NCBI GenBank assembly: GCA_002189035.1
Contig: NEEC01000017.1
Location: 1,426,001 to 1,490,000, forward strand
DNA from: Utricularia gibba
Taxonomy: Eukaryota; Streptophyta; Magnoliopsida; Lamiales; Lentibulariaceae
Reading direction: 5' to 3'
DNA length: 64,000 bases
This document shows positions 1 through 64,000 of the stretch, in pieces. The notes beneath the pieces were generated by a model. That model was not told the DNA's origin and ran no database searches. It saw nothing but the letters and a program-made list of their open reading frames with translations. The position numbers were made by a program, and so were the translations under genes. Numbering within the stretch: position 1 is the first letter of the stretch; every line of letters begins with the position of its first letter.

Positions 1-1130
1 ATACACTTCACGAGCAAATTAAAAGTTCGAAGAAAGGCCGTAGTGTTATTCACCAGTGTTTTCAGGTTTCTTTCTGTTTTTTTTTTCTGACACCATAAAG
101 TGTCTTCATTTTTTTTTTTTTTTACGTTTCCTCTGTACTTGATGCAAATTGCTGTATCAGGGTGAACTGGAGGTTATGAAGGAGATCCAGATGGGAGGAG
201 CTACTGATGGGCAAGATGGTGATTCAGTGAGAGGTGTATCTATTGAGACGAGCAAAATGCCTTTCTTGATGCTTGGTCTAGACTTGCCGCCCCCACCTCT
301 ATTTAAGGACATCATGGAGAAAAACATCATTCCACAGGTTCTGCTTCAGTATGTCAGATGTTCTAATATTAGCACTAACAGAGACCTCATTCCTACAGCA
401 TTAATATTTTCTCATTGCAATCTTAGACTACATTTGTTCAGAAATTTGCTTTATTGTGTTGTTTTATCAACCCTACAACTCTTTCAGGTTCCACTTTTGA
501 ACATTTTGAAAAAGTTTGATGGTGAAACCGTCACAGAAGTCGTGAGGCCCCGTGTTGCAAGAATGAGGTATCTTGTGAAAAGGCTACCCCCATATCTGAT
601 TCTCCACATGCGCCGATTTACAAAAAACAATTTCTTTATGGAGAAGAACCCCACTCTTGGTGAGCACCACTTCTCTGAATGGCTAAGCTGAGCCTACAAA
701 AGAAACAGTGTGATTATACCATTTACTTGATTTTTGTTGCCTTTTTTCCCAAGTTAATTTCCCGGTGAAGAATCTCGAACTAAAGGACTACATCCCCCTT
801 CCTGCACCGACCGGTAGTGACAAGCTGCGGACCAAGTATGATTTGATTGCCAATATAGTCCATGATGGGAAGGCAGGTGAAGGCTGCTACCGAGCCTTTG
901 TGCAGAGAAAGTCAGAAGAGCTTTGGTAAAACTTCGCAATCTCCTTATCCCCAAAATCTCCAAGATTCAACTCTCTGTTCTCCTACTTGCTAATCAACCC
1001 AATCTTCTGTATGAAAATTATCATCTGCAGGTACGAGATGCAGGATCTTCATGTTTCTGAAACACTACCTCAGATGGTTGCGCTTTCTGAGGCCTACATC
1101 CAGATATACGAGCAGCAACAGCAGCAATGA
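1..1130 (+). CDS. USP39/Sad1-type U4/U6.U5 tri-snRNP ubiquitin-protease-like protein, C-terminal part
   Basis: The 5' part of this gene lies outside the window. Visible exons are 1-65, 161-337, 488-659, 754-925 and 1031-1130, all with GT-AG introns and compatible phases. The first fragment ends IHQCFQ and joins GELEVMKEIQ, the usual USP39 junction. Then come LGLDLPPPPLFKD, LPPYLILHMRRFTKNNFF, KNLELKDYIPLP and YDLIANIVHDGK, and the protein ends in a short glutamine run. USP39/Sad1 proteins are UCH-fold proteins that lack an active protease site and act in assembly of the U4/U6.U5 tri-snRNP for nuclear pre-mRNA splicing; that role is family knowledge. The C-terminal fold is intact, with no frameshift. 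The closest alternative would be an active USP, but the sequence follows the USP39 branch throughout. Confidence 0.88.
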
Positions 1131-1729
1131 GGTTCGTTTACGGTTCTAAGAAGTTGTCATCCGTAAGCAATGTTTGTGGATCAATTACAGATTGTGTTTT
1201 AGGCTATGAATTTTGGTACGTGTTGTAGAGCTCAGCCAGCTCTTTAGATGGCTGGGCTTGTAACCTGTGAAACGTTTGACGCCCACCGGGGGTGCTCGGA
1301 CACGGCGCTTCCGTGCGGCTGACTCGGGGACACTCCTACAATTGTTTTTCACCTTAGCATGCCTCCTGGTTCATACACTTTCGTCTTTGACAGCTAATAA
1401 TTTTTTTTCTTTATTTGAACTTTTATTATTCATATAATTCAATTAATTATGTATTTTAGTTATTTGTAACTAGATAAATATAATTAAAGTTGAAATTTGA
1501 TGTATAATTTTTAAATGTATTTAAAATAATATCATATTTGATTATTAGATTTAAATTAATAAAATAAAATAATAATTTGTGTAGGATAGGTCTCTTTTAC
1601 TAAGCATGCAATTCATATATGTTTTGAAAGAAAAATGTAGGTTTTGATAAAATATTTATGTATTATTCACAAAATATACTTAAAACATTCCTATAAATTA
1701 TAAAATATGCCTTAAATGATTTCATTATG

Positions 1730-1765
1730 CACGTGCTTTTAAAGGAAATATTTTGTTGCCACGTG
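1730..1765. promoter_or_regulatory. Pair of G-box elements upstream of the DUF506 gene
   Basis: Two perfect CACGTG palindromes lie at 1730-1735 and 1760-1765, 30 bp apart, about 620-650 bp before the DUF506 start codon. G-boxes bind bZIP and bHLH factors (HY5, PIF, ABF types). DUF506 genes are often stress- or ABA-responsive, so a regulatory role is plausible, but it is inferred only from motif and position. Confidence 0.4.
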
Positions 1766-2216
1766 CGTCATCACTTGCGCCTCAAAATGAATCTAGTCTT
1801 GTATTGAGGCAAGATGCAGACCTATACGCGGCGAAACGTTCGCGACTTCCGTGTGCTTGTAAATCAGCGATGAGCCATAATAAATTGGATAGGGTTTTTA
1901 TAGTAATTGATTAATTTGGTAATCATGCCAAATAATTAGGGTGTCAATCAAATTACAATTTTGCCCATACTTCTCAAGCGAAAGGGTTGGGTTAATGACG
2001 TACCCCGTTTCTTTCGAATATTAAAACTTTTAAAAAATAAATAAATGTTCCAAAATATACCTTAAATAGCAAAGTAATAGTCACCCATACATTTAAAATA
2101 CTTTTCAAAGCATCAATGGAGTGTATTTACATATTTATCCCTATAACGTTAAACCTGAACCCCCTTGGACGAACCTGGACACCTTTATCGGTTTCGATGC
2201 ATTAACCCTCCCTTGC

Positions 2217-2224
2217 TATATATA
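2217..2224 (+). promoter_or_regulatory. TATA box of the DUF506 gene
   Basis: TATATATA is followed within 30-40 bp by a C/T-rich start-like stretch, about 157 bp before the DUF506 ATG. Spacing and sequence are typical of a plant core promoter. Confidence 0.55.
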
Positions 2225-2380
2225 CAAATGCGAAGATGCTTCCTTCTCCCATTCTCTCGACGCCGGGACTCCATTTTCTGAAACGTCGTTCGCCACCATG
2301 ATCCCATCGCAGTGACGCCATTTCCTTCCATTGCAGCGTTTGTGAAATTATATTTAATACCGAGTGTCTTTATCTGAATC

Positions 2381-3355
2381 ATGAAGATTCCGGCGAGGTT
2401 CACGAAAACGGCGGCGGTTTTCGATGCGGCGGCGCGGTGGGAGCCCTGCGACTGCGAGAGTAGCGGCAGCGAGCACTCGGCCGATTTATATCACCTTGTG
2501 AATTCGTTTCTTGAGGGAGAAATCGAAGGGGATGAGATGATTGATGATGGTACTCTACAGGAGAATGAAGAATTTGGGATTCGATCGAGGGCTCTCGATT
2601 CCGCTGATTTGTCGAAATTGAAGAGCTTGTTGAGCGTTGAAAGTGATCGGAAAATAAGCAGAGTGGTGGAGAAGGCGCGGCGGGAGCTTTCCGGAGAGAC
2701 ACCTCCATCGGAGTTTAAGCGGCTGTTGATGGGTCGGCTTCGGCGCCTCGGCCTTGACGCCGGTGAGTTTTCTTTTTTTTTTTTTTTAATTTCAAAATGC
2801 GTAACGGGAGAGTGAATTAGTTCCCCGATTGTTTAATCTTCGTTGAATTGATGGCTAAATTTGTAACTTGGTCTCTTAATCCATGGTTGTTTTACAGGGC
2901 TTTGCAAATCCAAGTGGGAAAAGAACGGCCGCCGGCCGTCGGGGAGCTACGAGTACATCGACGTGAACGCCGGCGGTAACCGTTACATAGTGGAAATTGG
3001 TCTGGCATGCGAGTTCACGATCGCTCGCCCGACGGCGAAATACTCTTCTTTACTGGAGACATTTCCCGAAGTTTTCATCGGAAAACCAGGGGACTTGAAG
3101 GAGGTGGTATCCACGATGTGCTCGGCCTTGAAAACGTCGATGAAAGCGGCCGGAATCAGCCTGCCGCCGTGGCGGGGCCTGGAGTATATGCAGAGTAAAT
3201 GGTCAGCGAAGTACAGACGAACCACTCAAGAAGTCTCCCGGTTGCTGCCAGAGGAGTTTCTAGACGTCAATAGGAATTCGCTTAATTGCAGGAAGGCCGC
3301 CTTACCCCGCGCCGCCGGGGTTGAAGGAATCCAGAACATAACGGCGGCATCTTGA
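2381..3355 (+). CDS. DUF506 family protein (PD-(D/E)XK nuclease-like superfamily)
   Basis: Two exons, 2381-2762 and 2898-3355, give a 279-residue protein; the single intron interrupts a Gly codon. The N-terminal third is acidic (LVNSFLEGEIEGDEM). The family core follows: KSKWEKN, then GSYEYIDV, RYIVEIGLACEFTIARPT, FPEVFIGKPGDL, and the terminal block SLPPWRGLEYMQSKW. DUF506 proteins are plant proteins assigned by fold to the PD-(D/E)XK superfamily; some repress root-hair growth through Ca2+/RopGEF signalling. No biochemical activity is established for most members, so none is claimed. Length and two-exon structure are normal. The start is the first Met after a good TATA box and opens the conserved MKIPARF block. 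Confidence 0.9.
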
Positions 3356-5005
3356 GACGAAGATGCCCTTCACCCAAATTGCACAGTATGCAGATTTTCG
3401 AGAAATTATTTTTATTTCAAATATATTATTAGTTACTTTACTTTCAAGTGAACTGGGCTGCCGTAAATAGGCCGTGGCCCACGTGACTTGTTGGGCCCAT
3501 TACCAGCTCCCGCAGGCATTAGGCCCAAGATGGGCACCATCCTTCCCTTTAGGCTTTATTCTGCACAAGCAGATAAGTAGCAAGTTGTGAGATTCTTTGG
3601 CAACTTGCTCATCAACTATACCAAACACAACTAAAGTTGATTATTGGGATTATCGAAATCGAACTGAAACCGAACCAAATCGATATAAACTAATAACTGA
3701 AATTGAACCAAATTAAATCGGTTTGATTTCGTATTAATCGAATTAACTGATTTTTGCATTATCGGTCAGGATGAAATACATAATTTATATTAAAAAATAG
3801 TGACTAATTTATCGAAATATTAAAAATATGGATTTTTTTTACATAATTTTTGTTATTTTAAATCACTCATTGACAAGTAGTGAAGGCCAAGATATTTTTT
3901 TCATTATAAATGTGGGCTTCTATGCAACCATGGGATAAGAATCCTGTGTTCAGAATTGTGGTGGATCTCCAGTAGGGCCCACATCATTGACTTTTGGCTC
4001 TATACTAAATGACTTGGATAAATTTATTTCCACTTTTAACCTATCCACCTTTCCCAATTAATTTACATAAAAACAAAATATTCTATTCATTTATAATTCT
4101 ATTTAAAAAATTAATAATATTTTTAATTGCTAAAAAAGAAACTTTTAAAAAATGGAAAATTGATTTTGAGGGTTTTATTAAAGAGTTTACAAGATTAGGG
4201 CATAAAAGATTTAATTTATCTAAGTTTAGATAAAGATGTTATAAAGGAATTAAGTTTTTTTATACTATATTTAGTTATTAGATACACATATAAAATTAAA
4301 TAAAGTAAGTGAGAGAAGCAGATTTAAATAAACTCATGTACATGAAATTAAATAAAATTATTTTCAATCATGAATATTTAAATTCGTGAAGTAAATACAA
4401 TATAATTTATAATCTTTAATGTACATTTGGTTGATAAAATTTTAAGGGAATGTTTGGTTTTGAGTTGATTAGTAATACGTTATAAATTAAATTTAAATCC
4501 ATACAAATTAATGTGCTTTATATTAAAATTATTATTTATATAACACATCTAAATACAGCTATGAAATGCATTTCAAATCTAAATTCGTAAATTATGTTTT
4601 ATCTTGAACGATATTACTCAGAGTGAATATTAGAACTCAATTTAGGATAATCAAAATAATTTTAAATCTTGAAATTGAATTTTAAAAATGCATTTATAAA
4701 TATTAATTATATTATATAAGGAAGGGTTTATTTGGGTTAATGGGGGTTTCCGGATTTGGCTACCGGGAAACAGTAGACTTTCCTTTTCGGTTTGTGCTGC
4801 TGCGAGTAAAATAGTCAAAAATAGTATTAGCGTAACGTGGTCAGTTTCTACCCATACAAATATCCATACTCTAACGCACACGCAGAGCGGTTGTCGTCTA
4901 CACGCGGTCATACTTGCTGCCTTTCGTTTCCCTCATCGCCATCATAAAGACTCCTTCCCTTCCTCCTTCATGCATCGCTAGGCTAACAATTGCGCACGCT
5001 CAGGG
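3356..5005. other. Intergenic: AT-rich spacer and COP1 promoter
   Basis: A 3' flank is followed by a CACGTG at 3480-3485 next to GGGCCC, an AT-rich repeat-like block (3637-3790) and a long low-complexity AT stretch. The 150 bp before COP1 are C-rich and leader-like. The reading frame at 4009-4233 is low-complexity and not supported as a gene. Confidence 0.5.
3637..3790. repeat. AACCGAA/CGGTT-rich degenerate repeat block
   Basis: This block carries repeated variants of AAACCGAACC and AATTGAACCAAAT, then the complementary ATCGGTTTGATT, so its two halves are loosely inverted. Such blocks are common dispersed debris in plant intergenic DNA. No terminal repeats or target-site duplication could be defined. 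Confidence 0.35.
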
Positions 5006-8000
5006 ATGGGTTCACTCACGGCGTCCATCGGCGATCTGGTGCCGACGGTGAAGCAGGAGCCGGGAGAATCTTGTGCCGCGGAGCCGACGACTTCCGCCGC
5101 GCCGCCGCCGGTGGAGGAGAAGCTCGATAAGGATGTGCTGTGCCCGATTTGCATGCAGATTATCAAGGACGCCTTCTTGACGGCGTGTGGGCATAACTTT
5201 TGCTACATGTGTATACTTACGCATCTTCAGAATAAGAGTACCTGTCCTTCGTGTTCTCACTTCCTCACGCCCAATCTGCTGTACCCTAATTTTCTTCTCA
5301 ACAAGGTTGATTTTTTAATCGGAGTTGATCTCATCATTATCGCTGCTTTATTGTGACTGTGATGGAATTATGGGAGTGATCCCGTTTTCATTTTGTGTAG
5401 AAACTCCTCTCTATTTGCTTGAGCCTGTAACCAGTAAATGCTGCCAAGTTACTCCGTTTTTCATGAATTGTTTCAGATACATGGCTTTAAGCGTTTCTTG
5501 TGGTGTTTTTGTAGCTGCTCATGAAGGCTTCAGCTCGTCAAATAGCAAGAACTGCCCCTCCCTTGGAACAGCTTCGTCAAGCTTTGGAACAGGTTAACCA
5601 TATCTTTCACTTTGCATTCTAAAAGAATGGATAATAGGTCAAGAATATCTTTTGCTTGGTCACTATATCCTCTCCCGCCTCAAGAGGCATACATTTACTT
5701 GGGCTGCCTGTTATATGTTGAATTATTGGAAATTGACTCTACTGTCTTTGCTCAGGGATGTGTAACATCAGTGAAGGAACTTGAGAGCCTCATGAATCTT
5801 ATTGCGCAGAAGAAAAGTAAGATGGAGCAAGAGCAAGCTGAAACAAATCTACAGATTTTGCTCGATTTCCTGCATTGTTTGAGAAAGAAACGGCTTGATG
5901 AGCTCAATGAGGTCCTGAATTATATGGCCTTTCAGTATGCTATATTTTTAATCCGAATGCACTGAGGGGAAAATATATTAAATTCATTAATTTCTTGCAG
6001 ATCAAATGTGACCTCCAATTTATCAAAGAAGACATTCAGGCTGTTGAGATGCAACGTATAGAGTTCTACCGTAGAAGGGACAAGTATTCCGATAATTTGG
6101 GTGTGCCCAGTGATGAGGCCTCCTTGAGATCTCTCTACCCATTTTCAAATGACAAAAGTGCCACTTCCTTGAGGACTCCTACTGCTCCAGCCATTAGCCA
6201 CCATCTACGTTCTAGTGGCTCTCAAAACCAGAAGCGTGATGTAAAACTTTCTGAAAGCCCTTCGCCTTTAACAAGGGGCCCTCAATGTTTTTCAGAAATG
6301 GAAAACATTACCCAATGTCAACAAGTATTGGCGAGAAAGAGGCGGGTCCAGATGCAGGTCAGCTATCCTGCATGATATCTGTAATTTATATAGAATACGC
6401 TGGAAATCTACATTTTTTAAACTTTTAAACTCTATACGCCCTGACGTGTGATTTTCTTTCTAAATTTAACAGTTTGGAGAATTACAAGAGTGTTATTTGC
6501 AAAAGCGCCGACATTGGGCAAGATCATCCCAGGAATCCCGAGATAGGGATATGCATGCTTCAAATAGAGAAGGTTTTTCTCAAGGCCTTCAGGATTTTCA
6601 GTCCGTCTTGTCAAGTTTCACAAGATACAGGTTCTGCAAGACTCAGAATTTGATTCTTTTGGACCTAACAATTAATTTTGCGAGCTGATTCAGCTTGTCT
6701 TTTCTATCAGTCGGTTAAATGTTGTTGCTGAACTTAGACATGGAGATCTGTTTCATTCAGCCAATATCGTGTCAAGGTTGGATACCCTGCTATCTTCTTC
6801 ATGGGTGATGTCTCTAATTTGTTCATGCCATTTCGTTCAGTAACCTAAATAATATTTTAAAACTATCTTTTTTCTTGCAGTATAGAATTCGACCGAGATG
6901 ATGAATTGTTTGCTACTGCTGGAGTATCCAGGCGTATCAAGATTTTCGATTTTGCATCAGTATGTGTTTATTTTGTGTCTTGAGATATCTGTTTGCAACT
7001 AAAGATCATTAACAAGTTCATAGTAAGAAAATTTTGAGAGTGGCTTAGAAAGAATTAGTATGTATCTCTTGACTAAGAGAGTACGTTGAATATGAAATTT
7101 GCAAGATTGTAATTCATTGTTTCACCATAGGTTACTTAAACCTTTTCTCCCCCAGGTAGTTAACGAACCAGCTGAAGCACAATACCCAGTGGCAGATATA
7201 GTCACTCGGTCAAAACTCAGTTGTTTAAGCTGGAACAAGTCTATCAAAAATCAGATAGCTAGCAGTGACTATGAGGGCATAGTGACGGTGTGGGATGCTG
7301 CGACTCGACAGGTAGAAGTGCTGTTATACTTGTTACGGATAAAATAAACATTGCTGCTGATTCACATTCGTATATGGTCTTATTTTGTAATTAAGAGTGT
7401 GATGGAGTATGAAGAGCATGAAAAACGTGCGTGGAGTGTTGATTTTTCACGTACAGAACCTTCCATGCTTGTATCTGGGAGCGATGATTGCAAGGTATCA
7501 TTCAGAAACTCTTTTTTCCCTCGAAGATGAATTATTACTTCCATCCTTGCTACTTGAAATGTATGATCCATTAAAATGTGCCCATGGTCAGTAACCAGAG
7601 CGTAATGCTAATTTTTAGTTTTTATTGTTACTCGTGTATTTTTCTTGATCAACAATGAAGTTGGCTCCTCATCAGGTCAAAGTTTGGTGTACAAGGCAAG
7701 AAGCAAGTGCCATCAACATTGACATGAAGGCGAATATATGTTCCGTCAAATATAACCCTGGATCAAGTTTCCATATAGCGGTAATCTCTTTGCTTAACCA
7801 CATTTTTTGTTTCCTTATTTTTTCAGAGGCAGATGACACTATGATTTTTTTTTTTTTCCAGATTGGGTCTGCTGATCATCATATTCACTACTATGACTTG
7901 AGAAAAACCAGCCAGCCATTGCATATCTTCAGTGGCCACAGAAAGGCCGTCTCATACGTCAAGTTTCTATCGAATAACCAGCTTGCCTCTGCATCTACTG

Positions 8001-8468
8001 ACAGTACCTTGCGTCTATGGGATGTAAGGGAAAACATACCAGTAAGTTCTGATCCCTACATGTCGCACAACATCCCTATACCTTGCTGCATCCTATGAAC
8101 ATCCTTGCCATCCTGCAGCTCCGAGTATTCAGAGGCCACACAAACGAGAAGAATTTTGTTGGTCTAACCGTAGACACAGACTACATTGCCTGTGGAAGTG
8201 AAACCAATGAAGTCTTCATCTACCACAAGGTAACACAACATTTCCCAGACCCAAAAGCTGCTGAGCACCCTATCTAACAACCAGTCATCCCCTGCAGGAT
8301 ATTTCTAAACCAGCAGCGTGGCACCGATTTGTGAACTCCGATGTGCATGATGGGGAGGACGACATGGGATCATATTTCATCAGTGCCGTGAGCTGGAAAA
8401 GCGGCAGCTCAACCATGCTGGCTGCCAACAGCCAAGGCAGGATCAAGGTACTCATGCTTTCTCCATGA
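5006..8468 (+). CDS. COP1: E3 ubiquitin ligase COP1 (RING, coiled coil, WD40)
   Basis: Thirteen exons: 5006-5305, 5515-5592, 5756-5911, 6001-6357, 6473-6630, 6711-6776, 6881-6959, 7156-7311, 7396-7494, 7676-7780, 7862-8041, 8119-8229, 8298-8468. They sum to 672 codons (671 residues), close to Arabidopsis COP1 (about 675), which also has 13 exons. A C3HC4 RING begins at Cys46 ([25 protein letters not shown]). A coiled coil covers about residues 110-220. A basic nuclear-localisation segment has ARKRR and LQKRRH. Seven WD40 repeats run from about 360 to the end ([32 protein letters not shown]). With SPA proteins COP1 ubiquitinates HY5 and other light-signalling factors in darkness. The gene is intact. 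COP1 is unusual in having all three domains, so paralogues are unlikely. Confidence 0.97.
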
Positions 8469-8882
8469 CTGATGCATGCAGCGGAATTGATTCAACAAAT
8501 TCATCTCATTTCTTGTACATGTAATGCATACTACTAGTCTTGTGAACCAGTCATCTGTTGTAACCTGAGCTCCATAATTTTGTTGCTGAAACTGGAGTTC
8601 ATCTACTCTGTAAAAACATGTCTTTTCATGTCCTTCAAAGAAGAAAGCCTGGTTTGGGCCGGTTCATTCATGTGAACATGGGCCTGAGCCCAGCTGGGAT
8701 TATGGCCCATCAGTTGAATTTAATTATTTCCGCCATGATCATCGCTTATATCGTACTTCATTGATGATTTCAACGATAAGCATCCAGAGTGGAATCTTGT
8801 TCTCGTAAAGCGCGCTGCAGCTTCGAACGAAATACGCTAACAAAATTTGTGCTTGCTCCGGTAAACCACTGAAGAAACGGAC
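8469..8882. other. Intergenic: COP1 3' flank and PFP-beta promoter
   Basis: A 414-bp spacer. It contains TGGGCC at 8655-8660 and 8679-8684 and GGCCCA at 8704-8709, which are site II (TCP-bound) elements typical of growth-related housekeeping promoters in plants. No gene is seen. Confidence 0.5.
8655..8709. promoter_or_regulatory. Cluster of three site II (TGGGCC/GGCCCA) elements
   Basis: Three site II hexamers lie within 55 bp, ending about 175 bp before the PFP-beta start. Site II clusters bind TCP factors and are common in plant primary-metabolism promoters. The assignment rests on motif and position only. Confidence 0.4.
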
Positions 8883-12614
<3,732 letters not shown>

Positions 12615-15230
12615 ATCCTCCTCCCAGTTTGTCTTGTTTACTGTCTTTCTGACTCCGAAATCTTCCCCTGAACTCCGAGCACTTGATCCAAGCTTTCTTA
12701 TGACAAAATGTGGGCCTTAAGAGCTGTTTCTGTTGACCAATAAAACATGGACCTTGGAAATGACCAGTTTGAGCACAAAACGCCCTTTCCTTTCCATGCT
12801 AAGCTCCTGCATCCAGCTTGCTTATATTCATCATCAGGATTAACCAGTCCGGCGACCGCTAAACGGCCGGTCGGCCGGTCGGGCTCGACGATACGCCGGA
12901 GGAGCATAACACAAGATCTTGGAAGGCAGCTGAATACAATGGGCACCGTAGTTTTTTCATTTGCAGGATGAAACTCAGTCAAAGCATTGGGAGTTTATTC
13001 CAAAATGAGTCCATTGAAAGTGGACAAAAAGCAAAAGAAGCTGTGCACCAAAATGGTGCAGCACCTCAACACTTCAATCCCATCACTACCTTTTTGCCTC
13101 CCACAGATCATAAATAAATCCCCCCCTTGCATTATTACACATTACCTTCAAACAGAATTTTGTTGAATATAAAATTGTATTATATAATTAAAAATTGAAA
13201 ATATCTTTAATACACAAATTTTACATGTGTTCAAACTTATATGTATGATGGATGAAAAAAAACCCAAATTTTGATTAGAAAAACTCGACGAAGAAAAGTT
13301 TCGAAAAATGCCATTCATGGGATTATACAATTGTTTTACACCTTAAACTCGTAATGCGAACAAAACATATATAGCTATCAATACAAATCAGTCCATATTA
13401 AACAATAATAATAATGTGAACATTGATTTAATATTACAAAAATAAAGAGTACAAATATGAAGGTTGTGATATTAGATCAAATAATTTCATATCAAAAAAT
13501 GAAAGTAAGGTATTAAATATATTAATAATTGATTATATTTAATATTTTTAAATATAATTTATATTTTTTGTATACTTAAATTTCACTTATATTCATGTGA
13601 TACACTGGATTCATAATTTCAATATGAGGTATTTTACAAAAGCTTTTTTCTATTTTACAAAACCACCCACAGCATGTGTCTTAATAGTGTTTTGGAAGAA
13701 GCCACGAGAAAGAACACGAAGGAGCTTGAAAATATTGTTCCCAGGAGTGTTTCTTCGTATTGGGCAAGTCTACAGCACCCCGTTCCATCCAACGAGGCTT
13801 TATGCAGGCCAAGGTCTCATTTTGCTTGTAAGGACAAGTTTCTGGTTTTCTGCTTGAGCAACGGCAATCATTCAGCTCCTTGTCGACTACCTGCCGTGAC
13901 TCCATTGGGTAACACCGCCTCCACTCTCACCAGAAACGGCTCATAACAAGCCTCATCTTTTTCTTTTTTTGTTCTTCATTTTCTGTAGAGAGAAATTGAC
14001 CGTATACCTCATCATCTTCTGATATCCCCGACAAAATCATTATCGTTTTACTATTGTTGTTATTTGTGAGATAAGGGTTTTGTATGGTGCACGATAATGT
14101 AAGTAATAGGAGTGCCAAGGAACAGAATGCCATTTCTATTACAACAATAAATCTTACATTTGAAAATGAAAAGGAAAAAGTAAGTATATATTAGATTTTG
14201 GATTACTTATAATATTAGTTTTTTTGTAGACATGGCATATCATTAAAGTAGTGAAATTTAAAATTTTTTTAAAAATTCTAAACGTATATTTTGGAATACG
14301 TTATATATCATATAAATAGATTTTGAAAATAACTTTAAATACATTCTGTTGTTCATCAACTATCAATAATAGACAAACTCTATAATATTTATGCATGAAG
14401 CAATTTGTTGATAAACCTCTCAAAGCCACAGAATAATAGTCAATCTCCTTAGATGCTAATAGATAAAATTCTACCTTGTAGATAAATATCAGAGATAAGG
14501 CCTAATTTTTTTTTAATATTATCTATATTTCTTACGTAATTAAAACCTATTAGATTCTTAATTTCAACAATTTCCCACTTGAGGGGCGAATCCCATCAAA
14601 GGTCAAGCAGCAACATGAGCCACTAGAGGGGATTTGGTTGGTTTGGATGCCATGAATGATGCACATCAAGGTCTTTCTTTTACTCCAACTTGGAGTCCAA
14701 TGTCACATTTCTTTTCAGAGGATGTATTCTACTGTTTGAATGGCAAGTGAGCAGAAGAATTAGAAGGGTATTTCATGTGATTTTAGAGAATAGGATCATT
14801 GTAAGAGAGGAGAGGGGTATAGAGGAGATTCCGTGCCCTCATCACCCAAACGATTTGACGCTTCATCATCACTGCATTCTCTCTATTTTCCTTTTCTTTT
14901 CTCCTTCATAAAAATGGATTCTTTATTTGATTTCTGGTGAATGTGATGAACTTTTTTCACTGGGAGTGAAAGAGAAAGAGAAAATAAAGAAGAGCAACTC
15001 CATCATCATTGTTTTTCATTGGGAAGGTAAAGCTTTCTCTCAACCCCAATTCCCTTTTTCCTGCTAAAAAAATTTGCTCTCTTACAAAACTGAGACTTGT
15101 AGAGACACTCTACCAATCAAAAAAGTGTTGCCTGCATCAATGGCGTAAAGACCGGAAGTTTCTCTCCGTTCTCTTAGGGTTCCGAGCAAAAAAGAAAAGA
15201 AAAAAGGAAATCTTTGATCAGGACAAGGAG
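12615..15230. other. Long intergenic region between PFP-beta and the KNOX gene
   Basis: It is mostly AT-rich, with a PFP-beta 3' flank, a GC-richer block around 13600-13950 with open frames on both strands but no recognised domain, and the KNOX leader near 14900-15230, which has purine-rich stretches. No confident gene. A large upstream region is expected for an STM-type gene. Confidence 0.5.
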
Positions 15231-16644
15231 ATGGATTGTGGTAATGATGCTATTATGTTCGCTTTCGGGGAAGCTGCGAATACTCCGATGATGATGATAG
15301 TCCCTGAAATCTGCGGCGGTTCACAGCCGGACACCGCCTGCGCCGCTGCAAACAATACCCTCTTTCCTAATCCTATGATCCATGGAGGATACCCATATTT
15401 CAACCACGAAGAAGACAAGGCGAAAATCATGGCTCATCCCCAGTTCCACCGCCTTCTATCCGCTTATGCGAATTGTCAAAAGGTGATTTTATATTACTTT
15501 TTGCAATAAATACACCATTGGATTTTGAATCTTGCAATGAATTTGGAGATCGGAGCGCCGTCGGAAGTAGCGGCGAAGCTGGATGAGACGGCGGAGATGA
15601 TGAATCGGGGGGCGAGCTGCTCCTCCTGCTCCGACCCGGCGCTGGATCAGTTCATGGAAGCTTACTGTGAAATGCTGATCAAGTATGAGCAAGAGATCAC
15701 GAAGCCACTCAAGGAAGCAGTAGCTTTTCTTTCCACAGTGGAATCCCAGCTCAGTTTCCTCACCTTCTCTGGTCTTTCTTCTTCCTCTTTTTCTGCTTCT
15801 CGTTTCGCGTTCCCATCTGGAGTTGAGAGTTTGTGCACGTGCATGGTTGCAACATAAGCCAAAGGGTTCCATTGAGTTTCCTCTTTAGGTTTTAGCATTG
15901 TTGAATTCATCTTCAGTTCCCAGGCCCAGAAATTAAGAACTTCTAGGGTTTTTTTGACAAAACTCAAGTTCCTCCTGTCTTGATTTTTGGTTTTAAAACC
16001 TAGGAAAAATTTCATGCATTTGGACAGGTATGAGTTGTTTAGGTCTAGATGCTAAATCAGTCCCCAATAATTTGTGTTCTGTAAAAACTTATGAGGATGA
16101 CAATTAATGTACAAGTGAATGGCATCATCTGAAACCCTTTCTTCTTATCTGATTTCTTTCTACCTTGCAGTCTCTTTTTGCTTCTTGATCCCTTTCAGTT
16201 GCAGGTGAACTTGATGCCAGCTCCTCTCTGGAAGGCGGACTGGGTGCAAGCGGCGCGATGATCGATCCTCAGGCCGAGGAAAGCGAACTCAAGAACCAGC
16301 TCCTGCAAAAGTACAGCGGGTACTTGGGTGGCCTGAAGCAGGAATTCATGAAAAAAACGAAGAAAGAGAAGCTCCCAAGGGACGCCCGGCAGCAGCTCCT
16401 GGAGTGGTGGAGCCGGCATTACAAGTGGCCGTACCCGTCGGAGTCTCAGAAGTTGGCGTTGGCGGAATCGACGGGCCTGGACCAAAAGCAGATCAACAAC
16501 TGGTTCATCAACCAAAGGAAGCGGCACTGGCGGCCCTCTGAGGAGATGCAGTATGTCGTCATGGAGGCGGCGCAGCCCGGCTTCATGACGGCCGATGACA
16601 TGCTGGCTGCCGGCGGCGGCGACACGTTTCCGGGTATGCTTTGA
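15231..16644 (+). CDS. STM: Class I KNOX homeobox protein, SHOOT MERISTEMLESS-like
   Basis: Three exons, 15231-15482, 15549-15771 and 16205-16644, give 304 residues. Domains in order: a short N-terminus ([13 protein letters not shown]...PMMMIVP), KNOX1 ([17 protein letters not shown]...NCQK), KNOX2 ([18 protein letters not shown]), ELK ([15 protein letters not shown]), then the TALE homeodomain with its PYP insertion ([13 protein letters not shown]) and recognition helix [18 protein letters not shown] factors maintain the shoot meristem and lower gibberellin there. The N-terminus, the DPQAE block and the tail MQYVVMEAA match STM better than KNAT1/2/6, but it is shorter than Arabidopsis STM because histidine and serine runs are missing. 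The start is in frame with an upstream ATG at 15009, but the conserved N-terminus begins here. The homeodomain is encoded without an intron. Confidence 0.88.
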
Positions 16645-16900
16645 TGGTGCAGCTTCGGCTGCCGTCTTTCCTTATGCAACTTTGTGTTGTTTAGCGAGAA
16701 TCTCGCCGACAGATACCCCCGTGGGGCCCTTGAAATAATCTATTTTTTTTTTACGAAAATCAATAATCTATGAAAAATAAATACATGTAGAAGGAATTCC
16801 CGTCCGTACGTCGTGTTCGCCATTTCCATGGATGTTGCAGAGGGCTTCTGCACTTCCTGGGGCGGTATCCGAAGTTGTACACAAAAATGCCGAGCTCCTC

Positions 16901-19900
16901 CTACAACGCATCGCCGGCTTCGTGCTCCTGAAGCCTGAAGGCGAACCTGTACTCCTCGCTGCTTCGCCTTCTGACCACGCTGGCTCTTTGCATCAGGCGC
17001 ACGAGCGCTTGCACCACTTCAGACATGGGGGGCGAAACTCGGGTTCAGTCTGCAGTCACAACACAGTGAAGATGAATGAAATGACAATGCAGCTTGATGG
17101 GTGAGCGCTGTGATCCTTTCCTATGCAGGAAGTTCTTCGTAGCAGATTCATGGTGATCTTTTGCTAAGAAGGATCCAATGGGGGTTGTTTGGAACACTGA
17201 CCTGGACACAGAGGGCTATGATGTCTGCAAAACGGCTCAAAGACTTGGCAGGATACATGCCATTGAGTGAAGGATCCACCATCTTGGATAAAGCATCGAT
17301 GTCGTGTAGTTGAGGGGCGGCCCACCTTAGGAGCGATTGTTCGGATCTTGCCTTCGAACTGAAGAAAATGGTGGGATGGTGGGTGCCGTAGAGGGAAGAA
17401 AAAAGACAATACTCGCGTTCCATCAAAATGTGAAATGAAGTCTACCTGTCAAGGGGCTTCCTCCCTGTCAGAAGTTCAAGCATGACTACACCGAAGCTGT
17501 AAACATCGCTTTTTAGTGTGTATATTCCTGATAAGGTGCATTCGGGGGCAGTGTAACCGAAGGAACCAACCATTTGGGGCGATGCAACCTGGCAGCAATA
17601 TAGAGAATGTTCAAACTTTCATCAGATTTTGGGTGTGCAAAAGCTGGTGCAGAACTAAATTAACTTGCCTGTCTGTCAGGATTTGGTGCTAAAACAGCTA
17701 GTCCACTGTCCGAAAGGTGTGGATTGAGCTCTTCGTCCAGCAAAATGTTTGCAGACTTCAGGTTTCTGTGCACAACGGAAGGCAGGCACACCTCATGCAA
17801 GTACCTATCCAAGAGAAGCAGAGATCAGCAAGTGATGGAATGGCTGTTGCAGATGCTTCGATCAAATGTGACTGTCCAAAAGGACATACTCCAAGGCTCG
17901 AGCAGCTCCAAGTGCGATCCGGACCCGAGTATTCCATGTCAATAGCTTGCTCCTGTCATCTGCATGATGCAGCATGTCGTGCAGGCTCCCATTACTCATG
18001 AATTCATGTATGAGAAGGCGCTGGCCATGCTCAGCACAGTATCCAACCAACGCCAGTATATTTGGATGTCTCAGGCGTGACATGTTTGAAATTGCTTCAA
18101 GAAAGTTATCCTGCAGTGATGCTGCTGTACTATCAATCTTCTTGATTGCCATTACCTGGGGCCAATAAGAGATGCTCCAATAAGCATTTTTCAATAAGCA
18201 CAAGCCCAATATCCAAAAATATTGGTCAGAAAAGGATTACCTTCCCATTAGGAAATACTCCTCTGTAAACACGCCCAAGTGATCCTTCACCAACCAAATT
18301 CTCTTGGCTGAAACTGTTAGTTGCGATCTGAAGAGTGGCCACTGTGTAAGCAGTTGACGTTGTTGGAGACTTCATTCTTCTCAAAGATCCACTTTTCCCA
18401 TTTAAATTGTCCACCATTACATCCTCAGTGAATAACGGTGGCTGTACATCGACAATCACAGCTGATGCTTTTGCCCGCTGGTCTTGCATTTCTGCGTCCC
18501 CTGGAAAACAGATAAAGATAAACAAACCGCATAAAAAAAATCAACTTGGTTGGTTTTGAAAGACAGTCTGCAACAAGAAGCAGAGCATGACCTTTAGAGA
18601 AATACTTTGCTAAAAAAAGAAAAACATGATCAAAATTTTTTTTGCAAATTTTCCCATGGTCAGGGCAGGACATGAAAAATGGCACCTTTATCAATGCTGT
18701 AAGGAGCAAGGTTTTCAGTTGAAGACTGTGAACCTATTCCCTTTCTGTATCCCTTTCTTTTTGAAAAATCTAGTGCTATTAGCAACAAGACCACCAGAAA
18801 CAATGAACCAAGCACAATGCCCACTATAGATCCCGCCGTCAGTGGATTGTTTTTCATATGATGAGAACTGATTGCAACTTTTGGGGAAGGTACTGAAGGT
18901 TGTCCATGATGGCTGTCAGGGAGAGGTGGTGCATATGGTAGTGGAGATGTAGGACCAATTGAAAATGCATTCCCACTATATCTGGTTCATGAAAATATTT
19001 CTGGTGAAGAATGTGACAATCATGCACCTGCATTTGCATATAGAAACTCCCAACTTACGAAAAGTTGGGCAGTGAAAGCAGTTCTGCTGGTATTGCACCA
19101 CTAAAATTGTTGTTTGCGATATTCCTGATGAATTAAGCATTAGGAGGAAAGGCAAATTCAAACAGCAGAATGTTGTGTGCCTGGTGATATTTATCCCTCA
19201 TAGCATGAGTAGCTGCTTTAGGAAACTTACAAATTTTTCAGGGGCAGGCCAATGAGGATGCTGAGAGATCCTGACAACTGGTTATTCTGTAATTCTCTAT
19301 AAAAAGAACACAAATCAGCAATTCAATAGCACAGGAATATACAAAGTGAATATGCAAATATACTACTCACAGAGTTGAAAGAGTTGTCAGCGATGAGATG
19401 GAAGGTGGAAGACCACCAGAAAAACTGTTGAAGGATGCATCACTGCGTCCAAAATCCAATAAATGAGCAACAGTTAGAAGTGCAGATTCGGAAGCTATAA
19501 GTGTTTTAAAAACAATTGTAAAATGTGACTCACAAAGTCTCTAGTGCTGAATGATTAGCAAACACATCACCGATTTCCTGAGACAGCATGTTTCTGCTGA
19601 TGTTCCTAAAATGGGAGCAGAACCATGTTTTGGATTGAAGGTATAAAACAACATGAAGCAGTAGAGGAATTGCCTCCCACATACATATAATTAAGTGAAC
19701 GGAGAGAAGATATGGAGTAAGGAAGAACCCCACTTAAATCATTCTCAGCAAGGTTTCTGCACCAAAATGAAGAAAAATGTGTGAGACTTCGACTGTTGAG
19801 ATCACAGAGCAGATACATTATCAAGTCCAAAAACATCCACAAAGAAGAAGTACATTACATGCTTGTGACATTTGGTGGGAGTTGGTATGGAATCGAACCA

Positions 19901-20870
19901 TGGATACGGTTGTTACTCAAATCCCTGCAGGATGTGAAGAAAATTTCAATGATTAGTCACATAACTAAAACCAGAAGACAGGAAACCGCTTTCTCACAAT
20001 GTCCTCAGTGAAGCCAGGTTGTCTAGCATGTATCCCATTGCCCCATTGAGTCCCAAACCAGATACCTGGCTGTTACCGGAAAACATGCTCTCACATTTGA
20101 AAAGGATCTAGACCAAAATATCACAATGGCATGAACCCATCAAGAAGCCATTACTCACAGAGAGACGACAGACGAACCCTGACATGTAACGCCCATCCAA
20201 GACTCTCCACATGGATCACCACCGCTTGAACGCCAGCCATTAAGCTGTGAAGGATTATTCAAAGAAGTATACAAAACTTGAAGCGCTTGAACTGCACCCA
20301 GAAGAAGAATCAAACTTGCATTGAGTTGAGAACCATCAATGCTGATCATCCCATACAACGATACAAGTGTTATAAACTGTACAAATCTCGCAGATATTGA
20401 TTGCAAAGACAATTTTCTAACGGAAAGGTACTGAAACCACACGTTGCAACACATGTTACTTCTGCTTTTACTTCAGAATGCCTCTTCCAGAAAATACAAA
20501 ATCCAAAGGCAGCGCTGAAAAGTGAATCCACTAAACTCAAAAGTTGCAGAAACTATCGGCTCACCATTCCAGAAAAAAAAAAAACGTCATTTTCGCCGAA
20601 TGACGACGACAAAATCACCCAAATAAAAAATTTCCGGCCAATATTTTTTCCTAAAAAAAAAAAAACAAAAAACACAACTACTTCCTGAGACAAGAACAAA
20701 AGAGAGGTAAGCGAATCACCATCATTCGGATCAGTAACGGCAGCAACCAGGGTGGAGACACCGAGGAGCAGCGCCGCAAGGTCAACAAAGAAGCGTAAGG
20801 AACAGCCCAACGCCGCTCGCCCTTCCATTCCCGTGGTATGCATTTGCAGAAACGCTTGAACCGCGATCAC
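16901..20870 (-). CDS. STRUBBELIG-receptor-family (SRF) LRR receptor-like kinase, frameshifted near its C-terminus
   Basis: Sixteen exons on the minus strand (high to low): 20720-20870, 20159-20291, 19998-20069, 19859-19924, 19685-19756, 19534-19605, 19371-19442, 19231-19296, 19059-19124, 18686-18975, 18241-18500, 17890-18155, 17669-17804, 17446-17588, 17202-17358, 16901-17049. The 66/72-base exons each encode one LRR. Order: signal peptide, LRR cap ([15 protein letters not shown]), six or seven LRRs, Pro/Ser-rich stretch, transmembrane helix ([17 protein letters not shown]), kinase domain. The kinase has [11 protein letters not shown] and AIKK but HRN instead of HRD and DSG instead of DFG, the atypical SRF pattern. 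The start could be 20870, 20843 or 20828; 20828 gives the best signal peptide (about 709 residues once repaired). A missing base in the G run at 17027-17032 creates an early stop at 16993-16995 and loses subdomain XI. SRFs act in tissue morphogenesis and immunity at the plasma membrane. Confidence 0.88.
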
Positions 20871-21948
20871 TATCAGTTACCAAATCGCGGAATTCACGAC
20901 CCGATGAAAATGAAAATCGGAAATGAAGCCCAAATGTGTCGGCGGAAACGGGATTTCCGCTTTATCTCCCTGCCCCTGCCCCTGGAAAGCTGCTGATTTC
21001 TAGTAAAACCTTTTGCTACCAGCTTTTCTGGAAAGAAGGTAACAAATTTAATGAACACAAATGTTGCTTAATAGCACCATCAGCAGAAGAACGAATAATC
21101 ATGCTAATTAATTCGTAATACAATCATTAAAACAAATATGGAATTGGAGGGGCAACTTGATCTCCAATAATGCTGCGTCACCCAGTTAGTTGGAGAGGGG
21201 CCGAGTGCTGGGGCGAGTGGACGACAATGCCCTTCACTGCCCACCCTGCTGCCGGATTTCCTTCCGCCGTCGGCAGTGGAGGACAGGGAGGAGGAGATTA
21301 ATTCAAAAGGAGGAGGGCAGGCAGGCAGGCACCCTGAGAAATGACATGTTTGTCCTCATCTGTGCCGCATCTTTGACATCGCCACACGACGTCGTTTAGT
21401 TGGTTTTCGTCGGGCCTCCCGAACATCCCCTTCCCTGCGTTATTTTCCATGTTGGTGGGTCCCACCACGTTCCCATGATCATTCCTGATGCACTTATTTA
21501 GGCAAATGGAAAATAGTTATTTCTTTATTTATAATCTGTGAGGAATAATTGAAAATTAAAATTTATTATTCACCCAAAAAAATTCCAATCAAAATTTCAG
21601 AATTTTAAAGGTTTTTGAATTCATTGTACCAATTTTTTAAATTCAAAATGAATTATATTATTTTATACATTTCGAAATTTTTATTTTTTTATTTGAAAGT
21701 CGATTTTACCAATAATTAGACATCTTTCTTATTCAATACCTATTAAATTATTTATTTTTAAATGATTTAATTTACATTTCGTATTTTTAAATACAATTTT
21801 ATGATTTTACCGTACGAGGAACTAATGTTAATTTTATAATCATAATTAAGTATTGGATTTTATTTTTTAAAATAAATTTATTTATTTATTTAAAAATAAA
21901 CACTTCGCTTTTTTTCCAGAAGCATCATATCTTGAAATTTTGTTAGAA
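20871..21948. other. Intergenic: SRF promoter and AT-rich spacer
   Basis: The first 150 bp are probably the SRF leader. A GC-rich, GAGG-rich patch occupies 21180-21410 and very AT-rich DNA follows to 21930. No gene was recognised. Confidence 0.5.
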
Positions 21949-23045
21949 TCACTTATTTATACGAAGCACTGTGTCGAGAGCACAGCAGATGTTTATCAGG
22001 TGTCCATGGCAGATGAGGTGAAGGAAACACGATTTAGAAATTCGCATTATCCCAATCCACCCAAGAGTAAGCTCCAGGGAGATGTCCTCCTCGCGGCACA
22101 CCCGCCCTCCTCCCCATTCCGGTGGTGCCGTACGCCGGCAACGACCCTCTTCTCGATTTCCCGTCCAGCCGCTATTCCAGGAACTGCTCAAAAAACAAAA
22201 GGAAAGAAAGGAAAATCAACCCTCGATGGCTTTGTAAAGGAGGAATGTGCGTAATTTGATTTCTTCACCTGATCAGCAACTCCGATGCTGAGATCTGGTG
22301 TTGTGAGGAATTGCCTTCTCTTTCTGCTGCTGCTTCTGTCCCCGGAGATGCTCCAAAAATAGAAAACGAAGTAAGTTTCTTGTATATTCAGAAGCTCTCG
22401 GTTCGAGCAGAAAGAAAGCATGAGTTATGAGTTGGGACTTCGTACCGTGCGCAAATTGCTCCTGCTTCATGGTTCTGTACATCTGCAACGTTTTCAGGAA
22501 CAAGAATCTATGTAATAATGGAACATTTGTGTGCATGTATTGCGATGAAAGGCAAGGGAGTGAAAATTTGACAATAAAACCTGAAGATGGCTCTTGACGT
22601 GAGTGATGCTTAGACCTTTCACGTTCATCATTTCGAGAACCATTTTTGGGGTTGCTCCTTGCCATTCCAACAAAAAAAAAAAAAACAAAACAGAAATGGA
22701 GTTACGAGGAAAGATATGATCTATCATTACAGTGAACTATGAAGCCTGAAACAGGAACCACACTCGAAAGGGGACATGCATGCGACTTTTCGAATAAGGG
22801 AAACACTGCACGGCATGCGCATCCAAAGCATTGTCGGTAAACATTGAGCTTGTAAGGATCACTCGATTTGAACGAGAAAAGCAACTCAAATTTATCTGCA
22901 TTGGCTTACTCTCCTCTCCTCCGAGGCGATCAACGGCTTTGACGAAGCAGGAGTGGAGATCCCGGGTCCATTTCAGACGGGGGGTTTTGGATCGGACGTA
23001 GGGGCGAGCGCGGCCAGCTTTGGACGGCGGGGGCGGAGAATCCAT
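21949..23045 (-). CDS. GARP (MYB-like, SHAQKYF-type) transcription factor with C-terminal EAR-like motif
   Basis: Five exons (high to low): 23043-proximal 22910-23045, 22581-22657, 22446-22482, 22269-22350, 21949-22183. They total 189 codons (188 residues) with every junction in phase. The GARP DNA-binding domain opens at RPYVRSKTPRLKWTRDLH and continues FVKAVDRLGGEE, RATPKMVLEMMNVKGLSI, THVKSHLQMYR, spanning residues of about 13-75. This is the At1g14600/KANADI-related G2-like group of nuclear factors. Near the C-terminus DISLELTLGW contains an LxLxL EAR-type repression motif. The last two exons are less certain because that region is poorly conserved; the phase-consistent route to the EAR motif supports them. 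The protein is shorter than most relatives. Target genes are unknown. Confidence 0.72.
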
Positions 23046-23495
23046 GGATAAAATGGAAGGTGAGAATGAAGGAATGAAACTGATGTTGCCTTTTGGTCTT
23101 TGGAAATGGTATCAAAGGGGAATAACAATAAATACGAGAAGAAGGATGAAGGTTGTGAGTACTTGTCCCGTTGTGTTGCTTTTCGGGAACACTACAAATC
23201 GGGCGTTCCGGGTTTTCATTGCATCGTCTCGTCTTCTTTGCTTAAAGCATCTCCTACTTTGGAAAATGGGGGTGAAATCTCTGGTTCTATGAAGTATATG
23301 AATAAATAGCAGTTAGCACCCGTCTTCGTTCACTTTTCTAGAGGATCTGGGTTGATGTATTAGCAGAATTTGAGCCTTTTTTTCCGATGTGCCAACTCGG
23401 GCCGCCGCCGGATTCAATCCTCGAGCACAGAATGTGGTTACAGCTAGCAATTAAAAGAACCTGATTTGCAGAATGCAAGTCATTGAAAAGAAAGC
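23046..23495. other. Intergenic between the GARP gene and the NHL gene
   Basis: A 450-bp spacer carrying the GARP promoter and the NHL 3' flank. Short reading frames here show no recognisable domains. Confidence 0.5.
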
Positions 23496-24134
23496 TCAAT
23501 TTCGGTTTTCTGAAACAGGGAAATACACAGAGCATAGGTGACCCCTATACTGTGGCAAGATGGAGCCATCGGGTCCAACTCCGACGCGGCAGTTCGCATG
23601 CACGATATGCCTGCGACTATCCCACCGGGAAATCCGAAACCTGATTCCCGATCTAATAGAAACCCGGAAAACAACCCTGCCGTTTGCCCGCTCCGCTAGA
23701 AACTCCTGCCATGTCACCCCCGACACGGCGGCGCCTCCCAACTGGCCGTAGATGATCGTCGTGTTTCTGGGCTGTTGAAAGAAAGGGAAAAGCACCCGCG
23801 ATCTTCCAAAGCTTTCATCGTTGTACAGCACATTGATATGCAGCGAATCATAGTAAATGCTAATGTGCTGGTTGGAGTTCCAGCACGTAATGTTGTACAC
23901 CATTGCTATGTTTTCCTGGGAGACGGGTTCCGGAATTGAGAGCTCGTGAACGTAGAATCGGGGGCTATGGGGCCGGAGATTCAGCCAGATGATGAAGAAA
24001 GCTATAGCTACGAAGAACAAGAAGGCCAGTATGATGGAGCACAGTATTTTATAAACCCTTGTGATCAAGCTCTCTCTCACATGGTGGACGCGGTGCTTGG
24101 GTGATTCCACGGCGGTGCGGCTGCAGCACGACAT
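23496..24134 (-). CDS. NDR1/HIN1-like (NHL, LEA2-domain) membrane protein
   Basis: A single-exon gene of 212 residues. A cytosolic, Cys-containing N-terminus (MSCCSRTAVESPKHR) is followed by one transmembrane helix (IILAFLFFVAIAFFIIWL, about residues 34-52), then RPHSPRFYVHELSI, which opens the LEA_2 beta-sandwich. Internal motifs YNITCWNSNQHISIYYD and LPFF-like FPFFQQPRNTT fit the family. NHL proteins sit at the plasma membrane and several act in defence or stress responses; this one's role is not known. Intronless structure and length are typical. It ends just downstream of YFPVSENRN. Confidence 0.88.
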   Translation of the reverse strand: MSCCSRTAVESPKHRVHHVRESLITRVYKILCSIILAFLFFVAIAFFIIWLNLRPHSPRFYVHELSIPEPVSQENIAMVYNITCWNSNQHISIYYDSLHINVLYNDESFGRSRVLFPFFQQPRNTTIIYGQLGGAAVSGVTWQEFLAERANGRVVFRVSIRSGIRFRISRWDSRRHIVHANCRVGVGPDGSILPQYRGHLCSVYFPVSENRN

Positions 24135-26529
24135 TTTCCGGCGAGATACCAGAAAAAGAGTAGCTGAAGAGGAGAAGAGATTGAGTACTGGATGCTATAT
24201 GTGAATTCAAAAGGTGGATTCAGAAAAAGGGGAATATTGGCTTTGAGTGTTGCTATTGGGGAAGGAAAGGAATGACTTTCACATTGCAATTAGAAGCAAG
24301 TTAGGGTAATGAAAACATTTTCCATTGGACAATTTCGCAATTATTTTAATTCTCATTATATTTTTAATAAATCAATATATTTGATATTATAAATTATGTG
24401 AGTGAATAAATTACTCCATCTAAAAAATTACATAAAATAAATAATATTTGAATGTTACACCAATTATTAATTACATCAAGGTAATTTATTTTTAAAAATA
24501 AAAAATTAATGATAAATATTTGCTCCTGGGACCCAGTCATGTGGCGTAGTGGGCAACAGGTTTCCAAACAGTGGGCTGACGTATTCTGAGGAGCCGACAC
24601 GGTGACACGTATGACACCCGACATTGGCTTTCATACCCATGGGCCCCTCCACAATAGCGTGCTTTTAAATGTGTCGTCCTGCGAGGTATTTACCATTTTG
24701 CCATTATTATATTTAGCATTTTATTTATTTTCGCCTTTTAATTATAAAATTCAACTTTTTATTAAGTATTTCATTTTCATTTATTATGAAATAATGAGAA
24801 TAAAATAGTACATATTGTTTCTATCAATGAAGTATAATTTTGAATTTTTTTATAATTTCCACCTACTTTGTGTTTATGGTGAAAATTGGAATTAAATTTG
24901 ATAAAATTAGGATTTTTTTAAAAAATTAATTATTTGTAATGGAAAATGATGATGTGGAATTGGGAAAAATAGAAAGAGAAGTGATAGACCAATGGGAATG
25001 CCTTGACCTATTTTTCATGTGATGATATTAATTATTAAGTAATGTTTTAGAAAATTTTCGGAATCTATTTTTACTTTTCAAAAGTAAAAATAATCCATTC
25101 TTTATTTTTTCAAAAATAATTTTTGTAATTATAATTTTAAAATTATTTTTGATAGAATTATTTTTAAAATAAAAGAAGTTTTAAAAATTTTTCAGAACAC
25201 TCATTTATTTTTATGTACCAATGTATTTGATTTTGAACGAAGTTCTAAATGGTATGTTATGTGCAGCTAGAAGAATCACCGATTGTTAAGATATCACAAT
25301 ATTACTGTCTTATTTAACATAATATACAGGTTAATAATTGTGATTATATTATTGAAAAGAAGTTTGTTTGACCGACCAGTCAAAGACAGGCAGGTTCACG
25401 GGCAGGGTGGATGCGGTATGGTCAAAGGGAGTCAGATTTGCGAAGACCACTGGAGACACAGTGTTGTTTCTTCCATCAGCAAATGAAGAGGCCGCCGTGT
25501 CTTGAGACACCGCCTTTCTGTGTGGCCTCTTCTGTTCACTTACAGCAACCCCCCAGATGCTCTCTTCTTGAATGCTTCTCTTACCGGCCCTTCATGTATT
25601 CCGATGTTATTACAGAAGGGAGGAGTGTTCATCTTTGCCGGCCGGCTCGCCGGGTTATTGTTATTCTAATGGGTTCTGTGGTGATGAATGGGGGGGAGTT
25701 TACGTGAGTTCAGTTTCCTGTTTTAGTCAGTGGCAGTGGCAGGGACTTCAATGCGACTACCACTGCGACTCCAACATCGAGTGGCTGAAAAGAGTATCGG
25801 GAAAGGAAGCTCACTGAAAGATGAGCTGTGAGATTGTCTCAGGTCTGAAATACTTTTCAATTCAGACCTGAGACTGGAAAATAGTGATAATTAAAGACAA
25901 CTAAGATTCCCCCACACAGAAGGGACCGCCTTGGTCCTATTCTTATCTTGATATGAAGTGACACCGATACGTCTGCTGCTGGGCCACCAGCTCCCAATTT
26001 CTCAATCTCTGTCTGATCAGGGCATCTTCGATGCTTTTCTAGTGGTGTTTATATCTTACTTTCTGATGAACCACATAATAAAAAAGAGAGAAAAAGAGTG
26101 ATGGTGATGGGGAGAGTTGCTGATCGTGTGGAGATTGTGGGGGCGATAGATGATGTCGTCCCAGGGCATCACGTTCCCTCTGCAAGCAATCTGCACTTCT
26201 TCAAACTTCAACCTCTGTTTTAGCTGTACCTGCTGTCTCCCAATCTTCATCTCTTTCACCCCGGCATCCTCCCAGTCCTCAGTATTAACTTTTTAGACTC
26301 TCAGTTTCCCCTTTTCACCCTCCCACGACTCAATCTTATCTCATCACGACTGTGACTGTGCCACAAGCCCTATCCCGATCCTCTTCCACTGACACCTTCT
26401 CAGTTTCTTCAATCCCACCTCCCTTTTCTTTTATCATTTCTTTAATCCCACGTCCACATTGTACGGTGCTCCCTCGTGCTTCCTTAAAAGAAATGGTTTA
26501 CTGCTAGTAGTGTATTCTTTCTCATCACC
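24135..26529. other. Long intergenic region upstream of the gibberellin 2-oxidase
   Basis: AT-rich from 24300 to 25350; a GC-richer block at 25380-25830 has short open frames but no recognisable protein. A perfect 14-bp inverted repeat lies at 25836-25874. The last 450 bp are pyrimidine-rich and probably hold the GA2ox promoter and leader. Confidence 0.5.
25836..25874. repeat. Perfect 14-bp inverted repeat (hairpin)
   Basis: Left arm GTCTCAGGTCTGAA (25836-25849) and right arm TTCAGACCTGAGAC (25861-25874) pair perfectly around an 11-base loop. Whether it is transcribed is unknown. The stem is too short for a typical plant microRNA precursor. Confidence 0.75.
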
Positions 26530-28079
26530 ATGATCGGACTTACAGTTCTTGCTCGTGAATCACTGTTTCAGGCTTTGAGAATCGTTAAGGACGACGAGGT
26601 TTCCCCTGATCCACCCTTTCTCGAAACCTACAAGACCCTTTTCGCCGCCGCCGGTGACCTGAAAAAGACCCCGGTTGCCATGGATGAGTGTAGGTTACCG
26701 GTCATCGATCTGGGGCGGTTGATGCTGGGGGAGTCTGGGAGGAGATCTTGTGAGGAGGATATATGTGAGGCCGCTAGAGAATGGGGTTTCTTTCAGGTCG
26801 TTAACCATGGGATCCCGAGCGAAGTATTGGAGAAAATGAGGAAGGAACAGGTTTCGGTGATGACGAAGCCGTTCAGGGAGAAGATCCACGGAGGCGATCT
26901 GGGCTTCTCCGCCGGGAGTTACCGTTGGGGAACCCCTGCGCTACTCGTTTGAACCAGCTGTCCTGGTCGGAGGCCTTCCACGTCCGCATAAGCGACGTCG
27001 TCGACTCCCCTGTCATCAACGATCTCCGGTACGCACCTCCGTTGCTATTAGTGGAAAACCTTTGAAAAGGCAATCAATTGGACTAATTACTAATTACTGC
27101 CCTGCTAGGGTTTGGTATTTCTAGATTTGGTGCTTTTTAGAATTTTCTGAAACTTTAGTGGCGAAACTGTAATTTAGGGTAGAATATGTCGGAGACACGG
27201 CCGCCGGCATGTGCCTGATCCTGAGACATCGGCGCTGGTCTGGATTTCCCTCACGTGCTGCTGCTGAATGATCACATTCCCATTAACATATCGATTACAA
27301 AGATTCTAAACTATCTTCATAAATTGAATAATCATATGATTTTACATTGAATTTGCTCATTTTCCTAATGTATAACGTGAATAAGATAATGTTGGATTCA
27401 GATGGGCGATGAGAGAGTTCTCAACGCGGGTGCCGGAAGTGTGTTACAGGCTGTTGGACATCCTGGCGGCGGAGATCGGCGAGAACTCCAGCTTCTTTCG
27501 AGACACATGTCTGCCGGCGAGCTGCTATCTCCGGCTGAACCGGTATCCGGCATGCCCCAAAGCACCCCAGGTTCTGGGCATAACTCCTCACACGGACAGC
27601 GACTTCATCACGGTGCTCCACCAGGACCACATCGGCGGGCTTCAGCTCCTCCGGGACGGGAAATGGATCGCCGTGAAACCTAACCCCGACGCCCTCATCA
27701 TTAACATCGGGGATCTCTTTCAGGTGCCAAGTTTAGAGTTAAATAATAACCTGAGAGTTGTTCATCATCCATCTGCTTCCTCTGTAATGGCTCTTCAAAT
27801 GTGGTGGTGGTTGGGTGTTGTGCGGCGCAGGCATGGAGCAACGACGTGTACAAGAGTGCGAAGCACAGGGTGGTGGCGAATCCCACGACGGAGAGGTTCT
27901 CGACGGCCTTCTTTCTCTGCCCATCTTACGACACGGTGATACGAGGGGTTGCCGGAGAGCCGGTGTACCGGAGCTTTAGCTTCGGCGAGTACAGGAAACA
28001 GGTGCAAGAAGATGTTAGGGTTTTTGGTGACAAAGTGGGGCTCTCAAGGTTTCTTCACCAGCCGAATAGAAGGACCTAG
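26530..28079 (+). CDS. GA2OX8: Gibberellin 2-beta-dioxygenase, GA2ox8 type (C20-GA class), with a one-base frameshift in exon 1
   Basis: Three exons, 26530-27028, 27402-27723 and 27831-28079. Restoring one base gives 356 residues. It is an Fe(II)/2-oxoglutarate dioxygenase that would 2-beta-hydroxylate, and so inactivate, C20 gibberellins in the cytosol. Landmarks: LPVIDLGRL, REWGFFQVVNHGIP, FSAGSYRWGTP then TRLNQLSWSEAFHV (the block typical of GA2ox8), the iron ligands in HTDSDF and KHRV, and the 2-oxoglutarate arginine in RFSTAFF. The frame breaks in the C run at 26933-26936: as written it stops after WGTPALLV, but the next frame continues ATRLNQLSW and is conserved. The rest is clean, so an assembly error is more likely than pseudogenisation. 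Other 2-ODD families lack the SYRWGTP/LSWSEAFH pair. Confidence 0.85.
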
Positions 28080-29332
28080 AGAGTTCTAGACACCTCTCTG
28101 CTAGTAGACAATTTAGGTTCTATCCATTCTTGATGAATTGTCCCAAGTTTGTATGCATGTTTTTTTTTTCCTTTTTTTTTCTTGAAAAACCTTATTTCAA
28201 ATATAATTTTAAAATATGTATTTTAAACGTATATACTTTAAGTATATTATTAATTAAACAGCTTATTACAATCATTATAGAATCATTACTGATGCTGCAG
28301 CCCATCCATGTCTGGGCCCATGGGTCATCATTCCTACAAGCCCATTCATGTATTAACTTAAATTTTTAAGTTAAATTTAATAATTAATAAAAAATTTAAA
28401 AATTAGATGTTAAGATTTGGAATTTGATTGAGGTTCCTTCGGCTTTCCGGGTGCTGGCGTCTCAGCCGCCGCCGTGGCCCCATGAAATCACGAGGTGCGG
28501 TTAGCTGCTGCGGCGGCGGCTCATGTCTACTGCACAAGGGCCATGGGCATCGCGGTTCAGAACAGGTTCCTGGTTCCTTGTGCTGCGACCACGTCTCCGG
28601 CAGGGGGGCAGCGGCCAGGCGCCGGGAAACTTCTGGCGGCCTGTTCTCATGTGCGACTCCGCATGGCTGTGGGAACGCTGATCACCGACTCACGAGATAA
28701 AAGGATGGTTTTTGGCATTGGGATTGATTGGGGGTGTATGTGTTGAAATTAAGTATCACATCAATAACAATATACAATAAACATGAATTTCATTTAAAAA
28801 AATTAAATTCAATCGATTATTAATGATTTTAAATTTTTTATTTTATTATTATTTCTCGATGTATTTAAATCAATACGAAATGTATATTGATCATCCAAAT
28901 TATACCATAAGACAAATTTTTTGATATCATGATGAAATTTAGAATCTTATAGATAAAATAAGTACACGTAAAACCCAAATATATAAAAAAAAATATGAAT
29001 TACATTAGAAAAAAATGAAATCTAACGGATAGAATTTTTCTTATAATAAGGTAAGAGGGTCATGAGGCCCAGTTCCGTGATTGTCTCTCGCTGTCTGAAC
29101 TGAGTGCAGTAGGAAGCCCGTTCTTGGAAGGAAGCCCAAAAGTGGGTGGTTTCTGTCCGAACATTAGACCCTTATCGCTTGAAATCTCAGCATCTTCCCT
29201 CAGCCTCTCGTTTCTCTTGAGGATGATGACTGTTTCTACACCCCAATCAAGAAGAACTCACCATCTGTTGTTGCTCAAGACTTGATTTTGAACGCAAGAG
29301 CTCGACTGGTCTTGCTCTCTTCTCCTTCACCG
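28080..29332. other. Intergenic with an isolated GC-rich island
   Basis: AT-rich flanks surround a GC-rich island at about 28428-28740 that has overlapping open frames on the + strand but no domain I recognise. The last 250 bp are the ATPC1 promoter and leader; an upstream in-frame ATG exists at 29282. Confidence 0.5.
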
Positions 29333-30448
29333 ATGGCTGCTTCCAATCTGACAATGTGGGTATCCTCCAAGCCTGAAGCATCTTCCCTGTCCTCGCGCTC
29401 CTTCCTCGCCCCTCTTCCTCTTCATATCACTGGCGCCGGCGTCGCTGCATCGCCTTCCAGATCGACCCTAATCCAGTGTGGCCTCCGTGAGCTCCGTGAT
29501 CGGATTGATTCCGTTAAAAATACCCAGAAAATTACAGAGGCGATGAAGCTCGTCGCCGCGGCTAAGGTCCGGAGAGCCCAGGAAGCAGTCGTTAACGCTA
29601 GGCCGTTCTCGGAAACGCTCGTCGAAGTTTTGTATAACATAAATGAGCAGCTGGGTACAGAGGATATCGATGTTCCGTTGACAAAAGTTCGCCCTGTCAA
29701 AAAGGTTGCGTTGGTTGTCGTCACCGGAGATCGTGGTCTCTGCGGCGGATTCAATAACTCGATTATCAAGAAGGCGGAGGCGCGGATCAGGGATTTGAAA
29801 GCTCTCGGCCTGGAATACACCGTTATCAGCGTCGGCAAAAAGGGGAATTCTTATTTCATCCGTCGCCCACATATTCCGGTGGATAGATTTCTCGAAGGAA
29901 GCAACCTTCCAACGGCGAAGGAGGCTCAAGCGATCGCCGACGACGTGTTTTCCCTTTTCGTGAGTGAAGAAGTGGATAAAGTTGAGCTTCTCTACACCAA
30001 ATTCGTGTCTTTAGTGAAATCCGATCCAGTTATCCACACCTTACTACCGTTATCGCCCAGAGGAGAAATCTGCGACATAAACGGCATCTGCGTCGACGCG
30101 GCGGAGGACGAGTTTTTCCGATTAACTACAAGAGAAGGGAAGCTGACAGTAGAAAGAGACGTGATGCGCACAAAGACAGCCGACTTTTCACCAATCTTGC
30201 AATTTGAGCAGGACCCTGTTCAGATCCTGGATGCTTTGCTACCACTTTACCTCAACAGTCAGATTCTGAGATCTTTGCAAGAGTCTCTTGCGAGCGAACT
30301 TGCAGCGAGGATGAGTGCTATGAGTAATGCTACTGATAATGCAGTTGAGCTGAGGAAGAACTTGTCCAGGGTTTATAACAGGGCAAGACAAGCTAAGATC
30401 ACAGGTGAGATTCTGGAGATCGTTGCAGGAGCTAATGCTTTGACATGA
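29333..30448 (+). CDS. ATPC1: ATP synthase gamma chain, chloroplastic
   Basis: A single-exon gene of 371 residues. The gamma subunit is the rotor shaft of chloroplast CF1, coupling proton flow through CFo to ATP synthesis at the thylakoid. The start MAASNLTMWVSSKP matches the Arabidopsis transit peptide; an in-frame ATG 51 bases upstream (29282) is less likely. The mature protein begins near LRELRDRIDSVKNTQKITEA. VVTGDRGLCGGFNN and LLPLSPRGEICDING follow; the two cysteines of EICDINGICVDAAEDE form the thioredoxin-regulated disulphide that switches the enzyme off in the dark, a chloroplast-specific insertion. The C-terminal helix ends in ITGEILEIVAGANAL. Lack of introns agrees with plant ATPC genes. 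Intact. Confidence 0.97.
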   Translation: MAASNLTMWVSSKPEASSLSSRSFLAPLPLHITGAGVAASPSRSTLIQCGLRELRDRIDSVKNTQKITEAMKLVAAAKVRRAQEAVVNARPFSETLVEVLYNINEQLGTEDIDVPLTKVRPVKKVALVVVTGDRGLCGGFNNSIIKKAEARIRDLKALGLEYTVISVGKKGNSYFIRRPHIPVDRFLEGSNLPTAKEAQAIADDVFSLFVSEEVDKVELLYTKFVSLVKSDPVIHTLLPLSPRGEICDINGICVDAAEDEFFRLTTREGKLTVERDVMRTKTADFSPILQFEQDPVQILDALLPLYLNSQILRSLQESLASELAARMSAMSNATDNAVELRKNLSRVYNRARQAKITGEILEIVAGANALT

Positions 30449-31189
30449 GGTGAGAAGAACCCACAATCTGTGTAAGCTCTATTCTGGTTGTAACGTTTCT
30501 GCAACTGTTTTTTTCTGCTTTCATATGGACGTTGGAACATGTCTTGTTCAAATATATACATATTTGTAGTTAACAAGATGAGCAGTTCAAGAGATTCTAT
30601 ATCAGTACAGCACAGATTCTGTATTTTTCCATTTGTGCTCCATTGCTGCCTGGTTTACCTTTGAGTTAGTTAGTTGTCCCTTCGACCATGTCTTCCCTGG
30701 AGTACCATTCTGCAGGGTTTCAGAATAGTCATCTGGTTTCTACGAGGATCTTAGAGACATGAGGCCGTCACAGACTGAAACACCGCGTCTGCAGATTGAA
30801 CTGCATACATCACACTCACAGATTGAACGATGTATCTTCTGGTCTTCCTAACGAGCCCTCTTCCGGCGGAGCCCTCCACCGCCGGCCGTGTTTGCTGCAA
30901 TTCTCGAAATTTATTACAAGTAGTTTAGATGTACGATGAAGTATTCCAGAAACATGGAAACGATGCAAAACTTTCTTGCAAGAATAAGATGCACCTGAAC
31001 AATGTAAATCCATAACCATAATGGTCTCGAACAGAACGAACCAGCTCTCCAAAAAAGGAGAAACTAAAAGGACTCCACTGTGGAAGAACAAGGAAATCGA
31101 ACAGTGATCTGCGGTAACCATTTCTTTTTTTTTTTTTTTTACTGGGAATCCACTACAGTTGATATCAGTGAAGGAGCAACGTGAAACCC
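30449..31189. other. ATPC1 3' flank and probable 3' part of the MIR171 transcript
   Basis: It begins with the ATPC1 3' untranslated region (T-rich to about 30620). The remainder probably carries the downstream part of the minus-strand MIR171 primary transcript, including a poly-A/T tract near 31120-31140. The minus-strand frame at 30816-31235 resembles no known protein and overlaps the miRNA. Confidence 0.45.
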
Positions 31190-31325
31190 TAAGAAAGGAA
31201 ACAGGGTGATGAAACGTGATATTGGCACGGCTCAATCAAATAACAAAACCCTAGTTTGTATAGAGCATGGTTTCTCCGATTGAACCGCACCAATATCTCG
31301 TCGTCCGATCCATCCCATCGGAGAA
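31190..31325 (-). ncRNA. MIR171: MIR171 precursor hairpin (miR171b/c type)
   Basis: On the minus strand the 5' arm carries the star sequence at 31278-31298 (starts AGATATTGGTGCGG) and the 3' arm the mature miRNA at 31215-31235. The two 21-mers pair at 18 consecutive positions (three G-U wobbles), with an A-A mismatch at position 19 and 2-base 3' overhangs, separated by a 42-base loop. That is exactly the DCL1 duplex geometry. miR171 cleaves transcripts of HAIRY MERISTEM/SCL6-type GRAS factors. A TATA box sits just upstream. The boundaries given include short flanking pairing and are approximate; arm positions are exact. Confidence 0.93.
31215..31235 (-). ncRNA. miR171: Mature miR171 (21 nt, 3' arm)
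   Basis: Reads TTGAGCCGTGCCAAT...ATCACG on the minus strand, identical as far as I recall to the conserved plant miR171b/c sequence. The three-base-shifted form starting TGATTGAGCC is also present, so miR171a-register processing is possible. Confidence 0.92.
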
Positions 31326-31394
31326 GAGAGAAAGGGAGCAGCAGGCGAACCCAGAAAGATGTGCAGAACGTGTGGGAAGATGGAGAGACAAGGG

Positions 31395-31401
31395 ATTTAT
31401 A
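31395..31401 (-). promoter_or_regulatory. TATA box of MIR171
   Basis: The minus strand reads CTCTATAAATCCC, about 100 bp upstream of the 5' arm. A transcription start near 31365 would be expected. A TATA box at this spacing is typical of plant MIR genes. Confidence 0.6.
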
Positions 31402-31439
31402 GAGAAGACGGTTAACGTAAAGGAGGGGTGGCAAAGCAA

Positions 31440-32371
31440 ATAAGCATTAACTCAAAAGAGGGAGAGGCAAGGCAAGGCAACTGCGATTCTCAATTATGGG
31501 GTCGGGTCTAGAAGGAGCGCTTATCTATTGGATGTTCCTCAAACCCTATTCATTGTTCTTAAAAGACATGTGAGAAATTAGGTTTTGTCAGTTTTTGTTC
31601 CTCCTCTTCACAGGTCCACTTAATACCTATACACCACCAACATTTTGAGTCACAAAAACACTTTCTTTTGGAGGTTGCAGGTGCAAGTTCTCTAGATGCA
31701 TTGCTTCTTGTGGGTTGCATTGCATCATGCTGGAGCGGAACCCTAAAGCTCTGGTTTCTGGGATGGGGAAGGGAGGTGACTGGGGCGTGTAGCAGGGGAG
31801 GAGGAGGAGGAGGAGGAGTACTGTGGTTTATGCTAACAGTGTCACTGCATTGCGAATAACTAACTGTCTGAGAGTGTTGTCTGTGAAAATGAACTAAGCG
31901 AAGCACACTGCATTTAAAGGTTTAAACCCCACTGTCCATATTTCACGTGACGTTGCCTGCTTCTCTCTTCCATGAGCAAGGAACAGTGCATTAAGTGGTA
32001 ACCCCAAAAGCTTCTCATCCGCTTTTTACAGATTTGCAGGCATGGAAAAGTTTCTTCTCCTCTGTCCTTTCTGTTCTTTGCTTGTTTCCTTTTTAGTTTC
32101 TTCTATGGATTTGCGAAAAAAACCACCACCTTCAGGGATGTAATTCAGGAAAGGGGTGATTAGCAGTGGAAGATTACAGTTGTTGTTGATGACCAGAGAG
32201 AGTGATGGAGTAATCAGCTTCGGTTAGAGGGGAGACATGCAAAACCATATTGTTTTCTTTTGGATGGTATCTGGGCTCACAGCTCAATTCATGTACTTTC
32301 ATATCTTGAAAACTATTCAACTAGGTAATGGAGTTACAACTATTCAGTTCCTGTACATTACATGTGCATTT
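31440..32371. other. Intergenic: MIR171 upstream region and DUF1218 3' flank
   Basis: This likely contains distal MIR171 promoter sequence. A GGAGGAGG trinucleotide run lies near 31797-31818. The + frame at 31668-31859 has no recognisable domain. No gene is supported. Confidence 0.5.
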
Positions 32372-33140
32372 TTACACAGAAGCCACGGGGGGAAGTGGTG
32401 GTTCCAGCGGGTTCAAGGTCCTTTCTTCATGAAACGCAGCAGAGGAGTAGACGCAGTAAGTCACGGCAAACAAACCATGTATGAAACAAAGGATTCCTCC
32501 AAAAGACAGGAATCTTCTATCGTAAATCCCGCAGTTCCCTCTCGATCTCGAGTTGGCTAATGCTCCGAGACCAGAAGGGCAAAGGCAACAATGAACAACA
32601 CCCTGTTTGGTAACCACAAGAGAGATTTAGATAGGCAAACAGACAAGCTTGTTATTTGGCAGTGCTTGCTAGGGCTGTGAAATGAGAGCTTTTCTTACCA
32701 TGAGAAGACGAGGGAAACGACAGCAAGTTGTTTGTTAGAAGATGCACGTTGGAGCTCCTCTTTAGATCGAACAAAAACGAAGTGGGTGCTCAAATTAGTC
32801 ATAGCTTGAGCTAATGAAAGGAACACCACCGCAGCCATGCCTAGAGATAAAGCTCTGTAACTCGGGTCTTGGCATCTGATTATCCATACTCTCAAGGACC
32901 TCACCTGAAAAAAAAGGGGGAATCCCCGGCCGGAATTAAACTCTGTGTGTTCGAACTCTATAGCCTTCCCTTCACATAACAAGGATAATGCCACTGAAAC
33001 TATAGAGAGAGGACCTTGTTCTGGGCAATCTCAGCCTGAATCCCGAGAATCCCTGCAACGACGTCGAAGACGATGATCACAAGGCATGCGATGTAGACTC
33101 TGTAGTTCACTATGGACGAAGGAAATAAAGCTCTAGCCAT
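32372..33140 (-). CDS. DUF1218 four-helix membrane protein (MWL/DESIGUAL-type family), frameshifted in exon 3
   Basis: Three exons (high to low): 33015-33140, 32699-32904, 32372-32602. Restoring one base gives 187 residues. Four transmembrane segments are visible: YIACLVIIVFDVVAGILG, LSLGMAAVVFLSLAQAM, VVSLVFSW joined to VLFIVAFALLVS, and FGGILCFIHGLFAVTYCVY, with the conserved NCGIYDRRF before the last. DUF1218 proteins are plant endomembrane or plasma-membrane proteins; characterised members affect lignin (MWL1/2) or leaf bilateral symmetry (DEAL). In exon 3 the third helix and the NCGIYD block lie in different frames; one missing base in the C pair at 32565-32566 explains it. The alternative exon-3 frame gives a polar segment in place of the helix, so a frameshift is the better reading. 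Confidence 0.82.
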
Positions 33141-35134
33141 GGTAAAATGGGGATGCCATGACAGGGGAAAATGGTATTTAACACGTTAAGTATCGTGCAT
33201 GCCAAGGAAAATGAAATGCCATACTTTGCCTATGTTCAAGAATCAGAATAAAGGAAGCATACGCACGAGAAAAGGTCGGAAATGAATCCTGAAGAGCGCC
33301 GCACACGCAATGCGTTCAACCTGTGAAACAAAGAATCCACATTTTCGTTCATTACCAATGGATTCTACATTCGATTTCGATTTTATCGAAGGTCCAGACC
33401 TCTAACCTCGTATCCCCAAACGAAATAAAAATACCATAAGATTACGTGGTCTCCAAGAAGGTCCCCGGCGGAAGAACAGCCCGAATTGGACGATTCTGGA
33501 AGAAAAAAATGGAGTTCCTGGAATAAGCGAGAGGTTTGCCTTTGCCGCCACCGCGGCCATTTCCGGTATGCACACTGCACAGTGAAAGATGGTGCCCGCA
33601 AGATGATGACGTGGGCCATTTCTAATTGGGCTTTTACTCATCCAATTGGGCTTGTGGGTTGTCACGCAGACAAAAGCCCAACGAATGGAATTATCTTGCT
33701 TTTCTTTTTTTAAAATTATTTTTGGAAAAAATAAATCATGTTTATTTGATACTGATTTAGATTTATTATATATAAACAATGAATTGTGTGAAGAAAATAG
33801 TGCAAGATTGAATGTGGTATTAAATGTCATAATGTTGAACATGCATTATGAAATCTCATTATATTAAAATTATTATATTGAATTTTTAAAAATTAAAAAT
33901 TAAAAAGCAATTCCATTATTAAATTAAACTTTATTTCAAAATTTGGCACTCATTTGATATATTTTTTTTTTCTGGATTACCTGCAGGCTGCACCTATTGG
34001 GCACCTATGACCTATCTCTCCAAAAGTCAAAATTTGACCCATGGCCTCCACGTTTGACGGTCATCTATACGAGGAAATATTTGACTGTCCTTTCCCCTCC
34101 ACGTGTCTACTCGCCAATGGTTCCATTTATAACGGGGGATATATTTCTTTTAAATAAGGTAGTAAAAATTAGAATAATGCGAAATTGACTAATAATGAAT
34201 AATATTTTTTTATTATTTATATAACTCATGTGTTAATATAAACAAAAAAGTAATTAAACTTTCAAAAAATTCAAAATGTATTTGTTAATTCTTACCGTAC
34301 AAGTTTGATTCGATTTTCAAAACAAAGATTCACAGTTTTCACTTTTGATTTGAATTTTAGGGTGTGGTGAAACGAAGAAAGTGGATTAGGATATGGTGGT
34401 GTAGTGCCGTTGAGGTTGGAGATACAGTTCGAAGCTTTCCATGGGATTAGGCAGTGGGTTAGTTTTCTTGATCTTGATCATGAGTGATCTGCCAAATAAA
34501 CCACGTGCTGTTCCGCTTGCCTCGGGATTCGATTTATATTCTTTCCTTTTCTATTTAAAAGTCTCGTGATCACATTGTTTGACTTTTATTCAGCCTAACT
34601 TTCTTCTGGGTGTAGTAGTTTAATGTGTTTATCCGATTAAACAATCGGGGTGGTACACTTGTCTCGCCAAAAAAGGGGTACGAAAAGGTCTATTTTTCGT
34701 GGGTATCATTGGATCGCTACAGTTCCTTTGTTTTGAATCGGAGTGTGTCTAAATTTCTTATTAAAGTTTATGGCTTGATGTTGTATTTGAAGTTTGAGTA
34801 ATTGGGATTATCTTTACTTGCTCTGCGTGTTCTCATTCTTCGATTTTGAATGTTTTGGGTGGGTGGTCAAGTTACCATGGTTTACATGGATGGAGGGTAT
34901 CTAGAATATGGTAGGTTTGATTAGGCTTTATGGTGAGCTACTCGTACTTGTTTCCAGTGAATTCGAACCAACACTTAAAATTCACAATTTTTTTTCCCTT
35001 TCTGTCCATACAGAGGAGAAGCCATGGAGGATGGTCATTCAAAAAGCTCAGACGCAGCGGACCTTAAGAAGGTCTTACTTTCATCTTCCTCCTGAGTGCC
35101 TATTGAATTTATAGATGTTTTAAAAGAATGGTAT
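33141..35134. other. Intergenic between the DUF1218 and ENT genes
   Basis: It holds the DUF1218 leader (33141-33340), several GGGCTT/AGCCCA motifs around 33615-33680, an AT-rich block (33710-34350) and the ENT promoter and leader (34400-35134). In the leader an ATG at 35024 opens 23 codons that end in TGA at 35093, in frame with the ENT protein. Confidence 0.5.
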
Positions 35135-37107
35135 ATGGGACTTGCGCTGATGCCTTATTGGTCGAAATACCAGGGGAAGTTTCAGGCCATCGTGGTTTGT
35201 TGGTTTCTCGGACTTGGATCTCTTATATCATGGAACAGCATGTTAACCATTGGAGATTATTATTATCAGGTTTTCCCGGTAAGTTCATCAGTTGATCATG
35301 TGCTATGCCACCCTTCTGTATTGATTCCATAAGTTTGATATTTCTCTTTTATCTTGGACATTAGTATCAGTTTTTTTGTACGTGAAGGCATCAAGGGCCG
35401 TATCATGTTGATGATCATAATATGTCCTTCAATATTTTTTTGGTATACAGTCTCTAATGTTGCGCCGTGTCCCAGATGCTTATTCGCCATAGTGTTTTCT
35501 CTGTGTTGCAGAATTATCATCCATCAAGGGTCCTTACTCTGGTTTATCAGCCTTTTGCTGTGGGAACGATGGCCATTCTTGCATGTTACGAATCAAAGCT
35601 TAATACAAGGAAAAGAAACATATTTGGATACATACTTTTCTGCCTCAGCACCCTCGGTCTTCTTCTTGTAAGTGTTGCTTTCAGTAATCTTTGCTGTTCT
35701 TTTTGTATGAAGTATAAGTTGAACATTGTCCAACAGATAGATATAGGGACATCAGGGAGAGGTGGCATTGGGAATTATATTGGTGTTTGCGTTTTTGTTG
35801 CTGCTTTTGGTGTTGCTGATGCCCATGTTCAAGGTGGAATGGTGGGAGATTTAGCTTTCATGTGCCCTGAATTCAATCAGGTGAAAGGATCATCACTTCA
35901 ATCTACATCCAATTCTATGCGCCATGAAAAACACAACTTGTTTATCTTTACCCCTTATACCATTTCCTTTCTCAGTCCTTCTTTGCTGGGCTTGCTGCCT
36001 CCGGAGCTCTCACTTCCGCCTTACGGGTGATAACAAAAGCTTCATTTGATAGAACTGAAAATGGACTTCGCAAGGGAGTCGGTGAGTTACCAATTTCATC
36101 TCTGGACCTGATCATTTGATGTTACCTTTCTATGAGTTCCGTGAACATCCTTCCTTTATCTATCCAGTGCTGTTCCTGGCAATCTCAACCTTCTTTGAGT
36201 TCATATGCATTTTTCTTTACGCATTCGTGTTTGGGAAACTGCCTATTGTGAAGTACTTCCGCAAGAAGGCTGCCACACAAGGATCAAAGACTGTTTCAGC
36301 CGATCTTGCTGCTGTTGGTATCCATGCCTCAGTGGATGAAACGGTAAAACAGGTTCCTTTCATGCTCTTCTCTGTAAAAGGCTTGTTCTTTACATTCACA
36401 ACACTCCCATTCTTCCTTCAGGAGAAACAGGAGAGGTTAAGCAACAAGCAGCTGATATATAAGAACATCGATTATTGCATTGACCTCTATGTGATTTATG
36501 TCCTCACTCTGTCCATTTTCCCTGGATTTCTCTATGAGAACACCGGTAACCATGGATTAGGCTCATGGTATGTGAGATATACCAAAAACCGAAACCTGTT
36601 GGCATAATTCTCTTTGGGGGCTGACTGATGCTATGCTGATCATCTACAGGTACCCCATTCTCCTGATCGCAATGTACAATGTCTGGGATCTCATTGGGAG
36701 ATATGTGCCTCTCATTGAAAGCATCAAGATAGAATCACGAAAGGGCCTCTTGATCTCATGCTTCTCTCGGTTTCTGCTCATTCCTTGCTTCTACTTCACT
36801 GCCAAGTACGGGGACAAAGGCTGGATGATATTCCTCATATCGTTTCTGGGAATAACGAACGGGTATCTGACGGTCTGTGTGCTCTCAGTAGCTCCCAAAG
36901 GGTTCAAGGTGAGCAGCAAATCCATGAAGACAATGTGAACGAACCCACCTCATCATTCCAATCTGATGGAATCTCTCTATTTCTCTTTAACTGCAGGCGC
37001 CAGAGCAGAATGCTCTCGGCAACATCCTGGTGCTGTTTCTTCTCGGAGGCATATTCTCGGGCGTCGCTCTCGACTGGCTCTGGATCATCGGAAATGGGAC
37101 GTTCTAA
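35135..37107 (+). CDS. Equilibrative nucleoside/nucleotide transporter (ENT3-type, SLC29 family)
   Basis: Eight exons: 35135-35278, 35512-35667, 35737-35880, 35976-36081, 36168-36352, 36422-36567, 36650-36908, 36997-37107. They total 417 codons (416 residues), all in phase. ENTs move nucleosides across the plasma membrane or tonoplast, in plants usually with protons. Landmarks: KYQGKFQAIVV, GSLISWNSMLTIGDYYY, NYHPSRVLTLVYQPFA, FGVADAHVQGGMVGDL, SKTVSADLAAVGI (central loop), TLSIFPGFLYENTG, MYNVWDLIGRY, and the final LLGGIFSGVALDWLW, with about eleven hydrophobic helices. It resembles Arabidopsis ENT3 and its close paralogues; which one cannot be told. The start is uncertain: the frame is open back to 35096, directly after a TGA at 35093. 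Confidence 0.92.
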
Positions 37108-37630
37108 GCCGCCTGCAAAGTCTGCGGAGCAACTCCAGCAGAGGCGTTCCTTTCGTTTCATACCCTGTTATTCAGATGAAACAGTTGTCCAAACTCTGAT
37201 CATTCTTACTACAGCTATTCTCAATACATCTTCCATCTTCTCCCCACACAGTAAGTAATTGCAGTAAAACTCTTGGTTGCAGCAAGAGAGCGTGCACATA
37301 AAAACCATGGGAGCCTGAACTGAAGAGCCCCTGGTTTGCCCGGCGAGTAAACCAAAACTCCCATTTGCTGCTTCCATTGAATGAGCCAGCCTCTGGTTTT
37401 TTACCTAGAGTTCTCCAGTTTCCCAGACCCCCTGTTTCATGCTCTTCGTTTATATACACATACATGCATGTGTGTGTGTATCGGCTACCGAAGGGGAAAA
37501 AGGGTCTTCTTCATCGATCCATAGATGATTAGTTCGCGGCAGGTGGCAAGGGTGGTGCATGGGAGCGAGATGAGGAACTCGCAGGGAATCAGACACCCGG
37601 GGTCCAAGCGTGAGTCGGCGTTTCTCCGGT
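37108..37630. other. Convergent 3' flanks (ENT and the two-exon gene)
   Basis: The ENT 3' untranslated region, with a GT-rich patch at 37466-37480, meets the 3' end of the minus-strand gene. No further gene is seen. Confidence 0.5.
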
Positions 37631-38097
37631 TTAAGGACTCCCCAGCAGCGGAGAGGAGAAGGCGGCGGCGGCTGCGGCGGCGAGGATGAGAGCCGCCGAG
37701 GAGTCTCTTCGTACCGTCATGTTCTTGAGCTGCTGGGGTCCCAACTGACGACCCACCAACCGCACCGGGATCTTCCTCTTCCAGCAGTGCGACGTAAATA
37801 GCACATAACCGTTCATCAAGGAATGTTTGTTTTTCAAAAGAATTGTAAATATGAATCTTAAACCATGGATACTTACATTCGATTTCCGCCACTGTCGGCA
37901 TCCTGTATCCCTTCTTGTTGACGCCATTGCAGACGTTGGGACTCGATTCTGTCCCAGAGACTCAAATCCTCCTGCTTTCGATTTCTTCGAATGTTTATGG
38001 GCCCCGCCGCTGACTCTCCTTCTCCCACCATCACCACGGCGGCGGTTATGTCGAACAATCGGCGGAGTTTAGAAATCCGGCGACGGGCTACAGTCAT
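37631..38097 (-). CDS. Unidentified small two-exon protein
   Basis: Proposed exons (high to low): 37877-38097 and 37631-37775, a strong GTAAGT donor and 121 residues. The protein starts MTVARRRISKLRRL, has an acidic/Gly stretch, then SLWDRIESQRLQWRQQEG, DADSGGNR across the junction, IPVRLVGRQLGPQQLK, and an alanine-rich hydrophobic tail (AALILAAAAAAAF) that could be a membrane anchor or helix. The exon lengths add to a multiple of three and both halves look protein-like. I do not recognise the family and propose no function. The acceptor was chosen by phase and is the weakest point. The gene diverges from the PP2C gene across 141 bp. Confidence 0.5.
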
Positions 38098-38238
38098 GGG
38101 TCCAGTTTACATAGTAATATCCGTCATTGGGCCTAGTTTAATTTGGGCTCTACATGGCCCAGATTATTTAAGAGATATTGCATTGCATTGCATTATATTC
38201 GTACTTGGGAAGCTTTGGTGTTTCGATATGCATTAATC
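38098..38238. promoter_or_regulatory. Compact bidirectional promoter with site II elements
   Basis: Only 141 bp separate the start codons of a minus-strand gene and a PP2C. The interval holds TGGGCC (38128-38133), TTGGGCTC and GGCCCA (38156-38161), the paired site II arrangement common in plant bidirectional promoters. It must also contain both leaders. Confidence 0.5.
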
Positions 38239-40296
38239 ATGGAAGCTGATCAAGGAATGCACCAATCATCGAAGCCACCTTCCACGGCGGCTGACTCGTC
38301 GGAAAAGGTGCGATTGGCGATGAAGGTGCCTCTATCGTCGCAAAAGGATTCTGCTTCCTCGTTGGTGGTCTCATCTGGGGATCCTGATGCCGTTGTCACC
38401 GGTGGCGGGATCAGGTGCATTCTCATTTCCAGAGATCGTTCCTTTCAGGGTGGTCTCAATAATGATTGGCGTAGACTCTCCGTTTTTTCTCGTCAATGCA
38501 TTTTAGTGTCGATGGATATGTTGATGTTGGATTATCAAGATGTTTGATCGACAGGGAAATATGAGGCAAGTAGGATGAGTTGAAATTGTTACAGAATATT
38601 ATAAGGGATATGGTGAGAATGTTTCAGATTCTGGATTTCCACATCCGGGAGCTTATTAAGATTGAGCCTTCCTTAGCCAAACCTGATCCTTTCATTTCTG
38701 ATAAGATGCTGCATTTCGATTTGCAGCTTCATGACTACTGATAGGAATGCGAGGTTTAGTTATGGCTATTCCAGCTTCCAGGGGAAGCGAGCTTCCATGG
38801 AAGATTACTATGAGACTCGTATATCACAAGTTGATAGCCAGATGGTTGCCTTCTTTGGTGTTTATGATGGTATCCCACACTTTTTGGAAAAGCTCTTTGT
38901 CTGCAAATTTTTTATTGTAGATTTCGTGCACTTCCTCTAGATTCTAGAATGCACATGAAATCCAAGAAATTATGTTGTAAAAACTTGCTTTAGGTTACCT
39001 CATAAATGTGGCTTTGAGTCTCACTACCACATGTATCTGTCATTCAGGACACGGTGGGTCGAAGACTGCAGAGTACCTTAAGAAAAATCTCTTCAAGAAT
39101 CTAAGCAGCCACCCTGAATTTCTTAGGAATACAAAATTAGCCATCAGTATGAACCCCTGCTTGTTTACCATGCTAGTCATTTACTTCAATGAAGGAATTT
39201 TAATTAACGCTTATTGGTTGCAGTTGAAACATTTAAGCAGACTGATACAGATTACCTTAATGAAGAGAAGGGCTCTCAGAGAGACGCAGGTTCAACTGCA
39301 TCTACTGCTGTCCTAGTGCGTGACAAGCTATTTGTCGCTAATGTGGGAGATTCAAGAGTTGTCGCATGTAGAGCTGGTTCAGGTAGCTTTAATCCTTGGG
39401 TGTCACAGTTTTTTTAATCTCATATGCATATGATATGTGCGATGTCTTTTTAACCATGGGTGGTGAAGCCTGTTCCAAGGGAAGCCAGTCTCACGCTTTT
39501 TGTCTTCCCATTGAAGTTGCAGCACATAACCATTACCAAGCAAAGAGTTTTTCCATTGTTGTTTTGTTCACATTACTTATGGTTTTAGTATGTCATTTGT
39601 CGACAAATCTTGGTTTTTTTGGCAGCAATTCCCTTGTCCATTGACCACAAGCCTGATAGGTCTGATGAGCGTGAACGTATAGAACAAGCTGGAGGTTTTA
39701 TCATGTGGGCGGGTAATTTTTTCAAACGTTGTTTGCACGAACTGGCCATAAGTATTCAAGCTGCATCACTTTCAAAATTCAAATACTGACTACTGCTGCT
39801 ACAAATCCAGGAACTTGGAGGGTCGGTGGAGTTCTCGCCGTGTCTCGTGCATTTGGAGATAAATTACTTCGACCATATGTGGTGGCTGAACCAGAGATCC
39901 AGGTATCCCTGTACTAAGTGTACATACTACCAAAGGAATTCCAATGGCACTTTCGTTGACCGTGCTGCTCTCCTGTTTAGGAAGAAGAAATTGAGGGTGT
40001 AGATTTCATTATACTAGCCAGTGATGGACTCTGGAACGTTCTATCGAACAAGGTGAGCATCCGTACCATGGCCACGCATTATTACAGACGAGCACACTGG
40101 AATAAATCCTACGGATGGAGCAGAACTAGATATCTATATTGTTCACATGAACTCTGGTTATTTTACTCAGGAAGCAGTGACTTTGGTAAGAGACATACCA
40201 GATGCTGAAGTAGCATCAAGAAAACTAGTAGATGAAGCTTATGGAAGGGGCAGCTCCGACAACATCACCTGCATCGTTGTTCGATTCCCCAACTGA
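38239..40296 (+). CDS. Protein phosphatase 2C (PPM family, PP2C59/clade F-like)
   Basis: Eight exons: 38239-38414, 38727-38869, 39048-39146, 39224-39382, 39626-39712, 39811-39902, 39981-40052, 40171-40296. They total 318 codons (317 residues) in phase. Metal-dependent Ser/Thr phosphatase motifs in order: [20 protein letters not shown], the metal-binding [68 protein letters not shown] and [15 protein letters not shown]. All expected metal-binding aspartates are present, so activity is likely. The closest family is the plant group containing At4g31750 (WIN2). The first exon encodes a Ser-rich N-terminal extension of about 60 residues. An in-frame ATG at 38143 is upstream, but it lies inside the divergent promoter and the 38239 start is more natural. 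Confidence 0.93.
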
Positions 40297-40697
40297 ATGG
40301 GGCCGGCCAGGCACACAGATAATCAATCAAACCTTTTCTTTTTTATACCGAATATAATCAGTCACATTTGACTACAACATTCTCATTTCCTGTGCATTTG
40401 TCTTACTGGATAATGAGTGTATAAGATTTCATGGTGACAGGTTTTCTGATCCATTAAGTATCTACATGGTTGGTTAACTGCTACCCGGTAAAAATGCACA
40501 AACATATCAAAGAAGATATGCCTTATACAAAACAGCATCGTGATCAGTAAAAACTACTCCGGACTAAATAACCAGCACCATTTTTTATTCTTGGAGACAA
40601 CATGAAACATTATTTACAGACATATGGCCGCTGATTTAGATCAAACAAGTTAGAAAGGTAAATAAAAATTGCAAGCAAGAAAAAGGAAAGAAAATAA
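40297..40697. other. Convergent 3' flanks (PP2C and RABC)
   Basis: Two convergent 3' untranslated regions. An AATAAAAA-like signal lies near 40660. No gene seen. Confidence 0.5.
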
Positions 40698-41965
40698 TTA
40701 ACAGCAACTTCCTGAAGCAGCGTCAGGTTGTGGAGGTTTCTGCTTAAAGATGTTCTTTTTCACGCTTGCTGTGCCCTCAGCCAAGAGGCTTGGTGTCTCC
40801 AGAACCTGAAGAGCGTCAGCACGTACACCAGTTCAGAAAGAAGTCCAGTGTTTTAACAACTGGGTGGGATATTAAGCAAGAAGTGTAGGAGAATGAGCCA
40901 CCGACTGGCCTGGCCAGTCCGATGCAGGTTTTCCATGAAAAATACCTTCAGAACAAGCTCCTCAAAGCACTGCTCCACATTGACTCTAGTCTTTGCACTG
41001 CACTCAATAAAGAGGCAACCGTTCTGCCTTGCAAGATCAATCCCCTCCTTTTTACTCACAACCCTTTCGCCTTCCTGCAAGGAGGAGAAAGGGCTTGTTG
41101 ACTTGGTCAGTTGTGGGAAATCGTGGATTGAATTTTGAGATTTTGAAGGCATTTCAATGATCTCAGAATGCACAAGTTAACCTTATCAACTTTGTTTCCC
41201 ACAAGCATCTTGATGCAATCTTGATTTGTTGAGTAAAGGTCTATTTCCTTGGCCCAAATATCTGATAGATTCGTGAAAGTGTCTCGCCGGGTGACATCAT
41301 AAACTGCACCACAGACAGAATGGTTAAACTTGTCTCTGAAAGAATGACTTCAAGGATTAAAACAAAAAAAAAAAAAAAAGGTGAAAGCAAACCCATGATG
41401 ATTCCTTGAGCCCCTCTGTAGTACGAACTAGTCAAAGTCCTAAACCTTTCCTGCCCAGCTGGAACAAATACATCAGAACAACAAAAGTGAATGAAAAAAA
41501 TTATGAACAGGAAACAGAAAATTCACCCAAGGAAGCAAACCAAGAGTACACGGGGCTTGCTTATAGCCTATATTTCGAGTCTAAAGATGCTGGACATCAC
41601 AGAAAACATGGATCTTTAACCAGAATCAACCCACAAACAAGAGAACACATAATCGATCGTCATGTGTCCCAATCTTACCAGTGTCCCATATAGCAAGCTT
41701 CAATTTCTTCCCCCCAGCAGTAACATACTTTACTTTAAAATCCACACCTTCACCAAAAGTAGGTTGTTTAAAGGTAAGCAGAAGCGAGAGTATAAAAAGA
41801 TGAGGAGGGACATAGAGATACCGTACCGATAGTGGGAGAAAGCTCTTCGAAGGTATCAGACGTAAAGCTGAGTAAAAGAGTGCTCTTTCCAACGCCAGAA
41901 TCGCCAATCATTAACAACTTGAACAAATAATCGAATTCCCCGGCTGCTCCTGAAGATGATTCCAT
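40698..41965 (-). CDS. RABC1: Rab18/RABC-type small GTPase
   Basis: Six exons (high to low): 41827-41965, 41679-41747, 41393-41458, 41182-41303, 40946-41074, 40698-40805. They total 211 codons (210 residues), in phase. Ras-superfamily motifs: P-loop GDSGVGKS, the switch I segment [18 protein letters not shown] (switch II), NKVDK and ECSAKTR. The C-terminus ASGSCC provides two cysteines for geranylgeranylation. The effector and [21 protein letters not shown] regions match Arabidopsis RABC1 (Rab18 group), linked in plants to lipid-droplet dynamics and endomembrane traffic. The start [16 protein letters not shown] is preferred to the in-frame ATG 30 bases upstream, which adds [10 protein letters not shown]. 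Confidence 0.93.
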
Positions 41966-42993
41966 TATCCTCTCCGACTCCGAAATCCTTCCCACTCTAA
42001 AGAAGCAATCAACGAACTCAGTTATTGATCTTCAACGCCACTCCAACAACCACCAAATAGAAAAGGTTAGGTGACCTAAAACTGAATTAACGCGAATTTA
42101 AACGCAGATCAGCTGCACCCAGAAACCGAAAAAGCGTTTTCGGATCGTCAAAATCGTGAACTGATCAAGTGTAGAGAAAGCAACCAGAACAACGACAACA
42201 GGACGACAAAAATCTAGAGACTCAGAACCACATCGGATCTTGACCTTCGTCGTCCGGGTTCAAGATATTTTGTATTGGGCCTGGCCCATGTTCACTGCCG
42301 AAATATGAATTTAATATAGAATAATACTAATAATAATTTCTATACTCACGATAAATTTTGGACACGTTTGACTGTCGACATATAATTTTATTTTTCTTTA
42401 ATAAAAGTAATTTCCCCATTTCATGAATTATAATAAAAAAATTCAATAATCAAATATTTTTAATCAAACACAAATAACAAATTTTCATCTTTACACCAAA
42501 ATAACCTAAATTTCAATAATCCAAACCATGCTAACCCTAAAAAGGAAAAGGGGGTACATAGGGGAAAAAAGGGTGAGTAAATGCATGATGAAGGTGAAGT
42601 TCGAAAAGGTGTTTTAAGATTCACAGAAGAGATGGATGGAATACATCATCATATATGCACAATCAAATATTCGAAGTGGAAGTGGAAGCAGAGGGGAGTT
42701 TCCGGCAGGCCACCCTTTGTGGTCCGATGGAGCTCCGATCGCTGGATCAGTCCCACTTTGTGCTTGAAAACTGGTTAGATACACACAGACAAGCAGCAGA
42801 GGTAATCTAACAATTTAACCAACGCAAGTTACAATCTCAAAGTGTTCCTATCTTGAGCCAACCGACGAGCCTTTCATCCTTGTTCTGCTGTGCATTACTC
42901 TCTTTTCTACCCAGGGGGGACTGCAAGAGTTTTGAAGCTGCACAAACAGCTTCTGTGTGTAATGCACTGCAAGAGTGGTGGCCGGGCGGGGTA
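41966..42993. other. RABC promoter and SEUSS 3' flank
   Basis: RABC leader to about 42250, then TGGGCC (42276-42281) and GGCCCA (42283-42288) in opposite orientation, an AT-rich block to 42540 and the SEUSS 3' untranslated region. No gene is seen. Confidence 0.5.
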
Positions 42994-45900
42994 TCAGGGT
43001 GATGGCTTCCAATCAAAATGAAAGTTATTGAAGCCATTTGCTGCACCAAGACCATTGAGGAGCTGCAGCTGGTTGCTCATATCTTGCTGCTGTTGTGAAC
43101 TGATGCCCTGATCTCGTGCAATTCCCAAGCCAACTCCCCCTCTCATAGGCACCGGATGGTTACCATGCACAGACTGAATGCCATTTACCATTGCTGAATG
43201 GCCGAGGCCATTTCCCCTGCTCCCGAACCCTGTGTTGCCATTCGTTACACCAGTCCCCACAAGTACATTGCCACTGCTCATCACTGGGTTGACACTTGAT
43301 GATAAAATTCCATTTGCATTTTTCACATCACCACCCATTGTTTCCATTCCCATCATACCATTTCCATTGAACTGCGAAGACATCATCAGGTCATGTATTA
43401 TTTTCTGAACGGAGCTTTGTGTATCATTTGTATCTGCATCACTAAACAAAGCAGGCTGCGGCACTGAGACATTAGGCAAACTTGCCGAGTTCACATTAGC
43501 TCCTGATAAGCTACTGTAAGTAGTTGGTTGTGGGTTATTAGATGAGGATGGAGCTGGGGACTGGAAGGGAGACACTGAGAGCTGACCTTGTTGCAAATTG
43601 GTTGAAGAACCCGGAGATGGCATATGAACACCATTACCTCCATAAGAACCATTAGCACCAGGGATTGGTCTAGAATTCATTGAGTTTTGATGAAGAACGC
43701 CAGCAGCATTACTAGAAGCAGAAGACGAGGATGCTGGATTCAAATTGTTGTTGATGCCCTGTGTGCCTGTGGCAGCTGGCAGCTGCATATTTGGCGCCTG
43801 GGCAGGATTATCACCATTTGAATTTTGAAGCCCTGCTTGATGCTGCTCTGGCTGGTGTGGGGGACCCTCGGGCACTCGAGGTGCTTGAAATGTGGATGGA
43901 GAGTTTGTCCTTCTTGGAAACTTGGTCAAGCTCTCTGAATCAAAAATAAAGGCAGGTTACAACAGTTAAAAATATTCCCTTCCATGTAAAATACCATGGA
44001 ATAAAACAAAATGCATAATTCCTGCCTTCCTGGGAAGAATAGGTATAGTTGAAGATGCCCAAGAATAACAAGAATGCACTAAGTTATCACTCACCCATAG
44101 GACCTGCACCCATTTCACGACTATAATCAATAAGGTCTTTCATGCTGTTCACCACTTCTGATATCTGTTTCCCAACAGGAAAAATACGATGTCAGTCATC
44201 AGCTAGGGATTAATTGAACTAAGCTCAGATGTACTAAAAGGTGGATCGTGACATGGAATAGAAGGATGCCGTGCTTCCCATTGTTCTTCAGGAAAAATCA
44301 GATTACCTGCAAGCATCTGACGTATCTCTTTGTATATCCCAAGTCATTTACCAATGGAACTTCCAAGGCTTTGGCCAGCTGACGAGCAGAGGCAACGAAC
44401 CTGAGGAAAAAAACCAAAAGGCAGCTTTTGGTAGTGGATTTCTTAATTTAAGATAGGAGAAACCAATCCTGGACACGAAAAAGACGTATAAATATCACTC
44501 AGTTCTTTTAGAAGACTCAGAGGAACAGGAAAAAAGGCCTTTGACCAGGATAACATTTTAAGGATAAAACGTGGTCATGATGTCAACGGAAAGCTTCTCC
44601 CATATACTCACATATTGCAGCTGTTCTGTAAATCAGATACAGATGGTCCAGTTGATGCATTCTGGGTAGCAGCAGCCTGGTATTTCTGGGCTGCAGCTCC
44701 AAGTTGGCCTACCTACAATCACCCGTTACATGAAACATGAGGCTATAAAAATATAAAATTTGTTCATCATTATAATTATAAGCCTTATTTCAAACCTGTG
44801 GAATCAACAATCTTCTAGGAATAAGCTCTTCATGACGCCGTGCACAGAACTCCCATGAGCATATCTACCACGAGCAAGTGCCATGTATTAGCCATGCCAT
44901 TGTAGAAACCCAAAAACAAATACATAGAGTTTATCATGGTACCTTAAGATCAGGAGAGAACACAATTCGAAGATGACCCTCGCGAACTACACGAAGCTGC
45001 TCAAAGACACTCTCCTGTAAGGCTTTTGTATAATCTAGGACAATTTGCCCTGAAGGATTCTGATACTCTCGGGGCATATCAACGTATAAAAGTTCTTCTA
45101 CAGTTCCACTTTCATATTTTATTTTGAAGAGTCTTGGTAGAACCTCGTAAGTTGCCTCTGGAGAAAAGACACTAATTAAAATGACATACAGCTTGTTTAA
45201 CAGCAATATGAAAAGTGGTCATCAGGCATGAAGAATTAAATGAACATGAGCCAATAGCAAAGATTTACAAGGAATCAATGCAGCACATTAGATGTAAGAA
45301 AATATATGTCAGGAAACACACCAAATCCACGGCCAGGCTTGCGATTGCAGATCTCACAATGCCAGACGTCCTGCACAAACCAACAAATGCGAACATTTAA
45401 AAGCAAGGCATTGACTCGAAAAAATGAATACCAGCGAGTCTGAGGTGAGCAGCATCTTTTATTTCCAAAACACACAGTTACACCAGCTCTGTCACCAACA
45501 TTTATAATGAAATACATAGAGTGGGCAGAGGAAACTAAGAGTTATTACTGAATGCAATCAACAGACCTGGGGAAAAACACCATAAGTTTGGCGACCACTT
45601 CCATACAATGACACACACCACTTCTTCTTGGCATTTGGCGCAAAATATTCAGCAACAAATTTTCTCCAAAATTCAATGTTGTTGTCCTGAATGAATTACA
45701 TGATCGAAAAAAGTAGAAGTTAATGATACTCGGAAACATCACAATGCACTTAATCTAAATTTCTGGAAAAAAAGGAAAAGAATCATTTCGTGTTAGCATC
45801 ATACCTCAGGCCTGTGCTGTTGTTGATACATGTAATGAGTTAGCCGCCGAGCACACATTCCAGGTTCATACACTTGTTTAACTGGTGATCTCAGAGGCAA

Positions 45901-46818
45901 ATTCTGTGGTGGAAATTGTTGCTGTATAGGGGACCTCTGATGAGGAATCGTCTTCAGAAACTGCTGCTGTTGCTGATGCTGCTGCTGCTGCATCTGCATC
46001 ATCCGCTGCTGATGAAACATTTGTGCAGCAGCAGCAGCCTGGGGAGACTGTCGAGACATGAGGAGCTGTTGCTGCTGCTGCTGCAAGAACAGAGATGGGT
46101 CGGAATGCTGTGGTTCCATTTTGACAGCTCCCAGACTTCGCATGCTTTGCAGTTGCTGTGGCTCCAGTTTTACAGGTCCAATATTCCTCAGAGCTTGGAG
46201 ATGTTGTGATGTTTGGTCGTTCATGGATTGTGGCTCCAATTTCACAGGTCCTACACCTCCCAATGCAGATCTCGTTGATTGAAATTGTTGCTGTTGCTGC
46301 TGCTGTAGCATGCCATTTGGAACAGAAAACGGTTGCTGACTATGCTGGGAATTCTGCTGATCAAGGTGTTGAAGTTGTTGCTGTTCACTCAAAACCTGAC
46401 CGCCCAATGTATTTGAGAACTGTTGTTGTCCAAGAACTTGCCCAGATGAATTTGAGCTGGCAACTACAGGCGATGAGATATAAGAAGAGGAAGGACTGTT
46501 AAATCCCATCACATTTCCAACGCCTGAAAGTGGAACTGATTCTACCCCACCATCAATAAGACCTCTCTGGGAGCTCCCATGACCAGAACCGGGAACTCCA
46601 TTTCCAAATGGTTGGTGAAGCAAAGATGACACATTGGAAGCATTTCCAAGCATATTCATACCCGCAAACTGACTTCGAGGTGACACAAGTGAAGGGAATG
46701 CATTTTGCGAAGGAATTCCACCACCTTGTCCACCCAACATTCCCGAATTTGATCTCAAAAGAGAAGGGGTAACTGACTGAGTCCCATTGAGTGGAGGCGG
46801 AGGCCCTTGTGGGACCAT
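42994..46818 (-). CDS. SEU: Transcriptional co-regulator SEUSS (LDB/NLI-interacting-domain type)
   Basis: Nine exons (high to low): 45805-46818, 45567-45686, 45322-45370, 44943-45157, 44796-44864, 44612-44712, 44307-44400, 44095-44164, 42994-43934. They sum to 891 codons (890 residues) in phase. The N-terminal third is Gln-rich with repeated GPVKLEPQ/AVKMEPQ motifs. The LIM-domain-binding-like core follows: YEPGMCARRL, NNIEFWRKFVAEYF, DVWHCEICNRKPGRGF, FSPDLKICSWEFCARRHEEL, FVASARQLAKALEVPLVND, ISEVVNSMKDLIDYS. The C-terminal region is Asn/Ser/Gly-rich and ends FNNFHFDWKPSP. SEUSS bridges LEUNIG and MADS/other factors to repress AGAMOUS in flowers. Length is near Arabidopsis SEU (about 877); it matches SEU rather than SLK paralogues. 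Intact. Confidence 0.95.
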
Positions 46819-49788
46819 TTCAACACGGATTTCAGAACCAGGTGTATACCTCGGAAACCGTACTCAGAATACTCCACCTATCCCACTTCTAAATGGCATC
46901 ACTAAAATCCTTGCCACACAAAGAGGACACCGAAACTTACTAGAATGGGGAAAAGCAACAGAATAAAGCTCATATGAAGTGACAAGAGCTACATCCATCA
47001 GCTAACATCGTATATTTTGTCCCTCCGCAATCGAAGAAGCAATCTTTCACAGCCTTTCGCAAAACGCGGCAGAAAATAGTCAACTGCAGTCAAGTATTTC
47101 TCATTCAGGCATAATAAAAAAACACAAAAGCCAACTAGGTTTATCAGAAGGCAGAAAAAAAAGACAGCAACTCCTAATACAAATGTCCAAGAAAAATATT
47201 CCCTAACGATAATGTTCAAGAAATAAAAGGCAAGAAAACCAGTTCCTACTTCCCAGCATCAAAACACCGGAGACAGGAAAATTAATGCAACTAACCGAAG
47301 AATAATTAAATAACGTTCGAATAATCCAATTTAATTGAAAAGCATCGCAACCGCAAAAACGACAAACGGATTGAACACCCCCAAATTGAAACGATACGCT
47401 CATCCAAAAGAAAAGCCCCCCTCCAGCAGCACAACTCAACCACAAGAAAAAAGCCCTAGCCGAAAAATCGGGTACTTACAGAAACTTCGAACAACTGATT
47501 CCTCCAAGTCACAAAAATAGCTGCGCCCTCTTAACTATTCACTCCTCCTGAACGAGTCAATATGCAAAAAAAAAAAAACTCAGTTCACACCAGCCCATCC
47601 CATAAATCCAGCGACGCAGGCGCAATTCCAACTACACTGTATTCAGAAACACAGCTCCTGAAAGCAAACAGCGACAGAATTGGTGTTGGAACTCAACCTT
47701 TTTTCCTTAGAGAGAGATAGCAGAGCAGAGAGAAGCCAGCAGAGTTTTATGGGATTTTATATGGCGGACGTCAAAAATCCATTATATTGGATTGAATCTT
47801 GTTTTCTCGTTACATTCTCTCTCCGAGTCATTTTTTATTTTTTTTCCCTTTTTTGTTTTCTAGGACACCTCATCTTTTTAGGTTATTTATACAATTAATT
47901 TTTTTATTATCGAAACACTATTTTTTTATTATTAAAAAGAGATGCAACACTTCTATTGTGCATCACCCATCCTAATACTACTTTAGTTCAAACATGTTTA
48001 ACTTCAAATTTTCGATGAGATTGGATGCAGTAATAAAACACTAATATTTGTTGTAGAATTTCCATAATAAAATTTCCCTAATTCTTTTTTTCATTTCCCT
48101 AAATCTTATTATGTCACCTTTTACCACATAAAAAAAAAATATACAGCATCTCAATTAGATTTTGTTTTTCAAAAAAAAAATCACATTTTCAAAATATTGG
48201 TGCATTTTATTTCAAAGAATAATGAGTTTTAATAACAATAATAATAATAATTATTATTATAGTTAATAATATGTTTAGAATAATTTTTTCTTTTGAAAAA
48301 ATGATTCATAAATTATTTTTTATTAAATACGAATGATTTATATTTTAAAAATAAAAAAAATACATATTTAAAAAATAGAACCTACTTTGATTGGATCAAG
48401 TCATCTTCAATAAAGAACAACATGTATTATTATTATTAGTTCTTGTATAATAGAATAAAGATCTATTTAAAAATAATTTTATTATCAAATATAAACGAGG
48501 ACTTAATGTTTTTTAACGAAGTTAGAGATATACAAGTTATGTTTTATTAGAAATCATAATTCAACTCAACCACACAGAATTAATAATAAAAATATAATAA
48601 TAATAATTAATAAGAATGGTATTTGATAATAAGGATGCAAGTTAGATGTGTAATGAAGCATGGGAGGGGGAGGGGGAGGGGGTTGGTGGTCTTGGTCATC
48701 AATGGGCGCGGTTGTGATGTCACATTCAAAATTGAATTATGAATCCTGCTCGTAGGTTAGGCCCAAGCCGGTGCTTGATTGGGTGTTATCTTTTAATTAC
48801 TCTCCATTAATGATGGATTATGGATTCCATTACATTATTTAAATCTCTAACTTGCTTCACAATTCACATCCCCCTCCCTCCCTCTTATGAATCAATCAAC
48901 TCAAATTGGGTTTGGAATTTCGTATCTTTTATTAGAGTTTTTTATGAATTGAATCGTTGATATTTCGTATTAGAACTATAGGGATGTGATTAAAAATTTA
49001 TAAGATAAGATATTTTAAGGTGAAATTATCACATAATTGTTTGATTAAATTTAAATCTTTAGTATTAAATATGAATGATTTATGTTTTATAAAATTTAAT
49101 TTTTCATTTTTAAAAAGTTGAATAATCTTATTTTTAAAATATTTTCAAAATCACTTATTAAAAGATATTTCTTGAGAATTTACATCAAAATATAGTCCAA
49201 CAAGTCTATAAAATAGTCCAGATCAATTTCCTAGAACATGTGGTGAGGCTTTCAAGAAGAGGTTCATGCCATTTATAAAACTAAAAACAAGGCACTGATT
49301 TGAGATCTGCTGCCTCAAAATAAGGGAGCCCCTTTGTGATCCTGGCTCCAGTCCTGAGATTTTCAGAGACATGGTTCCCCTTCTGCAATGACAAAACATT
49401 GAAAATACTTGTATGATTCGCAAGGAAAGACATGCATAAGCTCCACCCCGCTTGCAGATCTTCATCTGGAATAAAATCCAGTTGGTTTAATCTGCAAAAA
49501 GGAAGATTGGCTTGCCTGATCATGGTGATGCATTTTCATGCCTAGGTGACAACGCCTTGGTAGAAAAAACAAGGGACTGCTTGTGTGGCTTGGCAGAGTA
49601 TTCAGGAATGAATAATGCCACTTTGAATTGGAGTTACCTCATGTTTTGATCCAGCAATAGCGGCAAGAAGTCATCTCTGCCTGTTCAACATTCTCCTTGC
49701 TAGCTCAAGAAGGCATCTCCTATCTGAACCATGTGTATAATAAGGATAACAATTTTTGGGTGCCATGATCGATCTCTTGACAGTTAGC
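46819..49788. other. SEUSS leader/promoter, AT-rich spacer and PPR 3' flank
   Basis: 46819-47760 is probably the SEUSS 5' leader, perhaps with leader introns. 47780-48650 is very AT-rich with ATT/AAT microsatellite (near 48236-48262). A G-rich tract lies at 48662-48682. 49220-49788 is likely the PPR 3' region; short minus-strand frames there look untranslated. Confidence 0.5.
48662..48682 (+). repeat. G-quadruplex-type minisatellite
   Basis: Four G runs of 3, 5, 5 and 5 separated by single A bases. This fits the G3+N1 pattern of very stable quadruplexes. It lies about 0.9 kb upstream of the inferred SEUSS transcription start, in otherwise AT-rich DNA. Confidence 0.8.
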
Positions 49789-51433
49789 CTATTGAAGTAC
49801 TTGGGAACTTGAAAGAGTCCGTGCATCAGAAACAAGTGAACTGAATCCACGTAATTTTTCAGTGCCTTTAGCTGACAATGTAACTCGCATTCCTTCAGCC
49901 TTCTCCCATCTTTCTGCTGCTGCATATATGCTGGATAGTAGCACATAATTAGGGTCTTTCAGTAAGTGTGGATTCATCTCCCTCACAAGTTCAAATAACT
50001 TTTCTGGGATCGTTGTATCAGAGTGAATACGGCATGCTCCAAGCAAGGCCCCAAGAACTGTTTCATTAGGAGATACCGGCATTGTACTGATCAATTCAAA
50101 AGCATCCTGTAGTTTACCAGCTCGACCTAACAGATCAACGAGACAGCCATAGTGCTTGATGTTGGCTGTCACTCCATATCTCTTCATCTTGAAGAATATC
50201 GATAAACCTTCTTCGACATAGCCTCCATGTGCACAAGCAGATAAAACAGCCAGGAAAGTTATGCTGTCAGGTTTTACTCCTGATGACTCCATTCTGTGCA
50301 ATAACTCAATGGCTTCACTACATTTCCCGTGAATGGAAAATCCAGTTATCAAACTATTCCAAGTGGTGCAACTTTTTGCAGTCATCCCATTGAAGATCAG
50401 TGAAGCATTTCCTAGATCACCACATTTTCCGTACATGTCCACTAATCCATTGAGAACAAATTCATTCATTTGAATTCCCTTCTGCAGAATCATCTCATGA
50501 ATTTCTTTACCAGCATCTAACATTCCTGATTGAGCACAAGCTGATAGAATGCTTGCGGATGTGACCTCATCTGGCTCAAATCCTTCTGCCTGCATTCTCC
50601 TGAAAGCATCGAGTGCTTCCTTACACCTTCCATTTTGAGCGTACCCAGAGATCAATGCGTTCCAATTCACCAAATTCCTGAAATCCATCCCATCAAAAAT
50701 GTCTCTGGCTTTCACTACGTCCCTTTTTTTGAAATACCCTGTCATCATTACAGACCAGACATGAAAATTCTTTACCGGCATCATGTCAAAGTGTTCTCGA
50801 GCTGATTCCATATCCCATTGTGCACGTAGCCGTCAACCATTATAGTCCAAGTGACCACATTCTTCAACTCGTTAGGAATTCTCTCAAAAGCCCATTTTGC
50901 CATTGCCATATCCCTGTTTTTAGCATACCCGTTGATCATCTTGTTCCAAGTGATGGATGTCCTTTTGGGCATTCTCTGAAATAAATCCCACGCAAGCAAA
51001 GTATTTCCTTGCTTCATGTATCCCCAATCATGGCGTTCCAAGTTACCACATTCCTTTGAGGCATAACGTCGAACACCTTCCTCGAGCTAATAAGATCCCC
51101 ACATTTACCGTACATATCGACCAAAGAAGTACCCACCATCACATTACTTCCCACGCCATGCTTGACGATCTCTGAGTGCAGAATCTTCCCAAAAACAATC
51201 ATACCAAGCGAAGCGGAAGCCTTGAGAACTAACGGAAGGGCGGCGACCACGAAGCTTCCATCTCCACGTTTACGACGATATATAGAGATCGCTTCTTCAT
51301 AGTTCTTCTCCGAAACACACTGTCTTACAGCGTAAGACCAGAATGATGATGATGATTTATCAAAGATCCCCAATTCTTCCTCGTGTCCTTTTTCAAGGGC
51401 TACCATCATCATGCAACAATAGCTGGCTAACAT
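49789..51433 (-). CDS. PLS-type pentatricopeptide repeat protein (At3g21470-like), two one-base frameshifts
   Basis: An intronless gene; restoring two bases gives 548 residues. The three pieces are 51433 to about 51022, then to about 50814, then to 49789. Repeats show the P/L/S pattern: GTSLVDMYGKCGD, RNVVTWNAMIGGYM, SITWNKMINGYAKN, NVVTWTIMVDGYVHNG, FHVWSVMMTGYFKK, NLVNWNALISGYAQNG, DEVTSASILSACAQSG. It ends in an E-type region (ALLGACRIHSD, NYVLLSSIYAAAERWEKA) and has no DYW domain. PPR proteins bind organellar RNA and often guide editing or processing. At51022-51025 and 50814-50816 the frame shifts although the conserved repeat continues in the next frame, within WNAMIGGYM and GYVHNGDMESAR. 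Both are short homopolymer losses. Confidence 0.85.
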
Positions 51434-51645
51434 GAAAACCCTAACCTCATCTTGCCAGAACCTTCTCCCGGCGACGGCGGTCGGCTGAAGGATTACCCCA
51501 TTTTTAAACTGGAATTTTACTTTTACGATTCGTACGTGATTCGTTCCGCCAACAAAGGAAAGGAGCCACTCATTGTTTTTGTTTCCCCTTCGTCTCTTTA
51601 TGAATCAGAGAGACAGAGAATCCTTACTAAATTGAATGACCAAAC

Positions 51646-51828
51646 TCAGCTAGTGACACGTTCCTGTAGCAACTTCTTCTCGGGATCAAGAATCGTGAAA
51701 ATCCACTGGCCAAATTTGATGAAAAGAGTATAGAACACGGCCACAACGATACCGATCAGCAGCAGATGCGTATTACTTTTGACCCCGAAGCATGAAAATC
51801 CACTGGCCAAATTTGATGGTTTCATCAC
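51646..51828 (-). CDS. Possible 60-residue single-pass membrane microprotein
   Basis: The frame starts MMKPSNLASGF and has one hydrophobic segment (LLLIGIVVAVFYTLFIKF) followed by a charged tail (DPEKKLLQERV). I do not recognise it, and it overlaps a direct repeat whose two copies are read in different frames, so it may be fortuitous. Confidence 0.2.
   Translation of the reverse strand: MMKPSNLASGFSCFGVKSNTHLLLIGIVVAVFYTLFIKFGQWIFTILDPEKKLLQERVTS
51696..51818 (+). repeat. 26-bp direct repeat, 97-bp period
   Basis: Identical copies at 51696-51721 and 51793-51818 begin TGAAAATCCACTGG and end TTTGATG. This could be a local duplication or an assembly artefact. Confidence 0.8.
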
Positions 51829-51978
51829 TTCGCACAGGCCACAAGTAACATTGTTAATCAGTCATGGTTCTTCAATACTTCCCAGAAAAAGAATGTGCAG
51901 TTCTAAATTGAAAAGTTGGGATATACAAAGGTTCAAGTAACTGATGGGTCGCTCTATCACACACCCCAGGACTGTAAC

Positions 51979-54876
51979 TCAGGCATCTTTCTTTTGAGAC
52001 CGCCCCACGTATGCCTGCATCAAGAAATGGAGGTTCATGTGTTATAATAGTTACCAAAGCACATGAATGGAAGAAGATAACTGCACTGATGGAACCATAG
52101 GACACAGAAAGGGGACTTGACCAACTCCAAGGGCAAAAAGAAACCAAAAAACCTCAGCACTTTCTATCTAGAATCCCAGAGAAGTTTCAAATACCGGTCA
52201 ATCTTAACATGTTAACTAATTGAAGCTTCAAAGAGAAAAAGTACACACTTAAAGCAAGGTTAACAATAAAAAAATAACCTGAACAAGTTTTGTTATCTTT
52301 GTTTTGGAATGCTTCAGATACTGATCAATCTTATCCTGCGTTTTTGGAATATAATCCGTTTGAATTGTGCTGGTGACTTTGTCAACCACCTTTTTCACGA
52401 TTGTTTTGTGAACCTCTCTACTCATTTTACCTTCCTTCCATGTTGGCTTCAGGATGTCCTTTACAGCCTCCACCAGAGAATTTTTGAATAAACGCACACC
52501 TTTATCATCCTTGTTGGGAACGCTTTCCTCATCTTCCCCAAGTCCGTCATGAGATTCAGACTGCTTAACTTTCTCCAATTTGACTCGATTTAGTTCAGTG
52601 GATTCTGGTTTTGCAGGTTCGTTCTCCTGTTTCAGTTCTGGGTTTTCTATAGCAGCCGACTTTACACTGCCAGATCCAGTACCAGCACTGGGCAATAAAC
52701 TTGATCGTAAATTTTGCATCAGATTATTCTGCTCCAGATGATCATGATTATTTCTGCCACTGCCGTTCTCCATGGTAGTGGTCACTGGATTGTATTGTGC
52801 ACTTGTAGAGCCAATCATAGAAGAATATCCAAACATTTTGGTCCCCTCTGTGGCAGTATTCTTCTGGAATATTTCACTCTCAAAGCTTTGCATGGGTAAA
52901 GCAGAATGATTTGCTACTACGTCCATATCCTGACCAACAATAGCTGCAGGAGCATTTGATAACTGCACGCAAGGCAACAGTTGAGGAGTATTTGTTGCTA
53001 AAATTCCGGACATTTGACCAGCATTTTCATTGTTCTGTATCTGAGACAGCATAGAAAGATGCGGGAGATGCACTGCGTTGGGGCAGTATACTCTCTGAGT
53101 TCCACTGGAATCATTCAACATTGCGGAGTTTTGAGTAAGCACCCTTCCAACCTCCAGGTCAGCCTTTTGGCTCGGGAAAATAATGGTGCGTGCTGCATTT
53201 TTTAACTCTACCTCAGATGTAACATCTGGTTGAGGTGGGCCCATAGGGGCCTTTTCTGCTTCTCCATGATCTGTGGGCTGAAGAAGCAATCCTGGTGTGA
53301 TATCTTGACGCCAGTCCATAGAAAATGCATGTTCTGGAAGGTTGTCTTGAACTTTGGTTTCCCTGTTTCTATTGTGGCTTTGCAACTGAAATTCTAAAGG
53401 AGTTGCCAATTTTTTGGGGATGCGTTCATCAATAAGGGGCCAGCAGCACCTATGCGCTCAACATTACGACCAGCTACCCCCATTGGCCCAGGTATCCATT
53501 CAGGTATTTCTACATTCATATCACCATTCTCCAAACCGTGGCCTGATTTACTATCATTTGTCTTGTCATCAATGACCCCAACAGTCCTGCCATCTAGACT
53601 GCCAATTTTAGGATCATCATGAGAGAACCGGCAGTTACTTCTTTCACACTTCCCAGCAGCAAAAAATTTGCAGAATGGTCTTGTATCCCTATATGATTGG
53701 TCTCGAACTTCCTGTTCTGACAGATCACGGCCAGGAACTTCCCCAAAATTTTCCTCAGATGCAACATGATGAGAAAATCTGCAACTGTCCCCCACCTGCA
53801 CTTTCCCTTCACAAATTCCCTGCAAGTAACTGCATGACTACTTCTGGTTTGGGGACGGTCATCCCCTGCTCTGTAAGGATCATCAACATCCCTGCTTTCC
53901 CAACTACCTACAGTTATATTGTAATGCATCGACAACCCATTACTCATATTGAATGAATGTGAAAATCTGCATTGGTACCTTTCCTGGACCTTCTAGCGGA
54001 AAAATCTTCACCCACTTGAGGTGTCTTTGTGGGAACACTTCTCCTGTCACTCCAAGAACTGGATTTCCAAGGCTGTCCAGGGGGCTATGGCTTCTTAATT
54101 GATCCACAGCGCCACCATGTCCTCTGCTTCTACTTCTGCTCCTCTCCCTTTCCCTAGTCCTCCCTCTACTCCAGCTTCTGCTACGGCTCCTGCCTCTAGT
54201 CCTGCTCCTGCTTCGACTTCTGCTCCTACTTTTTTCAAATTTCCTGCAGTCCAGTGTACCACGAAACGGCACGATAGCTCAATATAGTGAAAAAAAGAAT
54301 TTTGGGATATCCTTACTTAAAACTCCAGCCTTATTTCATAATAATTCAAAAATGTAGCAAACCGTGACACGCACACATTTAACAAGATGCATAAGTAGCA
54401 TACAGATACATAATTTGCTTACAAAAAACACTCACCCCTTCTTCAGGATTCTGCATTTAGAAAAACAAATAAAACCTGGCTTAGATGTCGACAAAATAGA
54501 GACGGCTCAGACCTACGAGAATAGCTGCCCATAGGTTCATGGGACTGGTTGTATTTATGCCGATCCATTCCATCAAATCCAGGTGACATGTTTTGGAAGT
54601 ATCTACTTTCACCACCCATTTCCTTTCGAAGCAGGCTATCATTCATACGAGAGCCAGATTCATCTACCGTGGTTCCCAATATGGCTGTCCAGTATTCTCT
54701 CTGGAATTAGAAGCTGGATAACTTCTTGATGCCGAAAGGTTGTGGTAACGTCTGCTATCATGATGATTATGGTGGGGTTCCCTTCCTGACCAGGAGTCAT
54801 GATCTTTGGTTCTGGAAAAATTTCTCGGGTCTTCACCCACATCCCACAAAGACTTTCTTTTTCTCCTATCACCCAT
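51979..54876 (-). CDS. CCCH zinc-finger protein with RS-rich region (C3H38/55-like), several one-base frameshifts
   Basis: Three exons (high to low): 54513-54876, 52279-54243, 51979-52014. The frame closes (about 789 residues) only with five added bases: one in exon 1 (54675-54677) and four in exon 2 (54080-54084, about 53972, 53789-53793, about 53436). Order: [16 protein letters not shown], an Arg/Ser-rich tract ([17 protein letters not shown]), a degenerate first finger, a CCCH finger [20 protein letters not shown], another ([18 protein letters not shown]), a long unstructured region, and a C-terminal helix region ([20 protein letters not shown]...KLVQAYV). Such proteins are nuclear RNA-binding factors; a splicing role is suggested by the RS tract but unproven. 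Frame breaks coincide with homopolymers. Confidence 0.78.
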
Positions 54877-55961
54877 GTAATAAATGCAAACTAAGTGCAG
54901 CCTGTAGTACTTTCACTCATGTGGTGGCGATGGGCTCTGTTTGAAGGAGACACGAAAGGGAAGACTGTCAATACAAGAATAACAAGAACTCCAAGTTCAA
55001 TTGGCAATACAAGTTCCATCAACAAAACAGCCAACAATCAGCAAAAAACAGCTGAAATCCAGCTCAAGGCTCCAATCCTTTTAACACCATCTCAAATTAT
55101 CTTCTTTTTTTCAGGAAACACAAACACAAAAACTCAATTCCAAACAAATTGCAACAAAAAATGCCACCAATTAATCAGCCATTGCCTCAAATAAAAATTC
55201 CAATAAACCCTAACCAGCGGAGAAGAAAGAAACATTGACCCTCAAATCGAGCCTTCAGATGCGAGAAGCTGCACCCATAGAACGTGGAAACTTAGCAATC
55301 GTTGAGCCGCAGTGGCTACCGGCTTCTCGTAGCGTTGGGAGTTTAATTTTCACTGGCGGAGCCGCGACTCACCACCCAAGTTTACTCCGACGACGAGCTC
55401 CATTTTTTCACCTGATTTTTTAATTATTATTTTAGATATTTTTATATTATTATAAAACAGAAAGAATTATGATATTTTTGTACAGTATTTTTAAATTTGT
55501 GTTTAGTTCTATTTATTAAAATTATTTTTTAATAAAATAAAAATTGAATCTTTATATCAAATAAGTATTTTTAAATTTATATTTTTTGTAATAAATTTTT
55601 TATAAGTGTGAAATAAAATCGAATTTTTTTGTTTATTTTGCAATATTTTGGTAAAACATAATATCAATGTCATTTCTTCACATGGTTCAGGAGAAATTCC
55701 CTTATTTGCCCTCATTGTTGACGCACAGCGACAAGGACTCCATTGTCATTTCAGGAAAGTGCGTTCTCGTCATCTAACCTCCAAGATTTCCCCTCGAAGA
55801 ACCTATGAACCCTAGGCTTTCGATTTGGGCAAATTCTTTCGAATTTGCCACATTTGTAAATTGATTCTGTGTGTCCATAAGAGCTGAGATCCTGTTTGAA
55901 AGTTGAAATCCAATCAAATCTTGTTTAATTGGTGAGAGTCAATTGGATTTGTATTTTATGG
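54877..55961. other. Divergent promoter region of the CCCH and MINDY genes
   Basis: About 1.1 kb separates two divergent start codons. The CCCH leader is near 54877-55250, the centre is AT-rich (55420-55670) and the MINDY leader follows 55720. No gene seen. Confidence 0.5.
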
Positions 55962-58900
55962 ATGGGGGATCAGGAAGATGAGGGGATGAGGATGGCGCAG
56001 AGACTGAGTACTTCTCCTGAGCCCAAGAGAAGCAAGTCTGGAGAGAATTCAGGTGCTGGAGAAGAGTTTCCAGTGCCGGAGGAGTCTCCCGAGGCCAAAA
56101 ATCGCAGGATTCAGCGGGAGTTGATGGCTGCTGCTGCTGAAAAGCGGATCGCTGCAGCTAAGAGTGTCGCGCAAATGAAACCTGAGAGTGTAAAAGATAG
56201 GAAAGTTCCTGAGAAGCGAGTGGACAAGGATGCTACTTGTTCGTCAACGGAGATTAAAAACTCGGAGCCAGCGAAGGATGTAAAAAGCAATGAGGTAGTC
56301 GTAGCCAAATTTGGAAGCCCTCACACCTTATCTCTGAAGGAAGCCGAAGAACTTTTCCTGATTATTTTCGGCAAGGATTTTAGTAAAGATGTACTTGTGC
56401 AATGGTGTAATCAGGGTATTAGGTAAGCCTGTTCCTTTGCTCCCACGTTTTTAATGTAAAATGGCTGCAGTCTGCCAGCAATTTCGATCGAGTGCTTGGT
56501 TCATATTCTTCTCTTCCAGATTCTTTGTGTTTAATTTTTTGAAGGACGACGGCGCTTACAGAACCGATGGATATGAATCTTAACTTTCATCATATCACAT
56601 CTTTTTCTCACTGATCAGCAACGGTGCTTTTTGTTAAAGATCTAAGTTTTGGTCTTTTTTTATTTCTTCTGATGTGATACATACTTCACTGCAGCTTCAG
56701 TGATGACCCCGAGACATCAATGGGTCTCGTGCAGCATGAAGGGGGGCCATGCGGCGTGCTAGCAGCGATACAAGTAGTGATATTATTACAAAATTTTACT
56801 TTTCTAGCTTATTAGTTCCTTGAGATTTCAATTTTGGTACTCTCGAATTGATTATGCTGGAGGCTGATCGGTGGAAAAGATTTACGCTACATCAAAAAGT
56901 TATTTGTAGTGATCATGCTGCTGTGTTGTCTGCTTAATTTGTATCTTTTTCATACTGAACTTTCTTAAGAAACTGGTGCAGAATTTGAATATTATCCAGG
57001 CGTATTAACATTTAATAACATAACCTTGGCTATTCAGGCTTTTGTGCTTAAGTACCTCCTATTTCCTACCGAAGACTTTGATCATGCCATCCCAAACACG
57101 CCAGAATTGCCTGTCAGAAGAGCACCTGATCGTGATTCTGTGGTCTCTGAAATTTTATCATCCCTTTCCGAAGAAAGAAGATCAAGGTTTCATATCTTCT
57201 ACGCTATTTTTTGGTGCTGATGTACTTAATTTGTACTAGTTTTAGTTGCTGGCTCACATATAAGAAAAAAAAACAGGTAAAAGCGGATTAAAGTCACTCA
57301 TGGACATATATGTTGAGGTTCAAACAAACCTGTTGAGGATTTTCAACAGAATATTCTCATTCCTTTATTAATTTTAGTGTTTGTAAGAAATCCAAAGAAA
57401 AGTGGTTGGTTTATTTTTGATGATTATGTCCTCTTGTTCTTCTTACTTGAGTTATGGAACGTCATGACAGGGCATTGGTGAAAAGTATGGGTGAGATTTT
57501 ATTTTCGTGTGGGCATAATAAAAGAGCTGTAATAGCATCCCTGAACGATGGTGACAAGCTCCTGCAGGGATCTGAGGATGAGGTGATTGCAGAATCATTG
57601 TTTTGCTACGCTTTTGATATTATTCTCACCACTATTTGATTTTAATAACGGTGCAAATTACTGGTTCTGGATGGTCCGGTGAAAACTGACCTTTGAACCA
57701 ATAGAAAACAGGCCAGATATTGACAAAGGGAACACCCAAATTTATGGTTTGAATTTTCTAGTGTAGAAACTGAACTCCAAGTCCCGAGTTGTATTCTCCT
57801 GCTTTTTTTTACCGATCTAACTAATAAAAGCTATAATGCATTGGTATTCTTTTCATATCAGGTGTTTGGTAAAGTTTCCATGGAATCTGGATCCGACTTG
57901 CAGAAGGTTCTAGCAATTCATACTTTCAACTCATCATTCAGTGTGCTTCGGATGCTAGAAGTCATGCTTCCTGTTTTCCGAAGTCGTTTTGGAGCCTTGC
58001 TGTTTTTGATATCTGCCCTGCTGTCCCGGGGACTTGTAAGCTGTTTCTTTTGCAATATCTAGTTTTATATCTAATTTTCTATGTTTCAGACATGCTTTGT
58101 TCGGATTCTTTTTAATTATGATGGGGTATTGATTTGCAGGACAATGTTCAAGAGGATAGGGATGATCCAACTCAGCCATTGGTCACCGCTCCATTTGGAC
58201 ATGCATCACAAGTAAATATTTTTTCCCAACAGAAAAACTGCAACTCTCAACACACCCCTTTAAGGCTTGCTACACCCACAATTCAATTAGATGTTGGTGC
58301 AATTGAATGTTCAGACTTTTCACCCTGCAAAAATTGTTTCATGCACAAAGACTTAGTTGTGATTTTTCATGCACAGGAAATTGTCAACTTGCTACTCTCG
58401 GGATGCGCAGTTGCTAATGTCTTTGATGGGAACATTGATCTGGGGGGAGGTATGTTTGTCAAGGGTATCACAACACGCGTAGAAGTCGGATTCCTCACTC
58501 TTCTGGAATCCCTCAACTTCTGCAAAGTTGGTCAATACCTGAAATGTCCAAGATGGCCGATATGGGTCGTTGGAAGTGAATCTCATTACACGGTTTTATT
58601 TGCAATTGACACCAAAGTCCAAGAGGAAAACGAGCTCGAAAACAGGGAAGCACAAATCCGTAGATCATTTGATGCTGAAGATCAAAGTGGAGGCGGCGGT
58701 TTCATCAGCGTTGAAGGCTTCCACAAGGTCGTCAGGGAGACAAACATCAGTTTCCCCCCAGAGAAAGTGGATCAGTTGTGCAGCATGGGGTTCATCGTCT
58801 GGAGCGAATTCTGGCAGGCTCTTCTGGATCTGGATCAGAGTTCAGGGGGTGTCAAGGATTCAACTGGCCTAATGGGGAAGAAAGTCTTCTGCCTCTACCA

Positions 58901-59189
58901 CTTCAACGGGATAGCAAAGGCCATCCCCAGTGGCAGCGGCGGCAGCAACCAACAACCGGGGAGCGAAACTCCGATACAGCGGCCGAGATTGACGAAGCTG
59001 AGGGTCTCAGTCCCTCCGAGATGGACACCGGAGGAATTCATGGCTAGTGTGCCCGCCGCCTCCGGCGAGGGAGACAAGCCGGCTGAAGCTCCGATGAAGC
59101 CTCAGCACGCACCCTTAGTCGACTGCATTCGAACCCGTTGGCCGCGGTCTGTCTGCAACTGGGAAGGGGATGCGCCAAGCATCGTCTGA
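55962..59189 (+). CDS. MINDY-3/4-type deubiquitinase (FAM188 family, K48-specific cysteine protease)
   Basis: Seven exons: 55962-56422, 56695-56773, 57038-57186, 57471-57582, 57862-58035, 58140-58211, 58377-59189. They total 620 codons (619 residues) in phase. A charged N-terminus (EAKNRRIQRELMAAAAEKRI) is followed by the catalytic Cys motif HEGGPCGVLAAIQAFVLKYLL and the His motif GSESHYTVLF (catalytic histidine), with SQEIVNLLLSGCAVANVFDG between. The C-terminal tail has an EF-hand-like GFHKVVRETNISF segment, a Pro-rich region and RWPRSVCNWEG. MINDY enzymes trim K48-linked ubiquitin chains in the cytosol or nucleus; plant substrates are unknown. The 165-base intron 58212-58376 lacks stops and is a multiple of three, so retention would add 55 residues. 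The start MGDQEDEG is the first good ATG. Confidence 0.92.
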
Positions 59190-59757
59190 GCTCGTTTTGT
59201 ACAACAGGGACAGTGGAGATATACAGCACTAGAGCAGAGGTGAGCGCGGCAATGGAAAAGGGAGGATTGACTGCCGATGGAATTGTTTGCTTATTATTAT
59301 TATTTTGTTTGTTGGAGTGTGATGCAGGACTTGCCATGAACTGAACTCGGTATTAATGAAAAGGGGGATCAGGCATTTCTTGTAGAGTGGTATTAAGCGC
59401 AGAGCAACGTGAGGCGAAGGCAGAGATGTACTAAGAAAACAACCACCAAAACCCATTCTACAACAAACTTGAGAGTTCAAGAAGCAAGGGAAAGCTCAGC
59501 GTCGACAACGTACATATTGTATCAGCAACGAGCTTCTCAAAGGGAAAAGGAGAAAAAAACAAGAACAAGAACAACAACAACAACAACAGAGCCAGTTGAA
59601 ATCGAGGTATCAAATTTTACACAATGGAGACTCCGGGGGAATACGGGAAGTTGAGCACCAGCCTTCCAGGTAAAGCGTACCACCTAAAATAAGAACTTCA
59701 GGAGCGAGTGTGCATCCTACAAATGGATTTGAGGGAATGTCGTTATCGTTTACCTTG
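59190..59757. other. Convergent 3' flanks (MINDY and actin)
   Basis: The MINDY 3' untranslated region includes an AAC-rich low-complexity run near 59561-59590. The actin 3' region follows. No gene. Confidence 0.5.
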
Positions 59758-61246
59758 TTAAAAACACTTCCGGTGAACGATTGCGGGGCCGGACTCGTCA
59801 TACTCGGACTTTGCGATCCACATCTGCATAAGAGAAGGGAGTTGAGCATGACATGAGCTGAGTAGTATCAAAACAATGTTCTGCACAGAACGAACTGTTT
59901 TTTGGATGAATGAAAAAAGACGAAGGTTACCTGTTGGAATGTGCTGAGAGATGCTAGGATAGAGCCTCCGATCCAAACACTGTATTTCCTTTCAGGGGGT
60001 GCAACTACCTTGATCTTCATGCTACTGGGGGCAAGAGCTGTTATTTCCTTGCTCATACGGTCTGCGATGCCTGGAAACATAGTTGAACCGCCACTTAGCA
60101 CGATGTTCCCGTATAAATCCTTCCTGATATCGACGTCGCATTTCATGATGGAGTTGTAGGTTGTTTCGTGAATTCCTGCGGCTTCCATCCCGATCAGCGA
60201 TGGTTGGAATAGCACTTCTGGACAGCGGAATCTCTCAGCTCCGATAGTGATAACTTGACCATCAGGAAGCTCATAGCTTTTCTCTACTGCTGAACTGTTC
60301 TTTGCTGTCTCGATTTCTTGTTCAAAGTCCAGAGCAACATATGCAAGTTTCTCCTTCACGTCACGGACAATTTCCCGTTCGGCAGTGGTGGTAAACATGT
60401 AGCCCCTCTCAGTCAAAATCTTCATGAGGTAGTCAGTCAGATCACGGCCAGCAAGATCCAAACGCAAGATAGCATGAGGAAGTGCATATCCCTCATAGAT
60501 AGGAACCGTGTGGCTAACCCCGTCACCAGAGTCGAGAACTATACCTGTTAAAGAGAAACAGAAGAGCTTGCTGGTTAAAAAAAAGCATTGTAACAGAAAA
60601 CACTGCATTCAACGTAATGAATAGAAACACACCAGTTGTTCGTCCACTAGCGTACAATGAGAGCACAGCCTGGATAGCAACGTACATAGCCGGAACATTG
60701 AAAGTCTCAAACATTATTTGAGTCATTTTTTCTCTGTTCGCCTTAGGATTGAGAGGGGCCTCTGTTAGCAGCACTGGGTGCTCCTCAGGAGCTACTCGGA
60801 GCTCATTGAAGAACGTGTGATGCCAAATCTTCTCCATGTCATCCCAGTTGCTAACTATACCATGCTCAATTGGATACTTCAATGTGAGAATACCTCTTTT
60901 AGATTGAGCTTCATCTCCAACATACGCATCTTTTTGTCCCATTCCAACCATCACCCCAGTGTGACGAGGACGACCCACTATACTAGGGAATACTGCTCTT
61001 GGAGCATCATCACCTGCAAAGCCAGCCTGTGCAACAAAAATCATGCCATTAAGAATAACAATGAAAATCCTCCCTCCCCATCCGAAAACAAGCTAGGACT
61101 CATCATATAGAGCACTGCGTTATTCTTGCATACACTATATACAACTCGTGTTCAATATCCTCAGCGTCCGTATGAAAAATCATTACCTTGACCATCCCCG
61201 TGCCGTTATCCACAACAAGGGGTTGAATATCCTCAGCGTCCGCCAT
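59758..61246 (-). CDS. Actin
   Basis: Four coding exons (high to low): 61187-61246, 60633-61026, 59931-60544, 59758-59823, 378 codons (377 residues). Coding introns sit at the positions conserved in plant actins: after codon 20 (NGTGMVK/AGFAGDD), in the GRTTG codon near 152, and after LASLSTFQQ near 356. Landmarks: [81 protein letters not shown], and the terminus [11 protein letters not shown]. The 5' leader probably has the usual leader intron (acceptor near 61257). It is intact. The isotype (vegetative versus reproductive) cannot be fixed by sequence alone, but the sequence is close to ACT7/ACT2-type genes. Confidence 0.96.
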
Positions 61247-62556
61247 CACGATTTAGAATCTACGAGAATGGATAGTAAGCGTAAGTTACCAATCCGACAA
61301 GGAATCAAATCTACAACGCAAACAAAAAAAGCTAAAAAGCAAGATTCTTAGCGCCGGAAGACGAACTACCTACAAAATTTAACGAATCTTAAACCTCAAA
61401 ACGATAATATATTCTCTTACACTCACGACGGTACAGATCTATTCGGAATCAACAAAATTAAGCAAAAAAAACACAAAACATAGTCACTTCAGAATCACAG
61501 CCAGAAACTCGTTCGAAATCTAACCAGCTCCTCCAACTCCAGCACATAAAAATATTCAATAAAAATCAAGATTTAGCGTTAGATTCAGATCTCGCGTACA
61601 GTTGAGTGATTGTACGGTGGACGCAGCCGCCGCGAGAGAGATCCCTTGGAGCTGAGACAGAGTGCAGAACCTCGATTGTGAGGGACTCGGAACCTATATC
61701 CTCCCCGAGACGCGTAGCACGGAAAAATTAAAATCAGACAGCGAAATGAAATGCAAAATTCAGAAAGCGCAATTATTAGTGCATTTATGTACTCTGTTCA
61801 TTTCAAAATACCAAATTCAAATTTAATTTCAGTATTTACTCCTGCCTCCCTCCAATATGGTTGCATAATAAATACTTTTAATCCAACTTGGTGACAATTC
61901 ATACGCCCCTAAATTCTTCCAATTTTTTTTTCTATTTTTTCATATTATTTTATTAATTCCTAAATATTTTTTTTTCTAAAAGGTAATTGCAATCGATGGT
62001 TTTAGAATCAGGGAATGATTTGAGGATTACTAAAGTCAATTTATTGCATAAAATTGACTATATATTTCAAATATGTATTTGATTCTTTTTTTTATTAAAA
62101 TTGATTTTTGAGAATTACTTTACTTCTGTGAAAAAACATGAATATATGGCTTTTCATAGAGTTATTTTTTAAGAATTGATTTTGAGAAATAAATTTAGTA
62201 TTATACCCATTTGATAAATATTGATATTACATAATATGCTTTATTTAAATAAATTTACAAAATATTACTATAAATAAATAAATATATATATATATATTCT
62301 TATTTTTTTCATTTCAAACATTAATGAATTTTATAATAATAATTTTTAAAAAACAATTCCAAACATATAGTGATTTTTATAAAAAAAAAATCTCCGTAAC
62401 AAGGACAAAGATGTCATTTAAACTCAATTGCTATCCTTAATCGCAAATGACTATTTTGACCTTTTCTGTTTTCCTTGAGTTTTTGTTCAGGAAGACTGGT
62501 GGTCGAGCACACGGCACGAACTCCGGACCCGCTTCTGGTTGTACGCAACTTGCCCC
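61247..62556. other. Actin leader/promoter and ABC1K3 upstream region
   Basis: Actin leader and probable leader intron to about 61700, then AT-rich DNA with a TA microsatellite (62280-62298). No gene is seen. Confidence 0.5.
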
Positions 62557-64000
62557 ATGGCCACCGCCGTTCTACCGGTTTGTTGTTACGCCGGCGGCGC
62601 AGTTTCCGTTCGGCGGAAGGGAAACCATCGCACGCGTGCAGTTCTCGTTCAGGCGACACCGCGTCCCGCATCCGAACCCGAAAGCGGCGATGATAAAGTC
62701 AGCGCACTGCGAGTCAGGGAATCCGTATCCACCGCGACGCTGCCGTTCAGAGAGCGGGTGGAGGATATGCAGGCCGAAGCTAAGGCGATGGCACGCGCTA
62801 GAGATGCTTCTGTGTACTCCCCAGAGCTTCTGTATACCAAGTACACGGCTCAGCCGTTGAGAGTCGTCCGCCGAGCGTTGGAAATTTTTTTTGGGCTGGG
62901 TTCTTTCGCATTCTTTCTTTGGCTTGATCAAGTGAAGGCCGAGGTTGATCAGAATCAAAGGCTTAGGGCAATTCAGCTCAGGGAAACTTTCACTAGATTG
63001 GGACCGACTTTTGTCAAGATTGGACAGGGGTTGTCTACCAGACCGGATTTATGCCCCCCACTTTACCTCGAGGAGCTTTCTCAGTTGCAGGTGCCACAAT
63101 TTAAAAAAAAAAAAGAAGAAGAATTACTTATGAAGCAGAGTTATGTAGGCTGTTCATTTTGCATCTGCATAAAAAATCACCCAATTATGATATGTAGTTG
63201 CATCTGTTCATGGTGGTCTTTTGTACTTTAGCTATCTAATGTACGTTCACTCATTCTGGATATTAAACTGACTTTCTTTGTTTCGTTGCTTTTAGGATGC
63301 TTTACCAACATTTCCAGATGCGGAAGCATTTGCATGCATTGAGAGGGAGCTGGGGTATCCGATTGAGTCTATTTTTTCATCTATATCTTCTTCTCCAATT
63401 GCTGCTGCTAGCTTAGGCCAAGTTTACAAAGCTCAGTTAAAGTACTCTGGGAAGTTTGTTGCCGTAAAGGTGCAAAGACCTGCCATCGAAGATGCTATTG
63501 GTGTGGACTTCTATCTTATGAGAGGTCTTGGATTTCTCATCAATAAATATGTTGACATCATTACAACCGATGTTGTTTCACTCATTGATGAATTTGCACG
63601 AAGAGTGTTTCAGGAGCTTAATTATGTACAAGTAAGTAAAATCATGTCTATTATTTTGTGCATGCAGTGGTTCAAATTGCTGTTTTGAGAACCTGTTGAA
63701 TAGGTTTCATGAACTAAAAAAGCCTGTGGTTGTGAATGATAATGTTGTTAGGCTTGTGCAGGAGGGACAGAATGCTAGGAGGTTTAAAAAATTGTATGCA
63801 GACAAAGAAGATGTAATCGTTCCAGATATTTTCTGGGACTATACAAGCGGAAAGGTGCTGACTATGGAGTGGATTGAAGGAACTAAGTTAAATGAGCAAG
63901 AGGCCATTGAGAGGCAAGGGCTCAAAGTTCTGGATTTGGTGACCATTGGCATACAATGCAGTCTCAGACAGCTTCTGGAGTACGGATATTTTCATGCAGA
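62557..64000 (+). CDS. ABC1K3: ABC1-like (ABC1K3-type) plastid atypical kinase, 5' part
   Basis: Three exons are visible: 62557-63090, 63296-63631 and 63762 to the window end, where the gene is cut. The N-terminus MATAVLPVCCYAGG is a likely chloroplast transit peptide. It continues ERVEDMQAEAKAMARARDASVYSPELL, which is characteristic of ABC1K3 of plastoglobules, then the ABC1 core: FTRLGPTFVKIGQGLSTRPD (the KxGQ signature), IAAASLGQVYKAQL (Ala-rich loop in place of a normal P-loop), FVAVKVQRP, and DEFARRVFQELNYVQEG. ABC1K proteins regulate tocopherol, plastoquinone and carotenoid metabolism. The frame is intact as far as seen. The catalytic loop and HADPHPGN region lie just past the window. 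Confidence 0.92.

Follow-up and report, generated by a model that had tools for sequence, protein, structure and literature searches.

The minus strand of the window, that is, of the whole 64-kb stretch of Utricularia gibba DNA analyzed here, carries a MIR171 gene of the miR171b/c type. The microRNA miR171 is ancient, forms one of the oldest families in plants and silences a family of growth-control genes. We are highly confident that the locus is a minus-strand MIR171 b/c gene with a putative TATA promoter, whose transcript would give a DCL1-cut duplex and an AGO1-loaded 21-mer for GRAS cleavage, these latter steps being predicted. The data argue strongly for a standard MIR171 gene that acts via the known miR171-HAM pathway. 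It is a well-supported addition to a very old plant microRNA family and leaves the known mechanism unchanged.

The precursor hairpin lies at 31206..31307 on the minus strand, as delimited by Rfam and by folding. RF00643 (MIR171_1) matches this strand with 79.7 bits (E 7.8e-14, model positions 1-101 of 101), the gathering score of the family being 48 bits, and is the sole Rfam family at or above its own gathering score within the 64-kb window. Folding of 31190-31325 (minus strand), which the earlier note had proposed as a check, revealed a stable stem in a single hairpin with a minimum free energy of -52.4 kcal/mol. Dinucleotide shuffles of the same segment averaged -31.9 (z -5.94), and none of the 200 matched the native fold. 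The main helix runs without interruption for 23 pairs, followed by one A-A mismatch and four more pairs. The earlier note had counted 18 consecutive base pairs; the long unbroken helix is indeed there, but its real length is 23, and 18 is the number of these pairs that fall inside both 21-mers. The 2-nt 3' overhangs of the 21-mer duplex and the 42-base loop, both claimed before, were borne out by folding. The loop corresponds to a terminal region at 31236..31277 (minus strand), in which internal loops interrupt the upper stem and the apical loop measures 7 bases. A stable stem, few mismatches and 2-nt 3' overhangs characterize plant miRNA hairpins, and all were found at this locus.

Both arms of the duplex are identical to Arabidopsis sequences. 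The predicted mature miR171b/c, UUGAGCCGUGCCAAUAUCACG, occupies the 3' arm at 31215..31235 (minus strand; TTGAGCCGTGCCAATATCACG as DNA, read from 31235 to 31215) and equals the ath-miR171b/c-3p printed in PMC8910752 and PMC5396198. The predicted miR171*, AGAUAUUGGUGCGGUUCAAUC, occupies the 5' arm at 31278..31298 (minus strand; AGATATTGGTGCGGTTCAATC as DNA, read from 31298 to 31278) and equals the ath-miR171c-5p printed in PMC5396198. The positions given earlier for the 21-mer, the star, the 42-base spacing and the TATA box are all exact in the sequence. The fragments GAGCCG and CAAUAU, common to most miR171 according to PMC10340099, are both contained in the 3'-arm 21-mer at 31215-31235. Where precisely the mature strand has its 5' end is inferred from Arabidopsis, because the a register, UGAUUGAGCCGUGCCAAUAUC, could also be released by the 31206-31307 hairpin and pairs slightly better with most targets.

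The locus resembles Arabidopsis MIR171b and MIR171c (RF00643) in its identical mature 21-mer, in a 5' arm that is miR171c-5p and in its HAM/SCL6-type GRAS targets. It differs from them in its location, with ATPC1 and a DUF1218 gene as neighbours, and we saw no mechanistic difference. The Arabidopsis MIR171a/MIR170 type has the core and the target site in common with the window locus, but uses a register shifted by three bases, UGAUUGAGCCGCGCCAAUAUC, and is reported to be processed base-to-loop (PMC5322449).

A TATA box (TATAAAT) is present at 31395..31401 on the minus strand, as the earlier note had reported; the 5' arm follows about 100 nt downstream, and the sequence of the box suggests a promoter function. 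TATA-like motifs in the two b/c-type paralogues, C98 and C413a, align with it, though the surrounding sequence has diverged. Aligned motifs in three b/c loci thus support 31395-31401 as a putative promoter, short of proof. A scan for bacterial promoters and terminators found nothing, and this type of scan is not applicable to a plant gene. The only formal miPEP candidate is a 28-codon ORF at 31232..31318 (minus strand) that starts in the pri-miRNA leader. It was rejected as a miPEP171b-like peptide: the ORFs that come first in C413a and C98 bear no relation to it, and there is no conserved leader ORF. The overlapping frames of 81 and 139 amino acids were likewise rejected as genes, as they have no Pfam match. 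The description of the gene as hidden under unrelated reading frames stood insofar as these ORFs match no family; it has little content, however, because the ORFs are mechanical and the gene is immediately apparent in Rfam.

From the TATA promoter, minus-strand transcription would start at about 31370, and the transcript would fold into the hairpin. DCL1 together with HYL1 and SE would then cut out the miR171b/c:miR171* duplex, and the mature 21-mer, loaded into AGO1, would direct cleavage of HAM/SCL6-type GRAS mRNAs at the site that encodes ILARLN. DCL1, SE, HYL1 and AGO1 are reported to be conserved in U. gibba (PMC8333044). Arabidopsis MIR171b and MIR171c are listed as loop-to-base, MIR171a and MIR170 as base-to-loop (PMC5322449). 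In the window hairpin, pairing involves just 4 of the 15 bases beneath the duplex, compared with 11 of 15 above it. Because of this weak lower stem and the published mode of Arabidopsis MIR171b/c, loop-first is the better guess, and the loop would probably be cut first here as well. Pairing around the duplex is not a clean structural criterion, since the b/c-type C413a is paired at 11 of 15 bases on both sides.

We searched the 100-Mb assembly (516 contigs) for further members of the family and found nine distinct MIR171 loci genome-wide, three of which, including the window locus, belong to the b/c type and the other six to the a type. The b/c-type loci (the window locus, C413a and C98) have the flank ...AATATCACG and helices of 20-23 pairs. 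The a-type loci (C4, C411, C412, C413b, C414 and C244) form duplexes with more mismatches, the longest helix comprising 9-18 pairs. The closest relative of the window precursor is C413a, with 79% identity over 119 bases. Loop and flanks diverge freely among the paralogues, both arms of the window locus are unchanged from Arabidopsis, and its miR171* differs from the stars of C413a and C98. The homology to C413a and C98 does not reach into the flanking genes, and no common neighbours were found within about 5 kb on each side. In mycorrhizal plants, miR171h is the regulator of NSP2; it shares membership of the wider miR171 family with the window locus and differs in sequence and target. Within two mismatches, the genome contains no miR171h except for a single match, which was rejected because its frame is short and lacks GRAS character. 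This absence fits a rootless, non-mycorrhizal plant such as U. gibba. A small-RNA study of this species reports 71 miRNA loci in 17 families (PMC8333044), and its main text makes no mention of miR171 in Utricularia.

The GRAS (HAM/SCL6) targets that the earlier note had wanted predicted were searched for in the whole genome, allowing up to three mismatches to the miR171 site and using the reversed pattern as control. Outside the hairpins, six sites match exactly, and two others deviate from the pattern at one and at two positions, respectively. All eight are located in long open frames of GRAS-like (HAM/SCL6-type) proteins and encode ILARLN; the exact site, GATATTGGCGCGGCTCAATCA, occurs in six of these frames. 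Two of the eight, one with an exact and one with a near-exact site, were compared with Pfam GRAS, which confirmed both (2.2e-95 and 3.4e-85). The reversed pattern had no match in the genome even at three mismatches, and chance is therefore excluded for the miR171 matches. A further match with three mismatches (L040) falls within a short frame that lacks GRAS character. Against the eight sites, the b/c 21-mer reached penalties of 2.0-3.0 and duplex energies of 0.79-0.88 of perfect, compared with penalties of 1.0-3.0 and 81-99% of perfect energy for the a register. The b/c register is slightly weaker with most targets, with a U-G pair at position 9 and a mismatch at position 19. Since miR171 loci and GRAS genes with sites occur in the same genome, nothing is missing on paper from the silencing circuit: a mere 100 Mb contain nine microRNA loci and about eight targets. 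Two of the GRAS genes, L029 (C414:3442511-3445531) and L030 (C422:17297-20317), are near-identical HAM-type genes whose open frames differ at both ends. They are probably redundant or allelic copies; C422 is only 59 kb long.

The neighbours named in the earlier note were recovered on both sides of MIR171. ATPC1 is found at 29282-30448 on the plus strand (Pfam ATP-synt, E 9e-93), and a DUF1218 exon at 32695-32994 on the minus strand (Pfam DUF1218, E 6e-05, slightly short of the cut-off). A second full-length ATPC1 resides on C255, and window 29170-37762 has a collinear duplicate there (L049, G000:C255:2764600-2774500). In the same order, the two segments share ATPC1 (89% identity), a block at 31901-32088, two short blocks, of which one falls inside the DUF1218 exon (32825-32870) and the other at 33446-33585, and further blocks within 37301-37762. 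From ATPC1 to the first shared block it is about 1,430 bases in the window versus about 490 in C255, and neither blastn nor cmscan detected a MIR171 or a remnant beside the C255 ATPC1. The simplest reading of this comparison is that MIR171 would have been lost from one of the two duplicated segments; a gain in the segment of the window is a possible alternative.

The C255 duplicate lacking MIR171 indicates that copies of the family may get lost in the U. gibba genome, and one could regard the window locus as another such case, a decaying paralogue that is no longer expressed and retains an intact hairpin only because too little time has passed since the loss. However, arms unchanged from Arabidopsis between a loop and flanks that vary freely are the pattern of continuing selection, and the TATA box has been kept, which makes a silent copy very improbable. 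We give still less weight to a hairpin on the plus strand, an inverted repeat that arose by chance or the trace left by a target-gene fragment in inverted orientation, which together amount to a negligible probability. Although the plus strand also scores above the RF00643 gathering score (66.8 versus 79.7 bits), it folds far worse (-36.9, z -2.75, compared with z -5.94 for the minus strand), because G-U pairs turn into A-C, and it would not yield the mature miR171 sequence. A chance repeat is at odds with the full-length Rfam match and with a precursor that resembles C413a throughout. The plus-strand reading was rejected on its lower Rfam score and poorer fold, and the MIR171 b/c gene is thus correctly placed on the minus strand, as the earlier note had it, with a full-length Rfam match and arms identical to Arabidopsis.

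As a tentative and rather doubtful scenario, the ATPC1-DUF1218 segment might have been duplicated, with MIR171 kept once and deleted once. The three b/c genes might divide expression domains among them, and loop-to-base b/c and base-to-loop a genes might deliver different registers to the same HAM genes. The shared block at 31901-32088, beyond the MIR171 promoter, looks non-coding and has 78% identity with its counterpart on C255; a conserved regulatory element and a UTR of the DUF1218 gene are both possible explanations for it. The window also contains a 2-oxoglutarate-dependent dioxygenase gene at 26530-28079, upstream of ATPC1 (DIOX_N, E 7.8e-14), and an exon of an equilibrative nucleoside transporter at 36633-36938 (Nucleoside_tran, E 3e-08).
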